From Bacteroidaceae bacterium (GTDB taxonomy: Bacteria; Bacteroidota; Bacteroidia; Bacteroidales; Bacteroidaceae), in contig JAFXNA010000014.1 of NCBI GenBank assembly GCA_017529865.1, forward strand, positions 52,503 through 116,502: a stretch of 64,000 nucleotides of DNA. The letters run 5' to 3'. Made by a program: the position numbers and the translations under genes. Below the pieces are notes generated by a model. That model was not told the origin of the DNA and made no database searches. It saw only the letters and a list, made by a program, of their open reading frames with translations. Below, piece by piece: positions 1-64,000 of this stretch. How positions within the stretch are numbered: the stretch's first letter is position 1; every line of letters starts with the position of its first letter.

Positions 1-50
1 TTTTACGATTTACTACTTACTTTTGTTATTATTTGTTTATTTACTATTTG

Positions 51-1235
51 TCATTCTTTAGCTGCAAGGCTTTTATAATACTCACAAGCTGCTAAGAGCC
101 ATGCTCCCGTACCAAATGGATGCTGCGATTTTGCATCTGCTATGCGGGTTGGATCAGGTTTCTCGCCTATGGGCTGCACATACCCTATTCCTCCGTCCGA
201 TTGGAGTGCGATTGTGGTGAGATACTTCCACGCCTTGTCTGTCACAGGCTTGAAATCTTTCACACTCAGCAGACCGTTGTTCATGCCCCACAACATTCCA
301 TAAGTGAAGAACGCTGTTCCGCTGGTCTCATATCCTGGTGCATCGGCCTCACAAAGCATCGAACGTGTCCAATAACCCTCTGGTTGCTGACACTCTGCTA
401 CCGCTTTGGCCAGTTGCTGGAATCGCTGCACGTAGAAGGGTCGGTATTTCGAGTCTTTAGGCAGGTCCTGCAACACCTTTGCCAGTCCGGCCAGCACCCA
501 TCCGTCACCTCGTGCCCAGAAGCTCTTTCCCTCGTTGCATGCCGTCTTCACTTTAGGCCACACATACTTGCCGTCCCTGTAATACAGATGTTGGTCTTTG
601 TCCCACAGCAAGTCGTCAGTCCACTTGAAACACTCGTACTGCTTGTCCAGCAATCGCTCGTTGTGCGTCACCGTATAGAGTTTCGAGAAGATGGGGAGTC
701 CCATGTAGAGAGCGTCCGACCACCACCAGTAATCTGCCTCCTTCGATTTCGCCTGATACATCATCACCTCGAGCGTGCGCTGCAGCCGTTCGGCCCGATG
801 TTCCAGCTTATACAAGTCGATATACACCTGAAAGCAAATCTGCCAGTCTGCAAAGAGTACATGGTTCATATCCTCACCATACGTAGCATACTCCCATTTC
901 GACTTATCCGTCTGAGTAGCTCCTTTCCAGTGATTATATTCCGCCCACGCGAGGGCATAATCCAGATACTCCTGTTTTCCTGTCAACTCATACACCGCCT
1001 GATTGCCTGTGAAATAGGCCGCATTGTCCCAAAATCCCCTGCACAGAGGGCTACGAGTTGCCTGCCAATGGTTGTTCACCCGCAAGATGGCATCTAAAAC
1101 CCCTCTCTTATCTCCCCCAAGGGGAGAAGATTCCCCTCCTTGGGAGGGGTTAGGGGAGGTCTGGCCATTGGCTATTTGACCATATGACGCACACACTGCA
1201 AAAAAAACTACAGCAAATAACAAATATTTTTTCAT
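51..1235 (-). CDS. GH105/GH88-type unsaturated glucuronyl/rhamnogalacturonyl hydrolase, secreted
   Basis: This 394-residue protein looks like a family 105 hydrolase of the YteR/YesR type, which removes the unsaturated sugar left at the end of pectin fragments by lyases. The N-terminus is a signal peptide (Lys-Lys, then a hydrophobic stretch ending near ASYGQ), so it acts in the periplasm or outside. Family features visible are WWSDALYMGLPIFSK in the middle and GDGWVLAGLAKVL further on, typical of the (alpha/alpha)6 barrel; the Asp of GDGW is near the active site in the family. Residues about 26-45 are odd: they are encoded by a GC-rich palindromic repeat (1099-1161) and spell SPNPSQGG-like peptide, so the linker after the signal peptide has been replaced or extended by a repeat. 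Substrate (rhamnogalacturonan versus other glycans) is not decided by the sequence. The rhamnose genes at 44-49 kb could use its product, but they are far away. Confidence 0.88.
   Translation of the reverse strand: MKKYLLFAVVFFAVCASYGQIANGQTSPNPSQGGESSPLGGDKRGVLDAILRVNNHWQATRSPLCRGFWDNAAYFTGNQAVYELTGKQEYLDYALAWAEYNHWKGATQTDKSKWEYATYGEDMNHVLFADWQICFQVYIDLYKLEHRAERLQRTLEVMMYQAKSKEADYWWWSDALYMGLPIFSKLYTVTHNERLLDKQYECFKWTDDLLWDKDQHLYYRDGKYVWPKVKTACNEGKSFWARGDGWVLAGLAKVLQDLPKDSKYRPFYVQRFQQLAKAVAECQQPEGYWTRSMLCEADAPGYETSGTAFFTYGMLWGMNNGLLSVKDFKPVTDKAWKYLTTIALQSDGGIGYVQPIGEKPDPTRIADAKSQHPFGTGAWLLAACEYYKSLAAKE
1099..1161. repeat. GC-rich palindromic repeat inside the GH105 gene
   Basis: The stretch contains CTCCCCCAAGGGGAG and CCCCTCCTTGGGAGGGG, two nested palindromes, joined by a short spacer and followed by TTAGGGGAGG. 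It is read in frame just after the signal peptide. The same vocabulary recurs at many other places in the window. Confidence 0.8.
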
Positions 1236-1389
1236 TACCTATAATTATTACATTTTATAATTTTTTCATTCTTACATTTTTAATTCATTTCCGGTGCGAA
1301 TTTACACATTATTTATTATATAGCCAAAAGTTGAGCCACTTTTATGCAAATAATCATGTGTTATGAATGATGAATTATAAATTATTTCC

Positions 1390-1397
1390 TACCTTTG
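1390..1397 (+). promoter_or_regulatory. -7 box TACCTTTG upstream of the thioesterase gene
   Basis: TACCTTTG matches the Bacteroidetes -7 consensus TAnnTTTG and lies 37 bases before the ATG at 1435. No clear -33 TTTG is seen at the expected distance, so the assignment rests on the -7 box and position. Confidence 0.5.
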
Positions 1398-1434
1398 CAA
1401 CCAATTTCATCAACTTTTGAACTTTCAACTTTAT

Positions 1435-1836
1435 ATGAGCATACAGGAGTTACTGAACCAGACCGACCGCTTCGCCGCCAGCGCAGGATGTAAGATAACC
1501 GAGGCGGACGAGCACCATGCCGTTGCTGAAATGACAGTAACAGCCAATCATCTCAATGGAGGCAACGTATGTCAGGGAGGAGCCCTGTTCACCCTTGCCG
1601 ACCTCGCCATCGCAGCCCTAATGAACTACAGCGGCCAACTCACCTTCGGCATCAGCAACAGCATCATGTATGTATCCAGCGCCCACGAAGGCGATCACCT
1701 CCGTGCCGAAGCCATCCACGTAGCCAACCACCATAAGATACCCTCCGTCGAAGTCCGGGTTACCAACCAAGCCGGTCAACTTATCTGTCACGTCACAGGT
1801 CTCGGATACAGGAAATCGGCAGCCATCAAAGCCTGA
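1435..1836 (+). CDS. PaaI-family hotdog acyl-CoA thioesterase
   Basis: A 133-residue hotdog-fold protein of the PaaI/YbgC-like thioesterase group, which hydrolyses acyl- or aryl-CoA esters in the cytoplasm. The core motif GGNVCQGGALFTLADLAIAALMN is characteristic: the central helix of the hotdog fold follows a GG-ALFTLAD signature, with Asp as the usual catalytic acid. Length fits the family. The start is taken at ATG 1435 (MSIQELLNQ); a TTG 18 bases upstream in the same frame would add six residues but lies nearer the -7 box. The gene stands alone between divergent GH105 and an unusual low-complexity spacer. The physiological acyl group cannot be told. Confidence 0.85.
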   Translation: MSIQELLNQTDRFAASAGCKITEADEHHAVAEMTVTANHLNGGNVCQGGALFTLADLAIAALMNYSGQLTFGISNSIMYVSSAHEGDHLRAEAIHVANHHKIPSVEVRVTNQAGQLICHVTGLGYRKSAAIKA

Positions 1837-1854
1837 ACGAAACCCTACGTTAAT

Positions 1855-2030
1855 GAGAAAGCATAGGGAAAACATAGAGAGGAACAAGAGGGAGACAAGA
1901 GGGAGACAAGAGAGGGGTATGAGAAACCTATGCGGTAACCTTGAGGTAAGTATGCGGTACATGCTCGGTATCTCTTCGGTACCATAGAGTTGACATAGAG
2001 TTGACTTAGAGTTGTCTTAGTGCTGTCCAT
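1855..2030. repeat. Intergenic low-complexity block of short tandem repeats
   Basis: The gap after the thioesterase gene is not ordinary spacer. It holds two GAGGGAGACAA units, two TATGCGGTA units, CTCGGTATC/TTCGGTACC, and three TAGAGTTGAC-like units in a row (1985-2012). No convincing protein is encoded; the short open frames on the minus strand run through the repeats and lack family features. The rest of the gap up to 2218 holds a weak GAGCC/GGCTC hairpin near 2098-2111 and nothing else recognised. Confidence 0.7.
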
Positions 2031-2194
2031 TACTTCTTCCTTGTGTTTTGGAGTTGGGAATGAGTGTCACATAGCAAAAAGTTTTAGGCGGCTTATGAGC
2101 CTTGTGGCTCCTTATATTTTCCTTATGCAAAGATACAACAAAAAACTGAACTGACAAAATAATGATTGGTGTTATTTGAGAAAAACGCATAATA

Positions 2195-2227
2195 TTTGCA
2201 CTAATTGCCGAATATTTGTAACTTTGC
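2195..2227 (+). promoter_or_regulatory. Promoter of the 2258 membrane-protein gene
   Basis: TTTG at 2195-2198 and TAACTTTG at 2219-2226 are separated by 20 bases, matching the Bacteroidetes -33/-7 arrangement. The start codon at 2258 is 31 bases downstream. Confidence 0.7.
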
Positions 2228-2257
2228 ATCACAAAATGGCAAAAAGAAGACGTTGAC

Positions 2258-2833
2258 ATGAAAAAAATCATAGAATTCTGGAACAGGATATACTATGCGG
2301 CATATAGCATTCACTTTGTTATCAGTTGCTACATCATCGACCCAATCATATATCCAATCGAGCGGGCGTTCTACTTCATTCTGAATTGCATTCCTGCTAT
2401 AAAAAGGCGTAATGAGAGAGAAGGAATCACGTTTGACTCTATTAAAGAAACAGCGCATAAGCAATACCACAACCCAGAAAGCGGCCACTTTATGTATTTT
2501 GTAAATGGTTTCTTCTCACTTGTGACGGCACTTCCTTTTCTACTATGTATCAGCATTCTGGAGTACTATCTGGGTGGAAGCATCAGAGAATGGTTTTTCA
2601 GTAATCTCGCACTAAATCTCATTTTGATTTGGGGTGGTGTCATGCTGTTACAATATTTATTTGCTTGGAAACACGACCGCTACCTCACCTATTTCGCAGC
2701 GTTCGAGAAGGAGGGCACGAGGAAAAGAGCCGTATGGACAATTGGCTTACTGATTGTGTTCGTTGCTATGCTTGTCTTAACAGTTTATATTTTCATCTGT
2801 GCCGAGAAGAAGCACGGATTCTGGCGTCCATAG
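2258..2833 (+). CDS. Conserved-looking membrane protein of unknown function
   Basis: I do not recognise this 191-residue protein. It has an amphipathic N-terminal part (about 1-50) rich in Tyr and Ile, a basic loop around residue 50 (KRRNERE), and three clear hydrophobic segments at about 88-110, 115-135 and 157-180, so it is most likely an inner-membrane protein with a short C-terminal tail ending KKHGFWRP. It has its own promoter and stands alone before the nucleotidyltransferase gene. No catalytic motif is visible. Being preceded by a good -33/-7 pair argues that it is a real gene. Confidence 0.75.
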   Translation: MKKIIEFWNRIYYAAYSIHFVISCYIIDPIIYPIERAFYFILNCIPAIKRRNEREGITFDSIKETAHKQYHNPESGHFMYFVNGFFSLVTALPFLLCISILEYYLGGSIREWFFSNLALNLILIWGGVMLLQYLFAWKHDRYLTYFAAFEKEGTRKRAVWTIGLLIVFVAMLVLTVYIFICAEKKHGFWRP

Positions 2834-2875
2834 CAACTTTTCGTCAGAAAATTTCTTCATGCAAAGTTTTTTTCA

Positions 2876-2883
2876 TACCTTTG
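2876..2883 (+). promoter_or_regulatory. -7 box TACCTTTG of the CCA-type nucleotidyltransferase gene
   Basis: TACCTTTG sits 19 bases before the ATG at 2903, giving a very short leader. The -33 position is poorly conserved. Confidence 0.55.
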
Positions 2884-2902
2884 CAGTTGCAATTGTACAG
2901 AT

Positions 2903-4402
2903 ATGAAATTACTGACGGATGAAGAGCTGAAGCAAGCACTCGACAAACATATATTTCATTTGATATCTGAGACGGCTGACGAACTCGGACTGGAGTGTTA
3001 TGTCATTGGGGGATATGTGAGGGATTTGTTCCTGGAAAGGCCAAGCAATGATATTGATGTGGTGGTTATAGGCTCGGGAATTTTACTTGCATCTGAGGTA
3101 CAGAAGAAATTGGGTAAGCGTGCCCACTTGTCTGTGTTCAAGAACTTTGGAACCGCGCAAATCAAGATTAGAGGAGAGAAAGGACAAGGGGAGATAGAAA
3201 TTGAGTTTGTGGGTGCCCGAAAGGAAAGTTATAGCCACGATTCGAGGAAGCCTGTGGTGGAAGACGGCACCATCGAAGATGACCAAAACCGCCGCGACTT
3301 CACCATCAACGCAATGGCGCTGTGTCTGAACAAAGACAGGTTTGGTGAGTTGGTCGACCCGTTCGACGGACTATATGACCTGGAGGACGGCATCATCGCC
3401 ACCCCGCTCGACCCAGACATCACGTTCAGCGACGATCCGCTACGCATGATGCGTTGCATACGCTTTGCTACCCAACTGAATTTCTACATCGAAGACGAGA
3501 CTTTCGATGCGTTAGAGCGCAACAAAGAGCGCATCAAAATCATATCGGGTGAGCGAATTGCAGAGGAACTGAACAAAATCATCCTCTCGCCTATTCCATC
3601 AAAGGGTTTCATCGACCTGGAACGCTGCGGACTGTTGGAAATCATCTTCCCTGAGCTATATGCGTTACAAGGCATAGAAACACGGAACGGGCGTGCCCAC
3701 AAGGACAATTTCTATCACACGTTAGAGGTGCTGGATAATGTGGCAAAGGCAACAGGAGTGACAGGAGTGGCAGGAGTGCAGGAGTACAGGAGTGCAGACG
3801 AGAGATGGCCGGACGAGAAGGATCGTGTGTTATGGTTGAGATGGGCTGCGTTGTTGCACGACATCGGGAAGCCAAAGAGCAAGAAGTGGGACAACACGCT
3901 AGGATGGACATTCCACAATCACAATTATATTGGGGAAAAGATGGTGCCGCAGATATTCCGAAGGATGAAGCTGCCAATGAATGAGAAGATGAAGTACGTG
4001 GAGAAACTCGTGGGCCTGCACATGCGACCGATTGCCATCGCTGATGATGAAGTGACTGACTCGGCTGTGCGACGCCTGCTGTTCGAAGCTGGGGACGATA
4101 TCGACGACCTGATGTTGCTTTGTAATGCAGATATCACCTCGAAGAACGAGGAGCGCAAACGTCAGTTCCGTAGGAACTTCGAACTGGTGGAGGAGAAACT
4201 GGTAGCCATCGAGGAGAAGGACCGCATCCGCAACATGAAGTTTGCTGTCGATGGGGAGGAAATCATGCAAATGTTCAACCTGCAGCCAAGTCGTGAGGTG
4301 GGCATCCTAAAGAATGCAATGAAGGAAGCCATCCTTGACGGGGTGATTCCGAATGAACATGATGCGTGTGTGGAGTTCTTAAATTCAATTCATAATTCAT
4401 AA
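2903..4402 (+). CDS. cca: CCA tRNA nucleotidyltransferase / poly(A) polymerase family with HD domain
   Basis: A 499-residue class II nucleotidyltransferase, most likely the CCA-adding enzyme that repairs tRNA 3' ends. The head domain has GGYVRD at about 37-42 and the metal-binding DIDVVV at about 50-55; the RRDFTINAMA motif follows, then the RNA-binding helices (DPLRMMRCIRFATQL, ERIAEEL). Behind these comes an HD domain, with LLHDIGKP and a second His in HNHNYIGE, as is usual in Bacteroidetes. Odd: between the fingers and the HD domain (about residues 285-303) there is an in-frame insert of GVTGVAGVQEYRSAD encoded by CAGGAGTG-type repeats, also found in the next gene. Family members can be either CCA-adding or polyadenylating; as no other candidate is in the window, CCA addition is the likelier reading. 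Confidence 0.9.
   Translation: MKLLTDEELKQALDKHIFHLISETADELGLECYVIGGYVRDLFLERPSNDIDVVVIGSGILLASEVQKKLGKRAHLSVFKNFGTAQIKIRGEKGQGEIEIEFVGARKESYSHDSRKPVVEDGTIEDDQNRRDFTINAMALCLNKDRFGELVDPFDGLYDLEDGIIATPLDPDITFSDDPLRMMRCIRFATQLNFYIEDETFDALERNKERIKIISGERIAEELNKIILSPIPSKGFIDLERCGLLEIIFPELYALQGIETRNGRAHKDNFYHTLEVLDNVAKATGVTGVAGVQEYRSADERWPDEKDRVLWLRWAALLHDIGKPKSKKWDNTLGWTFHNHNYIGEKMVPQIFRRMKLPMNEKMKYVEKLVGLHMRPIAIADDEVTDSAVRRLLFEAGDDIDDLMLLCNADITSKNEERKRQFRRNFELVEEKLVAIEEKDRIRNMKFAVDGEEIMQMFNLQPSREVGILKNAMKEAILDGVIPNEHDACVEFLNSIHNS
3752..3803. repeat. CAGGAGTG repeat inserted in the cca gene
   Basis: Five consecutive (A/G)CAGGAGT(G/A) units of about nine bases, closing with GCAGACGAGAG. It is read in frame, adding roughly 17 residues. 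A shorter copy lies in the following symporter gene at 5651-5693. Confidence 0.8.
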
Positions 4403-4419
4403 TGCATAATGCATAATTG
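4383..4419. repeat. AT-rich microrepeat (ATAATTCATAATGCATAATG type) between two genes
   Basis: The whole gap between cca and the symporter, including the cca stop codon, consists of CATAAT/GCATAAT units. Similar text occurs at 26531-26628 and 30971-31010. Confidence 0.7.
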
Positions 4420-5877
4420 ATGTTAATCGCTCTACTGATATATTTCGCTGTGTTGCTGATTGTTGCCCGTCTGAGTGGGAAGGGAGGCAATGATGCGTTT
4501 TTCAGGGCAGGGCGGAAATCACCTTGGGCGTTGGTGGCGTTTGGCATGATTGGTGCCTCGATTAGTGGGGTGACCTTCATTGGTGTGCCAGGATGGGTGA
4601 TGACGACAGATATGACCTATATTCAGATGTGTCTGGGCTTTATCGTAGGCTATATCATCGTGGCATTTGTGCTGCTTCCGCTTTACTACAAATTAGGTCT
4701 CACATCCATCTACACCTATCTACAACACCGATTAGGGAATACCAGTTACAAGACTGGCGCATGGTTCTTCATCCTCTCGAAACTCTTAGGCGCTGCTGCC
4801 AAGTTCTATGTAGTTGTGCAGATTCTACAAGTATGTGTAGCCGACCAGTATGGCATTCCATATGCTGTAACTGCTATCATCACGTTATTGTTTATATGGA
4901 TTTACACTCGAAGGAGTGGAATCCGCACATTGGTGTGGACGGATGTCTTGCAGACTTTTATCCTATTGTTGGCATTGATCATCATCTTGGTTCAAGTATG
5001 TGCGAAGCTCGATTTTACCTTCACGGATGCATGGACTGCCGTATGGAACGACCCTCATGCCAAGGTATTTGAATTCAGCGACTGGACATCGAAACAACAC
5101 TTCTGGAAGCAGTTCTTGAGCGGCGTGTTTGTGGTGATTGTGATGACAGGATTGGATCAAGACATGATGCAGAAGAATCTGACCTGTAAGAACCTACGGG
5201 CCGCCCAAAAGGACATGTGCAGCTATGGCGTGATGTTCGTGCCTGTCAATCTGCTGTTCCTGGCACTTGGCATTCTGCTTCTCATGCTCTACAGCCAAAT
5301 CGGAATGGAAATACCAGAAAAAGGAGACTCACTCTTGGCTAATATCGTTCTCTCGGGCACATTAGGCCAGACTGCTATGATTTGTTTTGGTATTGGGGTG
5401 GTAGCCAGTGCGTTTTCGAGTGCAGATTCATCGATGACGGCCATCACGACATCGATGTGTATCGATATCCTGCAAAAGGAACATGACGAGCGACTCCGCA
5501 AACGGGTTCACCTATTAGTGATGATTGCCTTCCTGCTTTGTTCCTTAGCATTCAATACGATAGGGAGTGGAAGTGTGATGGACTTGATTTATACGTTAGT
5601 AAGCTATACGTATGGGCCGCTATTGGGATTGTTTGCGTGGGGGATGATTAGAGGAGTGACAGGAGTGCAGGAGCAAAGGAGCGCAAACGATAGATTTGTG
5701 CCGTATATAGCAATTGCTGCGCCAGTGATTTGCTATATCATCGACTATACAACATTGAAGTATACAGGATATAAGTTCGGGTATGAGATGTTGCTGCTGA
5801 ACGGACTGCTGACCTTTATTGGTCTTTGGGCAGTTCGATGCGGAAAGTCGTGCCCTTCCCCACCTCAGAAGATTTGA
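4420..5877 (+). CDS. Sodium:solute symporter (SSS family)
   Basis: A 485-residue inner-membrane transporter of the solute:sodium symporter family. It starts MLIALLIYFAVLLIVARLSG and has about thirteen hydrophobic helices. Family features are the FFRAGRKSPW stretch after helix 1, GASISGVTFIGVPGW in helix 2 and VVASAFSSADSSMTAITTS in helix 8-9, which holds the usual sodium-site Ser/Thr. The start is ATG 4420; an adjacent TTG at 4417 is less likely. Two oddities: a CAGGAGTG repeat encodes GVTGVQEQRSANDR in the loop after helix 11, and the last ~20 residues (GKSCPSPPQKI end) are read through the 3' end of the opposite histidine kinase gene, so the tail may be recent. Substrate is unknown; sugars, amino acids or nucleosides are all possible. 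Confidence 0.87.
   Translation: MLIALLIYFAVLLIVARLSGKGGNDAFFRAGRKSPWALVAFGMIGASISGVTFIGVPGWVMTTDMTYIQMCLGFIVGYIIVAFVLLPLYYKLGLTSIYTYLQHRLGNTSYKTGAWFFILSKLLGAAAKFYVVVQILQVCVADQYGIPYAVTAIITLLFIWIYTRRSGIRTLVWTDVLQTFILLLALIIILVQVCAKLDFTFTDAWTAVWNDPHAKVFEFSDWTSKQHFWKQFLSGVFVVIVMTGLDQDMMQKNLTCKNLRAAQKDMCSYGVMFVPVNLLFLALGILLLMLYSQIGMEIPEKGDSLLANIVLSGTLGQTAMICFGIGVVASAFSSADSSMTAITTSMCIDILQKEHDERLRKRVHLLVMIAFLLCSLAFNTIGSGSVMDLIYTLVSYTYGPLLGLFAWGMIRGVTGVQEQRSANDRFVPYIAIAAPVICYIIDYTTLKYTGYKFGYEMLLLNGLLTFIGLWAVRCGKSCPSPPQKI
5651..5693. repeat. CAGGAGTG repeat inserted in the symporter gene
   Basis: Begins GGAGTGACAGGAGTGCAGGAG and ends GCGCAAACGA, aligning unit for unit with the repeat at 3752-3803. It is in frame and falls in a predicted loop. 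Confidence 0.8.
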
Positions 5878-6979
5878 CGAATATTTTGCCCTTATGATAT
5901 TCCTCCACAATACGTTTTGCCAACGAGAGACCTAATCCCCAACCACGAGCTTTCGTAGTGAAACCAGGTTTGAAAACCGACTTGAAATGGCTCTTCGGCA
6001 TACCCTTACCAGTATCTGTCACTTCAAGAACGATGCCATCACCCCAGTCTTGGAGGTAGAGGTCGATACGCCCGGTTCCATTCATGGCATCCACCGCATT
6101 CTTACACAGATTCTCCACAACCCACTCAAAGAGTGAAGCCACCATTTTCACCTCGATACGATGGTCGGGGAAATGGGTAGTGATGACCACCTTGCTCGAT
6201 GTGCGACGCTCCATATACTCCACGACACGAGAAAGCACCTCCTTGATGTCCACCTCCTTTGGCTCGGGTATAGAACCAATCTTTGAGAAACGCTCAGCGA
6301 TACGCTCCAAGCGTTTCACATCTTTCTCCATCTCAGGCAACATCTCATCGTCAGGATAAGTTTCGCGGAGCACCTCGGTCCAAGCCGTCAATGACGAGAT
6401 AGGCGTCCCCAACTGATGAGCCGTTTCCTTCGAAAGACCTACCCACACCTTGTTCTGCTCGGCTTTCATTGAAGCAAACAGGGCAAAGAGAGCAATCAGC
6501 ACGAAGATGACGACAACACCTAATTGTATATAGGGATAAACAGCCAAGCGCTTCAGCATCAACGACTCATCGTAGCATATTTCAATATAATCGTCAGCAT
6601 CGTCGAGGTTGATACGGATGGTTTGGTTCGCTTGTTTCATGGCTTGAGCCATCGATTTGATCTCAGGCAACGAGTCTTCATCAGCCTTGAATGCCTTTCC
6701 CAAATTACGCGAAGTCTGCACATCGCCCTCACGATCCAGCACCACCACAGGAATGGTATTATTACCATTCAGAACCTTCAGCACGAGGTTGATGTCTGTG
6801 TTTTCATCAGCCTGATTGAGCGAGCGCATCGCCTCAGCCCACACCTCCATTTTGTTGAGTTCCTCGCGCTTGAGGTCATCAATCAGGTATTTCGATGTCA
6901 GCAACGAAGCGATGGCAATAATGATTGCCACAATAATGAGCAACAACTTTACATTCTTGATGCGTTCAAACCACTTCAT
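5816..6979 (-). CDS. Sensor histidine kinase, membrane-bound, orphan
   Basis: A 387-residue histidine kinase. Helix 1 (about 10-30) and helix 2 (about 150-170) frame an extracytoplasmic sensing segment of about 115 residues without a recognisable domain. The phosphoacceptor is His188 in KETAHQLGTPIS, an H-box type common in Bacteroidetes. The ATP-binding part shows the N box NLCKNAVDAM, G1 DTGKGMP, the F box FKPGFTTK and G2 GWGLGLSLAKRI. No response regulator gene lies next to it, so its partner is elsewhere. Its last 62 bases overlap the end of the convergent symporter gene. It could sense something related to the transported solute, but this is only suggested by the neighbourhood. Confidence 0.9.
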   Translation of the reverse strand: MKWFERIKNVKLLLIIVAIIIAIASLLTSKYLIDDLKREELNKMEVWAEAMRSLNQADENTDINLVLKVLNGNNTIPVVVLDREGDVQTSRNLGKAFKADEDSLPEIKSMAQAMKQANQTIRINLDDADDYIEICYDESLMLKRLAVYPYIQLGVVVIFVLIALFALFASMKAEQNKVWVGLSKETAHQLGTPISSLTAWTEVLRETYPDDEMLPEMEKDVKRLERIAERFSKIGSIPEPKEVDIKEVLSRVVEYMERRTSSKVVITTHFPDHRIEVKMVASLFEWVVENLCKNAVDAMNGTGRIDLYLQDWGDGIVLEVTDTGKGMPKSHFKSVFKPGFTTKARGWGLGLSLAKRIVEEYHKGKIFVKSSEVGKGTTFRIELPKDQ

Positions 6980-7065
6980 GTTGATAAAAACGCAGAAAAT
7001 CTTAATTTATTGCGCACATTTTCACTTTTTTTAAGAAGGAGCGTATGGTATTCAGAAAAAAGTCG

Positions 7066-7073
7066 TAACTTTG
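7066..7073 (+). promoter_or_regulatory. -7 box TAACTTTG before the outer-membrane protein gene
   Basis: TAACTTTG lies 37 bases before the ATG at 7111. The matching -33 position is not well conserved. The divergent kinase gene starts at 6979, so this 130-base region must serve both strands. Confidence 0.6.
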
Positions 7074-7110
7074 CACCATCATTTCAACTATCATCTTAAA
7101 CAATTCACAA

Positions 7111-7839
7111 ATGAGAAAAGTATTAGCATCTATCGTATTGGCACTTCTCTTTGCTGCCAATGTATCGGCTCAGAGCGATTGGACGCTCAACACTCGTGCA
7201 TGGTCGACCAACTACTTCACAACACTTCTTTGGGATGCAATATCCATCACGACAAAGGAATTTGCTTTTGAAGACGATGATGATTGTTTAGCAGACAGAA
7301 TCATTCCTAATGCAGAACTGGTTTTCCCGTATGCTGCACAGAAAAAAGGATTCGGAGGTGTGACAGAAATATTCTGCCCTTACACCCATGCATTTAGCAA
7401 CCCATTCAAGAACCCAGGCGACTATGCCATCGGTATTGACGCATCTTGGAAACCAGGCTTCCTCGGAGCCTATGCAGGTGCCTACTTCAAGAGTCAGGAA
7501 GTCGTATTCAAGCAGTTCAATAACATTCGTGGTTATTATTTCCAGCCACGCTTAGGACTGATTGCCGGTAAGGGCGATGAACACGCAGTTGAACTGGGTG
7601 TATTCTATGACGTATTAACAGGAAGTGGAGGAAGAATGGCAGGACCGAAGAAAGACATGCTTCGTGGCGGTATCGGATTTGATATTGCTTATTCCATCAC
7701 TCCAGATGACGGAGAGCACAAATACTTGCTTCAGATTTCAACGCCTTTGCACAATTTCTTCTCAAAAGACGTTGAGAGAACACAAGGTTTTAAGCGCAGA
7801 GTCGGTTACATCATGTTTACCAGCAGAATCGCATTGTAA
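7111..7839 (+). CDS. Predicted outer-membrane beta-barrel protein, function unknown
   Basis: A 242-residue exported protein: a clear signal peptide (MRKVLASIVLALLFAANVSAQ) is followed by alternating hydrophobic/aromatic strands (ELGVFYDVLTG, GGIGFDIAYSIT, YIMFTSRIAL) and it ends in a short hydrophobic strand, as outer-membrane barrels do. No named family was recognised. It has its own promoter and a strong terminator directly after, so it is a single-gene transcript. An acidic patch FEDDDDC near residue 50 is notable. Its neighbours are ribosomal and protease genes with no evident link. Confidence 0.72.
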   Translation: MRKVLASIVLALLFAANVSAQSDWTLNTRAWSTNYFTTLLWDAISITTKEFAFEDDDDCLADRIIPNAELVFPYAAQKKGFGGVTEIFCPYTHAFSNPFKNPGDYAIGIDASWKPGFLGAYAGAYFKSQEVVFKQFNNIRGYYFQPRLGLIAGKGDEHAVELGVFYDVLTGSGGRMAGPKKDMLRGGIGFDIAYSITPDDGEHKYLLQISTPLHNFFSKDVERTQGFKRRVGYIMFTSRIAL

Positions 7840-7869
7840 CGAAACGAAAAAGCATCGATAATTCAACAA

Positions 7870-7907
7870 ACAGGGGACTTTTTCCAAAGTTCCCTGTCTT
7901 TTTTTAC
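7870..7907 (+). terminator. Rho-independent terminator after the outer-membrane protein gene
   Basis: ACAGGGGACTTT and AAAGTTCCCTGT pair around a TTCC loop with one mismatch, and are followed by CTTTTTTT. Confidence 0.85.
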
Positions 7908-7934
7908 CTCTTCACAAAAATAAATTCTTATTTA

Positions 7935-7966
7935 TTTTGTGCATCACAATAAAATTGCTATCTTTG
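7935..7966 (+). promoter_or_regulatory. Promoter of rsfS-ftsH-cdsA region
   Basis: TTTTG at 7935-7939 and TATCTTTG at 7959-7966 are spaced by 19 bases, a good Bacteroidetes promoter. The rsfS ATG follows at 7984. Confidence 0.7.
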
Positions 7967-7983
7967 TCGCAAAATTACAAAGA

Positions 7984-8343
7984 ATGAAGAGATTGAATAA
8001 GTTTGTCATGACCGTTGTTGACGGTATTCAAGAAAAGAAGGGGAAGAATATTCGTGTGGTCGACCTGTCAAAAATTGACGACACAATATGCAATTATCTG
8101 GTGATTTGCGAAGGAAACACACCTACTCAAGTACATGCTATCGCAGAATCGGTTGGTGATATGATGCGCGAGAAACGTGATGCACGTCCACTGACCGTAG
8201 ACGGACAACGCAATAACCTTTGGATTGCAATGGATTATGCAGATATCGTGGTACATGTGTTTGTGCCCGAATGTCGACAATTCTACGACATTGACAATCT
8301 GTGGGAAGATGCAGACCTGACAGACATCCCGAATGTCGACTGA
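7984..8343 (+). CDS. rsfS: Ribosomal silencing factor RsfS
   Basis: A 119-residue RsfS/YbeB/Iojap-family protein, which binds L14 on the large ribosomal subunit and blocks subunit joining in starvation. Recognised by VTVVDGIQEKKGKNIRVVDL, the YLVICEGNTPTQVHAIAE core and YADIVVHVF near the end. The start is ATG 7984 (MKRLNKFVMT); a GTG at 7939 in frame is inside the promoter and rejected. It is first in a co-directional run with ftsH and cdsA, an order common in Bacteroidetes. Confidence 0.93.
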   Translation: MKRLNKFVMTVVDGIQEKKGKNIRVVDLSKIDDTICNYLVICEGNTPTQVHAIAESVGDMMREKRDARPLTVDGQRNNLWIAMDYADIVVHVFVPECRQFYDIDNLWEDADLTDIPNVD

Positions 8344-8385
8344 GAAGAAGATGAAGAGAGAATGGAAGAATAACTAAGAGACGAA

Positions 8386-10737
8386 ATGGCACAAGAAACA
8401 AACAATAGAAACAATGCATCGGGCAAGATGCGCAAACCCAAATATAATCTAAGCTGGTTGTACCTATTATTATTAGCTGGAGTTGCATACGTTTTTCTGA
8501 CAAAATCGAGCAACCCCTCGGCAAAACAACTGGCTTATACCGACTTCCAAGCATGTCTGGACAGCGGATACGTAAAGGAGATCCTTGTCAACAAGGACTA
8601 TCTGACACTGAAATTCAAGGTAGACCCCAAAGGAGAAAAATACATCTATGGCGATGTAAACAAACAACAGGCTCCACGCATTCCACAAGTTGAGTTCGGT
8701 TCTGTCACCAGTCTTGAAAACAAAATTGACTCAGCTCGCGTACATGGAAAGTTTAGTGGAAAAGTAAGTTATGAGCGCGACGACAACACGTTGTGGAACA
8801 TTCTTATTCAGATAGGTCCCCTCATCCTGTTGGTAGTATTCTGGTTCTTCATCATGAATCGCATGGGAGGTGGAGGTATCGGAGGCGGTATCTTCAACTT
8901 TGGCAAGTCGAAAGCAAAATTGTTCGACCAAAACGGAACCACCACCAAGATTACTTTCAAGGATGTAGCAGGCCAGACAGAAGCCAAACGTGAGGTACAC
9001 GAGATTGTCGATTTCCTGAAGAATCCAAAGAAATACACCGAATTGGGAGGTAAGATTCCAAAGGGTGCCTTGCTCGTAGGACCTCCAGGAACAGGTAAAA
9101 CCCTGCTTGCCAAAGCCGTTGCAGGCGAAGCTGATGTACCATTCTTCTCAATGTCGGGTTCAGACTTTGTGGAAATGTTCGTGGGAGTGGGAGCCAGCCG
9201 TGTGAGAGACCTGTTCCAACAAGCAAAGGACAAGTCGCCTTGTATCATCTTCATTGACGAAATTGATGCCATAGGACGTGCAAGAGGCAATAAAGCCAGC
9301 ATCGGAGGTAATGATGAACGTGAAAATACACTGAACCAATTGCTTACTGAGATGGATGGATTCGGCACGAACAGTGGTATCATCATCCTTGCTGCCACCA
9401 ACCGTGCAGATGTGCTCGATAAGGCTTTGCTGCGTGCAGGTCGTTTTGACAGGCAGATACATGTAGACCTACCTGACCTTAACGAGCGAAAGGCTATTTT
9501 CAACGTACACCTGCGTCCTATTAAGATAGACGAAACGGTCGATGTAGATATGCTGGCCCGTCAGACACCTGGTTTCTCAGGAGCCGATATCGCAAACGTC
9601 TGTAACGAAGCAGCACTGATCGCTGCCCGCAATAATAGCCCATGGGTCAACAAACAATGTTTCCTTGATGCCGTAGACCGTATCATCGGAGGTCTGGAGA
9701 AAAAGACAAAGGTGATGACAGCAGAAGAAAAGCGTGCCATTGCGCTCCATGAAGCCGGACATGCAACCATCAGTTGGTTCTGTCAGTATGCCAATCCTTT
9801 GGTCAAAGTGACCATCGTTCCAAGAGGACAAGCACTGGGTGCCGCATGGTATATGCCAGAGGAACGACAGATTACTACCAAGGAAGAAATGTTGGATGAC
9901 ATCTGTGCTACGCTTGGAGGACGTGCAGCAGAAGACCTGTGTATCGGCAGAATATCAACCGGTGCGATGAACGACTTGGAGAAAGTGACCAAACGTTCGT
10001 ACGGTATGATTGCATACGCAGGTATGAGCGATTCGCTGCCAAACCTTTGCTATTACAACAACGAAGAGTACGCATTCACCAAACCATATAGTGACCATAC
10101 TGCTCAACTGATTGATGAAGAAGTGAAGAAACTGATTGCAGAGCAGTATGAGCGAGCAAAGCAAATCCTGCGCGAGCACAAAGAAGGACATGAAGAATTG
10201 GCACAATTGCTGATTGACAGAGAGGTCATCTACGCAGAAGATGTAGAGCGCATCTTTGGCAAGCGTCCTTGGGTATCACGCACAGAAGAAATCCTTGCAG
10301 CAAATGCCAACCAGCAGCCACTCGATAATGCTTACGGAACCGACCACAGCGCAGAAAACGAGGAGTTTATCCGCAAGAAAGTGGTGGAAGCTGTAGTGGA
10401 GAAAGCTAAAAAAGGTGAACTGATAGAGGGACAGAATATAGGGAAGGTGAAAGAAGGAGAAGAAAACGCCAAAGAGGAGAAACATGAGCCAAAGCAATTC
10501 CACGAGTTGAAAGTCACCACTTTTGAGACTTCCACAAATGAAGATGTCGTGACTGATGAATTAGACTCGATGGAACCTTTCGAATTGATTGATCCCATAG
10601 AGACGAACACAGAGTCCAAACCCGAACCTTCAATCGATCAGGTTGCCAATAAACAAGACACAGAACCTCAACAGCAGGCAGGTGAGGAAGGAAAAACTAG
10701 CACCGACCCACATGAACAAACGCTGTTTGGGTGGTGA
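8386..10737 (+). CDS. ftsH: ATP-dependent zinc metalloprotease FtsH
   Basis: A 783-residue membrane-anchored AAA protease that degrades misfolded or regulated membrane and cytosolic proteins. Two membrane helices (about 22-40 and 138-157) flank a periplasmic domain. A Gly-rich linker follows, then Walker A GPPGTGKT at 232-239, Walker [11 protein letters not shown], the second region of homology ending RAGRFDR, and the zinc-site HEAGH at 455-459. It is about 120 residues longer than the E. coli enzyme because of an acidic, low-complexity C-terminal tail (from about 650) rich in Glu, Lys and Gln; such tails are usual in Bacteroidetes. It is 42 bases after rsfS and 24 before cdsA. Confidence 0.97.
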
Positions 10738-10761
10738 AGAGTGAAGAGAGAAAAGTGAAAA

Positions 10762-11619
10762 ATGAAGAGTGATTTTATCATACGTACCATCACAGGACTG
10801 ACATTCGTAGCAGTTGTCGTAGGATGCATCTTATGGCATCCCATCAGTTACGGTTTTTTGTTTGCCCTCTTCTCAGGGCTGACAACGTGGGAGTTCTGCA
10901 CCCTCATGAACAAATACCAAAACTGTCAAGTCAACCGTTTGATTACGACTGTAGCTTCTGTGTATCTGTTTGGTGCGATCATGGCCTTTAACGCTAACAT
11001 CACAGGTGCTGAGATATTCATTCCGTATTTGATTACGCTGGTGTATCTGTTGATTGTAGAACTTTATTTCCCGAAGAACAACGTGCTGATGAACTGGGCC
11101 TTCACCATGATGTCACAACTCTACATCGCCCTACCATTCGCATTGCTCAACACCCTGTCATTCATTTCTGTGAAATATGGTGTGGTGTACAATCCCGTAT
11201 TTATACTCTCAATGTTCATCTTCATTTGGTTCGGCGACTCAGCCGCATACGGATTTGGCACCTGGTTGGGACGTCATCGATTGTTTCCACGCATATCACC
11301 CAAGAAATCATGGGAGGGATGCATTGCTGCCTTCGTGATGGCAATCGGAGTGTCACAAGTAATTGCCACCTTCAATCAGGGCTTTGCTACTGAAGAACTA
11401 CCCAATCGACTTGCATGGGCAGGTCTTGCTATCGTGGTCATCGGATTTGGCACTTGGGGTGATTTGGTAGAATCGCTGATTAAGCGGAAGTTAGGCATTA
11501 AAGATTCGGGAAAGATTCTGCCAGGACATGGAGGAATGCTCGACAGGTTCGACAGTTCCCTACTTGCCATTCCAATGGCAGTAGTATATATCTATACCAT
11601 GAACGAAATATTAGGATAA
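10762..11619 (+). CDS. cdsA: Phosphatidate cytidylyltransferase
   Basis: A 285-residue inner-membrane enzyme that makes CDP-diacylglycerol from phosphatidate and CTP, the branch point for phospholipids. It has about eight hydrophobic helices and the family signature near the C-terminus (about 240-265): KRKLGIKDSGKILPGHGG followed by DRFDS. The upstream 24-base gap is made of GTGAAGAG-type microrepeats that run into the start codon itself, so the first codons are shared with the repeat. It is probably co-transcribed with ftsH. Confidence 0.95.
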   Translation: MKSDFIIRTITGLTFVAVVVGCILWHPISYGFLFALFSGLTTWEFCTLMNKYQNCQVNRLITTVASVYLFGAIMAFNANITGAEIFIPYLITLVYLLIVELYFPKNNVLMNWAFTMMSQLYIALPFALLNTLSFISVKYGVVYNPVFILSMFIFIWFGDSAAYGFGTWLGRHRLFPRISPKKSWEGCIAAFVMAIGVSQVIATFNQGFATEELPNRLAWAGLAIVVIGFGTWGDLVESLIKRKLGIKDSGKILPGHGGMLDRFDSSLLAIPMAVVYIYTMNEILG

Positions 11620-11649
11620 CAAAGAAACAATAACTAAAAATTATACAAA

Positions 11650-13626
11650 ATGGAAGAATTAGTAAACAATGAACCTGTAGTTCAACAAGAAGAAGTTGAT
11701 ACAGAAACGACTGCTGCAACTGAAGTTGTAGCAAAAGAAGCCGTAGAACAAGAGCAGCCCGTTGAACAGCCTACAGAAGTAGCTGAACAAGAGGTGGAGT
11801 TAGAATCTGTAACAGAGGCTGAGGCTGAAACAGAAAGTGCACCAAACTCAGAGTCGGAAACAGAGGCAGAAGCAGAGGCAGAAACAGAGGCTGAAACAGA
11901 AAGTGCACCAGAAGCAGAAAGTGCACCAGAAGCAGAGATGCAGATTCCTAATACAAAAGAAGGAATCATAGAGCGGCTGAAACAAATCGCACAAAGCGAT
12001 GAAGAGATTAACCGACAGGAAGTGGATGCTCTGAAAAGTCATTTCTACCGTATTCTCAAGGCGGAAGGAGAAGCGGCATACAAACAATACATTGACGAAG
12101 GAGGAGAACCTGAGGCATATACGCCTATCATGGATCCTACAGAGCAATTGTTCAAGGAAGAAATGAACATCGTCCGTGAGAAACGTGCCGCTCAGCACAA
12201 AGCATTAGAGCAGCTGAAAGAACAGAACTACCTGAGAAAGTTACAAATCATCGAGAAAATCAAGGTGATTCTCGACAATCCTGACGAGGTCAACAAATCG
12301 TATAACGAGTTCAGAGCCCTTCAAACAGAATGGAACAGCATCAAAGATGTTCCTGCAGAAAAGAGCACAGAACTTTGGAAGACATATCAGATAAACGTAG
12401 AGAAATTCTATGATACCTTGAAACTCAATAACGAGTTCCGTGCTTACGACTTCAAGAAGAACCTTGAACTGAAAACGGCATTGTGCGAAGCTGCAGAGCG
12501 ACTGACAGAAAGCAATGATGTCGTAGGAGCATTCCGCACTTTGCAAAACCTGCATCAGCAGTTCCGCGAGATAGGTCCCGTCAGCCGAGAACTCCGCGAA
12601 GAAGTGTGGCATCGTTTCAAAGACGCATCAACCACCATCAACAAACGTCATCAGGACTATTTCGAAGCTCGCAAAGAAGAAGAGAATCAGAATTTAGATC
12701 AAAAGACCGCAATCTGTGAGATTATCGAAGGCTTTGATCTTGATGCTCTGAAATCATTCTCCGACTGGAACAAGACCAGTGAAAAAGTAATCAGTCTTCA
12801 AGCCAAGTGGAAAACGATAGGTTATGCACCACAAAAGATGAACCAGAAGATCTACGATCGTTTCCGCACCGCTTGCGATGTATTCTTTGCCCGTAAAGCC
12901 GAAGCCCTCAAGGAAGTCCGCGAGAGCCAAAGCGATAATCTCAAGAAGAAAACAGAGTTAGTGGAGAAGGCAGAAGCATTGAAAGACAGCACTGACTGGA
13001 AGAAAACAGCCGATGCGCTCATTGCCCTTCAGAAAGAATGGAACACAATAGGCCCTGTTTCCAGGAAGCAGAGTGTCGCATTGTGGAACCGATTCCGTGC
13101 AGCCTGCGATGCCTTCTTTGATGCAAAGAAAGCAAACACATCTTCACAGCATGGCGAACAGGCCGAGAACCTGAGCAAGAAGAAAGCAATTGTTGCCCGT
13201 CTTGAAGCTATCGTACCGGAAGAAACAGCAGATCTCCGTCAACAGTTGAAAGACGCTCAGAGTGAATGGAACGAAATCGGACATGTACCATTCAAAGAGA
13301 AAGATGCCGTGTTCCAAGCATTCCGTGCACAAATGGACCGTCTCTACGACTACCTGGGTGAGACCGCATCGAAACGCCGTGTTGAACGCTTCAAGAGCAC
13401 AGTCAGCGAGGGCGGTGGAGATCGCATGAGAGACAAATTAGTACGTCAGGCCGAAATCTTAGAACAAGAGATCAAGACCTACGAAAACAACCTTGGTTTC
13501 CTTAATCTCTCAAAAGGCAATAAGAGCAGCAACCTGGTTGAAGAGCTACACCATAAAGTCGACAAACTGAAAGCCGACTTGAAAGAGATCCGTGAGAAAA
13601 TAAAAATCGTCGATGCAAATTCATAA
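11650..13626 (+). CDS. DUF349-repeat protein with acidic repetitive N-terminus
   Basis: A 658-residue cytoplasmic, highly helical protein. Residues about 1-105 are low-complexity and acidic, built from TEAE/ESAPEAE units; the DNA there is a set of near-identical GCAGAGGCAGAAAC-type repeats. The rest carries five successive DUF349 units of about 75 residues each, recognisable by the recurring pattern LQ-W-IG-V or LQKEWNTIGPVSRKQ followed by LWNRFRAACDAFF. A final coiled-coil (EQEIKTYENNLGFLNL to the end) closes the protein. DUF349 proteins are widespread in Bacteroidetes and actinobacteria but have no established function. It follows cdsA by 30 bases, so it probably belongs to that transcript. 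Confidence 0.85.
   Translation: MEELVNNEPVVQQEEVDTETTAATEVVAKEAVEQEQPVEQPTEVAEQEVELESVTEAEAETESAPNSESETEAEAEAETEAETESAPEAESAPEAEMQIPNTKEGIIERLKQIAQSDEEINRQEVDALKSHFYRILKAEGEAAYKQYIDEGGEPEAYTPIMDPTEQLFKEEMNIVREKRAAQHKALEQLKEQNYLRKLQIIEKIKVILDNPDEVNKSYNEFRALQTEWNSIKDVPAEKSTELWKTYQINVEKFYDTLKLNNEFRAYDFKKNLELKTALCEAAERLTESNDVVGAFRTLQNLHQQFREIGPVSRELREEVWHRFKDASTTINKRHQDYFEARKEEENQNLDQKTAICEIIEGFDLDALKSFSDWNKTSEKVISLQAKWKTIGYAPQKMNQKIYDRFRTACDVFFARKAEALKEVRESQSDNLKKKTELVEKAEALKDSTDWKKTADALIALQKEWNTIGPVSRKQSVALWNRFRAACDAFFDAKKANTSSQHGEQAENLSKKKAIVARLEAIVPEETADLRQQLKDAQSEWNEIGHVPFKEKDAVFQAFRAQMDRLYDYLGETASKRRVERFKSTVSEGGGDRMRDKLVRQAEILEQEIKTYENNLGFLNLSKGNKSSNLVEELHHKVDKLKADLKEIREKIKIVDANS
11800..11945. 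repeat. Acidic coding microsatellite in the DUF349 gene
   Basis: Repeated GAGGCTGAAACAGAAAGTGC and GCAGAGGCAGAAAC units encode the TEAEAE/ESAPEAE tract. The repeat is in multiples of three and could vary in length between strains. Confidence 0.75.
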
Positions 13627-13627
13627 A

Positions 13628-13700
13628 CTATTAAGCTATTAAGCCCATCACTCCCCTTGAGGGGGAGCAGGGAGGGGGCGACCATTAAGCTATTATATAA
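13628..13700. repeat. Mixed AT microrepeat and GC-rich palindrome between the DUF349 gene and meaB
   Basis: CTATTAAG units (13628-13642, 13685-13692) flank a GC-rich element, CTCCCCTTGAGGGGGAG with a GGGAGGGGGCG tail, the same family as the intragenic elements elsewhere in the window. Confidence 0.7.
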
Positions 13701-13715
13701 TAAGGTGTAATTCCA

Positions 13716-14825
13716 ATGATGGAACATCCAGAAAACAGTGCAGAATACGAAGGACTGACGGTGAACGCAGGAGTGGATCATCAGGAGATGGTGAATCCAT
13801 ACTTGAAGAGTATGCGCAAGAAACGTACGAAACTCTTCACTCCTGCTGAATATGTCGAAGGAATCATTAAGGGAGACGTCACTCGATTGAGTCAGGCAGT
13901 AACTCTTGTTGAGAGCACCCTTCCAGAGCATCAGGTCATCGCACAAGAAGTGATTGAGAAGTGTTTGCCATACTCAGGCAGTTCTGTCAGGGTCGGCATC
14001 TCGGGTGTTCCAGGAGCAGGCAAGTCTACCAGTATCGATGCTTTTGGCATTCATGTGCTCGAACACTATGGAGGGAAACTCGCTGTATTAGCCATCGACC
14101 CATCGAGCGAAAAGACAAAAGGTAGTATTTTGGGCGACAAGACCCGCATGGAACGCCTGGCAGTTCACCCCAAATCATTCATTCGCCCTTCGCCAACAGC
14201 CGGTTCCCTTGGAGGTGTCGCACGAAAAACTCGTGAAACCATCATCCTCTGCGAGGCAGCAGGCTACGACAAGATTTTCGTAGAAACGGTCGGAGTAGGT
14301 CAAAGTGAAACAGCATGTCACTCAATGGTGGACTTCTTCCTGCTGATTCAATTAGCAGGAACAGGGGACGAGCTACAAGGCATCAAGCGCGGTATTATGG
14401 AGATTGCGGATGGTATTGTCATCAACAAAGCAGATGGAAATAACGTAGAGAAAGCCGAGTTGGCAGCTAGCCACTTCCGTAACGCACTCCATTTGTTCCC
14501 ACTGCCTGATAGCGGATTGGTTCCAGAAGTGCTTTGTTATTCCGGATTCTATGGACTGAACATCGATAAAGTCATGGCTATGGTGTTCGATTATGTAGAG
14601 AAGACAAAAGCATCAGGCTATTTCCAGTATCGTCGCAATGAACAGTCGAAATACTGGATGTACGAAAGTATCAACGAACATCTGAAGAACAATTTCTTCT
14701 ACAACAACCGAATCAAACAACTGATTCCAACAATGGAAAATCAGGTATTGGGTGGACAAATGACTTCGTTCGTAGCTGCCAACAAACTATTAGAGGAATA
14801 TTATCGCATCATGCATCAATCCTAA
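13716..14825 (+). CDS. meaB: MeaB/ArgK-family GTPase, methylmalonyl-CoA mutase chaperone
   Basis: A 369-residue G3E-type P-loop GTPase that protects and reloads methylmalonyl-CoA mutase with its B12 cofactor. The P-loop GVPGAGKST is at about 90-98; DPSSEKTKGSILGDKTRM, ETVGVGQSE and the base-recognition NKADG follow, all typical of MeaB. The mutase genes themselves are not in the window; in Bacteroidetes the pathway yields propionate or succinate interconversion. The upstream gap contains dispersed repeats and no clear promoter. Confidence 0.92.
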   Translation: MMEHPENSAEYEGLTVNAGVDHQEMVNPYLKSMRKKRTKLFTPAEYVEGIIKGDVTRLSQAVTLVESTLPEHQVIAQEVIEKCLPYSGSSVRVGISGVPGAGKSTSIDAFGIHVLEHYGGKLAVLAIDPSSEKTKGSILGDKTRMERLAVHPKSFIRPSPTAGSLGGVARKTRETIILCEAAGYDKIFVETVGVGQSETACHSMVDFFLLIQLAGTGDELQGIKRGIMEIADGIVINKADGNNVEKAELAASHFRNALHLFPLPDSGLVPEVLCYSGFYGLNIDKVMAMVFDYVEKTKASGYFQYRRNEQSKYWMYESINEHLKNNFFYNNRIKQLIPTMENQVLGGQMTSFVAANKLLEEYYRIMHQS

Positions 14826-14856
14826 TGCATCATATCATTATCATACAGCATTAATC

Positions 14857-15840
14857 ATGAATAAGATACACTTTTCATACAATATGTTACACGCACCCAA
14901 CAAGGTACTCAAAACCTGCTTTGTCACAGTCCTAATGGCATGTGGTCTGCTGGCCAATGCGCAGGAAGGCAGTACCGGTTATCAATTCCTTGAGATTCCC
15001 ACGTCAGCACATGCAGCGGCTTTGGGAGGCAACAACATCAGTATCATTGAAGATGATGCCTCGTTGCTGTTTACGAACCCTGCATTGACAGTCAACACCT
15101 CCAACAAAACGCTCAATCTCAACTATGCTTCATATATATCAAGCACAAACAAGTTGAGCGCCTCTTTTGTTAAGCACATGGGTGAACGTGGTACTTGGGC
15201 TTTTGGTGCACAGCTCTTGAACTATGGCGACCTGATTGAAACAGACGCCAACTTCAACACAATAGGAGAGTTCTCTGCAAAGGATATTGACATACAGGCA
15301 GGATATGCATATTTGTTTACCGATTATCTATCAGGTGGTGTACAAGGAAAAGTGCTGTTATCGAATTATGGAGAATTCAAGTCTACAGCTATTGCTGTCG
15401 ATTTAGGTTTAAACTACTATACCCCTGAGCTTGGTTGGTCATTCAGTCTTGTTGCACAGAATCTGGGAGGTCAGGTCGATGCACTTTATGAAACACACGA
15501 GAAGATGCCGTTCAATTTGGCTTTTGGTGTATCGAAAGATTTTGAGAACGCACCTATCAGACTGTCAGTAACATTCGACAAACTCACAGATTGGGATGTC
15601 AAAAAGCCTATTCACCACCTTACATTTGGTGCAGACATATTCCCTTCTAGTACAACATGGGTAGCAATAGGCATCAATCCACGCAGGTCAAAAGAAATGA
15701 AAATACAGGATAGTAGCCATTGGGCCGGTGTATCTCTCGGTGCGGGATTGTCTTTGAAGAAAATTAAAATCGGGCTGGCATACGGAAAGTATCACGTAGC
15801 AGCCTCATCACTCTTAATCAATGCCAGCTATGCATTCTAA
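14857..15840 (+). CDS. porQ: Type IX secretion system protein PorQ
   Basis: A 327-residue outer-membrane barrel of the FadL-like PorV/PorQ group. The mature start [21 protein letters not shown] and FTNPALTVN are typical of PorQ, an accessory of type IX secretion. The predicted signal peptide is long (cleavage near LLANAQ at about residue 36); an in-frame ATG at 14884 would give a more ordinary one and is a reasonable alternative start. The gene overlaps cmk by up to 20 bases, a pairing often seen in Bacteroidetes. Its presence means the strain probably exports proteins with type IX tails. Confidence 0.85.
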
Positions 15841-16528
15841 AATAATTGTAGCACTCGACGGACACTCATCGTGCGGAAAAAGCACGATGGCAAAATGGTT
15901 GTCCAAACAAGTTGGTTATATCTACGTAGACACAGGAGCAATGTATCGTGCAGTCACACTCTTTGCACTTCGCAACAAGTTCATTACTCCTGAAGGAATT
16001 GACGAAGCAGGGCTGAAAGCAGCACTCAAAGATGTTACCATTAGTTTCAAACTCGACGAAGAGACCCGTCTTCCTCTGACCTGTCTCAATGGTGAAGTCG
16101 TAGAACACGAAATCCGTTTGATGGAAGTATCAAACAATGTCAGCCCTATTGCAGCACTGCCTTTCGTTCGAGAAGTGCTTACTGCCCAACAGCAACAGAT
16201 GGGAAAAGAGAAGGGTATCGTGATGGACGGACGTGATATCGGCACAGCCGTTTTTCCCAATGCAGAACTGAAAGTATTTGTAACCGCATCAGCAGAAGTA
16301 CGAGCAAAACGCCGTTATGATGAACTCATCGAAAAAGGTGAGAAAAATGTCGACTTCGAAGAAATCCTGAAGAATGTACAGGAGCGAGACTATATAGACT
16401 CCCATCGTGAGGTTAATCCGCTACGCCAAGCTGACGATGCATTGGTACTCGATAACTCATTCATGACAAAAGACGAACAGAATCAGTGGTTATTAGATAA
16501 GTTCAACCAAGTTATTCATTCATCATAG
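15821..16528 (+). CDS. cmk: Cytidylate kinase
   Basis: A 235-residue (d)CMP kinase. The P-loop is [10 protein letters not shown] near the start; DTGAMYRA and [16 protein letters not shown] are family signatures. The start is ATG 15821 (MPAMHSK) or ATG 15830 ([11 protein letters not shown]); both lie inside the end of porQ, so translation is probably coupled. It ends in TAGTG, shared by one base with ispH. Confidence 0.95.
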
Positions 16529-17388
16529 TGTTCATCGAAATTGACAACGGATCGGGTTTTTGTAATGGTGTGACCACAGCCATCCGCAAAGCAGAAGAAG
16601 AGTTGAGCGCATCCAGCACCCCACTCTATTGTCTTGGTGATATCGTTCATAACGGTCGTGAGTGCGAGCGACTGAAAGCATTAGGACTTATCAGTGTAAA
16701 CAAAGCGTCCCTTTCCAAACTCCACGACACAAAACTACTACTACGAGCACACGGAGAGCCACCATCAACATACCGTCAGGCTGAAGAACAAAACATACAG
16801 ATTATCGATGCCACATGTCCTGTTGTGCTACATATCCAAAAAAGGATCAAAGCTGATTACGATGCCGACCCGGAACATAAAAAACAGATTGTTATCTATG
16901 GGAAGAACGGACATGCAGAAGTAATCGGCCTGGTGGGACAGACTGAAGGAAATGCTATCGTAATCGAAAACCTCGAAGATGCACAGAAACTCGACTTCAC
17001 ACGCAACATCCAACTATATTCGCAGACAACAAAGTCACTTGAGGGATTCCGTGAGATTGTCAGTTATATCAGTGAGCACATGCAAGAAGGTGCAGAGTTC
17101 AATTACTTTGATACCATCTGCCGACAAGTTGCAAACCGCATACCGCGCATTCGAGAGTTTGCCGAACACCATGATGTCATCCTTTTTGTTTGTGGAAAGA
17201 AGAGTTCCAACGGAAAGGTTCTTTATTCAGAATGTCTGAATGTCAATCCACGTTCGCACATGATTGAAGATGCCTCAGAGATTGATAATGCATGGTTCGA
17301 TGGAGCAGAATCTGTTGGCATTTGTGGTGCCACATCTACCCCAAAGTGGTTGATGGAACAATGTCGTGATGCCATTTTAAAGCAATGA
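16528..17388 (+). CDS. ispH: 4-hydroxy-3-methylbut-2-enyl diphosphate reductase
   Basis: A 286-residue iron-sulfur enzyme for the last step of the MEP isoprenoid pathway. The three cluster cysteines are visible in GFCNGV (about 12), ATCPVV (about 96) and in the CGATSTP region near the end, or the preceding DTICRQ; the family uses three. The start is GTG 16528 (MFIEIDNGSGF), the only codon that keeps the conserved N-terminus, overlapping the cmk stop by one base. The stop overlaps topB by four bases (ATGA). Confidence 0.95.
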   Translation: MFIEIDNGSGFCNGVTTAIRKAEEELSASSTPLYCLGDIVHNGRECERLKALGLISVNKASLSKLHDTKLLLRAHGEPPSTYRQAEEQNIQIIDATCPVVLHIQKRIKADYDADPEHKKQIVIYGKNGHAEVIGLVGQTEGNAIVIENLEDAQKLDFTRNIQLYSQTTKSLEGFREIVSYISEHMQEGAEFNYFDTICRQVANRIPRIREFAEHHDVILFVCGKKSSNGKVLYSECLNVNPRSHMIEDASEIDNAWFDGAESVGICGATSTPKWLMEQCRDAILKQ

Positions 17389-19490
17389 TTGTTTGTATAG
17401 CCGAAAAACCCAGTGTCGCTAAAGATATAGCCAATGTACTTGGTGCGAAAAACGCCAAGCAAGGGTATATTGAAGGAAACGGATATCAGGTTACATGGAC
17501 TTTTGGTCACTTGTGTGAACTCAAGGAGCCAAACGAGTACAATCCTCGTTGGCAACATTGGGATTTATGGGATTTGCCAATGATTCCCCCACGTTTTGGA
17601 ATTCGATTGAAAGATGATGCAGGTGTAAAAAAGCAGTTTGCTGTCATCGAGCAATTGATGCAAAATGCCGATGAGATTATCAATTGTGGTGATGCCGGAC
17701 AAGAAGGAGAACTAATCCAACGATGGGTAATGCAAAAAGCAGGTGCAAAATGTCCTGTAAAGCGTTTATGGATCAGTTCGCTCACTGAAGAATCTATTCG
17801 CGAAGGTTTCAATACTTTGAAAGACCAGTCGGAATACCAATCGCTCTACGAAGCAGGACTAAGTCGTGCAATCGGTGATTGGACGTTAGGCTTGAATGCC
17901 ACTCGTCTCTACACCATCAAATACGGGCAAAATCGTCAGATACTGTCTATCGGACGTGTGCAGACTCCAACCCTCGCTATGATTGTGAGACGTCAGCATG
18001 AGATTGAAAACTTTGTACCCGAACAGTATTGGATTCTCTCTACCATCTATCGCGACACTACCTTTCAAGCCACGAAGGGTAAGTTCACCACTCAAGAAGA
18101 AGGATTGGAGTACTTAGAGAAAGTGCGGAACTTCCCTTTTGAAGTCACCGATGTATCTGCAAAAAAAGGCACAGAAGCACCTCCTCGTCTGTACGACCTC
18201 ACATCCCTACAGGTAGATTGTAATCGTAAGTTTGGCATGTCTGCCGACCAGACTTTGCAAACCATACAAAGTCTTTACGAAAAGAAATTCACCACCTATC
18301 CTCGTGTTGACACTACCTTCCTGAGCGATGATATTTACCCGAAGTGTCCGAAGATCCTCAAGGGACTGCGTGGATATGAACAGTTCACCCAACCTCTGGA
18401 GGGAAAGAAGCTTCCGAAGTCCAAGAAATTTTTCGATTCTTCCAAAGTCACCGACCACCACGCCATCATCCCTACTGGGGTACCGGCACAGAATCTGTCG
18501 GACTTCGAGAAACGTGTTTATGATTTAGTAGCACGTGCCTTCATCGCAGCATTCTATCCTGATTGTAAATTCCTCACGACAACCGTGATGGGTAAAGCAG
18601 GCGATGTGGAATTCAAGGTAACAGGCAAGCAAATCAACGACCCAGGATGGCGCGTCATCTACCAAAAGAATGATGGTTCAGAAGATAACACATCTGCTGA
18701 CAATGGAGAGAATAACGAGAATAACGAAACAACAGAGAAGACCCTTCCTGCCTTTACTATTGGCGAGTCAGGACCTCATGAGCCTTCGCTGATGGACAAA
18801 TGGACAACACCTCCGAAACCATACACAGAAGCCACATTATTACGTGCAATGGAGACGGCAGGTAAATTTGTGGATGATGAAGAACTGCGCGATGCGCTGA
18901 AAGAAAACGGCATTGGACGTCCATCCACACGTGCTGCCATCATCGAGACACTGTTTAAACGGCGATACATCCGTAAGGAACGGAAATCACTGGTAGCCAC
19001 CCCTACAGGCGTAGAACTGATCGGACTTATACACGAGGAGCTGTTGAAGAGTGCCGAACTGACAGGCATGTGGGAAAAGAAACTGCGACAAATCGAACAT
19101 CACGACTATAGTGCCCCTCAATTCATTTCCGAACTCAAACAGATGGTGACAGATCTTGTAAACACAGTTCGTGCAGACAATTCCAATCGACGTATCACCG
19201 TTATGGAAGAGGAGGTAAAAGGCAAGAAAAAGTCCACGAAACCTGCAGCAGCATCTTCTTCCAATGCACCTGCTGGTTTCCAACCACGCAAGAAGAAAAC
19301 TGCCGCTACGAAACAATCGTCAACACCCCAAAATTCTCAGGCTCCTACACTTATCAACAACACAGACCAATGGGTAGGTCTTCCTTGTCCAGTATGCCAC
19401 GAAGGCCATATCATCAAAGGAAAGACCGCTTATGGCTGTTCACGTTGGAAAGAAGGTTGCACCTATCGCCGTCCGTTCGATGCCCAATAA
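17385..19490 (+). CDS. topB: Type IA DNA topoisomerase, TopB-like
   Basis: A 701-residue topoisomerase III-like enzyme. The Toprim domain is at the start (CIAEKPSVAKDIA, then NCGDAGQEGELI, a variant of the usual DPDREGE). The active-site Tyr lies in FTTYPRVDTTFL at about residue 305. NGIGRPSTRAAIIETL is another family block. After a Lys/Ala/Ser-rich linker a single four-Cys-like zinc ribbon closes the protein (CPVCHEGH, YGCSRW, GCTYRRPF). It is translationally coupled to ispH and overlaps the next gene by 11 bases. Confidence 0.94.
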   Translation: MIVCIAEKPSVAKDIANVLGAKNAKQGYIEGNGYQVTWTFGHLCELKEPNEYNPRWQHWDLWDLPMIPPRFGIRLKDDAGVKKQFAVIEQLMQNADEIINCGDAGQEGELIQRWVMQKAGAKCPVKRLWISSLTEESIREGFNTLKDQSEYQSLYEAGLSRAIGDWTLGLNATRLYTIKYGQNRQILSIGRVQTPTLAMIVRRQHEIENFVPEQYWILSTIYRDTTFQATKGKFTTQEEGLEYLEKVRNFPFEVTDVSAKKGTEAPPRLYDLTSLQVDCNRKFGMSADQTLQTIQSLYEKKFTTYPRVDTTFLSDDIYPKCPKILKGLRGYEQFTQPLEGKKLPKSKKFFDSSKVTDHHAIIPTGVPAQNLSDFEKRVYDLVARAFIAAFYPDCKFLTTTVMGKAGDVEFKVTGKQINDPGWRVIYQKNDGSEDNTSADNGENNENNETTEKTLPAFTIGESGPHEPSLMDKWTTPPKPYTEATLLRAMETAGKFVDDEELRDALKENGIGRPSTRAAIIETLFKRRYIRKERKSLVATPTGVELIGLIHEELLKSAELTGMWEKKLRQIEHHDYSAPQFISELKQMVTDLVNTVRADNSNRRITVMEEEVKGKKKSTKPAAASSSNAPAGFQPRKKKTAATKQSSTPQNSQAPTLINNTDQWVGLPCPVCHEGHIIKGKTAYGCSRWKEGCTYRRPFDAQ

Positions 19491-20199
19491 AACAGAAATC
19501 ATCCAAATCAACGATATCAGAGTACAACTCACTTGGAAAAGTGGCGTTCGCATGATGCGTGTGCGGGTTTTACCACCCGATGGTACAGTCTGCGCTACTG
19601 CACCCCGATGGACCAGTCGCAAAGCTGTCATCGGTTTTCTCTCCGAGCGATATGACTGGATGCAAAAAGCCATTCATAAAGTACAATCACGACCACAACC
19701 CGTCCAACTCAACTATGTAGAAGGCGAACAGGTACTGCTATTTGGCACACCTTATACTATACATCTCAAAGAAGTACTTCCCAAAGAAACCAAACATGTT
19801 TCTATTGAAGGAGATACTATCACTTTGCACATCAAGTCTGGTGCATCTCGTGAAATACGCGAAGCCCTTTTACTTGCTTTCTATAAGGAACGCCTCTCTA
19901 TGGTTGTTTCTGTCTATATGAAAGACTACCAATCACGCCTGCAATGTCCTGAGATTCCATTCCGCATCCTACGTCGCAAGAGTGTTTGGGGAACATTCAA
20001 TCCTCGAAAGCGTTCTATCGTCTATAATATCAATCTGGCACAAGTTCCTTTGGAATGCGTTCAATATGTCGTTCTCCATGAGATGACCCACCAATACATC
20101 TCTGCTCATAATGCTGATTTCTACCGAAAAATGGCTGTTTTTATGCCCGATTGGAAAGAACGACGCACCTTACTTAAGCAATTTGGACAGAAATTGTGA
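19480..20199 (+). CDS. YgjP-like (DUF45) metallopeptidase-fold protein
   Basis: A 239-residue protein of the YgjP/SprT-like group. The zincin motif HEMTHQYISAHNADFYR near the C-terminus gives HExxH plus a downstream His. RKRSIVYNINLAQVPLECVQYVVLHE leads into the motif, as in the family. The start is set at ATG 19480 (MPNKTEIIQI), inside topB; earlier in-frame ATG 19432 would lie deep in topB and add unrelated residues. Its substrate is unknown; the family is present in many bacteria next to restriction or repair genes, and here next to a topoisomerase. Confidence 0.85.
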   Translation: MPNKTEIIQINDIRVQLTWKSGVRMMRVRVLPPDGTVCATAPRWTSRKAVIGFLSERYDWMQKAIHKVQSRPQPVQLNYVEGEQVLLFGTPYTIHLKEVLPKETKHVSIEGDTITLHIKSGASREIREALLLAFYKERLSMVVSVYMKDYQSRLQCPEIPFRILRRKSVWGTFNPRKRSIVYNINLAQVPLECVQYVVLHEMTHQYISAHNADFYRKMAVFMPDWKERRTLLKQFGQKL

Positions 20200-20343
20200 C
20201 TATCAAAAATGTAACATACTTGCAGATTTGAAACATTCATCTCTTTTTCTTCATTTTTTCGCATCAAAAAGTCACGAAAAAACGCAAAAGCAAAAATCGT
20301 GTCCACAGATAGCCACAAGGCCGATTTGTAAATTATTTGTAAA

Positions 20344-20367
20344 TTTTTAGGGAAAATCCCCGAAAAA
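20344..20367 (+). terminator. Possible terminator hairpin
   Basis: TTTTTAGGG and CCCCGAAAAA pair around AAAAT. It is 145 bases after the YgjP-like gene and 50 before the next -7 box. The stem is mostly A-T, so this is tentative. Confidence 0.35.
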
Positions 20368-20393
20368 TGTAAATTTTTTGTAAACTAATTTTC

Positions 20394-20424
20394 TTGGTGG
20401 ATTTAGCGAAATTCTCTAACTTTG
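20394..20424 (+). promoter_or_regulatory. Promoter of the alpha-2-macroglobulin-like gene
   Basis: TTGG at 20394-20397 and TAACTTTG at 20417-20424 are about 20 bases apart. The start codon is at 20599, giving a leader of about 170 bases, unusually long for this genome and full of repeats. Confidence 0.65.
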
Positions 20425-20438
20425 CAGTCGAAAAAAAT

Positions 20439-20575
20439 GCGATTAAGCTGAAAAAAGCGATTAAGCGAGAGCAATTAAGCTTGTTTAAATTGCCGAGCGA
20501 AAGCATTTTGCACGAAGTGAATACAATCTCAAGCTGACTTGAGGATTGTTGAGGCGAAGCATTTTGCACGAAGTG
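20439..20575 (+). repeat. Repeat-rich 5' leader, shared in inverted form with 35371-35438
   Basis: Three GCRATTAAGC units (20439, 20457, 20471) are followed by two copies of GCGAARGCATTTTGCACG (20497-20520 and 20553-20575, both ending AAGTGA). The segment 20457-20520 matches, as its reverse complement and with a few changes, the segment 35371-35438. In both places it lies just downstream of a -7 box. Confidence 0.8.
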
Positions 20576-20598
20576 ATAATCATTAAAACTCAAAGTAT

Positions 20599-23500
20599 AT
20601 GAACAAAAGAGTCCAAATTATCGTATTGACAGTCTTGATTAGTATGATGAATGTATCAGGTTTGTTTGCCCAGACGACTTATGAGTCGATGTGGGAAGAA
20701 GTAGAAAAAGTGGCAGAGAAGGATCTTCCCCGCCAAGTGACTGAAAAAACGCAGCTGATTTACAACAAAGCGCGTAAAGAGAAGAACTTCCCGCAGATGA
20801 TGAAGGCGTGGGTTCGTATCGTAGAGACCAAAAGCACGATCGATGCCGACAGTTTCCGTCTGGCCGACATCCGTCCTGCCGACTACACCACACCTACTGA
20901 GGAAGCTATATACAACGCCATCATGGGTTCGGGCTATCTGGCCATGCGTAACAACAACTCCATCAGGAAGGATGAGGATAGTGTGGCTCACTATACAAAG
21001 ATGGGAAACGAGCTTCTTGCAAAGAGTTTAAAAGATAAAAAGGAACTCGCGCGCGAGAAAGCATCCGACTACCTCCCCCTGTTCACCCTTCACGAGGACA
21101 GCCGCCTATTTGGTCACGACCTGCTGAGCGTACTGACTCGCTTCGCTTGGTTACGCAGTACGGAAAATGGATTGAGGTTCTATGAAGGTGCAAGAGATTT
21201 CTACAAGCAGGAAAACAACCGTGAGGCCTACACCCTGATGCAGCTGGAGTGTCTCGACATAGAGGAAATGCCAGCAGCAAAGCACGAAAAGGCGCTGTTG
21301 GCATTGCTGGAAGAGTCGAAGGGCCTTGAGGCAGCAGCTGATGTTGCATTGGCCTATGCAGAATCTCTGGAAGAACAAATCAATAGCTCTCGCAATCCCG
21401 ACAGCAAAGAAACCAAACTCGCCAAACGCGACCAGCTGCTGGCGTTTGTACGTGATGCACAGGTTCAGTACAAAGACTCCAAACTGGTGAACTGCTTCAA
21501 GATAATCGAGAAGAACATGCTGCATGGAAGCATCCAGTTCAGTGCTACGGGCGAAGACGTCATCGCCAATCGTCCGTTCACCTTCAAGCTGACCTATACA
21601 AATATGTCGGGCGTGAAACTCAGCATTCGACAGTATAACGGAAAAGACAACTACGGCCGACTGAAGCTGGACGGCAAACTGATTCTGGAACGCAACTACA
21701 CCTTCACCAACGATGAGAAAACACGTGCACGTATCGCCCAGAACCTACCCTACGATGGTGAGTTCACGGACAAGCTGACCCTGCCTGCCGACCACTATGT
21801 GGCCATCATGGAGAATGGTGGTGTCAGCGAAGCCCGAGAATTCCGTCTTTCAACCATCCGTCTCACCGACCTGAGTCTGCCTGGCCGTAAACACATCTTC
21901 ACCGTAGTCGATGCAGTGACAGGACGTCCGGTCAAGGGAGCAACGGTCTATCTTACGACTGGCAACCAAGAAGCCATATCACTCAAATGCAACGATAACG
22001 GAGAATGCACCTTCACTGCCCCAGAACGGAAATACTACAGCGCATACGCCTATCTACAACAAAATGACCGCACAGAAACAATTGGTGTATCGGGCTACAA
22101 TCTCAGCGAGAAACCTGAGGTCACAGGACGTCTGAACATCTTTACCGACCGCGCCATCTATCGTCCTGGACAGAAAGCCCTCGTGGGTGTGATAGCCTAT
22201 CAGAGCGATGGCGACGAATCCGAAATCCTGCCATTTACCGACTTAGAGGTCTGGCTCGATGATGCCAACGGCCAGACCGTAGAGACCAAGACCGTCAAGA
22301 CCAACGAATGGGGAACAGCTGACGTCGAGTTCACCATTCCGAAAGACCGCCTGCCTGGCAACTACCACGTCGCGGTTAACTTCGAGGGACCAAAAGGCGA
22401 ACATTCCCCTTCTATAACCCAGCATATCAGGGTCGAGGAATACAAGCGTCCTACCTTCGAAGTATCGAACAAGAGCACAGACGAGGAGCGCGAGATTACC
22501 TTTGGCGACTCCGTACACGTCACCTTCAACGCCAAGAGCCTCACAGGTGTGCCTGTTCAGGGTGCAACCGTGAAATACACGCTCTCGAGTGCCAACACCA
22601 ACTACCGCAGTTGGTATTCTCCGCGTTGGGAAGAGATTGAAACCGGTGAGCTGACTACCGACGAAGAAGGAAATGCAAAGGTTGCGTTCCGCATTGCCGA
22701 GAATGAGCTCAACGCAGAGTTGGATCGTGTCGTACGCTATCAGCTGAAAGCCGAAATCACAGACATTGCTGGTGAAAGTCACGAAACCTACTACTACACA
22801 GCCGTATCAAAACGTGGCTTCAGCCTTTCATATAGTGGCCGTATAATCAACGACACCTCCAAACCTGTCGAGGCCAAGGTGAAAGCCTACAACGCCAGCC
22901 ACGAAGAGCTGACCGTGAGCGGCACCTACACAGTCAAAAAGCGAAATGCAGAAAAGAACGACCCAGCACTCTACAATGGCGAATTCACAACCAACCAGAA
23001 CATCGTCATTCCTTCGCTCCCGATGGGAACCTACAAGTTTGAATTCAAGGCTAAGGACTCACATGGCAACGAAATCACAGAGACAGAAGACATCAGCTTC
23101 TACAACACCAACGAAGCTGTCGCACCAGGTAGCAAGTTGGACAAAGCCCGTACTGACTTCGACCACGATTTCAGCGTGGTAGATAACGAAACTTTCGCTG
23201 GAAGCAGTTTCTCTGAAAGCAAACCTGCCGTGTTCTACTTCTCACCACTCGAGGACGATGCCTACGTATCGTACACCATCATTGCAAACGGCAAAGTCAT
23301 GGAACGCAAGTTCCTTACCCTCGACCGTAAGCTGTACAAGTTCACAATCAACTACCAGCGAGCCTACGGTGACGGCATCTGTGTGGTACTGGGTTATGTA
23401 CGCAATGGCCATGTTTATTCTAACACACACACTTTCAGCTACTCGAAGCCCGACACCAACCTGCGCTTCACTTGGAAGACCTTCCGCGACAAACTTACCC

Positions 23501-26367
23501 CTGGTCAGAAGGAAACATGGGTACTCACCGTGAAGGATAAAGACGGTCGCCCTGTCAATGCTGCCGAGATGATGGCAACGATGTACGATGCCTCACTCGA
23601 TGAGTTTGCTGTCAACAACTGGTGGTTCTACATCAACCGCTACGGCGGTATCGACCGTGGTTCGTTCGCCATCTCTAACGGAAGTCACCGTACTGTTTTC
23701 ACGATCCGTCACCTCATCGACACGCCCGAGTGGATGTACAGAGAGTTCGACGAACTGACATCCTACTTCTCCTACCTTGGCATGCGTCCTGTGATGTATC
23801 GAAGCAACATGCGCTTAAGAGGGGCAGGTGCAAATGGCATAGCTATACCTATAGCAGAAATCTCGATGGCAAAACAAACCATCGATATGGAAGAATTCGA
23901 AGGTTTGGAGATGACTTCTGTCGATGAAGCCTTGCAAGGACGTATCGCAGGACTTGACATCGTGATGGATAGCGGCAATTTGGGAAGTGGCTCTATGCGC
24001 CTCAAAGCCTCAGAGGGCAGCGGTATTTCACTTTCAGGTCTGGAAGAACCGCAAAAACCGATCGAGATGCGCAGCAATTTCGCTGAGACTGCCTTCTTCT
24101 ATCCTCACCTGCTGACAGACGAGAACGGAGATGTTCATATCAGCTTCACCCTACCTGAGAGCCTCACACGCTGGAAGTTCATGGGATTCGCCCACACGAA
24201 GGATGTACGCCACGGAACCGTCGATACGACCATCGTGGCAAAGAAAGACTTCATGATTCAGCCTAACATGCCACGTTTTGTTCGCGAAGGTGATAAGGTC
24301 AGCATCGCTTCACGTGTTATCAACCAGAGCGAGCAGACGCAGACAACCACCGTACGTTTCATCATCAAGGACGCAGATACCGACGAGGTAATCTATACCG
24401 ATAGGAAACAAGTAACCGTCGAGGCAGGCAAGACCGCACAGGCTGTCTTCAATTACAACGTATCCGACCGCTATCCTCTTCTCATCTGCGAAATTACAGC
24501 AGAGACACCAGACTTCACGGATGGCGAGCGCAACTATCTGCCTGTGCTCTCATCCAAGAAATATGTGACAGAAACGGCACCGTTCTATGTGTTCCGCGGC
24601 GAAAACAAGAACGTGGATCTCAACAGCCTGTTCAACGAGAACAGTTCGACAGCCACACAGAAACGTATGGTGCTCGAGTTCACAGCCAACCCATCATGGA
24701 CCGTCATCGAAGCCCTCGAAGGCATCAAACTGCCTGAATACGACAACGCACCATGCTTCGCAGCTTCGCTCTATGCCAACACATTTGCAAGCCGTCTCGC
24801 CAAGCAGATACCGAATTTCCATGAGATACTGAAGCGTCAGACAGTCGACACCGACTCTCCGCTGAGCAACAACGAAGACCTCAAGGACATTGACCTGCAG
24901 GAGTCACCGTGGTTGCGCGATGCCCTGAAGGAGAAGAACCAGCGTGCCGAACTCATCGACTTCTTCGACGAGCAGCTGATGAGCCAACGCATCTCAATTG
25001 CCAAGAAACGTCTCATGCACCTGCAGAACCGCGATGGCTCTTGGAGTTGGTTCGAAGGCATGAACGGCAGCTACTACATTACCGAAGCAGTCTGTGAGAA
25101 CCTCATCTACCTCGCCTCTGAGGATAAGGAGGTAGAGGATATGATGAATAAGGGCCTGGCATTTCTCGACAGGGAAATTCTTGAAGACTACTACGACTTC
25201 AAGCGTATGAACATCGACCCATACCCATCCGAGCAAGTGCTGCGCTACCTCTACCTATGGGCCCAGATGCCCGACCGTAAGGTCAGCAACGACCAGAAGA
25301 AGATGCGCGACCACTATCTCACGAAGTTGGAGAAACAGTCAAAGTCGTTCACCATCTATGGTAAGGCAAACGGAGCCTTCATCCTGCGTGCTTTCGGACG
25401 CACGAAGAAAGCCGATGAGTTCCTGCAGTCAGCAGTCGAATACAGCATCACCAAACCAGGTATGGGACGCTACTACGCCACCGATAAGGCAGAATACTCA
25501 TGGCGCGACTACAAGATTCCAACCCAGTTGGCAGCCATGAACGCCATCCGTCACTCCGAGCGTACCGACCGCCCCACTCTCCTGGCCGACATGCAGGTAT
25601 GGTTGCTGCGTCAGAAGCAGAGTCAGATGTGGGACAACCCAATGAACACCATCGGAGCAGTACAATGCCTGATTGAGAACGACAAGAACAAGGAAGCCCT
25701 CAGCAACCGCTCGCTTCCTGTCTTCACCCTCGACGGCACCCGCCTCTCCACTCCAATCGACACCACGAAGTTCCTGGCCGAGCAGTTGGGTTATGTGAAG
25801 ACTCAAGTAGCCGACAATCTCATTGCAGGAGGTATCCACCAGCTGAATGTACAGTCCACAGAGGCCCTGACAGGCGATGAAGCGTTCGACCGCGGAGCGT
25901 CATCCATCTCTTGGGGCGCAGTCTACACCCAGTTCAACGAAGACCTCAACAGTCTGAAGAATCAGACCTCAGGCGAGCTGCAGATCACCCGTCGCATCAT
26001 GGTCGATGGCAAGGATCTCAACCGACCGCTGAAGATAGGCGATAAGGTCATCGTACGCCTCACCATCAAGGCCGACCGCGACTTCGACTTCGTACAGATT
26101 CGCAGCCAGCATCCAGCCTGCTTCGAGCCGACCAACCAACTTTCGGGCTATCGCTACATGGGAGGTCTTGGAGGCTATGTCGCCCACCACGATGCATCCA
26201 CCGACGTGTTCTTCGACCGCTTCCGTAAGGGCAGTGTCACCTACGACCTCGAGTTCTATGTAACCCGCACCGGAGAGTACCTCGCTGGCATCGCAACCGC
26301 ACAGTGCGCCTACGCACCCGAATTTGTTGCACACACAGGTGGCGACAGGGTCGTTGTAGAGGAATAA
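20599..26367 (+). CDS. Alpha-2-macroglobulin-like protein with a SusC-like plug segment
   Basis: A 1922-residue exported protein: signal peptide ending near LFAQ (residue 25), an N-terminal helical part, several macroglobulin (MG) domains, the MG2-type RAIYRPGQKALVGV at about 510, the bait/A2M region ETAFFYPHLLTDENGD at about 1164 and a helical complement-like domain behind it. Bacterial macroglobulins trap foreign proteases in the periplasm or at the surface. The thioester motif CxEQ is absent: where it would fall there is EYDNAPCFAASLYAN, so covalent trapping is not expected. A segment at about 1107-1125 (VDEALQGRIAGLDIV, then GNLGSGSMRL) matches the plug signature of SusC/RagA receptors, which is odd in this fold. 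No inner-membrane partner such as PbpC is adjacent. A terminator follows. Confidence 0.85.
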   Translation: MNKRVQIIVLTVLISMMNVSGLFAQTTYESMWEEVEKVAEKDLPRQVTEKTQLIYNKARKEKNFPQMMKAWVRIVETKSTIDADSFRLADIRPADYTTPTEEAIYNAIMGSGYLAMRNNNSIRKDEDSVAHYTKMGNELLAKSLKDKKELAREKASDYLPLFTLHEDSRLFGHDLLSVLTRFAWLRSTENGLRFYEGARDFYKQENNREAYTLMQLECLDIEEMPAAKHEKALLALLEESKGLEAAADVALAYAESLEEQINSSRNPDSKETKLAKRDQLLAFVRDAQVQYKDSKLVNCFKIIEKNMLHGSIQFSATGEDVIANRPFTFKLTYTNMSGVKLSIRQYNGKDNYGRLKLDGKLILERNYTFTNDEKTRARIAQNLPYDGEFTDKLTLPADHYVAIMENGGVSEAREFRLSTIRLTDLSLPGRKHIFTVVDAVTGRPVKGATVYLTTGNQEAISLKCNDNGECTFTAPERKYYSAYAYLQQNDRTETIGVSGYNLSEKPEVTGRLNIFTDRAIYRPGQKALVGVIAYQSDGDESEILPFTDLEVWLDDANGQTVETKTVKTNEWGTADVEFTIPKDRLPGNYHVAVNFEGPKGEHSPSITQHIRVEEYKRPTFEVSNKSTDEEREITFGDSVHVTFNAKSLTGVPVQGATVKYTLSSANTNYRSWYSPRWEEIETGELTTDEEGNAKVAFRIAENELNAELDRVVRYQLKAEITDIAGESHETYYYTAVSKRGFSLSYSGRIINDTSKPVEAKVKAYNASHEELTVSGTYTVKKRNAEKNDPALYNGEFTTNQNIVIPSLPMGTYKFEFKAKDSHGNEITETEDISFYNTNEAVAPGSKLDKARTDFDHDFSVVDNETFAGSSFSESKPAVFYFSPLEDDAYVSYTIIANGKVMERKFLTLDRKLYKFTINYQRAYGDGICVVLGYVRNGHVYSNTHTFSYSKPDTNLRFTWKTFRDKLTPGQKETWVLTVKDKDGRPVNAAEMMATMYDASLDEFAVNNWWFYINRYGGIDRGSFAISNGSHRTVFTIRHLIDTPEWMYREFDELTSYFSYLGMRPVMYRSNMRLRGAGANGIAIPIAEISMAKQTIDMEEFEGLEMTSVDEALQGRIAGLDIVMDSGNLGSGSMRLKASEGSGISLSGLEEPQKPIEMRSNFAETAFFYPHLLTDENGDVHISFTLPESLTRWKFMGFAHTKDVRHGTVDTTIVAKKDFMIQPNMPRFVREGDKVSIASRVINQSEQTQTTTVRFIIKDADTDEVIYTDRKQVTVEAGKTAQAVFNYNVSDRYPLLICEITAETPDFTDGERNYLPVLSSKKYVTETAPFYVFRGENKNVDLNSLFNENSSTATQKRMVLEFTANPSWTVIEALEGIKLPEYDNAPCFAASLYANTFASRLAKQIPNFHEILKRQTVDTDSPLSNNEDLKDIDLQESPWLRDALKEKNQRAELIDFFDEQLMSQRISIAKKRLMHLQNRDGSWSWFEGMNGSYYITEAVCENLIYLASEDKEVEDMMNKGLAFLDREILEDYYDFKRMNIDPYPSEQVLRYLYLWAQMPDRKVSNDQKKMRDHYLTKLEKQSKSFTIYGKANGAFILRAFGRTKKADEFLQSAVEYSITKPGMGRYYATDKAEYSWRDYKIPTQLAAMNAIRHSERTDRPTLLADMQVWLLRQKQSQMWDNPMNTIGAVQCLIENDKNKEALSNRSLPVFTLDGTRLSTPIDTTKFLAEQLGYVKTQVADNLIAGGIHQLNVQSTEALTGDEAFDRGASSISWGAVYTQFNEDLNSLKNQTSGELQITRRIMVDGKDLNRPLKIGDKVIVRLTIKADRDFDFVQIRSQHPACFEPTNQLSGYRYMGGLGGYVAHHDASTDVFFDRFRKGSVTYDLEFYVTRTGEYLAGIATAQCAYAPEFVAHTGGDRVVVEE

Positions 26368-26446
26368 ATACCCACCTCGCACACCATGTGTGCAAAACAC
26401 GCGAAGTGCCACGCAATAACGCTTAGCGAAGTTTACAACCCAAAAA

Positions 26447-26488
26447 TACACGCATTTTTTGCATAGTGTGCAGAAATGCGTGTTTTTT
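26447..26488 (+). terminator. Rho-independent terminator after the macroglobulin-like gene
   Basis: ACACGCATTT and AAATGCGTGT form a perfect 10-base stem with a 16-base loop, followed by TTTTTT. Confidence 0.85.
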
Positions 26489-26530
26489 GTTGCACACTCA
26501 AAAAAATCTTGTGAATTTTCAAGAAATAAT

Positions 26531-26628
26531 TATGAATTATGCTTGATGAATTATGAATTCTTTTGTAACTTTGCACCCCAAATTATGAATTATGCATTAT
26601 GCATTGTGCATTATGAACTATAAAAGGG
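26531..26628. repeat. AT-rich ATTATGAATTATGCATT microrepeats around a promoter
   Basis: ATTATGAATTATGC units lie on both sides of TAACTTTG (26566-26573) and fill the leader of the acyl-CoA synthetase gene up to TATAAAAGGGC. The CTTG at 26542-26545 is 20 bases before the -7 box and may be the -33 element. Confidence 0.65.
26566..26573 (+). promoter_or_regulatory. -7 box TAACTTTG of the acyl-CoA synthetase gene
   Basis: TAACTTTG with CTTG 20 bases upstream; the start codon at 26630 is 56 bases downstream, after AT-rich microrepeats. Confidence 0.65.
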
Positions 26629-26629
26629 C

Positions 26630-28303
26630 ATGATTGAGCATTTCTTAAAACAAGCAGAATTTAGTAGCATGGAAGACTTCGAACGCAACTTTGAGTTCGT
26701 TGTTCCCCCACGTTTCAACTTCGCATACGATGTCATGGACCGCTGGGCAGAAGAAGAGCCTGAAAAACTCGCGCTGCTCTGGACCAACGACAAAGGTGAG
26801 GAGCGTCGCTACACCTTTGCTGACATGAAGCGAATGAGCGACAACATCGTCTCCTACCTCACAGGTATCGGCATCAAGAAAGACGACATGGTGATGTGCA
26901 TTCTCAAGCGTCGCTATCAGTTCTGGCCGCTCATCATTGCGCTTCATAAGATAGGTGCAGTCGTCATTCCGGCCACCTACCTGTTGACCGACAAAGACAT
27001 CGTCTATCGTTGCCACGAAGCCGACATCAAGACCATCATTGCATGTGGCGACGAAGAAATCATCCAGCATATCAACGCCGCCTACCCCGAATGCCCATCA
27101 GTGCAGCAGCGCATCAGCATCGGTCCCGAAGTGCCCGAAGGCTGGCTCGCACTCACCGAAGAAGACATCCAGGAAGGACATGGAGCCATCGACCCCGTTG
27201 TGGCCGAACTTCGGAAGATTCACTACGGAGGCGCACAGGATCACATGATCATGTACTTCACCAGCGGCACCAGCGGCGAACCCAAGATGGTCATCCACGA
27301 CTACACCTACGCCCTCGGTCACCTCACCACCGCAGCCTTCTGGCATAACATTAAGCCCGATAGCCTGCACTTCACCGTATCCGACACCGGATGGGGCAAA
27401 GCCGTGTGGGGCAAACTCTACGGCCAGTGGATTGTCGGTGCAGCCATCTTTGTCTACGACCACGACGTATTCCGTCCGGCCGATGTGCTCAAACGCATGG
27501 AGACCTATCGCATCACCTCCTTCTGCGCACCCCCAACCATCTATCGCTATCTCATCCGCGAAGACCTCAGCCACTACGACCTCAGCGCCCTCAGCTATGT
27601 CACCACGGCAGGCGAGGCACTCAACCCCTCCGTGTCCGAGAAGTTCTTCCAGCTCACAGGCCTCCGCATCCGTGAGGGCTTCGGCCAGACCGAAACCACC
27701 TGTACCATTGGTACATTCCATTGGATGGACGTCAAGCCAGGCAGCATGGGTAAGCCCAATCCGCAGTACGACATCTGCCTCATGATCGACGGTCGCGAAG
27801 TAGGCACCGACGAAGTAGGCGAAATCGTCGTCCGTACCGCCGAGAAGACCCCTGTCGGTCTGTTCAACGAATACTACCGCAACCCCGAACTGACCAAGGA
27901 AGTATGGCACGACGGCTACTACCACACAGGCGACCTCGCCACCCGCGATTCCGATGGCTACTTCTGGTACGTAGGTCGTCACGACGATGTCATCAAGAGT
28001 GCCGGCTACCGCATCGGTCCCTTCGAAGTCGAGAGTGCCCTGATGACCCACCCCGCCGTCCTCGAGTGCGCCGTCACAGCCGTACCCGATCCACAGCGAG
28101 GTCAGGCCGTGAAAGCCACCGTAGTGCTCGCCAAGGGATGGGAGCACATGGCTAGCAAGCGCAGTTTCCCCCACGAGCTGAAGGAACACGTCAAGCGCGT
28201 CACAGCAGCCTATAAGGCACCACGCATCATCGAGTTCGTCGACGAACTGCCCAAAACCATCAGCGGCAAGATACGTCGCGTGGCCATCCGCAAAGACGAT
28301 TGA
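26630..28303 (+). CDS. AMP-forming acyl-CoA synthetase
   Basis: A 557-residue ANL-family adenylating enzyme that activates a carboxylic acid with ATP and CoA. Motifs in order: YFTSGTSGEPKMV (P-loop-like), GFGQTETT, YHTGDLATRDSDGYF, GRHDDVIKSAGYRIGPFEVE, and the C-terminal catalytic Lys in PKTISGKIRR. It resembles medium-chain or acetyl/propionyl-type synthetases of Bacteroidetes rather than AcsA (too short, lacks its N-terminus). Its last codons (GAC GAT TGA) are part of a 15-base sequence that recurs at 30399-30413, bordering a candidate mobile unit, so the gene is intact but abuts the insertion. Confidence 0.9.
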   Translation: MIEHFLKQAEFSSMEDFERNFEFVVPPRFNFAYDVMDRWAEEEPEKLALLWTNDKGEERRYTFADMKRMSDNIVSYLTGIGIKKDDMVMCILKRRYQFWPLIIALHKIGAVVIPATYLLTDKDIVYRCHEADIKTIIACGDEEIIQHINAAYPECPSVQQRISIGPEVPEGWLALTEEDIQEGHGAIDPVVAELRKIHYGGAQDHMIMYFTSGTSGEPKMVIHDYTYALGHLTTAAFWHNIKPDSLHFTVSDTGWGKAVWGKLYGQWIVGAAIFVYDHDVFRPADVLKRMETYRITSFCAPPTIYRYLIREDLSHYDLSALSYVTTAGEALNPSVSEKFFQLTGLRIREGFGQTETTCTIGTFHWMDVKPGSMGKPNPQYDICLMIDGREVGTDEVGEIVVRTAEKTPVGLFNEYYRNPELTKEVWHDGYYHTGDLATRDSDGYFWYVGRHDDVIKSAGYRIGPFEVESALMTHPAVLECAVTAVPDPQRGQAVKATVVLAKGWEHMASKRSFPHELKEHVKRVTAAYKAPRIIEFVDELPKTISGKIRRVAIRKDD

Positions 28304-28333
28304 CCCAGAACAAACAATCGTTTGTGTCCGTTT

Positions 28334-28425
28334 TTGCAACAAATTGCAGGCACAAAACAAAGGCAGGACTCACATCCTGCCTTTTTATTTGCTACGCAAG
28401 CCGCCATGCGGCGTGATGGCTATTA
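28334..28425 (+). repeat. Left inverted repeat of the candidate unit, contains a terminator hairpin
   Basis: It begins TTGCAACAAATTGCAGG and ends GCGTGATGGCTATTA. Inside are AAGGCAGGA/TCCTGCCTT (a terminator-type hairpin followed by TTTATTT) and GCCGCCATGCGGC. The last codons and stop of the rha-like gene are encoded here on the opposite strand. Confidence 0.85.
28360..28388 (+). terminator. Terminator hairpin downstream of the acyl-CoA synthetase gene
   Basis: AAAGGCAGGA and TCCTGCCTTT pair around CTCACA and are followed by TTATTT; it can work in both directions. Confidence 0.75.
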
Positions 28426-28735
28426 ACCTACTAAGCTCGTCGTTGAACTTCGTAGCGATGCACAAGCACTCTGTTTTCGTGAGTGAATAGTAGGGCACCA
28501 CCTTCGTTCCGCCGTTGGGCAGATTGTAGACTCTATACGAGAGCTGAAATTTCAGCCCTTGTACTTTTTCCCATGCTGGTTCCATTTTTCTAATGGCCTT
28601 CATTAAGTCTTTGTGTTGTTTACCTGTCAGCTCGGCAATTTCGAGCGACGTCATTGTCAACGAAACCAGGAACGCTGTCAACTTATTCAGTGAAACGGCT
28701 GTCAACTTATTCAGTGAAACGGCTGTCAACCACAT
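28385..28735 (-). CDS. Truncated Rha-family phage-type regulator
   Basis: The frame encodes 116 residues. From an internal Met (ATG 28654) it reads MTSLEIAELTGKQHKDLM, then PYYSLTKTECLCIATKFNDE, which is the Rha/antirepressor domain found in phages and mobile islands of Bacteroidetes. Normal proteins continue with a helical part and a C-terminal domain; here the sequence breaks after FNDE and ends in residues (PHGGLRSK) that come from the inverted repeat. Upstream of Met 28 the frame runs through a 24-base tandem repeat giving LTAVSLNK twice, so the true start is uncertain. It is probably a remnant left by the insertion and not functional. Confidence 0.55.
   Translation of the reverse strand: MWLTAVSLNKLTAVSLNKLTAFLVSLTMTSLEIAELTGKQHKDLMKAIRKMEPAWEKVQGLKFQLSYRVYNLPNGGTKVVPYYSLTKTECLCIATKFNDELSRLIAITPHGGLRSK
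28675..28730. repeat. 24-bp tandem repeat, two full units and a partial third
   Basis: CTGTCAACTTATTCAGTGAA plus ACGG occurs at 28675-28698 and 28699-28722, then CTGTCAAC starts again. Degenerate TGTCAAC units also lie at 28656 and 28754, so about five related units span 28655-28770. Period 24 keeps the frame. Confidence 0.8.
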
Positions 28736-29040
28736 CAGGAAATAAACAAAAAACTGTCAACCGAAATTAGGAAAAGACACACTTTGTGCTACAGCGCTAC
28801 AGTGCTACAGTTAAAAATATCGTTATCGGAAACTCAAAAATAAACTCTATATTTATATAGCTTAGTAGCTTAATTGCTTAGTAGGTTAATTGATAATGGT
28901 TATTGGTTATTGACTAATACAGGTTATGGGTTATAGATGAAAGTGACTTGGTTAATCAATTTTTTGATGCAAAATGTACAAAAACAACGGAAATAGTTGA
29001 AAAAATGCTGTTACATGATGATTATTCGTTTGAAAAAGTG
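28736..29040. other. Gap between the rha fragment and the ATPase gene
   Basis: AT-rich spacer with GCTACAGCGCTACAGTGCTACAG (three CTACAG units, 28790-28809), AGCTTAGTAGCTTAATTGCTTAG microrepeats (28858-28890) and GGTTATTGGTTATTG units (28897-28935). The last type also follows the ATPase stop codon. No gene is seen. Confidence 0.6.
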
Positions 29041-29083
29041 TAACTTTGCACTGAGTAAAATTACTCAAAGCACTGAGTAAAAT
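29041..29083 (+). promoter_or_regulatory. -7 box and repeated operator-like sites before the ATPase gene
   Basis: TAACTTTG is at 29041-29048. Immediately after are two direct copies of GCACTGAGTAAAAT (29048-29061 and 29070-29083, period 22), and the first forms the palindrome GAGTAAAATTACTC. The sites are in the leader, eight bases before the ATG at 29092, so a bound protein would block both transcript and translation. Confidence 0.6.
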
Positions 29084-29091
29084 GCAAAAGA

Positions 29092-30291
29092 ATGTACAAA
29101 AGAGCTGAATATCAGATAATTACAAGTCGCCTGAAAGAGCCGAGAAAGTTCATCCAGGTGGTGATGGGACCTCGACAAGTGGGTAAATCCACTGTTGTTA
29201 AGCAAGTGCTTCAGGATTTGGAGGCTCCTTATCAGTTGTTTTCTGCCGACAATGTTCCTGCCGGCAACACAGCATGGGTGTCGAACTGCTGGGCTGCGGT
29301 GCGTAGTCTGAAAGAAAGCAAGGGGTTGGAGAGTATGATCCTTGTCATCGATGAAATCCAGAAAATCAGCAACTGGAGCGAGGTGGTGAAGAAGGAGTGG
29401 GATGACGATACGTTCTACGATCGTAATATCAAGGTGCTGTTGCTGGGTAGTAGTCGTGTATTGTTGGAGAAAGGACTTTCGGAATCGTTGGGTGGACGAT
29501 TCGAGGAGATTCGAATGACACACTGGAGCTATTCTGAAATGCGAGAGTGTTTTGGATTTTCACTTGATCAGTATCTGTTTTACGGTGGCTATCCTGGTGC
29601 GGCAGAATTGGTCAGTGATTCAGACCGTTGGGAACAATATATTCAGTCGGCCATCATTGATGCAACTATCAACAAAGATATTTTGATGAACACACCGATA
29701 AGCAAACCTGCGCTTCTGCGTCAAACGTTCGAACTGGGTGCCTCTTACTCAGGAGAACTGCTTTCGCTGACAAAGATGCTTGGTTCGCTACAGGATGCCG
29801 GAAACACCGTTACGTTAGCTGGGTATATCAATTTGCTCAATGAGAGCGGTCTGCTGTGTGGACTTCAGAAATATAGCATCGACACAGCTAGGCGGCGTGC
29901 CAGTATTCCCAAGTTCCAAGTCTATAATAATGCGCTGAAGATGGTTTATAATCCGCACACCTTCGAACAGGCAATTATGGATAGAAAGGAATGGGGACGT
30001 ATTTTTGAGTCGGGAATAGGAGCATGGATAGTTAGTCAGGCTTTTGTCCATCGCTTTGAGGTGTTCTACTGGCGTGAGCGTGCTAATGAGGTGGATTTTG
30101 TTCTTCGCAAGAAAGGTACCGTTGTGACCATTGAAGTCAAAAGTAATGCTGAAAAGAATGCTAACGGTCTCACAGTCTTTCGCGAGAAATTCAAACCAAA
30201 GACTGCCTTCATCGTAGGTGATGGGGGTATCAGTGCAGAGGATTTCCTAACAATGGATATCAAGAACTTGTTTAAAGATGCTATTTTGTAA
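29092..30291 (+). CDS. AAA ATPase with C-terminal DUF4143 nuclease-fold domain
   Basis: A 399-residue protein of the hypervariable archaeal/bacterial ATPase family. Walker A is GPRQVGKST at about 24-32 and Walker B is LVIDEIQK at about 84-91; SGGRF-like SLGGRFEE and YPGAAE follow. The C-terminal domain carries EVDFVLRKKGTVVTIEVKS, which fits the PD-(D/E)xK pattern known for DUF4143. Such genes are multi-copy and often mobile in Bacteroidetes; function is not established. Here it is the only complete gene in a unit bounded by inverted repeats, and its leader has repeated palindromic sites. Confidence 0.85.
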   Translation: MYKRAEYQIITSRLKEPRKFIQVVMGPRQVGKSTVVKQVLQDLEAPYQLFSADNVPAGNTAWVSNCWAAVRSLKESKGLESMILVIDEIQKISNWSEVVKKEWDDDTFYDRNIKVLLLGSSRVLLEKGLSESLGGRFEEIRMTHWSYSEMRECFGFSLDQYLFYGGYPGAAELVSDSDRWEQYIQSAIIDATINKDILMNTPISKPALLRQTFELGASYSGELLSLTKMLGSLQDAGNTVTLAGYINLLNESGLLCGLQKYSIDTARRRASIPKFQVYNNALKMVYNPHTFEQAIMDRKEWGRIFESGIGAWIVSQAFVHRFEVFYWRERANEVDFVLRKKGTVVTIEVKSNAEKNANGLTVFREKFKPKTAFIVGDGGISAEDFLTMDIKNLFKDAIL

Positions 30292-30310
30292 TGGTTATGG
30301 GTTATTGAGC

Positions 30311-30402
30311 TAAATGGCCATCACGCCGCATGCGGCTTGCGTAGCAAATAAAATGGCAGGATGTGAGTCCTGCCTTTGTTTTGTGCCTGCAATTTATTGC
30401 AA
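30311..30402 (-). repeat. Right inverted repeat of the candidate unit
   Basis: Reverse complement of 28334-28425 with few differences. It holds the same GGCAGGATGTGAGTCCTGCC hairpin followed by TTTGTTTT, which can act as the ATPase gene terminator. Its outer end overlaps the 15-base direct repeat at 30399-30413. Confidence 0.85.
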
Positions 30403-30509
30403 AGACGATTGACATCCCACCCATTTGTCATCTCGGGCACATCCGCTCCATGCATAACTATTAATTTTGGTTAAAAGTGATAGTTTTGCAGAAAAAAGTT
30501 TGCAAAACG

Positions 30510-30541
30510 TTTGGTGCATTTCTCAAACTTTCCTAACTTTG
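30510..30541 (+). promoter_or_regulatory. Promoter of the blaI-type gene
   Basis: TTTG at 30510-30513 and TAACTTTG at 30534-30541, 20 bases apart. CGCAAAG/ACTTTGCG-type symmetry (AACTTTGCGCAAAGT at 30535-30549) covers the start site and could be the repressor's operator. Confidence 0.6.
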
Positions 30542-30576
30542 CGCAAAGTCTAAATGATTCAATCATCGATTAGATT

Positions 30577-30975
30577 ATGCAAAAGAAAGGAAACAAACTA
30601 ACACTGACGAGGGCAGAACTTCAGCTGATGGAGATTCTGTGGAAAAACGGCAAGGCAATTGATGTACATGAGATGGTAGCACAATATCCGGAGCCGCAAC
30701 CTGCCTACACCACCATCTCTACGGTCGTCCGCCTTTTGGCGATGAAAGGCTTTGTCGGCGTCAAGAAAGGATTCGGCAAACAACATCTGTATTACCCTCT
30801 GCTTTCGAAATCAGAGTATATCTCACAATCGGTCAGCGATGTGAAGGCCACCTTCTTCGGCGGCAGCGTATCATCGTTTGTCAGCTTCTTCCTACAGGAG
30901 GAACAGATGAGCAAGGAAGAGCTGGAAGAAATTGCCCGCCTCGCCCTCTCGCTCTCCGCCTCCACGCATTGTTAA
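30577..30975 (+). CDS. BlaI/MecI-family transcriptional repressor
   Basis: A 132-residue winged-helix repressor. LTRAELQLMEILWKNGKAIDVHEMV and YTTISTVVRLLAMKGFV are the DNA-binding part of the BlaI/MecI/CopY family, followed by a helical dimer domain (about 80-120). Family members repress until a paired M56 membrane protease (BlaR1) triggers their cleavage; that partner follows 35 bases downstream. No beta-lactamase is near, so the signal is probably not beta-lactam specific. A palindrome AACTTTGCGCAAAGT over its own promoter suggests autoregulation. Confidence 0.9.
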   Translation: MQKKGNKLTLTRAELQLMEILWKNGKAIDVHEMVAQYPEPQPAYTTISTVVRLLAMKGFVGVKKGFGKQHLYYPLLSKSEYISQSVSDVKATFFGGSVSSFVSFFLQEEQMSKEELEEIARLALSLSASTHC

Positions 30976-31010
30976 TTATGCATTATGCATTATAAATTAT
31001 GAATTAAAAT
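30971..31010. repeat. AT-rich ATTATGCATTATGCATT microrepeat between blaI and blaR1-type genes
   Basis: The whole 35-base gap is GTTAATTATGCATTATGCAT followed by TATAAATTATGAATTAAAAT, matching the AT microrepeats at 4383 and 26531. Confidence 0.7.
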
Positions 31011-33443
31011 ATGGGTGCCTTCACCGTATATGCCATCAAGTCCGCCATCTGTCTGGCGCTGCTCTACTTGCCCTACACATTGTTGATGCGGCGAGACACC
31101 TTTCATGCGTTCAATCGCACCTTGCTGCTCAGCATCGTAGTCCTCTCGTTGGTGTTGCCGCTCATGAAACCCCTCTCATTTCTTCCCCAAGGGGAGATGA
31201 TTCCAAATCCTATCGAGCGCCTCGAAGAAGAAATTGGTCAACAGCCTCTCCCCTTTATTCCAACTTATAGCGAAGAGATTGAAGAAGAGCAGACCCTCCC
31301 CCTACAACCCCTTCCTGTAAGGGCGGGGAGTGGTCACTCCACTGATGCTTCCTCTAATAACACCCGCAATCATTCTACTCCCCTCCATCGCAGGGAGGGG
31401 ATGGGGGTGGGTCTTCTTTGGCCCTCCGTCCTTGTCCTTATTTATATAATAGGTGTTGTAGGATTGTTAGGTTGGAAAATCCTGCAGCTCATCCGTCTGC
31501 ATCGCTACATCCCTTCCAACTGTCTGTGGAAAGATACGATTGACGGCATTCAGGTCTATGGACACTTCGACGAAGTATGCCCATTCAGTTGGATGAACTC
31601 CATCGTCATTACTGACGAAGACTTCAGGACGAATCCCTCAGTGATGCAGCACGAGCGGGCACACATCCGTCTGCACCATTCGTGGGACAACCTCTTCGTG
31701 TCCTTTGTCGAGGTGCTGCAGTGGTTCAATCCCTGCATCTGGATGCTCGACAGTTCTCTGCGCGAAGTCCATGAATACGAGGCAGATGCCGAGGTGCTGA
31801 CCCAAGGTGTCACTCTTCAGAACTATCAAAGTCTGCTTATACGAAAGGCCATTGGTACCAGCTCCTACGCTTTTGCAAATGGTTTCAACCATAGTTTGCT
31901 GAAAAAACGCATCAAGATGATGATGAAGCGTAAATCAAATCGTTGGAGCTGCACAAAAGCCCTGTACCTGCTCCCTGTGGCTGCAATAGCCCTTGCGGCA
32001 TTCGCCACACCCGAATTCGCAGAGAAGGCAGATGCCGTTATCGAAAGTGAACTAAAGGAGGGCTTCATATCATCCCACTTTAAGGGGGAAAAGAGAGGGT
32101 CTGATGCACCTTCCTCTATAGACGAACAACCAATTGAAGAGTTGGCGGATGTTGAGACAGTAGTAGAAGATACTCCTGACATCAAATCAGGAGATGTTAT
32201 AACCGGCACGGTGGTTGACGAGAATGATGTGCCCATACAGGGGGCATATATCGTGGAACTTGGTGATGACGGGAGAGTTATATGGGTGTATGGTGAACCT
32301 GTTACTGAAGCTGATATCAATGGTCATTTCTCCTACAGGATTCACGACCCTGCTCATATTCTGAGGATTGGTTTGGTAAGCCAAGGATTTCGTGCAACGA
32401 ATTTCGTACCTTATGAAATCAAGGCAGCAAATCCGTTGCCAAAGATTGTCCTGAGACCAGAGGCTGGACGAACCACTCCTCCAGTCATAGCAACTGGTAC
32501 GGTGACTGATACAAAAGGGAAACCGTTGATAGATGCACGGATCTATGCACGCGAAGAAAACGATGGAATCATAGGAATAACGCATCCTGATAACAATGGT
32601 CATTTTGCGCTAAGAGCACCACACTCAATTCCTGTACGCTCCATGCAGATTGTCTGCGATAGATATAATACCCAGGTCTTGCAGCTGACCAACGAGCCAA
32701 TGAAGATTGTGATGGAAACCTTGGAAGAAGCAGATATAAACCGTCAGCCAGCTATCGTTATAAAAGGGAAGGTTTATAACGTGAATGGTGTGGAATTCTC
32801 GATGGTGTCAGTTGAGGGAGGCACTTTCAAGATGGGAGGAGGCAGGTATGATTTTGAGAAGCCTGTTCATGAAGTTAAACTGACAAGCTTCTCCATTTGT
32901 CAGACCGAGGTGACTCAGGAACTTTGGGAAGCCGTGATGGGTAGCAATCCAAGCAATTATAAGGGCTTGAAGTTCCCTGTAGAAAATGTGAGTTGGGACG
33001 ATTGCCAGACTTTCATTACGAAGTTGAATCAGCTGACAGGTCAGCACTTCCGTCTTCCTACCGAGGCTGAGTGGGAGTATGCGGCTCGTGGTGGTAACCA
33101 GAGTAATGGTTATGCCTATAGTGGCAGTAATAGCTTTAGGGAGGTAGGTTGGTGCCGTGACAATAGTCGCGGCAGGACCCATGTGGTTGCTACGAAGGCT
33201 CCGAATGAGTTGGGCTTGTATGATATGAGTGGAAATGTGTGGGAGTGGTGTCAGGACTGGGGTGATGGTAGCTATTATGCTTCCTCACCAATCAACAACC
33301 CAACGGGTCCGTCTTCAGGCACTACTCACATTGTACGTGGAGGTGCTTGGAACGACCAACAAATGGACTGCCGTGTAGAACACCGCATCGGAAGAAAACC
33401 CACGTCCACATCCGAACTCACTGGCTTCCGTCTTGCACTTTAG
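31011..33443 (+). CDS. BlaR1-type M56 membrane peptidase fused to carboxypeptidase-like and FGE-like domains
   Basis: An 810-residue multidomain protein. Residues 1-60 hold two membrane helices; a third is at about 145-165 and a fourth at about 315-335, as in BlaR1. The zinc protease motif is HERAH at 214-218, in the cytosolic loop. After the fourth helix come two carboxypeptidase-regulatory-like beta domains (TGTVVDENDVPIQGAYI and TGTVTDTKGKPLIDARI), then a formylglycine-generating-enzyme-like (sulfatase-modifying factor) domain at about 591-810 with GGTFKMGG, LPTEAEWEYAARGG and DMSGNVWEWC. Only one Cys (MDCRVEHR) lies at the FGE active-site region, not two. Three GC-rich palindromic repeats are inserted in frame between helices 2 and 3 and before the beta domains. 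The FGE-like part would sit outside and may be the sensor. Confidence 0.85.
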   Translation: MGAFTVYAIKSAICLALLYLPYTLLMRRDTFHAFNRTLLLSIVVLSLVLPLMKPLSFLPQGEMIPNPIERLEEEIGQQPLPFIPTYSEEIEEEQTLPLQPLPVRAGSGHSTDASSNNTRNHSTPLHRREGMGVGLLWPSVLVLIYIIGVVGLLGWKILQLIRLHRYIPSNCLWKDTIDGIQVYGHFDEVCPFSWMNSIVITDEDFRTNPSVMQHERAHIRLHHSWDNLFVSFVEVLQWFNPCIWMLDSSLREVHEYEADAEVLTQGVTLQNYQSLLIRKAIGTSSYAFANGFNHSLLKKRIKMMMKRKSNRWSCTKALYLLPVAAIALAAFATPEFAEKADAVIESELKEGFISSHFKGEKRGSDAPSSIDEQPIEELADVETVVEDTPDIKSGDVITGTVVDENDVPIQGAYIVELGDDGRVIWVYGEPVTEADINGHFSYRIHDPAHILRIGLVSQGFRATNFVPYEIKAANPLPKIVLRPEAGRTTPPVIATGTVTDTKGKPLIDARIYAREENDGIIGITHPDNNGHFALRAPHSIPVRSMQIVCDRYNTQVLQLTNEPMKIVMETLEEADINRQPAIVIKGKVYNVNGVEFSMVSVEGGTFKMGGGRYDFEKPVHEVKLTSFSICQTEVTQELWEAVMGSNPSNYKGLKFPVENVSWDDCQTFITKLNQLTGQHFRLPTEAEWEYAARGGNQSNGYAYSGSNSFREVGWCRDNSRGRTHVVATKAPNELGLYDMSGNVWEWCQDWGDGSYYASSPINNPTGPSSGTTHIVRGGAWNDQQMDCRVEHRIGRKPTSTSELTGFRLAL
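31168..31416. repeat. GC-rich palindromic repeats inside the BlaR1-type gene
   Basis: CCCCTCTCATTTCTTCCCC with AAGGGGAG at 31168-31196 and a larger element at 31292-31416 bounded by CCCTCCCCCT and GGGAGGGGATGGGGGTGGG. A third, shorter one lies at 32054-32100. All are in frame and form low-complexity linkers. Confidence 0.75.
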
Positions 33444-33481
33444 GAAAATATAATAATTAGTAAAAAATGAAATAAAAGATT

Positions 33482-35320
33482 ATGTTAAGAACAATTATCA
33501 CCCTCACAATCTTACTGAATGCAGTAGGATTATATGCCCAGAAACAGAATCCAAGGGGTATATACCACTTGGTAAGTATCACAGGAAAGTACGGTACTGA
33601 AGCTGCTATGCTCGACCAATACAAGATTTGTACAGACACCATGACGTGGATGCTGAGCGTTACAGAAGATAAATCAATCAATAAACATGGCGAAAGGACA
33701 AATCGCCCATACTTTGAGTTAGGTGACAACGACCATATGGTGTTCAACTACACAGGCGAGGAGCCTGATGTAACCACTCCTACAATGACCCGCATTTTCA
33801 ACTCGGATAAGAAAGGATTTTCCCTGAAATGGTGGAGCACATCGCGAGGCCATCGTGTCTTTCCTGAAAATGGATGGTGCACAGAGGAGTACAAGCCAAA
33901 CAGTTTTTCTGCCTCAGGAAAAAAGATCTTCGATATGCTGTACAGCACTAAAACCAAAGGTAAGAAGGACGGACTGCAAGGCAGATGGAAAGTCATTGGT
34001 GCCATCAAGATGTCAGGCAGTAAGGTTGTAGATGAGTGGCTGAAGAGCGGCAAATTGGATTTGGGCGAAAACGATTATGTGCATTACTGGGACAAATATG
34101 CCATCATTGATGATCAGTATCTCTTCACAGCATATACCGATGCTATGCTAAAACAGGAACATCCCGGCAGCTATGGGTATCTACAAGAGTATAAAGTCAG
34201 CGATGAGAACAGGCAGACGGTTACTGTACAGTTGCTGACGAACGATAATACACAACCTGTGAAATACGTGTTCTATAGAATTAGTGATGACAGAATGATT
34301 GTCAAAGTTAAACATATACTCATTATAGACGACAGAAGTGATTGTTTATACGATGGATATGAAATCTGGGAAAAGACAGCAAGTAACACACCTCTCATCA
34401 AACTGCTTACTTCCACATCGACCTACAAGGACAAACCGATGATAGCGCCAAGGGGGCTGTACAGATATGTGGCAGGTGGCGAGCTTTGCCGCATCAGGGA
34501 AACGAGAGACTCAACCAACTTTGATGAGAAAACCAGACAGTGGAAAAGTTATATAGAACGGTACAGACTATGTACTGACACAATCAACTGGAATGTTGAT
34601 ATCAGCGACTTTAATCTCACTATTAATGGCCAGAAGTTAGAGGACATCCAACGTAAACAGATAAAAATACAGAATTATCATTCATACTATGACTTTTATA
34701 AACCTAAGTGGGTATTGTTTGATTGCTCTGAAACTGGATTCAGCGAAACTTGTTATATTGACAGCAAATATACTGCATGGACGTATGACAAAGGAGACTT
34801 TAATGCTGGAGTATGGACATATGACAAACGCGGCGTAACCCCACTGGCGAAGGAGGTGTGTGATGTGTGTGACGGTAAGATTCCATACGATGCCGACCAT
34901 CCACTTTATGGAACGTGGGAAGTAGAAGGGCGTGTGCTAAATCCTTCGGAAGCTAAAATAGACTCTATCATGAAAGGACTATGCACCGATTACATTTTCC
35001 CCTACATTAGAAATCGGCGAGTCTTTTATGCATTCACTCCGCAACATAGGTACACAATGAAGTCAGAAGATTCGATGGTATTTATGGACAAGTTGGATTC
35101 CGACTGCAAAACCAAGCTTGTCACATGGGAACAATATTTTGAACAAGGCAAAGGAACTACGATTGTATATCTCAACTGGACTCTACACTGGATAGATAAA
35201 GATACCCTTCTGATATGCCGCGACCATCAAGATTTACGACTCTCCGTTCCTGAGTGTCTTGTGCTGAAAAGAAAAGTCGGAGGCGAATCATTGGTTAATG
35301 TCATAAAGCGCACAGAATGA
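33482..35320 (+). CDS. Secreted protein of unknown function with internal duplication
   Basis: I do not recognise this 612-residue protein. A signal peptide (LRTIITLTILLNAVGLYAQ) is followed by a module that occurs twice: NPRGIYHLVSITG with DQYKICTDTMTWML at about 23-60, and APRGLYRYVAG with RYRLCTDTINWNV at about 320-370. Each is followed by a second module, GRWKVIGAIKMSG (about 165) and GTWEVEGRVLNPSE (about 475), so the protein is a tandem duplication of about 300 residues. The GxW pattern at the start of the second modules recalls lipocalin-like strands, but this is weak. It lies between two genes with FGE-like domains and follows the BlaR1-type gene by 38 bases, so it may be a target or partner of that system. 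Confidence 0.7.
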   Translation: MLRTIITLTILLNAVGLYAQKQNPRGIYHLVSITGKYGTEAAMLDQYKICTDTMTWMLSVTEDKSINKHGERTNRPYFELGDNDHMVFNYTGEEPDVTTPTMTRIFNSDKKGFSLKWWSTSRGHRVFPENGWCTEEYKPNSFSASGKKIFDMLYSTKTKGKKDGLQGRWKVIGAIKMSGSKVVDEWLKSGKLDLGENDYVHYWDKYAIIDDQYLFTAYTDAMLKQEHPGSYGYLQEYKVSDENRQTVTVQLLTNDNTQPVKYVFYRISDDRMIVKVKHILIIDDRSDCLYDGYEIWEKTASNTPLIKLLTSTSTYKDKPMIAPRGLYRYVAGGELCRIRETRDSTNFDEKTRQWKSYIERYRLCTDTINWNVDISDFNLTINGQKLEDIQRKQIKIQNYHSYYDFYKPKWVLFDCSETGFSETCYIDSKYTAWTYDKGDFNAGVWTYDKRGVTPLAKEVCDVCDGKIPYDADHPLYGTWEVEGRVLNPSEAKIDSIMKGLCTDYIFPYIRNRRVFYAFTPQHRYTMKSEDSMVFMDKLDSDCKTKLVTWEQYFEQGKGTTIVYLNWTLHWIDKDTLLICRDHQDLRLSVPECLVLKRKVGGESLVNVIKRTE

Positions 35321-35350
35321 CTAATAATACACCTTCTGCTCGTAATTAGC

Positions 35351-35358
35351 TATCTTTG
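35351..35358 (+). promoter_or_regulatory. -7 box TATCTTTG of the second FGE-like gene
   Basis: TATCTTTG is followed by a GAAGTTTCACTTC hairpin (35364-35376) and a leader of about 110 bases that holds the inverted copy of the 20.5-kb leader repeat. Confidence 0.55.
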
Positions 35359-35370
35359 CACCGAGAAGTT

Positions 35371-35438
35371 TCACTTCGTGCAAAATGCTATCGCTCGGCA
35401 ATGTTTAAGCAAGCTTATCATTGCTCTCACTTAATCGC
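35371..35438 (-). repeat. Leader repeat, inverted copy of 20457-20520
   Basis: Starts TCACTTCGTGCAAAATGCT and continues CGCTCGGCAAT, GCAAGCTTA, TTGCTCTCACTTAATCGC; read on the other strand this matches the leader of the macroglobulin-like gene over about 64 bases with a few changes. Confidence 0.8.
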
Positions 35439-35470
35439 AAGTTTCAATCCGACAAAGTCAAATTCAGAAT

Positions 35471-36283
35471 ATGAAAACAAGTAGATTACAACACGTGATG
35501 TTAGTGGCATGCATGTTGCTGCCTTGTTGGCATGTTTCTGCAAGGGAAAGTTCCGTGACGAAGACTGACGGAGCCAAAGAGTGGAGAGGGAAGTATCCGA
35601 AAAGAACTGTCTATACGGTGAAAGGTGTGGAGTTCGCGATGATTGCTGTGGAAGGCGGAACCTTCCAGATGGGGAACAGTGCCGGTGAGGCGGACGAGAA
35701 CCCCGTCCACGAGGTGAAGGTGAGAAATTTTTCCATTGGTCAGACCGAGGTGACTCAGGAACTGTGGGAAGCCGTGATGGGCAGCAATCCGAGCACTTGG
35801 AAAGGTGCAAAGTATCCTGTTGAGAGTGTGAGCTGGGACGACTGCCGAGCATTCATCAAGAAACTGAACCGGCTGACCGGTGAGCGGTTCCGTCTGCCCA
35901 AAGAGGCCGAATGGGAATATGCGGCTCGTGGTGGTAAACTGAGTAATGGATACACCTATAGTGGCAGCAATAACATCGAAGATGTAGCTTGGTATGAGAA
36001 CAATCTGTTTAGCAGACCCCACATGGTTGCGATGAAGGCTCCGAATGAGTTGGGCCTGTACGATATGAGCGGGAATGTGTGGGAGTGGTGTCTGGACTTG
36101 TATGACTCGGAATACTATTTTTACTCTCCAAAGAGAAACCCTTCGGGAGCGTACACAGGCACTGATCGCGTGCTACGTGGAGGCAGTTGGGGTGGCACTG
36201 CTAAGCTCTGTCGTGTGACGGAACGTAACTACCTCGACCCAGAAGGTATGGCCAACATCATCGGCTTCCGCCTCGCCCTTTAG
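35471..36283 (+). CDS. FGE/SUMF1-like exported protein
   Basis: A 270-residue protein with a short signal peptide (about 1-25, ending near HVSA) and one formylglycine-generating-enzyme-like domain: GGTFQMGN, EVTQELWEAVMGSNPS, LPKEAEWEYAARGG, GLYDMSGNVWEWC and a final GFRLAL. It is about 60 percent identical by eye to the C-terminal domain of the BlaR1-type protein two genes upstream. Only one Cys (KLCRVTE) is at the position where true FGEs have two, and no sulfatase gene is near, so sulfatase activation is doubtful. It may be a binding or structural version of the fold. Confidence 0.8.
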   Translation: MKTSRLQHVMLVACMLLPCWHVSARESSVTKTDGAKEWRGKYPKRTVYTVKGVEFAMIAVEGGTFQMGNSAGEADENPVHEVKVRNFSIGQTEVTQELWEAVMGSNPSTWKGAKYPVESVSWDDCRAFIKKLNRLTGERFRLPKEAEWEYAARGGKLSNGYTYSGSNNIEDVAWYENNLFSRPHMVAMKAPNELGLYDMSGNVWEWCLDLYDSEYYFYSPKRNPSGAYTGTDRVLRGGSWGGTAKLCRVTERNYLDPEGMANIIGFRLAL

Positions 36284-36377
36284 TATCTTTTTTCTCTATG
36301 AGCAAAATAATGCTGAACAGTACTGTCTAAATGGTCTTTAGGTACTAGCTAACGATGCTTAACCCTAAGGGTAATGT

Positions 36378-36461
36378 TAAAATATCGTCGATATTCATTA
36401 AAACAACGTCGATATTTGATAAAACTACGCCAATACTTGATAAAACATCGTCGATATTATA
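36378..36461 (+). repeat. Four 21-bp tandem direct repeats upstream of the HU-like gene
   Basis: Units at 36378-36398, 36399-36419, 36420-36440 and 36441-36461 follow TAAAAYAHCGYCRATAYTTGA. The first contains the perfect palindrome ATATCG-T-CGATAT, and the second and fourth keep CGTCGATATT. A period of 21 bases puts all sites on the same face of the helix. They end 20 bases before the -7 box of the next gene. Confidence 0.85.
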
Positions 36462-36481
36462 TCTTTTTCGGAATTATTTGT

Positions 36482-36489
36482 TAACTTTG
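36482..36489 (+). promoter_or_regulatory. -7 box TAACTTTG of the HU-like gene
   Basis: TAACTTTG directly downstream of the 21-bp array; the start codon at 36556 is 66 bases later. The -33 position falls at the end of the array. Confidence 0.65.
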
Positions 36490-36555
36490 CAATCAAAATA
36501 GGGAAAAACCTGTTTGGAATCGTGATGTTAAACCTTTAAAAAATAGAATGAAGCT

Positions 36556-37182
36556 ATGTATGCAAACTATATCAAACGAGAAGTGGCCGATCTGAATGGC
36601 ACAGGTATGACTCAGGCCTACTACAAGATGGCACTGAAGCCAATGACCTTTGAGCAGTTTGTCAAACTGTGCCATCGTGAAGGTGGAACGGATGAAAGTC
36701 TCATCATCGGCGTGATGTCGTTGGTCAGTGAGAAACTAGCATTGTGTATGGCAGAAGGATTCTCCGTGAAACTTGATGGCATCGGTACGTTTAGTGCCAA
36801 ACTCGGCATGAGAGACGATGTGCTGCCAGACTCCTTTGAGGAAGGCCAACGAGGTCATAACGCAAAAACAATTATGGTGAAGGGGGTATCGTATAGGGCC
36901 GACAAGGGACTGATTGATAATACTCACAGGAAATGTACATTGGTGAAAGGTGGCGAGAGCCGAATCATGAAGTCGAAATATACATTGGAAGAGCGCATTG
37001 AGAAAGCAAAGGAATATTTACGAAAACACATGTTCATGCGAGTGCCCGACTATGCCCTGATTACCGGCCTTTCGCGTTCAACGGCAACAATTGAACTACG
37101 AAGACTTGCTGAAGACCCCGAGAGCGGCATTGTCAGTCGTGGTGAGCACAGCCAGAAATTGTACGTGCTACGGCAAAAATAG
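36556..37182 (+). CDS. HU/IHF-like DNA-binding protein with C-terminal winged-helix part
   Basis: A 208-residue protein. The first ~125 residues fit the Bacteroidetes HU-like group: FEQFVKLCHREGG, then AEGFSVKLDGIGTFSAKLG (the HU GFG-type strand) and VKGVSYRADKGLIDNT. Classical HU is 90 residues; this one adds about 75 residues (TLEERIEKAKEYLRKHMFMRVPDYALITGLSRSTATIELRRL) that look like a winged helix. Such proteins bind DNA and can be nucleoid or regulatory factors. The tandem 21-bp sites in front of its promoter are natural candidates for its own binding. Confidence 0.8.
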   Translation: MYANYIKREVADLNGTGMTQAYYKMALKPMTFEQFVKLCHREGGTDESLIIGVMSLVSEKLALCMAEGFSVKLDGIGTFSAKLGMRDDVLPDSFEEGQRGHNAKTIMVKGVSYRADKGLIDNTHRKCTLVKGGESRIMKSKYTLEERIEKAKEYLRKHMFMRVPDYALITGLSRSTATIELRRLAEDPESGIVSRGEHSQKLYVLRQK

Positions 37183-37255
37183 GCAGAAAGTTTGTTTTCT
37201 GTTCATTTTTTTCTGATTTTAAGCGAAGCAACAGTGTCAATTCCTATTTTTTTCG

Positions 37256-37263
37256 TAACTTCG
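37256..37263 (+). promoter_or_regulatory. Variant -7 box TAACTTCG of the GH43 gene
   Basis: TAACTTCG instead of TAACTTTG, 27 bases before the ATG at 37291. One base off the consensus. Confidence 0.45.
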
Positions 37264-37290
37264 CACCCAACATATTAAAACTAAATAATT

Positions 37291-39432
37291 ATGAATAGAA
37301 TCTTACTAACCATTTTAGCTCTCGTTTCATCATTGACATCAACATGGGCTTTCGAGGCTGACAGCATCATCTGGATGAAGTCGACTCAGATGGGGGCGGT
37401 ATACAAAACTGCATCGGCAAGTAGGGTGAGTGTACACGACCCTTCGATCGTGAGGGACGGGGCAAACTACTATATCTTCGGGTCACACCGTGCCTGTGCC
37501 CGCTCGACCGACCTGAAGAACTGGACGAGTCAGTCGTGGACGTACGGCATCGTACAGGCAAACGGGACCGTGAAGAGCACAAACGATTTTGCTGGTGTGT
37601 TCGGTGCTGCAGAGACTTGGCGCTATACTGCAAACAACCCTTCGCTGGGTGGAAATCAATGGGCTCCGGATGTGCTGTGGAATCCGCACATGCAGAAGTG
37701 GTGTATGTATATGAGTCTGAACGGTGACAACTGGCGAAGTGTGATTGCCATGCTTTCGGCCGACAAGATAACAGGACCGTATGTGTATCAGGGGGCTGTG
37801 GTGTACTCGGGTTTCCAATGGAGCGACCCAACGAACCAGACATACAAGCAGACCGACCTGGAACAGGTGATCGGCACGCAGACGAGTCTGCCGGCTCGCT
37901 ACGACTTGGGTGGCAACTGGGGACGTCGTTGGCCTAACAACATCGACCCATGTGTGTTCTTCGACGAGGAAGGCGAACTGTGGATGGCTTACGGCTCGTG
38001 GAGCGGTGGCATCTTCATACTGAAACTCGACAAGGAAACGGGTCTGCGCGACTACACAGTGACCTATCCGGGTACGAACAACAACTCGGACGGTGTGACA
38101 AGCGACCCTTACTTCGGCAAGAAGATTGCTGGCGGCTACTACGTATCGGGCGAAGGGGCGTATATCGAACATATCGGCAACTATTACTATCTGTTTGTGA
38201 CACACGGCGGACTGGAAGCATCGAAGGGCTACGAGATGCACTACTACCGTTCGAAGAAACCAGACGGCCCCTACACGGACGGCAGTAGCACGAGTGCCAT
38301 CTTCCCAAGCTACATGATGAACTACGGACCGAGTGCCACCACCACGCGCGGCATGAAGATTGTGGGTTCGCACCAATGGGACACCATGCGGTATGCTGAG
38401 ATGAGTCAGGGACACAATTCCTTGCTGCTGGACGAGGACGGACGTGCCTACCTGATCTATCACACACGATTCAACTCGGGCAACGAAGGATTCGAGGACC
38501 GGGTGCACCAGTTGTTTGTGAACGAGAAAGGATGGCTGGTGGCTTCACCCTTCGAGTTCAACGGACTGAAAGGTATCAACTCCAACTATACGCAGGGGAT
38601 GGTCGACTCGACGGAAATCTGTACGAAAGACGAGATTGTCGGCACTTATCAGGTGATGATGCATCCCTACAAGATGGACTATGCGAAGAACGCCTTTTCG
38701 ACGCCTGGCATCGCGCTGCTGAAGTCGAACGGTAGCGTGACAGGCGACTACGTAGGTACTTGGCGACGCAAAGCCGGTACCTCGCTCATCACCCTGAAAC
38801 TACGCCCCAAAGGAACAGCCTCCTCGAATGCCGTGGAGTACTACGGAGTGGTACTGCCACAAGTGTTCAGCGGCACGAATGCGAAGACCGTATGCTTCAC
38901 GGCCATCTCTCAGGCTGGAGTAAGCGTCTGGGGCAGCAACATGGACGGCAACTATGCAGTGGACTATAACTATACGAATGTCGTGAAGGACCACATACCT
39001 TTCACAAACCGTCAAATCGTCAAGGCCGACATCGACCTTAGTTTCGAAGGGCTGAGATACGGAGCTAGCACCTACTGGACTTCGAGCCATCCCGACCTGA
39101 TGACCGATGAAGGCAAACTGATGGTACCCTATGTGGCAGATGGCGATACCATTGTCTTGGTAGACCTCACCTGCACCGTTCAGAAAGACAACTATGCATA
39201 CAGTTACAAACGTCAGGTACGCGTTCGCACCAATAAGGCGAACCTACCGATGAAGGAGGACGTGAACCACGATGGTGTGGTGGACACTCAGGATGTGCTC
39301 AAGATTTACGAGTATATCCAAACCTCCCCCGACCCCTCCCAAGGAGGGGAGACGGATTGCGATGTGAATGGTGACGGAATCGTGGATACGCAAGATGTAC
39401 TGATGATCTATAAGAGAATTATTGAAGAGTGA
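37291..39432 (+). CDS. GH43-type arabinan-active enzyme with dockerin-like C-terminus, secreted
   Basis: A 713-residue exported protein: signal peptide ending near STWA, then a five-bladed beta-propeller glycoside hydrolase of family 43. The three acidic residues are visible as SVHDPSIVRDG (base), QWAPDVLWN and SGEGAYIEHIG (acid region). A beta-rich module of about 250 residues follows, typical of arabinanases. The C-terminus carries two EF-hand-like repeats, DVNHDGVVDTQDVL and DVNGDGIVDTQDVL, a dockerin type I pattern. A GC-rich palindromic repeat encodes SPDPSQGGE between the two dockerin halves. Substrate is probably arabinan or arabinoxylan. No cohesin is in the window. Confidence 0.83.
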   Translation: MNRILLTILALVSSLTSTWAFEADSIIWMKSTQMGAVYKTASASRVSVHDPSIVRDGANYYIFGSHRACARSTDLKNWTSQSWTYGIVQANGTVKSTNDFAGVFGAAETWRYTANNPSLGGNQWAPDVLWNPHMQKWCMYMSLNGDNWRSVIAMLSADKITGPYVYQGAVVYSGFQWSDPTNQTYKQTDLEQVIGTQTSLPARYDLGGNWGRRWPNNIDPCVFFDEEGELWMAYGSWSGGIFILKLDKETGLRDYTVTYPGTNNNSDGVTSDPYFGKKIAGGYYVSGEGAYIEHIGNYYYLFVTHGGLEASKGYEMHYYRSKKPDGPYTDGSSTSAIFPSYMMNYGPSATTTRGMKIVGSHQWDTMRYAEMSQGHNSLLLDEDGRAYLIYHTRFNSGNEGFEDRVHQLFVNEKGWLVASPFEFNGLKGINSNYTQGMVDSTEICTKDEIVGTYQVMMHPYKMDYAKNAFSTPGIALLKSNGSVTGDYVGTWRRKAGTSLITLKLRPKGTASSNAVEYYGVVLPQVFSGTNAKTVCFTAISQAGVSVWGSNMDGNYAVDYNYTNVVKDHIPFTNRQIVKADIDLSFEGLRYGASTYWTSSHPDLMTDEGKLMVPYVADGDTIVLVDLTCTVQKDNYAYSYKRQVRVRTNKANLPMKEDVNHDGVVDTQDVLKIYEYIQTSPDPSQGGETDCDVNGDGIVDTQDVLMIYKRIIEE
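39321..39352. repeat. GC-rich palindromic repeat between the dockerin halves
   Basis: CCTCCCCCGACCCCTCCC then AAGGAGGGGAG, same element type as in the GH105 gene, in frame. Confidence 0.8.
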
Positions 39433-39437
39433 AGATT

Positions 39438-41486
39438 ATGCAGATAAACTTCAAGATAAAATACCGTACCCAATGGGGTGAAGTCGTGTGGGTGAGTCTG
39501 TCGCAAGGTTGCGAACCACCCATCCGTATGCCGCTATCGACCATCGATGGCGTAGAGTGGACAGGTAGCATGGAGTTGGCGGATACAACTGATGATGTCA
39601 TCACCTACCGCTATTTCATCGAACGTGACGGACATGAGGAACGTATCGAAGTAGCCACAATGCCGCATATCATAAACGTGAAGGGTGGAGAGTGGAGAGT
39701 GAAGAGCGGAGAGAGTATCCAAATAAATGATTGGTGGCGCGATCCACAGCATGTGGCAGGTGTAGCTGTTCCTGTGTTCTCGCTTCGCAGTGAGAAGAGT
39801 CAGGGTGTGGGCGATTTCGGCGACCTGATGAAACTGGTGCAATGGGCAGAGCAGACAGGCATGAAAGCCGTACAGATTCTGCCTATCAACGACACCACCA
39901 TCTCGCACTCATGGACCGACTCCTACCCCTACAACAGCATCAGCGTCTTCGCGCTGCATCCCATGTACCTCGACCTGCATCAACTGGGTAAGCTCGCAGA
40001 CAAAGCTGAGATGACGAAATATGAGAAGGAACGCCAGCGAGTGAATGCCTTGCCACAAATCGACTACGAAGCTGTGAACAACCTGAAACGCAGCTATATG
40101 CGGAAAATGTATGAGCAGGAAGGCGCGAAGGTACTCAAAACCAAGGGGTTCAAGACCTTCTATGAGAAGAACAAGGAGTGGCTGCAACCATACGCTGCCT
40201 TCTCCTACCTGCGCGATCAATACGGCACCTCGCAGTTCTCTCAGTGGCCTACCTACAGCACCTACAATGCGAAGGAAGTGGAAAGCTTGATCAGTAAAGA
40301 GCATCACGAGATATGCTATCACTACTATATCCAATACCACCTGCACCTCCAGTTGCTGGCTGTGGCCGACTATGCTCGTCAGAAAGGTATTATCCTGAAA
40401 GGCGACATCCCCATCGGTGTCAGCACCAACAGCGTGGAAGCATGGGTGGAACCTTTCTACTTCAACATGGATGGACAGACAGGTGCACCACCAGACGCTT
40501 TTGCCGACGACGGACAGAACTGGGGCTTCCCTACCTACAACTGGGACGTGATGGCTCGCGATGGCTACCGCTGGTGGATACGTCGTATGCGTAATATGGC
40601 ACAATACTTCTCTGCCTACCGCATCGACCACATCTTGGGCTTCTTCCGCATTTGGGAAATACCAGTACCACACAAGAGCGGACTGATGGGACACTTCTCG
40701 CCTGCCCTACCAATGACAGAGGAGGAAATCACCCGTCAAGGAGTACCGTTCATTCCAGAGTTGTTCCTACAAGACCCCAAAGACCCTACACGCTACCACA
40801 TTCGCATATCGGCAAAGAAAGAGGATGCATACAAGAGTCTGAATCTATCCGAACTACTTGCCTTCGACCGTATGTACGACGATTTCTTCTATTCACGCCA
40901 CACTCAGTTCTGGTACGATGAAGCCATGAAGAAGTTGCCTGCCCTCACACGCTCCACGCAGATGATAGCCTGTGGAGAAGATCTCGGGATGATACCCGAG
41001 TGTGTGGAATGGGTGATGAACAAACTGGGAATACTGAGTCTCGAAATCCAAAGCATGCCAAAAGCTTTTGGAGTCGAGTTCGGCAACCTGAAAGACAACC
41101 CAAAGCTGTCGGTCTGCACCATCTCGTCGCACGACACCCCTACCCTGCGTGGATGGTGGGAGGAAGACTACGAGCGAGCTCAGCGTTACTACACGAATGC
41201 GCTCCACATGCATGGTGATGCTCCTCGTCAGGCTCCTGGGTGGCTTTGCGAACACATCATTCGTCAGCACTTGGAATGTCCGTCAGTCTTCTGCATCCTT
41301 ACCCTGCAAGACTGGTTCAGCATCGATGAAGCCATCCGTCTGCCCGATGCAGCAGCCGAGCGCATCAATGTTCCTGCCAATCCACGACACTATTGGCGCT
41401 ATCGAATGCACATCAGCCTCGAAAGTCTGTTGCAACCGAATTCCTTCACGGAACATGTGAAATGCATTGTGTATAATGTAAATTAA
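39438..41486 (+). CDS. malQ: 4-alpha-glucanotransferase (GH77) with N-terminal starch-binding domain
   Basis: A 682-residue amylomaltase that transfers glucan chains between maltodextrins. The first ~95 residues form a CBM20-like module (INFKIKYRTQWGEVVWV). The GH77 part begins at about 115 (VAVPVFSLRSEKSQGVGDFGD); it shows GDIPIGVSTNSVEAWV, the nucleophile region YRIDHILGFFRIWEIP, the acid/base in CGEDLGMIPE and SSHDTPTLRGWW. Many Bacteroidetes MalQ have two starch-binding modules and are about 900 residues, so this one is a shorter form. The start is ATG 39438; a GTG at 39429 overlapping the previous stop is also open. GTGGAGAGTGAAGAG microrepeats (39679-39715) add GEWRVKSGES between domains. 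Confidence 0.9.
   Translation: MQINFKIKYRTQWGEVVWVSLSQGCEPPIRMPLSTIDGVEWTGSMELADTTDDVITYRYFIERDGHEERIEVATMPHIINVKGGEWRVKSGESIQINDWWRDPQHVAGVAVPVFSLRSEKSQGVGDFGDLMKLVQWAEQTGMKAVQILPINDTTISHSWTDSYPYNSISVFALHPMYLDLHQLGKLADKAEMTKYEKERQRVNALPQIDYEAVNNLKRSYMRKMYEQEGAKVLKTKGFKTFYEKNKEWLQPYAAFSYLRDQYGTSQFSQWPTYSTYNAKEVESLISKEHHEICYHYYIQYHLHLQLLAVADYARQKGIILKGDIPIGVSTNSVEAWVEPFYFNMDGQTGAPPDAFADDGQNWGFPTYNWDVMARDGYRWWIRRMRNMAQYFSAYRIDHILGFFRIWEIPVPHKSGLMGHFSPALPMTEEEITRQGVPFIPELFLQDPKDPTRYHIRISAKKEDAYKSLNLSELLAFDRMYDDFFYSRHTQFWYDEAMKKLPALTRSTQMIACGEDLGMIPECVEWVMNKLGILSLEIQSMPKAFGVEFGNLKDNPKLSVCTISSHDTPTLRGWWEEDYERAQRYYTNALHMHGDAPRQAPGWLCEHIIRQHLECPSVFCILTLQDWFSIDEAIRLPDAAAERINVPANPRHYWRYRMHISLESLLQPNSFTEHVKCIVYNVN
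39679..39715. repeat. GGAGAGTG microrepeat inside malQ
   Basis: GGTGGAGAGTGGAGAGTG followed by AAGAGCGGAGAGAG, in frame between the starch-binding and catalytic parts. Related GTGAAGAG text fills the ftsH-cdsA gap. Confidence 0.6.
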
Positions 41487-41500
41487 AGTGTATAGTTGAT

Positions 41501-44014
41501 ATGAAAAAATTCGCAATAACAATTGTAGCCCTGTGCCTTTCCACTTTGGCTTTTAGCCAAAAAGTCACTCAGGTACGCTATGCCGGTCCCTTCTCTGTGA
41601 AGAATCCTGTGATGATAGACGAGAAGGATGTGAGCGCCAAGCAGTTCGACGAATCGAACTTGCTGGATATCCCTATCAGGCAAACACTCTTAGAGAACGG
41701 TCAAATGATTGACATAAAATCCCTTCCCTCAGGAGGGGATTCAAAGGAGGCTGCTCTCCATATGATCGGTTTCAATGTGGAAAACAAGTTGTACACAGGA
41801 ATTACCATCGAAGTGAAGGGTATTCGCAAATATCAGTTGTTTGTCGACGGGAAGAAACAGATGAGCGGCTACATACGGCTCGAACCTACCACCCATCAAG
41901 TAGTTGTCAAATATCTGACAGTTCCCACCGATTCCCAAAAGGGAGAGAACGAAGAGGAGAAACAAGAAGTCGCTATCAACATCGAATCAGATTCCTCTCC
42001 ATCAGGGGAGACAGAGGGAAGCGTGCGTATCAGCGACTATTCGGCTCGCCACAAATACAACTTCATGGATGTCATCACAGCCAGCACCTACACTGGGGCA
42101 GCGCTGTCACCAAATGGGAAATACATCCGCATCTCTTATCGAACGACTGCCAACGATGGTAAAACAAAAACACATACCCTTATCCGCGAGACTGCTACCG
42201 GACGTCAGATAGCCGACCTTGGATACTCCGTCTACTGGATGCCGACATCCAACAAGTATTACTACACGGAGGACACCCCTGCTGGCATGAAGTTCTACTG
42301 CGTTGACCCTGCGACAGGCTTTGAGACCACATTGGCCGAAGGTGTGCCACGAGGCAGCTACAACATCGCCCCAACTGAGGACTACCTTATATTATATAAG
42401 GAAAGTGAAGGTCCAAAGGAAGATGAGGGCGTCTATCAGGTGTTGGAACCCGAAGACCGTCAGCCTGGCTGGCGAAATCGTACCAACCTGCTGCGGTACG
42501 ACATCAAGAGCGGTATGGTGCAGCCCCTCACCCACGGGCACCATAACATCAACTTGGGAGGAATCTCAAACGATGGAAAACTCTTACTCTACGGAACAGA
42601 ACGTTCACGTCTCACAGAGCGTCCAACCACTGTCGGTTCTCTCTATCTGCTCAATCTAGAGACAATGGAAACGAAATGTGTCTACGAGAACGATGGCTTC
42701 GCATCACGTGCCTTCCTCTCTCCCGATGGGTCGATGATAGCCATTTACGGCAGTCCGGAAGCATTTGGCGGCATCGGAAAGAATGTTCCCGAAGGACGCA
42801 CGCCCAGCATGACAGACAACCAGCTGTTCCTCATTGATGTTAACCGAGCAGACTTGAGCACCAGCAACCTGCGTTGTGTAACGAAATACTTCAACCCGTC
42901 AGTCAGCCGTGCTATGTGGAACCAATCCGACGGCATGCTCTACCTCACAGCCGAAGATCGCGACTCCGTGAATCTGTTCCAGCTGAACCCCAAGACGGAG
43001 AAGATCAAGGAGATTGCATGTAGTGAAGAAGTCATCAATTCGTTCGACTGTGCATCAACCACAGGACTGATTGCTTACTACGGAGTGAGTGCATCAAACA
43101 GTAATCGGCTGCACCTGCTCAACACCAAGAACATGCGTTCCACCCTGTTCCACGACCTGAGCAGTGAAAACCTAAAAGATGCTACACTCGGAGAATGTCA
43201 TGCATGGACGTTCACAAACAGTCGTGGTGAGGAAATATCCGGCCGCTACTACCTGCCAGCAGACTTCGACCCGTCGCGTCAATATCCCATGATTGTGAAC
43301 TACTACGGAGGTTGCTCGCCTACAAGTCGAAACTTCGAAAGCCGCTATCCACATCATGCCTATGCATCGTTAGGCTATGTGGTGCTGATCATCAATCCTT
43401 CAGGAGCTACAGGTTTCGGGCAGGAGTTCTCCTCACGTCATGTCAACACAGCAGGTGAGGGAGTGGCACAAGACATTATCGACGGAACAAAGCAGTTTTG
43501 CAAGGAACATTCTTTTGTCAATGCAAAGAAGATTGGCTGTATCGGAGCCAGCTACGGCGGGTTCATGACCCAGTATCTACAGACCGTGACCGACATCTTT
43601 GCTGCGGCTATCTCGCATGCAGGCATCAGCGACCACACCAGCTACTGGGGCGAAGGCTATTGGGGCTACAGCTATAGTGAGGTCAGTATGGCCAACAGCT
43701 ACCCTTGGACTGACAAGCACTTATATGTAGATCAAAGTCCGCTCTACAACGCTGACAAAATCCACACTCCAATCCTCTTCCTCCATGGAGATGCAGATAC
43801 CAATGTACCAGTGGGTGAAAGCATCCAAATGTTTACCGCCTTGAAACTCTTAGGGCGCGAAACAGCCATGGTGCTGGTCAAGGGACAGAACCATCACATC
43901 CTCGACTTCCAAAAACGTATCAAGTGGCAGAACACCATCTTCGCCTGGTTTGCAAAATATCTGCAAGACGACCCCACATGGTGGAATGCCATCTATTCAG
44001 AAAAAGAATTATGA
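41501..44014 (+). CDS. S9-family (prolyl oligopeptidase / dipeptidyl peptidase IV-like) serine peptidase
   Basis: An 837-residue exported peptidase. Signal peptide MKKFAITIVALCLSTLAFSQ; a beta-propeller with WD-like strands (HTLIRETATGRQIADLG) from about 185 to 555; then an alpha/beta hydrolase. The catalytic triad is Ser684 in GASYGGFM, Asp in GDADTNVP and His in GQNHHIL. Family enzymes cleave dipeptides, usually after Pro, from peptides taken up across the outer membrane. Three GC-rich palindromic repeat relics (41719-41750, 41931-41950, 41991-42020) add linkers such as SLPSGGDSK in the N-terminal region. It is 30 bases before the rhamnose operon, which may share its transcript. Confidence 0.9.
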   Translation: MKKFAITIVALCLSTLAFSQKVTQVRYAGPFSVKNPVMIDEKDVSAKQFDESNLLDIPIRQTLLENGQMIDIKSLPSGGDSKEAALHMIGFNVENKLYTGITIEVKGIRKYQLFVDGKKQMSGYIRLEPTTHQVVVKYLTVPTDSQKGENEEEKQEVAINIESDSSPSGETEGSVRISDYSARHKYNFMDVITASTYTGAALSPNGKYIRISYRTTANDGKTKTHTLIRETATGRQIADLGYSVYWMPTSNKYYYTEDTPAGMKFYCVDPATGFETTLAEGVPRGSYNIAPTEDYLILYKESEGPKEDEGVYQVLEPEDRQPGWRNRTNLLRYDIKSGMVQPLTHGHHNINLGGISNDGKLLLYGTERSRLTERPTTVGSLYLLNLETMETKCVYENDGFASRAFLSPDGSMIAIYGSPEAFGGIGKNVPEGRTPSMTDNQLFLIDVNRADLSTSNLRCVTKYFNPSVSRAMWNQSDGMLYLTAEDRDSVNLFQLNPKTEKIKEIACSEEVINSFDCASTTGLIAYYGVSASNSNRLHLLNTKNMRSTLFHDLSSENLKDATLGECHAWTFTNSRGEEISGRYYLPADFDPSRQYPMIVNYYGGCSPTSRNFESRYPHHAYASLGYVVLIINPSGATGFGQEFSSRHVNTAGEGVAQDIIDGTKQFCKEHSFVNAKKIGCIGASYGGFMTQYLQTVTDIFAAAISHAGISDHTSYWGEGYWGYSYSEVSMANSYPWTDKHLYVDQSPLYNADKIHTPILFLHGDADTNVPVGESIQMFTALKLLGRETAMVLVKGQNHHILDFQKRIKWQNTIFAWFAKYLQDDPTWWNAIYSEKEL
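41719..42020. repeat. GC-rich palindromic repeat relics in the S9 peptidase gene
   Basis: CCCTTCCCTCAGGAGGGGAT at 41721-41740, CCCAAAAGGGAG near 41935 and CCTCTCCATCAGGGGAG near 41995; each is a small palindrome in frame. They are more decayed than the copies elsewhere. Confidence 0.6.
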
Positions 44015-44044
44015 CCATGGTCAATGTTAAATGTATAATGTTAA

Positions 44045-45547
44045 ATGTCAATGTTCAATAATCCTGCCCATAAAGGGGGAGTTAGAGGGGGTCTGTTCGC
44101 TGTTGACTTAGGGGCCACAAGCGGACGTACCATTCTCGGCTCAATCGCATCAGGGAAACTCCAACAAAGGGAACTGACCCGATTTCCCAATCCAATCATC
44201 CAAACTGGAGGGCACTACTTCTGGGATATCTATGCGCTGTATCAGGAAATCATACGAGGCTTGCGCATTGTAGCGAAAGAGGGAATCGAACTCCAAAGTA
44301 TAGGTATTGACACATGGGGCGTGGACTTCGTTTGTGTTGGGCGCGACGGAGGCATTCTGCGCAACCCATACTGCTATCGTGACCCACATACCAACGGCAT
44401 GATGGAAGAGTATTTCCGATTGATTCCAAAAGAGCAGGTATATGAGAAAACGGGCATTCAATTCATGAATTTCAATTCTTTATTCCAACTCTTTGCGATG
44501 CGTCAGCATGACGACTCTGCCTTGGCAGCAGCCGATAAGATTCTATTCATTCCCGATGCCCTGACATACATGCTGACTGGTAAGGCTGTTTGCGAATATA
44601 CCATCCTCAGTACCAGTCAGATGCTCGACCCACGCACCAAACGGATTGACCATGAGCTGATCAATGCCATCGGACTGGAAGAGAGCCAATTCGGCCGCTA
44701 CGTCAACCCAAGCGAGGTGGTAGGCACATTGACACCCGAAGTACAGAAACTGACAGGACTGGATGCCATACCTGTAGTAGCTGTAGCAGGGCACGATACC
44801 GGCGCCGCAGTAGCGGCAGTCCCAGCCAGCAACGAACGATTTGCATACCTCAGCTGCGGTACATGGAGCTTGTTGGGCATCGAAACCCGAGATGCCATCA
44901 TTAACAAACAGAGCTATACATACAACTTCACCAACGAAGGAGGTATAGAGGGCACTACCCGCTTCCTGAAAAACATCTGTGGTATGTGGCTTTTGGAACG
45001 ATGCCGCCAAGAGTGGACCGATGCACCTTCCGACATCAATCAGGTAAATGCTGATGCTATGGAAGCTGTACCTTTCCGCAGCCTAATCAACCCTGACGAC
45101 CCACGATTTGCAAACCCCGTCAGTATGGTTCAAGCCATCAAAGGCTACTGCCGGGAAACTCACCAGCCTATCCCGGAAGACTACCGTCAAATGGCACGAT
45201 GTATCTTCGAGAGTCTGGCTTTGCGCTACCGTCAGGTCCTGGGATATCTCAAAGAACTCGCCCCATTCCCCATCGAGCGCTTGCATGTCATTGGTGGAGG
45301 CAGTCGAAACATCTATCTCATGCAGATGACAGCCAATAGCATCGGCATTCCTGTACTGACAGGTCCTGTAGAAGGCACTGCCATCGGCAACATCATGCTC
45401 CAAGCGAAAGCTGCAGGACTAGTCAGCGATATCTACGACATGCGGCGAATGATTGCCCAAAGCATTGAGATGCAAACCTACCTGCCTCAAGACAAGGCAA
45501 CATGGGACAATGCCTACGAACAATTTACGAATTTATTAACTACATAA
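44045..45547 (+). CDS. rhaB: Rhamnulokinase
   Basis: A 500-residue FGGY-family kinase that phosphorylates L-rhamnulose. FAVDLGATSGRTILG near the start, GIDTWGVDFVCVG, AGHDTGAAVAAVP, LSCGTWSLLGIE and VIGGGSRNIYLMQMTANS with EGTAIGNIMLQ are all family features. Other proteins begin with a few residues before FAVDLGATSG; here the first ~15 residues (MSMFNNPAHKGGVRGG) are encoded by a GC-rich palindromic repeat, so the original start was overwritten. It is the first of four rhamnose genes. Confidence 0.94.
   Translation: MSMFNNPAHKGGVRGGLFAVDLGATSGRTILGSIASGKLQQRELTRFPNPIIQTGGHYFWDIYALYQEIIRGLRIVAKEGIELQSIGIDTWGVDFVCVGRDGGILRNPYCYRDPHTNGMMEEYFRLIPKEQVYEKTGIQFMNFNSLFQLFAMRQHDDSALAAADKILFIPDALTYMLTGKAVCEYTILSTSQMLDPRTKRIDHELINAIGLEESQFGRYVNPSEVVGTLTPEVQKLTGLDAIPVVAVAGHDTGAAVAAVPASNERFAYLSCGTWSLLGIETRDAIINKQSYTYNFTNEGGIEGTTRFLKNICGMWLLERCRQEWTDAPSDINQVNADAMEAVPFRSLINPDDPRFANPVSMVQAIKGYCRETHQPIPEDYRQMARCIFESLALRYRQVLGYLKELAPFPIERLHVIGGGSRNIYLMQMTANSIGIPVLTGPVEGTAIGNIMLQAKAAGLVSDIYDMRRMIAQSIEMQTYLPQDKATWDNAYEQFTNLLTT
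44058..44095. repeat. GC-rich repeat forming the rhaB N-terminus
   Basis: ATCCTGCCCATAAAGGGGGA then GTTAGAGGGGGTC, the 3' half of the same element family, located between the start codon and the conserved FAVDLG. Confidence 0.75.
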
Positions 45548-45558
45548 TGACCATCACA

Positions 45559-46812
45559 ATGAAAAGCGAACAAATCACTAAAGCCTATGAACTGGCTAAA
45601 GCACGCTATGCCGATTTAGGCATCGATACAGAGAACGTAATCAATCAACTACAAGATTTCCACCTCAGTATGCATTGTTGGCAAGCCGACGATGTAGCAG
45701 GTTTCGAAGTACAGGCAGGAGCACTCTCTGGTGGCATCCAGAGCACTGGGAACTATCCTGGTAAGGCTCGAAACATCGATGAGTTGAGAGCAGATGTGCT
45801 GAAAGCAAAGAGTCTCATTCCCGGCAACCATCGTCTGAACCTCCATGAAATTTATGGTGACTTCAAAGGAAAGGTTGTAGACCGTGATGAAGTCGACATC
45901 ACTTATTTCCAGAGTTGGATTGACTGGGGAAAGGAATACAACACAAAACTCGACTTCAATTCCACAAGTTTCTCCCATCCAAAGAGTGGCAACCTCAGTC
46001 TCTCTAATCCTGATGACAGCATCCGCAATTTCTGGATTGAACACACAAAGCGTTGTCGTGACATTGCCAATGCTATCGGAGAGGCACAAGGCGACCCTTG
46101 TATCATGAATCTATGGGTACACGATGGCTGCAAGGACCAGAGTGTCAACCATTTCCTCTATCGTCATTACCTGAAGGATTCGCTCGACCAGATCTTCGCC
46201 AAGCCTCAGCCAATGATGAAGGACTGCATCGAAGGAAAGGTGTTCGGCATAGGACTGGAGAGTTTCACCGTCGGCAGCCATGATTTCTACACTGCCTATG
46301 CTGCGAAGAATAACATCATCCTTACCATCGACACAGGTCACTATCACCCCACTGAGAGTCCTGCCGACAAGGTAAGTGCTGTGCTGCAGTTCGTTCCCGA
46401 ACTGATGCTACATGTCAGTCGTCCCGTACGTTGGGATTCCGATCACGTAACCATCATGGACGACCCCACTCAGGAACTTTTCTCTGAGATTGTCCGTGCC
46501 AATGCAATGGACCGTGTTCACTATGGTCTCGACTTCTTCGATGGTAGCATCAACCGCATTGGAGCTTACGTCATAGGCTCACGGGCAGCTCAAAAGTGTA
46601 TGACTCGCGCTTTATTGGAACCAACAGCCCAACTCAGCCGCTATGAGTTGGAAGGCAAGGGATTCCAAGTGCTCGGTCTGCTCGAAGAAGCCAAAGCATT
46701 ACCTTGGAATGCAGTCTATGATGAATTCTGCCAACGCAATGACGTGCCTGTCGGTGCCGACTTCATTGCTGCTATTGAGCAATACGAACGTGATGTTACA
46801 AGCAAAAGATAA
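45559..46812 (+). CDS. rhaA: L-rhamnose isomerase
   Basis: A 417-residue TIM-barrel isomerase converting L-rhamnose to L-rhamnulose. The early block FHLSMHCWQADDVAGFE, WIDWGKEYNTKLDFN, and the metal-ligand region HDGCKDQ with TIDTGHYHPTESPADK fit the family. The start is chosen at ATG 45559 (MKSEQITKAYELAKARYADLG), which matches the usual length; ATG 45547, overlapping the rhaB stop as TAATG, would add four residues. Confidence 0.93.
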   Translation: MKSEQITKAYELAKARYADLGIDTENVINQLQDFHLSMHCWQADDVAGFEVQAGALSGGIQSTGNYPGKARNIDELRADVLKAKSLIPGNHRLNLHEIYGDFKGKVVDRDEVDITYFQSWIDWGKEYNTKLDFNSTSFSHPKSGNLSLSNPDDSIRNFWIEHTKRCRDIANAIGEAQGDPCIMNLWVHDGCKDQSVNHFLYRHYLKDSLDQIFAKPQPMMKDCIEGKVFGIGLESFTVGSHDFYTAYAAKNNIILTIDTGHYHPTESPADKVSAVLQFVPELMLHVSRPVRWDSDHVTIMDDPTQELFSEIVRANAMDRVHYGLDFFDGSINRIGAYVIGSRAAQKCMTRALLEPTAQLSRYELEGKGFQVLGLLEEAKALPWNAVYDEFCQRNDVPVGADFIAAIEQYERDVTSKR

Positions 46813-46827
46813 TAATTGGAATCATTT

Positions 46828-48318
46828 ATGAATACGGAAATAGTTTCTGACAAATCTTCGCATGTTGCAGAAGTAACCACTCCCCGCCCTTCTCTCCCCC
46901 TTGGGGGGAGTGCGAAGGGGGAAAATCCGTCTTGTCCCCCCTCAGTCCCCCGTAGGGGGAAGACTGAGGGGCAAGGGGGCGGGTCTTCTTCTTTGAAGAG
47001 CACCATTGCGGTGTCTCTTACCAATTACCTCGATGCAGGAGCCATCGTAGCAGGAGCCAGTGGACTTACCCTCTGGCAAAACTATCTAGGTCTCTCCGAA
47101 GTTCATTTGGGATGGCTCAATTTCATCAGTGCCAACTGTCTGGGTGCCGCCATCGGTGCCATCATCGGCGGATTCCTGGCCGATAAGTACGGACGTAAGT
47201 TCATCTACACCTACAACCTCTTAGTCTATATGGCAGGAGTGTTGTTGGTTATGTGTTCTGTCAACTTCCCCATGCTCCTAGCCGGTTTCCTTGTGACAGG
47301 AATCTCTGTTGGTATCGGAGTACCAGCTTCTTGGACCTACATCTCTGAGAGCTCCGAGATTCACAACCGTGGTCGTAACATCTGCATCTCACAGATGTCA
47401 TGGGGATTCGGTCCGATGATCATCCTCCTGTTGGGCATGTTCTTCGCCCCTGGAGGTTACTTGTTCAGTTGGGTTGAAGCCATCGGACACGCCATCGGCG
47501 GAGCCGGTCTCAATGGAGCAGCACTCAATGTGTTCAGTTCTCGAGTCGTGTTCTGCTCGCTCTTCATCGTCGCATTCATTGCATGGAACCTACAACGCCG
47601 CCTCGATGAGTCGGGCGAATGGAAAGCCAGTCGTCAGGCCTCGGAAGCCAAGGGCGAAGACACTGGTCTGCTGCATGCCTTTAGTGTATTGTTCTCCAAC
47701 AAGACAGCCATCAAGACCGTATGCTTCCTCGCCACCATCTACCTTACTTGGAACCTCGTGGCATCCGTCATGGGATTCTTCCAGCCGCATATCTACGAGA
47801 CAGCTGGTGGTCTCTCCAACGAATACGCAAACATGCTCAGTTGTGTGGGATGGGTCATCGTGGTAGCCATCACTTTTGTCCTCTCGTTCTTCATCGACAA
47901 GTTCTCTCACAAGATGTTTTACATCCTTGGCCTGCTGGCAGCCCTTGCCACTTGGGTAGTCATCATCACAGGCGTGAACGGTATGGCAACTCTCTGGGCT
48001 TTCTCCATTCTTTGGGGCATCAATGGCGGTATCTCCGTCCAGATATTCTATGCCCTTTGGGGGTCAGAGTTATTCCCTGCCAAGTTCCGTGCCGGTGCAC
48101 AAGGCCTGATGTTCTTCATCGTACGTGGTCTCTCAGCCGTATGGGGACTTGTCTTCACCTACATCTATGGTGAAAACGGTGAAGGGTTCACCATCGCAGC
48201 CTATTGCATGATTGCCCTCCTACTCATCTCCCTCGTCGTAGGCATCATCGGATGTCCCAACACACGAGGCAAGTCACTCGAACAAATCACCCGCGAACGT
48301 TATGGAGAGGATTATTAA
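46828..48318 (+). CDS. MFS transporter of the sugar-porter type, probably for L-rhamnose
   Basis: A 496-residue inner-membrane transporter with twelve predicted helices. FLADKYGRKFIYTYNLL (loop 2-3 signature), SWTYISESSEIHNRGRN and the R-x-G pattern are of the major facilitator superfamily sugar porters. Its place between rhaA and rhaD implies L-rhamnose uptake. The first ~55 residues are odd: a long double palindromic repeat (46879-46990) encodes PRPSLPLGGSAKGE and RRGKTEGQGGG in front of helix 1. The start is ATG 46828; TTG 46816 is less likely. Confidence 0.88.
   Translation: MNTEIVSDKSSHVAEVTTPRPSLPLGGSAKGENPSCPPSVPRRGKTEGQGGGSSSLKSTIAVSLTNYLDAGAIVAGASGLTLWQNYLGLSEVHLGWLNFISANCLGAAIGAIIGGFLADKYGRKFIYTYNLLVYMAGVLLVMCSVNFPMLLAGFLVTGISVGIGVPASWTYISESSEIHNRGRNICISQMSWGFGPMIILLLGMFFAPGGYLFSWVEAIGHAIGGAGLNGAALNVFSSRVVFCSLFIVAFIAWNLQRRLDESGEWKASRQASEAKGEDTGLLHAFSVLFSNKTAIKTVCFLATIYLTWNLVASVMGFFQPHIYETAGGLSNEYANMLSCVGWVIVVAITFVLSFFIDKFSHKMFYILGLLAALATWVVIITGVNGMATLWAFSILWGINGGISVQIFYALWGSELFPAKFRAGAQGLMFFIVRGLSAVWGLVFTYIYGENGEGFTIAAYCMIALLLISLVVGIIGCPNTRGKSLEQITRERYGEDY
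46879..46990. repeat. Long GC-rich double palindrome inside the rhamnose transporter gene
   Basis: Two units side by side: CTCTCCCCCTTGGGGGGAG at 46892-46910 and CTCAGTCCCCCGTAGGGGGA with AGACTGAG at 46941-46968, with outer GTCCCCCC and CAAGGGGGC arms. This is the largest copy in the window. Confidence 0.85.
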
Positions 48319-48330
48319 TGAATCCCCTTC

Positions 48331-48363
48331 ATAACGATATCCCGTTATAACGTAATAACGAAC
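48331..48363. repeat. TAACG-rich palindromic text before rhaD
   Basis: ATAACGATATCCCGTTATAA followed by CGTAATAACG; GTTATAAC and CGTAATAACG resemble the sequence at 54994-55026 in the sulfur operon (TATAACGTGATAACG). It occupies the gap just before the rhaD start. Confidence 0.55.
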
Positions 48364-48366
48364 ATC

Positions 48367-49188
48367 ATGAATTCAATACTACATAACCGCCCCGCCCTGA
48401 AAGCCATCATCGACGACGTCGCCGAAGTCACCGGCTATCTCTGGCAAAACGGATGGGCCGAACGTAATGGTGGTAATATCACCGTCAACATCACCGAGTT
48501 TGTCGATGCCGACATCGCAGCCATGCCTGCCATCGCCCCTGTGCGACCCATCGGCAAGGTGCTGCCAATGCTCCGAGGCAAGTATTTCTATGCCAAGGGT
48601 ACAGGCAAGCGCATGCGCGACCTGGCACGATGGCCCATGCAGAACGGAGCCGTCATCCGCATCTGCGACGACTGCGCATCCTATGAGATCATTGCCGACG
48701 AGCCGGTCATCCCTACCAGCGAACTGCCCTCTCATCTCGCCCTGCAGAACTGCCTGTTAGAGACAGGCAGTCAGTACAAGGCCACCCTGCACACCCATCC
48801 CATCGAACTGGTGGCAATGAGCCACAACGAGCGGTTCCTCCGTCCGGGCGAACTGACCCATGTGCTGTGGTCCATGATACCCGAGACCCTTGCCTTCGCA
48901 CCCCTCGGCATCGGCATCGTACCCTACACCCTCCCAGGCTCTGTAGCACTCGCGGATGCTACCCTCGAGCAAATCCGTCATCACGATGTGGTACTCTGGG
49001 AAAAACACGGCACGGTGGCAGTAGGTCGTGACATCATGGATGCTTTCGACCAGACCGATGTACTCTGCAAGGCCGCAAAAATTTACCTTGCCGCCCGTGC
49101 CATGGGCTTCGAACCACAAGGCATGACCGATGAAGCGATGCAAGAAGTACAGCAAGTTTTTAAACTCCCGAAAGAACGGATAGGATAA
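48367..49188 (+). CDS. rhaD: Rhamnulose-1-phosphate aldolase
   Basis: A 273-residue class II zinc aldolase that splits L-rhamnulose 1-phosphate into dihydroxyacetone phosphate and L-lactaldehyde. Zinc ligands are visible in LHTHPIELVAMSH and the third His in VVLWEKHGTVAVG; GWAERNGGNITVN at the start is the phosphate site of the family. It closes the rhamnose operon and is followed by a hairpin terminator shared with the convergent cysE gene. Confidence 0.94.
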   Translation: MNSILHNRPALKAIIDDVAEVTGYLWQNGWAERNGGNITVNITEFVDADIAAMPAIAPVRPIGKVLPMLRGKYFYAKGTGKRMRDLARWPMQNGAVIRICDDCASYEIIADEPVIPTSELPSHLALQNCLLETGSQYKATLHTHPIELVAMSHNERFLRPGELTHVLWSMIPETLAFAPLGIGIVPYTLPGSVALADATLEQIRHHDVVLWEKHGTVAVGRDIMDAFDQTDVLCKAAKIYLAARAMGFEPQGMTDEAMQEVQQVFKLPKERIG

Positions 49189-49190
49189 CA

Positions 49191-49224
49191 AAAAAATGCC
49201 GGAGTATTTACTTCGGCATTTTTC
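49191..49224. terminator. Bidirectional terminator between rhaD and cysE
   Basis: AAATGCCGGAG and CTTCGGCATTT pair around TATTTA, with an A-run before and a T-run after, so it can stop transcription from both convergent operons. Confidence 0.85.
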
Positions 49225-49225
49225 A

Positions 49226-50143
49226 TTATATTCCAAGTCCTCCCTCAAAATGCATTTCAACGGCCTTGGTCTGTTGAATGCGCGAATGAGGTGCAACATT
49301 GTGCGTAACCCAGATATTGCCACCAATGACAGAATGATGACCAATGGTGATTCGCCCAAGGATGCTAGCGTTGGAATAGACAGTGACATAATCTTCGATG
49401 ATGGGATGGCGCGGCACATTGAGCATATTGCCCTGGGCATCATACTTGAAACTCTTGGAGCCTAATGTCACTCCTTGATAAAGTGTTACATGGTTACCGA
49501 TAACACATGTCTCTCCGATAACCACTCCCGTACCGTGGTCGATGGCAAAAAACTCACCAATCTGGGCTCCTGGGTGGATATCAATACCAGTCTTGGAATG
49601 TGCCAATTCGGTAATGATTCGAGGGATGACGGGTATATGCAGCTCATGGAGTTTGTGAGCGATGCGATAGTGGGTCATCGCATTCACTACGGGATAGCAG
49701 AAGATAACCTCTCCATAGTTAGGGGCTGCAGGGTCGTTGTCGTACATTGCCTGCACATCTGTGTAGAGCAATCGCTTGATTTCGGGCAAGGCATCAACGA
49801 ACTGCAATGCTAACTGCTCTGCCTTCTCATACACTTGCTGCTTTGTTGAGATGGCACGACTATCATCGCCAAACTGCAAACCGTGGGCTATCTGCTTTAT
49901 TAGCAGCTTCAGCAACTCCTCCATGTGTACACCGATATAGTAGGAACGGATGGTCTCATTGGGTTGCCGCTTGGTGAAATAGTCAGGGAAAATGATACTT
50001 TTTACCAAACAAACCACTTGCTTCACCTGATCTACAGAAGGCAACGGAGCCTCTGTCAGAGGCATCATACCGACTTCCTGGTCCGTCAGCCTTGACAGCA
50101 GGTTCACATTACGCATCAGCGTCTCGTTGGTTTTCTTTTCCAT
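49226..50143 (-). CDS. cysE: Serine O-acetyltransferase
   Basis: A 305-residue SAT, making O-acetylserine, the acceptor for cysteine synthesis. A helical N-terminal domain is followed by a left-handed beta-helix of hexapeptides: HPGAQIGEFFAIDHGTGVVIGE holds the catalytic DHG, then GNHVTLYQGVTLG. The N-terminus is longer than in E. coli CysE and resembles EpsC-type enzymes. It is the last gene of the nine-gene sulfur cluster and lies 79 bases after the JAMM protease gene; the gap has microrepeats (GCTTAGTAGCTTAG), so a separate transcript cannot be excluded. SAT genes are known neighbours of encapsulin-linked cysteine desulfurases. Confidence 0.9.
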   Translation of the reverse strand: MEKKTNETLMRNVNLLSRLTDQEVGMMPLTEAPLPSVDQVKQVVCLVKSIIFPDYFTKRQPNETIRSYYIGVHMEELLKLLIKQIAHGLQFGDDSRAISTKQQVYEKAEQLALQFVDALPEIKRLLYTDVQAMYDNDPAAPNYGEVIFCYPVVNAMTHYRIAHKLHELHIPVIPRIITELAHSKTGIDIHPGAQIGEFFAIDHGTGVVIGETCVIGNHVTLYQGVTLGSKSFKYDAQGNMLNVPRHPIIEDYVTVYSNASILGRITIGHHSVIGGNIWVTHNVAPHSRIQQTKAVEMHFEGGLGI

Positions 50144-50222
50144 ATTCTTTAAGAATTAATGCTTAGTAGCTTAGTCGTTTGAAGGTTATAGGTCCTATCC
50201 GATATCCACTAACAGCCAACCA

Positions 50223-50621
50223 TTACAAGTGCTCTTCTTTGTCCACCACCTCGCCATTGAGGATGAGAAAGGAGTTAAGGTGAACACCCTCAAATAGCGA
50301 GAGGATGGCATAGCGGATGGTTGGGTCGTTTGCCAGTCGGAGGTCTTCCTTTGAAGGGCGCGAAGGCGAGGCTGGATGACTGTGCCAATTTGCGAGAATT
50401 TTTAGTCCTTTGGAACGAGCATACTTCAGTGCAGCAAATTGGTCCTTCGGAGCAAACGAGAAATGTTCGGGCGAGTGGTCAATGTTTTCCATCCAGTAAT
50501 TCTCCTTCACAACATCACCATCTGGGCCACAGATGCCCAGCAGGTAGCCGCACGTCTCATTGGGTGCGTCCTGCCGAGCCTGGCGGATTAATTCATCTAT
50601 GATTTCTTTGGGTATAATCAT
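50223..50621 (-). CDS. JAMM (Mov34/MPN) family metalloprotease, M67-like
   Basis: A 132-residue JAMM-domain protein. The metal site is complete: Glu in PNETCGYLLG, then NWHSHPASPSRPSKED. Bacterial stand-alone JAMM proteins beside a ThiF-type enzyme and a ThiS/MoaD-type carrier (as in QbsD or Mec+) trim the carrier C-terminus or release cysteine from it. The start is ATG 50621, four bases after the previous stop. The carrier in this operon ends in extra residues after Gly-Gly, which gives the protease an obvious substrate. Confidence 0.88.
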   Translation of the reverse strand: MIIPKEIIDELIRQARQDAPNETCGYLLGICGPDGDVVKENYWMENIDHSPEHFSFAPKDQFAALKYARSKGLKILANWHSHPASPSRPSKEDLRLANDPTIRYAILSLFEGVHLNSFLILNGEVVDKEEHL

Positions 50622-50625
50622 GGAA

Positions 50626-51435
50626 CTAATGAGATTTGAGGTCACATGCGGCCTGTTCATAATCAATCAGGTGGTCGATTGTGGGACTTGAACCGCAAAT
50701 CGGACACGAATCACGATGCTTCACGGTGACAGTGCGGAACAGCATTGTCTTTGCATCGAAGGTAAGCAGACGGTTCGTCAACAGTTCGCCCACACCCGTG
50801 AAATACTTCAGTGTCTCAGCAGCCTGGATAGTGCCAAGCATACCTGCAATGGCACCCAACACTCCTGCCTGCGAACAGGTAGGAACGGCTCCTGCTGGAG
50901 GCGGTTCCTTGAACATACAACGGTAGCAAGCAGTGCCAGGCAAGTGGGTAAACGTCTGACCATTAAAGCGCAAGATGCCACCATGCGAGAAGGGTTTTTC
51001 TGCCATCACACACGCATCGTTGATGAGGAACTTTACGGGGAAATTGTCTGTACCATCAACAATGAAGTCGTACTGACGAATGATGTCGAGCGCATTTGAC
51101 GAGTCGAGGAATTCAAAATAGGTATCTACCTTTACATCGGGATTGATGGCTTCGATTTTCTCCTTTGCACTTTTTACCTTCGGAACACCCACATCCTTAG
51201 TGAAATGAATCACCTGACGTTGCAGGTTCGAGAGATCCACGACGTCGGCATCAACAATTCCGATAGTGCCTATACCTGCTGCTGCAAGGTAGAGCGATAC
51301 GGGAGCGCCAAGCCCTCCTGCGCCCACCACAAGCACTCGAGCATTCATAATCTTCTCCTGCCCCTCTACACCCACATCCTGCAACAGGATATGGCGTGAA
51401 TAGCGTTTGATTTGTTCTTCTGTAAAGTCTATCAT
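50626..51435 (-). CDS. ThiF/MoeB/HesA-family E1-like adenylyltransferase
   Basis: A 269-residue enzyme that adenylates the C-terminal Gly of a ubiquitin-like sulfur carrier. The nucleotide site is VLVVGAGGLGAPVSLYLAAAG, then DADVVDLSNLQRQ and DGTDNFPVKFLIND; zinc cysteines are CYRC and CPIC. There is no C-terminal rhodanese domain, so sulfur must come from another protein, here probably TusA-like, DsrE-like or the cysteine desulfurase. A possible internal -7 box TACATTTG lies at 51448-51455 on this strand, 13 bases before the start. MoeB and ThiF cannot be told apart from sequence alone. Confidence 0.9.
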   Translation of the reverse strand: MIDFTEEQIKRYSRHILLQDVGVEGQEKIMNARVLVVGAGGLGAPVSLYLAAAGIGTIGIVDADVVDLSNLQRQVIHFTKDVGVPKVKSAKEKIEAINPDVKVDTYFEFLDSSNALDIIRQYDFIVDGTDNFPVKFLINDACVMAEKPFSHGGILRFNGQTFTHLPGTACYRCMFKEPPPAGAVPTCSQAGVLGAIAGMLGTIQAAETLKYFTGVGELLTNRLLTFDAKTMLFRTVTVKHRDSCPICGSSPTIDHLIDYEQAACDLKSH

Positions 51436-51531
51436 ATTTACTATTTACAAATGTACTTTTTTTACTCTCCAGCTATTTCGAACTAACAAGGGCGTAGCCA
51501 AATCGTAAATAGGAAATAGCTAAATTGTAAA

Positions 51532-51741
51532 TCACATGCCTCCTCCCATGAAGTACAGGAAATCTACAATATCGCCTTCCTTGATTTGCAGGCCATCCCA
51601 CTCAGCACGGTCCACAAAATCATCGTTTACCTGCACGCTGACCATATCGGGCTGAGAAACGTCGTTCTGCTTGATTAACTCTGTGAGATTAAGAGGCAAC
51701 AGCACCTCCTGCGTCTCTCCGTTTACTATTATCTTTGCCAT
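51532..51741 (-). CDS. ThiS/MoaD-like sulfur carrier with C-terminal GGGM
   Basis: A 69-residue beta-grasp protein: VNGETQEVLLPLNLTELI, VQVNDDFVDRAEWDG and EGDIVDFLYFMGGGM fit ThiS. Functional carriers must end exactly in Gly-Gly to be adenylated; this one ends in Gly-Gly-Gly-Met. Removal of one or two residues by the JAMM protease encoded two genes downstream would expose it. It lies three bases after the cysteine desulfurase gene, so the two are probably made together. It could serve thiamine, molybdopterin, or the cysteine pathway. Confidence 0.85.
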   Translation of the reverse strand: MAKIIVNGETQEVLLPLNLTELIKQNDVSQPDMVSVQVNDDFVDRAEWDGLQIKEGDIVDFLYFMGGGM

Positions 51742-51744
51742 AGA

Positions 51745-53274
51745 CTATCTTCCTATAATCTTTTTAACTGCTATAACTAATTTGTCCACATCTTCGCGAG
51801 TATTGTAGAGTGCAAAGGTAGGGCGGACACTCATCTCATAACCAAGGGCTCGAAGGGCGGGCTGGGCACAGTGATGACCTGCACGCACGGCAATGCCTTC
51901 CTTATCAAGCAGAGTACCGACCTCTGGTACGGGAATGCCGTCAAGCACAAAACTTACAACTGACACACGATTCTTAGGATTGCCAATAAGCGTCAGGCCA
52001 GGTATCTGTCCGAGTTGTTCGCGGGCGTACTCCGTCAGTTGATGCTCGTGGTGCTCTATATTACGAATACCCAGATAGCTTACATAATCGAGCGCTGCAC
52101 CCAATCCAATTGCGTCAGCCACATTAGGTGTACCTGCCTCGAAACGGGCAGGCGGCACATTGTACTCCGTGCGTTCTATGGTCACATCCTTAATCATGTT
52201 GCCACCACCTTGCCAAGGCTGCATCTTATCCAATAGTTCCTTGCGGCCATACACCACACCGATGCCGTTAGGGCCGTATATCTTATGGCCGCTGAACACG
52301 AAAAAGTCAGCACCGAGCGCCTGTACATCCACAGGTGTGTGGGCAATCGACTGTGCACCATCGATCAGTACAGGTATCTGGTGAGCATGCGCAATGTCAA
52401 TGATGCGCTGCACATCGTTGATGGTACCAAACGTGTTGTTCACATGCCCTACTGAGACGAAGCGCGTGCGAGGTGTGATGAGTCGCTCTAGTTCGGAGAG
52501 AATCAGGTCGCCGTTCTGGTCTGTTGGGATGGCGCGTAACGTCGCTCCCCGTTCCTGACAAACGCGCTGCCAAGGTACGATGTTCGCATGGTGGTCGAGT
52601 TCAGAGACAATGACTTCGTCGCCTGGTGTTAGGAACTGCCGTCCGTAGGTCTGCGCCACGAGGTTGATGCCCTCGGTGGTACCGCGCACGAAGATGATCT
52701 CCTCGCTCGTAGCGGCGTTGATGAAGCGCTGCACCTTCTCACGGGCTTCCTCGTAGGCATCCGTCGCACGAGCTGCTAATGTGTGTGCGCCGCGGTGGAT
52801 GTTCGAGTTGTACGTACGGTAGTAGTCCGAAATCTTATCAATCACCTGATTAGGCTTCTGTGTCGTTGCACCATTATCCAACCACACGAGGTCGTGGCCG
52901 TTCACCTTCTGCTGCAGCACGGGGAAGTCCTTCTTGATCTGCTCCGAGTTCAGCGTGTCGGCCTCTTCATAGTGCAAGTCACGCAGTTTCTGCGTCTCAG
53001 GGATGCCGATGCCGAAGCCATTGTCTGTAGGCAACGATGAGGTTTGAGCATCTGTATCTCCAAGGTATGGAAGATCGCCATAGCCACTACCTCCAGCCAG
53101 AAGTTGCTTGAAGCCTGCCTCCAACTCTGAGAGATTCAGTTGCTCGTCAGGCAGTACCGCCTTCCTTTCAGCCTGTAGTTCCTCAGGGCAGTATTTTTGT
53201 GCGATTTCCTTCAGCAGAGCCAGCGATCCACCGTCCTGTGCAGGGAAACTATTAAGTTCAGCTATATTGATCAT
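51745..53274 (-). CDS. Cysteine desulfurase with long N-terminal extension, predicted encapsulin cargo
   Basis: A 509-residue SufS/CsdA-type (group II) PLP enzyme that takes sulfur from cysteine as persulfide. The PLP lysine is Lys331 in SGHKIYGPNG and the persulfide Cys is Cys469 in RAGHHCAQPALR. DNGATTQKPNQVID and the HANIVPWQ block are typical. A normal SufS has about 405 residues; here residues 1 to about 105 are extra, with predicted short helices (LNLSELEAGFKQLLAG) and a Gly/Pro/Asp-rich disordered part (GSGYGDLPYLGD, TDNGFGIGIPE). Family 2 encapsulins load cysteine desulfurase through such extensions. The ATG follows the shell gene stop codon with no gap (TAAATG), so shell and cargo are translated as a pair. 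Confidence 0.93.
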   Translation of the reverse strand: MINIAELNSFPAQDGGSLALLKEIAQKYCPEELQAERKAVLPDEQLNLSELEAGFKQLLAGGSGYGDLPYLGDTDAQTSSLPTDNGFGIGIPETQKLRDLHYEEADTLNSEQIKKDFPVLQQKVNGHDLVWLDNGATTQKPNQVIDKISDYYRTYNSNIHRGAHTLAARATDAYEEAREKVQRFINAATSEEIIFVRGTTEGINLVAQTYGRQFLTPGDEVIVSELDHHANIVPWQRVCQERGATLRAIPTDQNGDLILSELERLITPRTRFVSVGHVNNTFGTINDVQRIIDIAHAHQIPVLIDGAQSIAHTPVDVQALGADFFVFSGHKIYGPNGIGVVYGRKELLDKMQPWQGGGNMIKDVTIERTEYNVPPARFEAGTPNVADAIGLGAALDYVSYLGIRNIEHHEHQLTEYAREQLGQIPGLTLIGNPKNRVSVVSFVLDGIPVPEVGTLLDKEGIAVRAGHHCAQPALRALGYEMSVRPTFALYNTREDVDKLVIAVKKIIGR

Positions 53275-54714
53275 TTATTTCTCTACTTTATTCCTATGCT
53301 GATAATCATGATAGTAGCCCACCTCGACATTTTCGAGTACGGCAATAGCATCGTCTGTGAGAGCTGCCAACGAAAAGTACTTCGTGAGCAGATAGGAGGC
53401 GACACCAAACTTATCGAGTCCCATCAGACGGGCTGAAAGTGATGGTGCTATCTCGCCTGGGATGCCACTCTGATGCAGACCGACTACACCTTGACTCTTC
53501 TCTCCCACGCGAACGAGGATAATCTTTGTCGTACCTACACCTCGACCTGTCAGGTATTGCCCCTCGACTTCTACCTTGTCGGATGGGATCAAAGGAACTC
53601 CACGCCACAGAATGACTTTCGTGCCAAAGAGGTCAGTGGTTACAGGTGGCACACCACGCCATGTACATTCGCGCTCAAAGGCAGCGATAGCACGCGGATG
53701 GGCAATAAAGAAGGCTGGTTCCTTCCATACCAACGAAAGCAATTCGTCGAGGTCATCAGGCGTAGGGGCACCATAACGCGTGGTAATGCGGTAAGCTGGG
53801 TTTGTAGCGGCCAGCAAACCGAACTTCTTGTTGTTGATGAGTTCCCACTCCTGACGCTCCTTGATGCTCTCAATCGAAAGACGCAACTGCTCCTCCAACT
53901 GGTTGTAAGGATTGTTATAGAGGTCGCTGACACGGGTATGCACACGTACAACTGTTTGCAGAGTATTTAGTGGATATTCCGTAGGGTTCTCCTCGTAGTC
54001 GATGTAGGTCTCAGGGATGATGTTGTCTTCCTCGTGACCAGAGACCAGATCGATATGCTTCTCGCCATTGTCGTTCACAGATGCCTTTAGACGCAATTGC
54101 TTATCAACGGCCTTGTTGAACGTCTCGCGGAAGTCTGGTACCTCCTTGATGAATTTGATGAGGTCCTTCAGTTTCAGACCAAGGAACACGGTCGGTGTAA
54201 TGGCGCGTACGGAGACAGTTGATTCCTGCTCGTCCAGCAGATCGGCCTCACCGAAGTATTCACCGTCACCCAGCAGTGCAATCCGCAGTTCTTCTCCGTG
54301 AGGTCCCTTACTGATGACCTCAGCCTGCCCGCTTGCCACTATGAAGAAGCGCTGTTTGTCCTTACCCTCTTCTACGAAGAGTTCGTCAACATTTACTTCT
54401 TTCGTCTCGAACGAACTAACCAAACGAGTCAGTATCTCGTCGTCGAACTCAGAAAAGAGTGGAATCGCTTTCAGGTTCTTTGCTGTAAACGACGGAACGC
54501 CGTTCACATACTGAATGGGCAGGCGATCGTTTTTGCGAAGCTCCACCTTCGTGCGGTTTACACGGAACGTGCCGCCAGAAACCTGTACCCAAGGCAAAAG
54601 TTTCAGCAAGAGTCTCGGAGTGATACTGCCCATCTGCGGAGCGGTCTTCGTAGTCGTCGCCAATCGTCTGGCGGTAGCAGTGGTCACACTGCGCTGTAAA
54701 TTAGAATCAGCCAT
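53275..54714 (-). CDS. Family 2B encapsulin shell protein (SrpI-like) with inserted cyclic-nucleotide-binding-like domain
   Basis: A 479-residue HK97-fold shell protein. Residues 1-83 form the N-terminal arm (RSVTTATARRLATTT, then LLKLLPWVQVSGGTFRVNR), 84-207 are a cyclic-nucleotide-binding-like domain (LFSEFDDEIL, ASGQAEVISKG, GDGEYFGEADLLDE), and 208-479 are the P and A domains (NNPYNQLEEQLRLSIESIKERQEW, RVGEKSQGVVGLHQSG, LTKYFSLAALTDDAIAVLENVEV). This layout is that of family 2B encapsulins, which build virus-like shells around cargo. In the binding domain the phosphate-binding Arg of cAMP proteins is missing: the cassette reads DEQESTVSVRA where an Arg-Ser/Ala pair is expected. Cargo is encoded immediately downstream. 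Confidence 0.92.
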   Translation of the reverse strand: MADSNLQRSVTTATARRLATTTKTAPQMGSITPRLLLKLLPWVQVSGGTFRVNRTKVELRKNDRLPIQYVNGVPSFTAKNLKAIPLFSEFDDEILTRLVSSFETKEVNVDELFVEEGKDKQRFFIVASGQAEVISKGPHGEELRIALLGDGEYFGEADLLDEQESTVSVRAITPTVFLGLKLKDLIKFIKEVPDFRETFNKAVDKQLRLKASVNDNGEKHIDLVSGHEEDNIIPETYIDYEENPTEYPLNTLQTVVRVHTRVSDLYNNPYNQLEEQLRLSIESIKERQEWELINNKKFGLLAATNPAYRITTRYGAPTPDDLDELLSLVWKEPAFFIAHPRAIAAFERECTWRGVPPVTTDLFGTKVILWRGVPLIPSDKVEVEGQYLTGRGVGTTKIILVRVGEKSQGVVGLHQSGIPGEIAPSLSARLMGLDKFGVASYLLTKYFSLAALTDDAIAVLENVEVGYYHDYQHRNKVEK

Positions 54715-54746
54715 AATCTTTTGATGTCTTTAATGTTTATATTGTT

Positions 54747-54971
54747 TTACTTCTTAATCGTTACCTTATGTGTCGTGCCCTCCACATGTTCTACGGAGAG
54801 TACGTTAAACCCTTGCTCCTTGGCGTTGCGTGGCACATTGTCCAGTGGCTCACCTTCCGCGAGCAAGACCTCAAGTATATCGCCCGGCTGGAGCTTCGAT
54901 AGCTCGATTTTGGTTTTGACAAAGGTCATCGGGCAGTGTTCCTTCGTAATGTCTAATACTTTAGTTGCCAT
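54747..54971 (-). CDS. TusA/SirA-like sulfur carrier
   Basis: A 74-residue protein with the TusA fold: VLDITKEHCPMTFVKTKIEL contains the sulfur-carrying Cys13 followed by Pro-Met. PGDILEVLLAEGEPLDNV is the usual second half. TusA accepts persulfide from cysteine desulfurases and passes it on. It is 32 bases before the shell gene and 58 after the DsrE-like gene. The gap upstream has TATAACG-type palindromic text at 54994-55026. Confidence 0.88.
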   Translation of the reverse strand: MATKVLDITKEHCPMTFVKTKIELSKLQPGDILEVLLAEGEPLDNVPRNAKEQGFNVLSVEHVEGTTHKVTIKK

Positions 54972-54993
54972 CTTTTTTGTTTTGTTTACTGTA

Positions 54994-55026
54994 ATAATAC
55001 GTTATACCGATATAACGTGATAACGT
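54994..55026. repeat. TAACG-rich palindromic text before the tusA-like gene
   Basis: AATACGTTATACCGATATAA then CGTGATAACGTC; ACGTTATA and TATAACGT face each other around CCGA. Similar to 48331-48363. Confidence 0.55.
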
Positions 55027-55029
55027 CAT

Positions 55030-55509
55030 TTAAATGAATAGCGTCTGTCCTCCTTCACTCAGATTCAGGAACGATGCCACACCGAGCACGTCCTTCACCT
55101 CTGGTATAAAGTCTTCCTTCTTGAGACCCAGTACATGCATTGCCATCTCACAGGCGTAGAAATTGATGCCGAGTGCCTTTGCTGCTTCCACCAGTTCCTC
55201 AAGCGTAGCCACATTGTTCTTGCGCATTAAGTAGCGAAATATCTTGGGGCCTGCACCGAGGAAGTTGAAACGGCTCGTGGGAGTAACTTTCAGTCCGCCC
55301 ATCATAAAGCCGAAGACCTTCGTCAGCCAGTTTCCACCTATGAACGAGCGTCCCTGCTTCTGCTTGATAGCATCAAGCCCCCAAAAGGTGAAGAAGATGT
55401 TCACCTCGTAGCCTACTGCTGCTGCACCCGTACCTAATGTAAATACCGCTGTCAGTTTGTCAAAATCACCACTGAAGGCGATGATGCTTAGTTTCTTTGT
55501 CTCTGCCAT
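55030..55509 (-). CDS. DsrE/DsrF-like sulfur-relay protein
   Basis: A 159-residue DsrE-family protein with an N-terminal Rossmann-like strand (KLSIIAFSGDFDKLTAVFTLG), an EVNIFFTFWGL strand and a conserved Cys in FYACEMAMHVLGL, which is the likely sulfur acceptor. The hydrophobic centre (WLTKVFGFMMGG) is typical of the larger DsrE/DrsH-like group often found beside TusA and rhodaneses. It starts 12 bases after the PLP enzyme gene and is probably co-transcribed with it. Confidence 0.87.
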   Translation of the reverse strand: MAETKKLSIIAFSGDFDKLTAVFTLGTGAAAVGYEVNIFFTFWGLDAIKQKQGRSFIGGNWLTKVFGFMMGGLKVTPTSRFNFLGAGPKIFRYLMRKNNVATLEELVEAAKALGINFYACEMAMHVLGLKKEDFIPEVKDVLGVASFLNLSEGGQTLFI

Positions 55510-55521
55510 ATTTTATATGTT

Positions 55522-56697
55522 CTATTCTTTAAGTGCCTGTTGAATGTCTTGCAAAAGATCCTCGGGTGCTTCGAGTCCGATGGAAAGCCGGATGGTAGTT
55601 TGTCGCACGTCCATCTGCTGCAGCTGCCGCTCTGGGAATAGCCCGAAGATGGTGGATGCGGGATGGATAGCCAATGTTCGGCTGTCGAAAAGATTGGTCG
55701 CACGATGAATCAGTCGCAGACGATTCATGAAGTTGAAGCAATGCTCCTTCGTCTGCAGGTCGATGGTGAGCATGGCACCTGCTGTCGGTCCGAACTGACG
55801 CCGTGCCAGATCGTGATATGGATTGTCCTTCAACCCAACATAGTTAACTGCAACGATAGCGGGCTGCTCTCTGAGCGCCTCTGCCAACCACAGCGCATTG
55901 GCTGCCTGCCTCTGGTAACGCACATCAAGGGTCTCCAAACCGAGGGTCTGCATATAGGCGGTCTGTGGAGTCATATATACGCCAAGATTTATGAGCAGGT
56001 CGTACTTCACCAGTTTGTTAATCTGCGGGAAGGTGCCGTAGTCGATAATCAGGCCACCCAACGAAGTGCCGCCACCCGAGATATACTTCGTGCTCGACAC
56101 CACCTCAACATCCACACCCAGATCCTTCAACGAGGTCTCGGTAAACGGAATTACGGTTGAGTCGGCTATCACTGGCACGCCCTTCCTATGAGCTATTTCA
56201 GCGATGCCCTTTAAGTCAGCCACTTCCAGTTGCGGATTGGTAACTGTCTCTAAATACACACAAGCGGTCTGCTCATCGATAGCCGCCTCTACCGCTTCCA
56301 GATCGGTAAGGTCGCGCAGTCGGGGTTTCACACCAAGCCGCAACAGCGTACCACTGATGAGTGCCAGCGTGTTGCCAAACAAATGACGTGAGGTAACAAT
56401 GTTCTTACCCTGAGCAACAACAGCCAAAAGCACAGTGCTAATAGCAGCCATACCCGAGTTCAGCGCCGTCACATGCTCTGCCTCGGTCAGTGCCTTCACT
56501 CGTTGTTCAAACTGGGTCACTGTGGGGTTCGCAATGCGTGCATAATCGGGTGCCTTGATGCGGTTGCAGAAGGCATCGCTCATCGTCTGCGCATCCGAGA
56601 ACTCGAACGACACATTATTATATATAGGTACTGCCAGTGACCCGTAGACATCGGGGCGGACATAGGGGGTGTGGATAGCTGTTGTCTGTTTCTTCAT
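55522..56697 (-). CDS. Cys/Met-metabolism PLP enzyme (gamma-synthase or gamma-lyase type)
   Basis: A 391-residue fold-type I PLP enzyme. The PLP lysine is in SSTKYISGGGTSLGG; TAEHVTALNSGMAAIS and ETVTNPQLEVADL are family signatures, and RLSIGLEAPEDLLQD ends the protein. Family members include cystathionine gamma-synthase, O-acetylhomoserine sulfhydrylase and methionine gamma-lyase; the sequence does not decide. As the first gene of the sulfur operon behind a good promoter, it probably makes or breaks a C-S bond that feeds the desulfurase. Confidence 0.88.
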   Translation of the reverse strand: MKKQTTAIHTPYVRPDVYGSLAVPIYNNVSFEFSDAQTMSDAFCNRIKAPDYARIANPTVTQFEQRVKALTEAEHVTALNSGMAAISTVLLAVVAQGKNIVTSRHLFGNTLALISGTLLRLGVKPRLRDLTDLEAVEAAIDEQTACVYLETVTNPQLEVADLKGIAEIAHRKGVPVIADSTVIPFTETSLKDLGVDVEVVSSTKYISGGGTSLGGLIIDYGTFPQINKLVKYDLLINLGVYMTPQTAYMQTLGLETLDVRYQRQAANALWLAEALREQPAIVAVNYVGLKDNPYHDLARRQFGPTAGAMLTIDLQTKEHCFNFMNRLRLIHRATNLFDSRTLAIHPASTIFGLFPERQLQQMDVRQTTIRLSIGLEAPEDLLQDIQQALKE

Positions 56698-56702
56698 TTT
56701 GC

Positions 56703-56759
56703 TCCTGATTGCAGGTGCCCAAGATACACGAAATGTAACTTCGTACCTGATTGCGGGTA
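56703..56759 (-). repeat. Repeats in the leader of the sulfur operon
   Basis: On the coding strand ACCCGCAATCAGG and ACCTGCAATCAGG occur as direct repeats, 33 bases apart, and between them ACGAAGTTACATTTCGT forms a hairpin with a 7-base loop. They lie between the -7 box and the first start codon. Confidence 0.65.
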
Positions 56760-56792
56760 CAAAGTTACTACTACAACGACCATATTTCCAAG
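56760..56792 (-). promoter_or_regulatory. Promoter of the sulfur/encapsulin operon
   Basis: On the minus strand TTGG (56788-56791) is 20 bases before TAACTTTG (56760-56767), an almost ideal Bacteroidetes promoter. The first gene starts at 56697, after a leader of about 60 bases with repeats. Confidence 0.75.
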
Positions 56793-56914
56793 CTTATTAC
56801 AAAATTCGGGAAATTATTCTGATTTTACTTGAACTCACAGAAGATAATTCTACAGATATTCAAAATAACGCACCAATACAGAACTACATGTTTTACCTCA
56901 TGCATGTGTTGTAC

Positions 56915-57478
56915 CTATAATATTAGGTGTTTCATCGGATGGCCTCCCCATGAGCTGTCATTCATGTATCGGAAGCCAACGGAAGTATATAGCGCCTCAC
57001 CGATGGGATTGCCTTTATCGACCAAGAGGCCGACACAAGGAATATTCATCTGGTTGGCACGAACCTTGGTAGCTTTCAGAAGTCTCTTGGCTATACCTTT
57101 GCAACGGTATTCGGGAAGAACTGCCAGAGAGTCAAGATACAGTTCACCTGCTTGCGTCTCGTCATCCATCCCGGAATGGTCTTTGCCAAGATGAACCATA
57201 GCAGCCTCGATGAAGGCACGGCGCAATTCAGGCAATCTGGCACCATCGTAACTGACTGCGATACCTACGACCTTATCTCCATCCATTGCGACGAGCGTAT
57301 TCCGATAGCTGTACTGCGAATCCACACGCTCTACCAGCATTGTCATCGTCGCATGGAAGTCTGCAAGGCCATATCCGTCGCCACAGAAATACAGGCAACA
57401 GTCATCCGTCATTGCCATCATAATCAGACGAGCTATCTCTGCTGCCTGTTCTTTTAGTGCTGTTTTAATCTCAACCAT
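56915..57478 (-). CDS. GNAT-family N-acetyltransferase
   Basis: A 187-residue acetyltransferase. LYLDSLAVLPEYRCKGIAKRLL is the acetyl-CoA site and GEALYTSVGFRYMN the C-terminal GNAT block. The acceptor is unknown. The start is ATG 57478 (MVEIKTALKEQ), preferred over an upstream TTG. It lies between the AraC-type regulator and the sulfur operon promoter and is probably transcribed with the regulator. Confidence 0.85.
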   Translation of the reverse strand: MVEIKTALKEQAAEIARLIMMAMTDDCCLYFCGDGYGLADFHATMTMLVERVDSQYSYRNTLVAMDGDKVVGIAVSYDGARLPELRRAFIEAAMVHLGKDHSGMDDETQAGELYLDSLAVLPEYRCKGIAKRLLKATKVRANQMNIPCVGLLVDKGNPIGEALYTSVGFRYMNDSSWGGHPMKHLIL

Positions 57479-57502
57479 TGTTCTCAATCAACTTTTTCCA
57501 AA

Positions 57503-58318
57503 TTATTTCGGCTGCAGACTTTGACGATACTCACTAGGTGACTGGCCCAAATGCTTCGTGCAGTAGCGACTGAAATAACTTAATGAAGTGAAATTCATAC
57601 TATCGGCTATCTGTGAGAGCGACAGGCGTTCGTCGTTCAGGTAGTCTTTTAATATAGGTATGGTGTGACGGTTGATGTACGAAGTGACGCTGTGGCCCGT
57701 CACACGTTTGATAGTTGCCGAGAGATACTTGGGCGACACATTCAGCCGCGCTGCATAGTAGCTCACGTCGCGTTCCGTGCGGCTGATGCCCGTAGAGAGC
57801 AAGGCCATCAGTTGTTTCACGATATAGGCAGTGCGATCGGTATGTGAGTCAGTAGCTTCTCGCTGGGCATGTGCCTCGAAGATGTCGTACATCATTGTAA
57901 GACACAGGCTGCCCATCAGTTCACGGTAGAACTGCAGATGGCTATCTTCCATGCGTTCACGCAGACGATGGAAGTCATCCAATATATGGCGTGCCTGCTC
58001 GTCAGTCAACTGAATGACAGGGTCTTGGTTCAACGCGATACTGCCACCGATACTGTAGTTGTTCGACGGCAGCAGGTTCTGCAGAAACTTATAATCGGCA
58101 GCAAACCACTCCACCTGCAGGTCGGTATGTGCCGCTAGGTTCTTCACCTTGTTGGGCATGGGTATGACCACGAGGTCGTTCTTCACGATGTGGTAGCACC
58201 GTTCGTTGAACACGAAGCTTCCTTCCCCCGCCGTGCACAGCAAATGCATGCAGGTGTGGCTCAGTTCATGGGCGTTCATGACGTGAAAGTCTGTGGAATA
58301 GTGAAATTCAACCTCCAT
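57503..58318 (-). CDS. AraC-family transcriptional regulator
   Basis: A 271-residue regulator with an N-terminal cupin-like sensing domain (HTCMHLLCTAGEGSFVFN) and a C-terminal double helix-turn-helix: DVSYYAARLNVSPKYLSATIKRVTG and SLSQIADSMNFTSLSYFSRYCTKHLGQSPSEYR. The start is ATG 58318 (MEVEFHY). It could control the neighbouring glycosidase gene, the GNAT gene, or the sulfur operon; nothing in the sequence decides. Confidence 0.9.
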   Translation of the reverse strand: MEVEFHYSTDFHVMNAHELSHTCMHLLCTAGEGSFVFNERCYHIVKNDLVVIPMPNKVKNLAAHTDLQVEWFAADYKFLQNLLPSNNYSIGGSIALNQDPVIQLTDEQARHILDDFHRLRERMEDSHLQFYRELMGSLCLTMMYDIFEAHAQREATDSHTDRTAYIVKQLMALLSTGISRTERDVSYYAARLNVSPKYLSATIKRVTGHSVTSYINRHTIPILKDYLNDERLSLSQIADSMNFTSLSYFSRYCTKHLGQSPSEYRQSLQPK

Positions 58319-58377
58319 ACGATTGGCTTTTGACTGCAAAAATGTACGTTCTTATTATCATGCAGGGATGTTTGGTG

Positions 58378-59967
58378 CTAATACTCATAAAGCTTAATGT
58401 GGAGCACTTTCCATTCCCCGACACCGATGCGAGCGTGACGGCCTTGATGGGTTTGATCTCCATTGTGACGACGGAGATATTGCATAGTGCCAGTAGCATC
58501 GATTTCGACTTCATCAACGGAAAGAAGACCAAGACGCTTGCCTCTGAAACGTTTGTTCGCCTCTTGGTCCTTACTTCCACCAGCTTCAGCAAAACCGTCC
58601 TCGCCTAATCGCTTCTTTTCCTCCTGTTGCTTCTCAGTTGGTGTCTTGAAGTCGATGACCACACCGCTGCCCGCTAACAAGTAGTCAAACTTGCCGAGAC
58701 GGATGAGTATGGCACCGCCCTCAGGCCATGTACTTCCGTCGGTGGCACGGGAATCCCAAGGTAGTGTGAAGTAATGGCGGCAGGTCATCACTACGCCGTC
58801 GTTGTCTATGATACGCTCACGGTCATTCTGGTCGAACAGGAGTCCCCACGACAACTTGCTATTCAGCATCTTTCCATTCGACAACTGGCGCAACAGCCCG
58901 TATGCCTTTGTCACGGATTCAGTCTCTTTCTCGCTTGCCTGGTCGATGGCAAAAGGACTGAAGCCCAATGCCTGATGCTCACCGAAGGCATAGAGAGCAC
59001 GCACGCCGCTGTTCTCGCAGCAACGGCTCTCAGGGATAAAAAGACGGTTCTTGACTTTTCCGCCATCTTGCGGACGTAAAGGCATGGCATATTGCGAAGC
59101 CCACGACTTGAAGCCTGTGTCGTAGATGTCAGGAGCGAGCAGGTCGATACTCGGAGCTCCCTCATGCCAGAAGTCGATGAGATGAGCCAACGGCCCGGCA
59201 GAGGGATATTCGCCTGGCCGTCGCCCACGACTGTTCATAGCAGCATTCACATAGAGCGGCATGTCGTGAATGTCACGTGCAGCCTTGGCCAGATGCTCTA
59301 CATAGCGGGCGTAGCTCAGTGCCATGAACCTCTCATCGGCATATTCGTCTGTGCCGTAGCGCTCTGCCCAGCGTTCCTGATCATAGGCTTTCTCGGCTAA
59401 GGGAGAATGGTCGCGTGCTGATTCCAACATACCAATCTCATTCTCTATCTGCATCATGATAACCACCTCGCGCTGTGGGTCTTTCTCACGGATGTGCCGC
59501 AGGAGTGCCGAGAATGCCTTGACGTCTGCCTGCAGCACATTGTCGCTGAAGCATGATGCTATCTCCATCTGCTTTCCCTCGGCAGTCATTGCCCGAGGAA
59601 ACCGCTTCGTATCCTGCTTGAACCACTCAGGTGTATAGCACGACATAGAGTTCTTCCACGCACCGAACCAAAGGAACACGACGTACAAATGTTCGCGTCG
59701 TGCCACATCGATAGTGCGGTCGATGAGCGTGAAGTCGAATTGTCCTTCTGTCGATTCCAAGAACTCCCAATAGGCAGGAACAAGCACCGTATTCAGTCCT
59801 AATGCCCGCATTCGTGGCATCGCCTCATCGATATCCTGCACCGACGTTGCAGCAGAGTTGCTCAGTTCTCCGCCAAGGATGTGACACGGAAGCATCGAGA
59901 GCCTGTCGCCTGCTGTAACGGTCTGCAGTGTGAGCAGAACGAACAGGAATACTATCAGCCTTTTCAT
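58378..59967 (-). CDS. GH35/GH42-like beta-galactosidase with DUF5597-type C-terminus
   Basis: A 529-residue exported glycosidase. Signal peptide MKRLIVFLFVLLTLQTVTA; then a TIM barrel with MRALGLNTVLVPAYWEFLE, FWFGAWKN and the acid/base Glu in MMQIENEIGMLE, a pattern shared by GH35 and GH42. The C-terminal ~150 residues fit the DUF5597 module that follows such barrels. The start is ATG 59967, giving a clean signal peptide; further upstream ATGs would add an unlikely N-terminus. A -7 box TATTTTTG lies at 60064-60071 on this strand. Confidence 0.82.
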   Translation of the reverse strand: MKRLIVFLFVLLTLQTVTAGDRLSMLPCHILGGELSNSAATSVQDIDEAMPRMRALGLNTVLVPAYWEFLESTEGQFDFTLIDRTIDVARREHLYVVFLWFGAWKNSMSCYTPEWFKQDTKRFPRAMTAEGKQMEIASCFSDNVLQADVKAFSALLRHIREKDPQREVVIMMQIENEIGMLESARDHSPLAEKAYDQERWAERYGTDEYADERFMALSYARYVEHLAKAARDIHDMPLYVNAAMNSRGRRPGEYPSAGPLAHLIDFWHEGAPSIDLLAPDIYDTGFKSWASQYAMPLRPQDGGKVKNRLFIPESRCCENSGVRALYAFGEHQALGFSPFAIDQASEKETESVTKAYGLLRQLSNGKMLNSKLSWGLLFDQNDRERIIDNDGVVMTCRHYFTLPWDSRATDGSTWPEGGAILIRLGKFDYLLAGSGVVIDFKTPTEKQQEEKKRLGEDGFAEAGGSKDQEANKRFRGKRLGLLSVDEVEIDATGTMQYLRRHNGDQTHQGRHARIGVGEWKVLHIKLYEY

Positions 59968-60063
59968 ATCACTTGCCATAAGCAGAATGTCTTTTAACTT
60001 CATAAGCCTTATTTGTTTTATTTCAATCTTTTGCAATGACATGATAGCATTGATTATTTTATG

Positions 60064-60071
60064 CAAAAATA
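60064..60071 (-). promoter_or_regulatory. -7 box TATTTTTG of the GH35/42-like gene
   Basis: TATTTTTG on the minus strand, about 97 bases before the chosen start. The -33 region is AT-rich without clear TTTG. Confidence 0.4.
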
Positions 60072-60242
60072 CGAAAATTACCTGAAATAAAGACACAATG
60101 AAAGGGAAAATATGCTTTTATAGTGTCTTTTTAACTTTTCTATGCTATAATCTGATTGAATGATACCGATAGAAATTCACTTTTCGGCAAAAAGTGAAAA
60201 CCGTGACGCAATTTGTGAAACCACAGTATCGGAAAAACGACG

Positions 60243-60250
60243 TACCTTTG
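60243..60250 (+). promoter_or_regulatory. -7 box TACCTTTG of the flavodoxin gene
   Basis: TACCTTTG, 52 bases before the ATG at 60302. The leader contains GTAAATAGTAAATCGTCAAA microrepeats. Confidence 0.55.
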
Positions 60251-60301
60251 CAGCGTGAAATCAATCGTAAATAGTAAATCGTCAAATAGTAAGACAGAAA
60301 T

Positions 60302-60937
60302 ATGAATATCAAGAGTATCATCACAGCCGCTTTGGCACTGCTCGTATCAACAGCATGCAATGGTGGCGCTAAACAAGAGAAAGTTATGAACAAGGATGGT
60401 AAAAGTTTGGTAGTGTTCTTCTCGCATGCAGGAGACAACTACGCAGTAGGAAACATCGAGGTGGGCAACACGAAGATTGTAGCTGACTACATCACGGAAC
60501 TGACAGGTGCTGAGCAGTTTGAGATTGTCACCCACAAGTACGACGGCATGGCATACACCCCACTATGCAACCTCGCAAAAGAAGAGCAGAAGAAAGGTGA
60601 ATTACCAGCGTATGAGGGCGACATTGACTTGTCAAAGTACGAGACGATTTTCATCGGTGGACCCGTATGGTGGGGCACCTATCCACAAGTAATGTTCACG
60701 TTCTTCAAGAAGCACGCGAACAATCTGAAGGGCAAGACCGTCATTCCTTTCACCACTCACGAGGGCAGCGGACTGGCCAACTGTGTAGAGGATGTGAAGG
60801 ATGCATTCCCTGGTGCAAATGTCACAAAGGGCTTCAGCATTTACGGTCACGAAGTGCGCACGGAGAAGAAAAAGGTTGAGAAATGGCTGAAAAGCCTAAC
60901 CCCCACCCCCTTTCCGAATAGCGAGGTGAGTAAATAG
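60302..60937 (+). CDS. Flavodoxin-family lipoprotein
   Basis: A 211-residue flavodoxin. A lipoprotein signal (ALLVSTACNGG, Cys19 as lipid site) precedes the domain, which has the FMN loop VVFFSHAGDNYAVGN and GGPVWWGTYPQVM. It therefore is probably anchored to a membrane facing the periplasm, unusual but common in Bacteroidetes. The last ~15 residues (LTPTPFPNSEVSK) come from a GC-rich repeat (60895-60935). A decayed second copy of its beginning lies at 63324. It may be a redox partner of the reductases downstream. Confidence 0.87.
   Translation: MNIKSIITAALALLVSTACNGGAKQEKVMNKDGKSLVVFFSHAGDNYAVGNIEVGNTKIVADYITELTGAEQFEIVTHKYDGMAYTPLCNLAKEEQKKGELPAYEGDIDLSKYETIFIGGPVWWGTYPQVMFTFFKKHANNLKGKTVIPFTTHEGSGLANCVEDVKDAFPGANVTKGFSIYGHEVRTEKKKVEKWLKSLTPTPFPNSEVSK
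60895..60935. repeat. GC-rich repeat forming the flavodoxin C-terminus
   Basis: CTAACCCCCACCCCCTTTCC then GAATAGCGAGG: the 5' half of the element seen elsewhere, giving LTPTPFP at the protein end. Confidence 0.7.
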
Positions 60938-60991
60938 CCAAATCAACAAATCAATTGTAAATGGTAAATCGTCAAATTGTAAATTAATAAT

Positions 60992-61837
60992 ATGGAGTAC
61001 ATTACATTATCAAACGGTGTCAAGATGCCGACATTGGGCTACGGTGTGTTTCTCGTAAGTCCTGACGAGTGTGAACGTTGTGTGAGTGATGCTTTGAGTG
61101 TGGACTATAGGCTGATAGATACAGCACAGGCCTACCAGAATGAGGAAGGCGTTGGCAATGCCTGGCGAAAGAGTGGTATCAAACGCGAGGACCTATTCCT
61201 TGTAACAAAGGTATGGATTTCGAACAACGGTGAAGAAAAAGCAGCCAAAAGTATCGACGAGAGCCTGCGTAAGTTGCAGACTGAGTATATCGACTTACTG
61301 CTCATCCATCAGGCTTACGGTGACGTGTTTGGCACATGGCGGGCTATGGAGAAGGCTTATCGTGCCGGTAAGGTGCGTGCCATCGGTGTAAGCAATTTCC
61401 AGGCAGGCCGCTTCTTCGACTTTGCCCACTATGTGGACGTGAAACCGATGGTGAACCAGTTGGAATGCAACACGCTCTCTCAGCAGACAGGAATCGAACC
61501 GATTCATGGCGAGTTTGGCACAAAGATGATGGCTTGGTATCCACTTGGCGGACAAGGCACAGACGGCATCGTGAAGAGTGAATTACTGGCTTCTATAGGT
61601 GCTAAGTATAATAAGACAGCTGCTCAGGTAGCCCTTCGTTGGCTTACCCATCGCGGCATCGTGGCGATTCCCAAGTCGAGCAATAAGGAGCGCATGGCGC
61701 AGAACATCGACATTTTCAACTTCTCGCTGAGTGACAACGATATGGCTCAGATAGCCGCTATGAACCAGCACGATGCAGGAACCAGAAATTTCGGCGACCC
61801 ACAGTTTGTGAAGTATTTGATAGAGAACTACGGATAA
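60992..61837 (+). CDS. Aldo/keto reductase
   Basis: A 281-residue NADPH-dependent AKR with YRLIDTAQAYQNEEGVG (the catalytic Asp and Tyr), VTKVWISN, LLLIHQAYGD and the nucleotide-binding IPKSSNKERMAQN. Family members reduce aldehydes, ketones or 2,5-diketo-gluconate. It follows the flavodoxin gene by 54 bases, filled with GTAAATGGTAAATCGTCAAA microrepeats, and precedes the acyltransferase by six bases. Confidence 0.92.
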   Translation: MEYITLSNGVKMPTLGYGVFLVSPDECERCVSDALSVDYRLIDTAQAYQNEEGVGNAWRKSGIKREDLFLVTKVWISNNGEEKAAKSIDESLRKLQTEYIDLLLIHQAYGDVFGTWRAMEKAYRAGKVRAIGVSNFQAGRFFDFAHYVDVKPMVNQLECNTLSQQTGIEPIHGEFGTKMMAWYPLGGQGTDGIVKSELLASIGAKYNKTAAQVALRWLTHRGIVAIPKSSNKERMAQNIDIFNFSLSDNDMAQIAAMNQHDAGTRNFGDPQFVKYLIENYG

Positions 61838-61843
61838 TACAAG

Positions 61844-62431
61844 ATGATGAATATATTCGAGCAATTAAGATCAGGGGCTGACGTCGATATGGCAACGCCC
61901 GAGTATGTAGAGGCCATCAAGCACATGACCGACTGCGCCAACATTTGTTTTAAGATCAACACGACGGCTCCCCAGCCTGAACAGATTCGTCCGTTGGAGG
62001 AGCAACTCTTTGGCGGCAACCTCGACCAGACGAGCTATCTGATGCCACCTATTCAGATTGACTTTGCCTGTCAGATGAAGATTGGCAAGAGTGTGTTTGT
62101 AAACCACTCGCTGACGTGTATGGCGGCTGGTGGCATTACCATCGACGACGGTGTGATGATTGGTCCAAATGTGCGCATCGTTACCGATAATCACGACTTC
62201 GCAAACCGCATGGTGCTGCGCTGCAAACCCGTTCATATCGGACGTAACGCATGGATTGGCGTGGGAGCAATTATCTTGCCTGGCGTAACTATTGGAGATA
62301 ATGCCGTTGTGGCTGCTGGTGCGGTTGTTACCAAGGATGTCGCTCCAAATACGATAGTTGGCGGTAATCCCGCAAAATTCATTAAGAACCTCACCCCTAA
62401 CCCCTCTCCAAGTGGCGAGGGGAATAAATAG
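61844..62431 (+). CDS. Hexapeptide-repeat acyltransferase, maltose acetyltransferase-like
   Basis: A 195-residue left-handed beta-helix acetyltransferase (Maa/NodL/LacA type): VNHSLTCMAAGGITIDDGVMIGPNVRIVTDNHD with the catalytic His, then RNAWIGVGAIILPGVTIGDNAVVAAGAVVTKDV. The N-terminal part (1-60) is the usual Mac domain. The C-terminus NLTPNPSPSGEGNK is encoded by a GC-rich repeat. The acceptor sugar is unknown. It lies six bases after the aldo/keto reductase gene. Confidence 0.9.
   Translation: MMNIFEQLRSGADVDMATPEYVEAIKHMTDCANICFKINTTAPQPEQIRPLEEQLFGGNLDQTSYLMPPIQIDFACQMKIGKSVFVNHSLTCMAAGGITIDDGVMIGPNVRIVTDNHDFANRMVLRCKPVHIGRNAWIGVGAIILPGVTIGDNAVVAAGAVVTKDVAPNTIVGGNPAKFIKNLTPNPSPSGEGNK
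62388..62428. repeat. GC-rich repeat forming the acyltransferase C-terminus
   Basis: CCTCACCCCTAACCCCTCTC then CAAGTGGCGAGGGG, a well-preserved copy; the stop codon follows the element directly. Confidence 0.8.
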
Positions 62432-62459
62432 AAATATCAACAAATAATCACTAAATAAT

Positions 62460-63308
62460 ATGATGATTTTCGATAGAAATGAACAGAAAGCAGTAGTGGC
62501 ACTCTTGGGTGCCGGTAGTATGGGAACTGCCATTGTGCGCCGTATCGGTGCTGGTAAGAAAATCCTGCTGGGCGACATCAGCGAGAAGGCGTTGGAACGT
62601 GTCGGCGAGGATTTCCGCCGTTGTGGCTACGATGCAGAGACCATCCAGGTGAATGCCTTGCAGAAGGATAGCGTGGAGACATTTGCACGGAAAGCTGCAG
62701 AACTGGGCCCCGTGATGTACTTCATCGACACAGCAGGAGCATCGCCCAATCAAGCCAAACCTGAGCACATCGTTGACCTCGATATGTTGGGTACGGGCTT
62801 TGCCGTGGATGCCTTTGGAGAGGTGATGGCCGAGGGTGGAGCTGGACTCATCATCTCGAGTCAGGCAGCCTATATGTACCCCATTCCCAACGACATCGAG
62901 CTGCAACTGGTTAACACCCCGACCGCTCAGCTGAAAGACGTGAAGTTCATTCAAGAGGTAGCCATGCAGAACTCAGGCTTTGCCTATATGATTGCCAAGC
63001 GCATGAACCACCTGCAAGCACAACGTGCTGCTGCCACTTCATGGCGCAAGCGTCGTGCCCGCATCAATACTATCTCGCCGGGTGTTATCGTTACCCCATT
63101 GGCCTACGACGAGTTCAACGCCAATGGAGAGGGCTACCAGCGCATGATTGATGCCTCTGCCGCTCGGCGCACAGGCACCAGCGACGAGATTGCAGAGGCA
63201 GCAGCCTTCCTGCTGGGTGAACATGCAAAATTCATTACCGGCACCGACTTGCTCATTGACGGTGGTGTCATCGCCAGCATTCGTACTGGAGAATACAAAC
63301 TGGGCTAA
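62460..63308 (+). CDS. Short-chain dehydrogenase/reductase
   Basis: A 282-residue SDR. The nucleotide site is LLGAGSMGTAIVRRIGAGKK with Asp in LGDIS; YFIDTAGASPN, SSQAAYM, the catalytic Tyr-Lys in FAYMIAKRM and NTISPGVIVTPL follow. GxGxxG instead of the SDR TGxxxGxG makes the first motif atypical. LTGTDLLIDGGV-like ITGTDLLIDGGV closes the family pattern. Substrate unknown; it is the last gene of the redox cluster. Confidence 0.88.
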   Translation: MMIFDRNEQKAVVALLGAGSMGTAIVRRIGAGKKILLGDISEKALERVGEDFRRCGYDAETIQVNALQKDSVETFARKAAELGPVMYFIDTAGASPNQAKPEHIVDLDMLGTGFAVDAFGEVMAEGGAGLIISSQAAYMYPIPNDIELQLVNTPTAQLKDVKFIQEVAMQNSGFAYMIAKRMNHLQAQRAAATSWRKRRARINTISPGVIVTPLAYDEFNANGEGYQRMIDASAARRTGTSDEIAEAAAFLLGEHAKFITGTDLLIDGGVIASIRTGEYKLG

Positions 63309-63323
63309 CTGCATATCACTTGG

Positions 63324-63412
63324 AACGTCAAAAGTATCATCACAGACGCTTTTGCGTTGCTGATACCCCAAGCATGGTGATGGGCTGTGCAGAGTTACAA
63401 GAAGAACAGCTG
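63324..63412 (+). pseudogene. Decayed copy of the flavodoxin lipoprotein gene start
   Basis: Read in one frame it gives NVKSIITDAFALLIPQAW then stop, matching NIKSIITAALALLVSTAC of the flavodoxin gene at 60302. At DNA level AGTATCATCACAG and CGCTTT are kept. There is no start codon and a stop falls where the lipid Cys would be, so it is a fragment, probably left by a tandem duplication with loss of the rest. Confidence 0.7.
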
Positions 63413-63445
63413 ATGTTTGGGGAATAGGGGCTTTCTTTAATGAAT

Positions 63446-63483
63446 AATCAACCCACCTGCCGTAGCAAGCAAGTGGGTTGATT
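63446..63483. terminator. Hairpin between the SDR gene and the MFS gene
   Basis: AATCAACCCAC and GTGGGTTGATT form an 11-base stem with a 16-base loop, followed by ATGTTGTTTTT. It could end the redox cluster transcript; the T-run is interrupted. The remaining ~120 bases to 63604 show no gene. Confidence 0.6.
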
Positions 63484-63603
63484 ATGTTGTTTTTCGGAAA
63501 TCATTAAAGCAACCGATGTTCAATACCGCTTATCAGAGATTCCGTAGTCAGGCCAACGTTCCTGTGGATAGTACCCTTTCAGCGTCTTCTCTATCTATAT
63601 TTT

Positions 63604-64000
63604 TTAAAACATCCGAAGCGCTGTGTATAACACTTGTTTGCCATGCAACGGCCTTACGATGATGTTGCCCAGGTTTTTCAGTTTCGGCATCTTGCTCATG
63701 GTGCTACGCACGGGTTGGACATCGTAGAGCAGCATGAGCAGCAGGACGATGGTGCCGACGATGCACATCACGCCAAACATCTCCTTAACAGCCACCATGA
63801 GGATGCTCTGATAGTCGGTGTGCAGACCTCGATTGAGCGTATCGGCAATCTGATGGCGCAGGCCGTAGCTATACATGCCTGAACACATGGACTCTGCAAC
63901 ACCGTTGCGGATGAAGCCTGAGATGGTGAGCGCATGAAAGAAGAAGGGAAACTCGATGAGGTCTTTCAGGTAGAGTGTCATCGTGGCAAAGAAGATGCTG
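63604..64000 (-). CDS. MFS drug/proton antiporter, C-terminal part (runs off the window)
   Basis: The visible 3' end encodes about 130 residues with hydrophobic helices (MFGVMCIVGTIVLLLMLLYD) and a loop HQIADTLNRGLHTDYQSIL typical of 14-helix DHA2/EmrB-like exporters of Bacteroidetes. The reading frame is open to position 64000, so the start is outside. An internal ATG at 63981 is not the start. The last residues are basic (STMSKMPKLKNLGN). Confidence 0.7.
   Translation of the reverse strand, partial: SIFFATMTLYLKDLIEFPFFFHALTISGFIRNGVAESMCSGMYSYGLRHQIADTLNRGLHTDYQSILMVAVKEMFGVMCIVGTIVLLLMLLYDVQPVRSTMSKMPKLKNLGNIIVRPLHGKQVLYTALRMF

What the first reader, a model, noticed from the sequence alone, without database searches (positions are those of the whole stretch)
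49226..56792. Encapsulated cysteine desulfurase embedded in a nine-gene sulfur-relay operon
Seen: one promoter, then nine minus-strand genes with mostly tiny gaps: PLP Cys/Met enzyme, DsrE-like, TusA-like, SrpI-type shell protein, cysteine desulfurase, ThiS-like, ThiF/MoeB-like, JAMM, SAT. Known: family 2 encapsulins package cysteine desulfurase, and such shells have been linked to sulfur storage; SAT and rhodanese genes are known neighbours. What looks new is the complete relay around it: TusA, DsrE, a ubiquitin-like carrier with its E1 and trimming protease. Inference: sulfur stored in the shell is released to the carrier and used for cysteine or cofactor synthesis.
Basis: partly seen in the sequence, partly recalled or inferred. 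Interest (0 to 1): 0.93.

Follow-up and report, generated by a model that had tools for sequence, protein, structure and literature searches.

The report
Encapsulated sulfur source feeding amino-acid relay
A genome close to rumen Prevotella carries, in one operon, genes for a virus-like (encapsulin) shell protein, a cysteine-splitting enzyme predicted to sit inside the shell, and a ubiquitin-like sulfur-carrier relay; the set is kept together in many related bacteria and likely moves sulfur from cysteine into new sulfur amino acids (homocysteine first) without free sulfide, a route that would be new if confirmed.

Summary
The nine genes are real and as described. The shell is a family 2B encapsulin (562.7 bits, cut-off 400). 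The PLP enzyme groups with PDB 3ri6 (recalled: the thiocarboxylate-dependent Wolinella MetY) on a 100/100 branch, apart from the genome's two classical sulfhydrylases. The ubiquitin-like carrier looks like a pro-protein: 76 of 76 carriers have FMGGG, 75 with a variable 1-19 residue tail, while 5 of 5 other ThiS proteins in the same genomes end exactly at GG, so the JAMM protease has a predicted job. In 295 genomes of the order, all 7 with a full-length shell also hold the relay marker DsrE2 (12 hold it). Shell-less relay loci instead sit beside a sulfite reductase, mostly fused to TusA; 12 of 14 shell genomes checked, the window's included, have no such reductase. Reading: where sulfite reductase is gone, encapsulated cysteine desulfurase likely replaces it as the relay's sulfur source, feeding homocysteine and sometimes cysteine. 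Shell and relay are each known kinds; their coupling was not found in print in the held library. No chemistry was tested.

The parts
55522..56697 (-). MetY-like O-acetylhomoserine sulfhydrylase (391 aa), grouping with PDB 3ri6 (recalled: Wolinella, thiocarboxylate-dependent)
   Evidence: PF01053 315 bits; 3ri6 325.1 bits against 248 for the next PDB chain; below the classical TIGR01326 cut-off (313.8 of 495.1); tree 100/100
55030..55509 (-). DsrE2-type sulfurtransferase (159 aa), conserved Cys in ACEMA
   Evidence: PF13686 136 bits; NF047629 67.4 bits, below its cut-off of 210; CEM in 87 of 90 rows, the other 3 being fragments or masked
54747..54971 (-). TusA-type sulfur carrier (74 aa), CPMT motif
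   Evidence: PF01206 71.5 bits; CP motif in 90 of 90 rows, 2 of which are TusA domains of sulfite reductases
53275..54714 (-). family 2B encapsulin shell protein (479 aa) with internal cNMP-type domain, residues 110-190
   Evidence: NF041163 562.7 bits, cut-off 400; PF19307 and PF00027; residues 7-466 aligned to solved chain 9bje, E 3e-115
51745..53274 (-). SufS-type cysteine desulfurase (509 aa) with about 110-residue N-terminal extension, the predicted cargo
   Evidence: TIGR01979 564.8 bits, cut-off 475.1; NF041166 724.6 bits, under its cut-off of 800; N-terminal extension in relatives; RxGHHC in 92 of 102 rows, 6 of the other 10 without a stop in the contig
51532..51741 (-). ThiS-like pro-carrier (69 aa) ending FMGGG-M
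   Evidence: PF02597 and TIGR01683; 76 of 76 carriers of relatives have FMGGG, 75 with a tail
50626..51435 (-). E1-like ThiF/MoeB adenylyltransferase (269 aa), no rhodanese domain
   Evidence: PF00899 272.6 bits, no other Pfam match; PTCSQAGV in 73 of 78 E1 rows
50223..50621 (-). JAMM/Prok-JAB metalloprotease (132 aa), predicted carrier-tail trimming enzyme
   Evidence: PF14464 83.4 bits (on the longer TTG form 50223-50666); HxHP...SxxD motif in 71 of 72 rows, the other cut by a contig end; best PDB match 2kks, uncharacterized
49226..50143 (-). serine-acetyltransferase-like protein (305 aa)
   Evidence: TIGR01172 160.8 bits, below cut-off 210.65; PF00132
56734..56803 (-). putative promoter (TAACTTTG at 56767-56760) overlapped by a 13-pair inverted repeat
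   Evidence: sequence; inverted repeat; TAnnTTTG upstream in 11 of 13 relatives printed
49192..49223 (.). hairpin with terminal A/T runs after the last gene, possible transcription terminator
   Evidence: 14-pair stem (the number of such sites in the region equals the shuffle mean, so weak)

Best explanation
This operon encodes a family 2B encapsulin shell protein, a cysteine desulfurase that is its predicted cargo, and a thiocarboxylate-type relay (TusA, DsrE2, tailed ThiS-like carrier, E1, JAMM protease, 3ri6-type MetY), and it likely carries sulfur taken from cysteine, through a shell-held persulfide or sulfur pool, onto the carrier and then into homocysteine without free sulfide. Steps: (1) cysteine would enter the shell and be desulfurised by the cargo (inferred from the family 2A system). 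(2) Sulfane sulfur would leave, or be released from store, to TusA and DsrE2 (inferred). (3) JAMM would cut the variable tail after GGG, and the E1 would adenylate the freed glycine and swap in sulfur, giving carrier-COSH (inferred; the tailed carrier and the conserved enzyme motifs are shown). (4) MetY would use carrier-COSH with an O-acyl homoserine to make homocysteine (inferred; the MetY grouping is shown). Where CysK and the acetyltransferase are present, cysteine could be made the same way. The relay also exists beside a sulfite reductase in shell-less relatives (shown), so the encapsulated desulfurase would be an alternative sulfur inlet for bacteria without sulfite reductase.
For: Shell type. 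MetY grouping: 3ri6 325.1 bits, next chain 248; one of the genome's two other MetYs (C36) ranks 3ri6 30th at 251 bits against 493-503 for the best chains; tree 100/100. Pro-carrier: 76 of 76 FMGGG, 75 of 76 tailed, 41 distinct tails, against 5 of 5 other ThiS proteins ending at GG. Co-occurrence: 7 of 7 full-length-shell genomes hold the relay marker DsrE2, 12 of 295 hold it at all, Fisher 2e-11; ThiS, E1 and JAMM were seen in 9 of the 12, the other 3 being limited by contig ends. Named relatives with full flanks: DsrE2, TusA and CD 44 of 44, MetY 43, ThiS, E1 and JAMM 39, in several gene orders. Source swap: L071, L073, L238 and L239 carry sulfite reductase fused to TusA, L072 a 389-residue one ending 34 bases before its contig end; of the 12, 6 have shell only, 3 sulfite reductase only, 1 both, 2 neither; sulfite reductase is itself enriched among the 12 (4 of 12 against 14 of 283, p 0.0036). 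G000 has no NIR_SIR and no PAPS_reduct match, an HTS/MetA-family gene, and three full-length PF01053 matches: the operon MetY and two OAH sulfhydrylases above the TIGR01326 cut-off (6 further weak partial matches), so no cystathionine gamma-synthase or beta-lyase of this family was seen.
Against: G000 has two classical OAH sulfhydrylases and a CysK elsewhere, so the operon is not its only route. CysK (18 of 80) and SAT (13 of 80) come and go, which blurs the product. ThiS, E1 and JAMM are missing near the shell in 5 of 44 full-flank loci; in B14 they lie about 46 kb away with sulfite reductase, so direct hand-over is not obligatory. G064 and B14 keep both sources; two of the 12 have neither. 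G221, G229 and, more weakly, G111 keep PAPS_reduct genes although they show no NIR_SIR, so loss of sulfate use is not complete in all shell genomes and another sulfite reductase type cannot be excluded. DsrE2 and TusA also occur with sulfite reductase, so they are not specific to the desulfurase. The cargo scores below the curated cargo cut-off (724.6 of 800), whose model is for 2A cargo. How a TusA-sized protein draws sulfur from a shell whose relative has a 3.7 A pore (PMC8049743) is unexplained. The S. elongatus 2A knockouts had no growth defect (PMC8049743).
Confidence: 0.48

Rival explanations
1. Sulfur bank for cysteine: the shell stores sulfane sulfur taken from surplus cysteine, and the relay draws it out again to remake cysteine from O-acetylserine (SAT plus CysK); MetY is a side branch.
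For: SAT is in the window operon; CysK lies in 18 of 80 named loci and in L069, L033, L035 and L037; 8 probably Chlorobiaceae 2B shell loci have CysK (8 of 8) and mostly SAT (6 of 8) beside shell and CD; a paper calls encapsulated cysteine desulfurases sulfur storage systems (PMC12407261, passage).
Against: The window operon has no CysK; 44 full-flank loci hold MetY in 43 but CysK in 10 and SAT in 8; carrier and JAMM are not needed for sulfide-dependent CysK (established knowledge).
Confidence: 0.23
2. Neighbours but not partners: the encapsulated desulfurase serves storage or Fe-S needs, and the relay is an independent amino-acid module that takes sulfide- or sulfite-derived sulfur; they are linked only because both respond to sulfur limitation.
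For: The relay exists without the shell (L071, L072, L073) and the shell without an adjacent relay (presumed Chlorobiaceae and 2A loci); in B14 they lie about 46 kb apart.
Against: In the order sampled, 7 of 7 full-length-shell genomes have DsrE2, and DsrE2, TusA, shell and CD stay in one locus in 44 of 44 full-flank loci through several rearrangements of the rest.
Confidence: 0.19
3. The relay makes a sulfur cofactor (thiamine, molybdopterin, thiolated tRNA) or detoxifies reactive sulfur rather than making amino acids.
For: ThiS/E1 folds; G000 shows only this one PF02597 match and one E1 homologue.
Against: In 5 of the 14 genomes searched a second, GG-ending ThiS exists apart from the tailed carrier; the conserved neighbours are MetY, CysK and SAT, and the nine operon genes include no thiamine or molybdopterin enzyme.
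Confidence: 0.07

Closest known systems
Family 2A/2B encapsulins with cysteine desulfurase cargo (SrpI type; PMC8049743, PMC8346489, passages read)
   Same: SrpI-type shell, adjacent SufS-type desulfurase with N-terminal extension, SAT among the neighbours; 199 family 2B CD operons already counted in print
   Different: Here the pair is tied to a carrier-E1-JAMM-TusA-DsrE2-MetY relay; the words ThiF, TusA, DsrE and sulfhydrylase do not occur in the main text of PMC8346489; the operon's nine genes include no rhodanese
Protein-thiocarboxylate homocysteine synthesis of Wolinella (HcyS/HcyD/HcyF/MetY names recalled; reference title seen in PMC5764234) and row 4e clusters of PMC1779556 (passages)
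   Same: ThiS-like carrier, JAB protease, E1 without rhodanese, SirA/TusA, OAH sulfhydrylase grouping with 3ri6
   Different: Known clusters take sulfur from sulfite/sulfate reduction; the window's takes it from an encapsulated cysteine desulfurase (inferred) and has DsrE2, which also occurs in shell-less Bacteroidales loci
CysO-CysM-Mec+ cysteine synthesis of actinobacteria (names recalled; rows 4c-4d of PMC1779556)
   Same: Carrier, JAMM protease and, in some relatives, a cysteine synthase in one operon
   Different: No cysteine synthase in the window operon; the two relatives' enzymes scanned (L035, L037) pass the CysK but not the CysM cut-off; MetY is the near-constant enzyme

Membership tests
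Family 2B encapsulin | SrpI-like HK97 shell sequence | tested here: met
   PF19307 373 bits; NF041163 562.7 bits, cut-off 400
Family 2B encapsulin | internal cNMP-type domain | tested here: met
   PF00027 55.9 bits at residues 110-190; residues 7-466 aligned to solved chain 9bje
Family 2B encapsulin | self-assembles into a closed shell | not testable with these tools
   needs purification and electron microscopy
Family 2 encapsulin cargo (cysteine desulfurase) | SufS-type domain encoded next to the shell, with an N-terminal extension | tested here: met
   0-base gap to the shell gene; TIGR01979 564.8 bits at residues 112-506
Family 2 encapsulin cargo (cysteine desulfurase) | curated cargo model NF041166 cut-off | tested here: not met
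   724.6 bits, cut-off 800; the model is for the longer 2A cargo and aligns from its position 217 only. Filed as predicted cargo, not as a member of that model's family
Family 2 encapsulin cargo (cysteine desulfurase) | N-terminal targeting motif like LARLANEFFS | tested here: inconclusive
   LALLKEIAQKYCPEE resembles it and recurs in Prevotella relatives by eye; no statistic was made; the second published motif was not seen in the window protein
Protein-thiocarboxylate amino-acid pathway | carrier with residues after the terminal GG that must be removed | tested here: met
   75 of 76 carriers tailed; other ThiS proteins of the same genomes 0 of 5 tailed
Protein-thiocarboxylate amino-acid pathway | E1, JAMM, TusA/SirA and OAH sulfhydrylase in the cluster | tested here: met
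Protein-thiocarboxylate amino-acid pathway | sulfite-reduction genes in the cluster (row 4e) | tested here: not met
   no NIR_SIR or PAPS_reduct match in the whole assembly (94.8% complete); met in shell-less relatives. So this is a variant, not a row 4e cluster
Protein-thiocarboxylate amino-acid pathway | thiocarboxylate formed and consumed | not testable with these tools
   needs mass spectrometry and reconstitution
Thiamine biosynthesis ThiS | ThiS ending in GG | tested here: not met
   window carrier ends GGGM; second ThiS proteins in 5 relatives end GG
Sulfur-storing encapsulin | elemental sulfur in shells | not testable with these tools
   needs purified shells and sulfur analysis

The most novel reading that the evidence does not exclude
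Rumen Prevotella without sulfite reductase swapped that enzyme, as the source of a thiocarboxylate relay, for a nanocompartment: an encapsulated cysteine desulfurase acts as a sulfur bank whose output is loaded on a ubiquitin-like carrier and turned directly into homocysteine, a sulfide-free and cystathionine-free transsulfuration pathway.
Probability: 0.38. Interest if true: 0.87.

Novelty: new variant of a known kind. Interest (0 to 1): 0.73.

Why it matters
What encapsulated cysteine desulfurases do with their sulfur is open: in S. elongatus the knockouts showed no growth defect (PMC8049743, passage). This operon names candidate acceptors and end enzymes conserved beside the shell, so the question becomes testable with a short list of proteins. 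It would also be a further way from cysteine to homocysteine and would link ubiquitin-like carrier chemistry to a protein organelle. Strain records that are not titled as metagenome assemblies carry the shell: Segatella baroniae B14, Xylanibacter ruminicola D31d, Prevotella sp. P6B1 and khp7.

Tried and rejected
Thiamine or molybdopterin role for the carrier: judged unlikely because separate GG-ending ThiS proteins exist in 5 relatives. cAMP-regulated shell: the position of the recalled cNMP-binding Arg reads STVSVRA in the window type, and PMC12407261 states that the 2B insertion domain does not bind cyclic nucleotides (passage); rejected as a mechanism. The first count of 93 of 295 genomes with shell matches was set aside: only 7 are full-length (68% identity or more); the other 86 match weakly (E 3e-13 or worse), mainly over the cNMP-type domain. 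SAT as a fixed member: rejected, present in 13 of 80 named loci. RNA families (gathering threshold) and tRNAs in the window: none. Sigma-70 promoter-like and terminator-like counts are close to the shuffles. The MetY tree was first built with a 95-residue fragment and a long-branch row and rebuilt without both, same result. The E1 tree has long branches and a 72-residue fragment (L071); it is used only for the remark that B14's sulfite-reductase-linked E1 falls with Prevotella shell-linked E1s. The paper search is weak, since 'ThiS' also matched the word 'this'; one search returned mostly off-topic papers. Structure prediction and fold search were not used; sequence matches to solved 2B shells sufficed. 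Protein search returned Prevotella-like near-copies among its 120 listed rows and was not used further.


Full report
Observation. The window's minus strand holds nine consecutive genes from 56697 down to 49226: MetY-like enzyme, DsrE2, TusA, shell, cysteine desulfurase, ThiS-like carrier, E1, JAMM, serine-acetyltransferase-like protein. Pfam and NCBIfam agree. Gaps are 12, 58, 32, 0, 3, 96, 4 and 79 bases. The shell is above the curated cut-off for family 2B encapsulins (562.7 of 400 bits) and aligns over residues 7-466 with a solved chain of the same build, 9bje (its PDB name is only 'Crp/Fnr family transcriptional regulator'). The window lies in G000, a 3.32 Mb assembly (94.8% complete, 59 contigs); its closest named relatives by shell are rumen Prevotella records at up to 98% identity.

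Conservation. Of 295 genomes of the order, 93 match the shell query, but only 7 are full-length shells (68-100% identity); the other 86 match weakly, mainly over the cNMP-type domain. The operon's DsrE2 has a clear ortholog (60% identity or more) in 12 of 295, one of them a contig-end fragment (G243), with a gap down to 43%. All 7 shell genomes are among the 12 (Fisher 2e-11). ThiS, E1 and JAMM were seen in 9 of the 12; in G239, G243 and G270 the contig ends too soon. Gene order changes while membership stays: ThiS-E1-JAMM divergent in one main type, downstream of the desulfurase in another, upstream in a third. In more distant genomes (L033, L034, L035, L037) most of the same genes appear reshuffled. 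Of the five full-flank exceptions, L137 (Segatella baroniae B14) keeps ThiS, E1 and JAMM about 46 kb away on the same replicon; L105's genome keeps ThiS and E1 outside the fetched 10 kb; L115's genome shows ThiS and an E1 fragment at a contig end; L149 and L156 were not followed. Of two further genomes searched because their loci were cut (L124, L094), neither showed a close E1 or a ThiS.

The MetY. The window enzyme scores 325.1 bits against PDB 3ri6 and 248 against the next chain. I recall 3ri6 as the O-acetylhomoserine sulfhydrylase of Wolinella succinogenes, for which sulfur donation by a protein thiocarboxylate was reported (recalled; the reference title is in PMC5764234; the paper itself is not held). 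G000's two other full-length PF01053 proteins are classical sulfhydrylases, above the TIGR01326 cut-off (601.7 and 587.6 of 495.1 bits); the first scores 503 against 8wko (named methionine gamma-lyase), 493 against 8sf5 (OAH/OAS sulfhydrylase) and 251 against 3ri6. In trees the operon, shell-less and sulfite-reductase-linked MetYs and 3ri6 lie on one side of a 100/100 branch (17 rows). One of these rows, L240 of G123, lies beside CysK on another contig than that genome's carrier genes.

The pro-carrier. Of 76 carriers with a readable end, 76 contain FMGGG and 75 go on for 1 to 19 further residues, with 41 distinct tails. Of 18 PF02597 matches in 14 genomes, 13 are of this type and 5 (L205, L208, L209, L214, L216; probably thiamine ThiS, surroundings not checked) stop exactly at GG. 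A fixed GGG with a free tail is what a trimming protease would leave unselected; the JAMM motif is intact in 71 of 72 rows, the other being cut by a contig end. Trimming is inferred.

Two sulfur sources for one relay. Shell-less relay loci (L071, L072, L073) run ThiS-E1-DsrE2-TusA-JAMM with a sulfite reductase next to them; in L071, L073, L238 (B14) and L239 (G064) this protein ends in a TusA domain, while in L072 it is 389 residues and stops 34 bases before the contig end. In B14 siroheme-type and sulfate-activation genes follow (two PAPS_reduct and one TP_methylase confirmed, the rest by eye). Among 295 genomes PF01077 is found in 18; in the 12 relay-marker genomes: shell only 6, sulfite reductase only 3, both 1, neither 2 (G270 and G243, whose DsrE2 lies at or near a contig end). 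Of 14 shell genomes checked, 12 lack NIR_SIR; G064 and B14 have it. G000 lacks PAPS_reduct too, but G221 and G229 keep two strong PAPS_reduct genes each and G111 one, so sulfate activation is not lost throughout. The missing sulfite reductase is the main reason to see the encapsulated desulfurase as a replacement inlet. The numbers are small, and two genomes keep both.

Product. G000 has an HTS/MetA-family gene and no cystathionine gamma-synthase or beta-lyase of PF01053 (enzymes of other families were not searched), so homocysteine from cysteine sulfur would need either free sulfide or this relay. CysK and SAT in some operons suggest that cysteine can be a product too. Both steps are inferred.

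Comparison. In the phylum, PF19307 is found in 61 of 395 genomes: G000, 6 in two other families of the class, 54 in one family outside it (unnamed; genome size and gene content suggest Chlorobiaceae, my inference). In that family 8 of 8 fetched loci have CysK beside a 2B shell and desulfurase and 6 of 8 have SAT, with no DsrE2, TusA or ThiS hit in the stretch (L187 is cut within CysK). Three 2A loci (L193-L195) have shell, desulfurase and CysK. In this sample the relay is therefore the Bacteroidales addition. A published survey names SAT and rhodanese as accessories (PMC8346489, passages); the words ThiF, TusA, DsrE, sulfhydrylase and Prevotella do not occur in its main text. In the held library no paper has encapsulin with thiocarboxylate or with sulfurtransferase, and the two with Prevotella are, by title, off topic. 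Most subscription papers are not held, and the sulfur-storage paper on a family 2A encapsulin is recalled, not read, so absence from print is only as good as these searches.

Limits. Cargo packaging, sulfur storage, carrier chemistry and product are untested. How sulfur crosses the shell is open: the related SrpI pore is 3.7 A (PMC8049743, passage), judged there small enough to pass cysteine but far too small for TusA.

Noticed in passing
window 56734-56769 (-): A 13-pair inverted repeat covers the operon's -7 box; it is the only repeat of this form in the 64 kb window (shuffle mean 0.05). Possible operator or leader hairpin.
   Followed up: partly
upstream of operons in L100, L102, L117, L118, L129 and others: TTTAGAATA/TATTCTAAA sites: 21 in 14 of 66 upstream regions against 0.74 expected by shuffles and 0.23 from the rest of the loci. 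Likely a shared operator.
   Followed up: partly
L077-L088, between ThiS(-) and DsrE2(+): Several divergent-type loci share a central near-palindrome (GGTAAATCGCATACC...GGTATGCGAAATGCC) between two opposed TAnnTTTG boxes (by eye).
   Followed up: no
L188:12069-12713, L238:6453-7094 and others: A NarL-type response regulator lies in 31 of 80 named loci, mostly next to the operon, and in 6 of 8 presumed Chlorobiaceae shell loci; no match in the window.
   Followed up: partly
L073:5074-5514, L239:15607-16044, L240:6306-6749: Rrf2/CymR-like regulators near the sulfite-reductase-type relay or its MetY; one scanned (L073), 94 bits, below the CymR cut-off of 195.
   Followed up: partly
L077:11614: The desulfurase N-terminal extension is expanded by tandem copies of about 14 residues (by eye).
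   Followed up: no
L037:770-6242: The G064 shell locus lies beside genes that look like NifH, NifB and nitrogenase-type subunits (by eye).
   Followed up: no
L033, L035, L089, L092, L109: An ATP-grasp-like and an esterase-like gene pair recurs next to the operon; the ATP-grasp match is weak.
   Followed up: no
L034, G221:C2:59876-60743: CysK beside this relay matches in two separate open frames, so it is probably broken or misassembled.
   Followed up: no
window 45502-49188 (+): Convergent neighbours look like rhamnose catabolism (isomerase, transporter, class II aldolase); only the aldolase family was confirmed.
   Followed up: no
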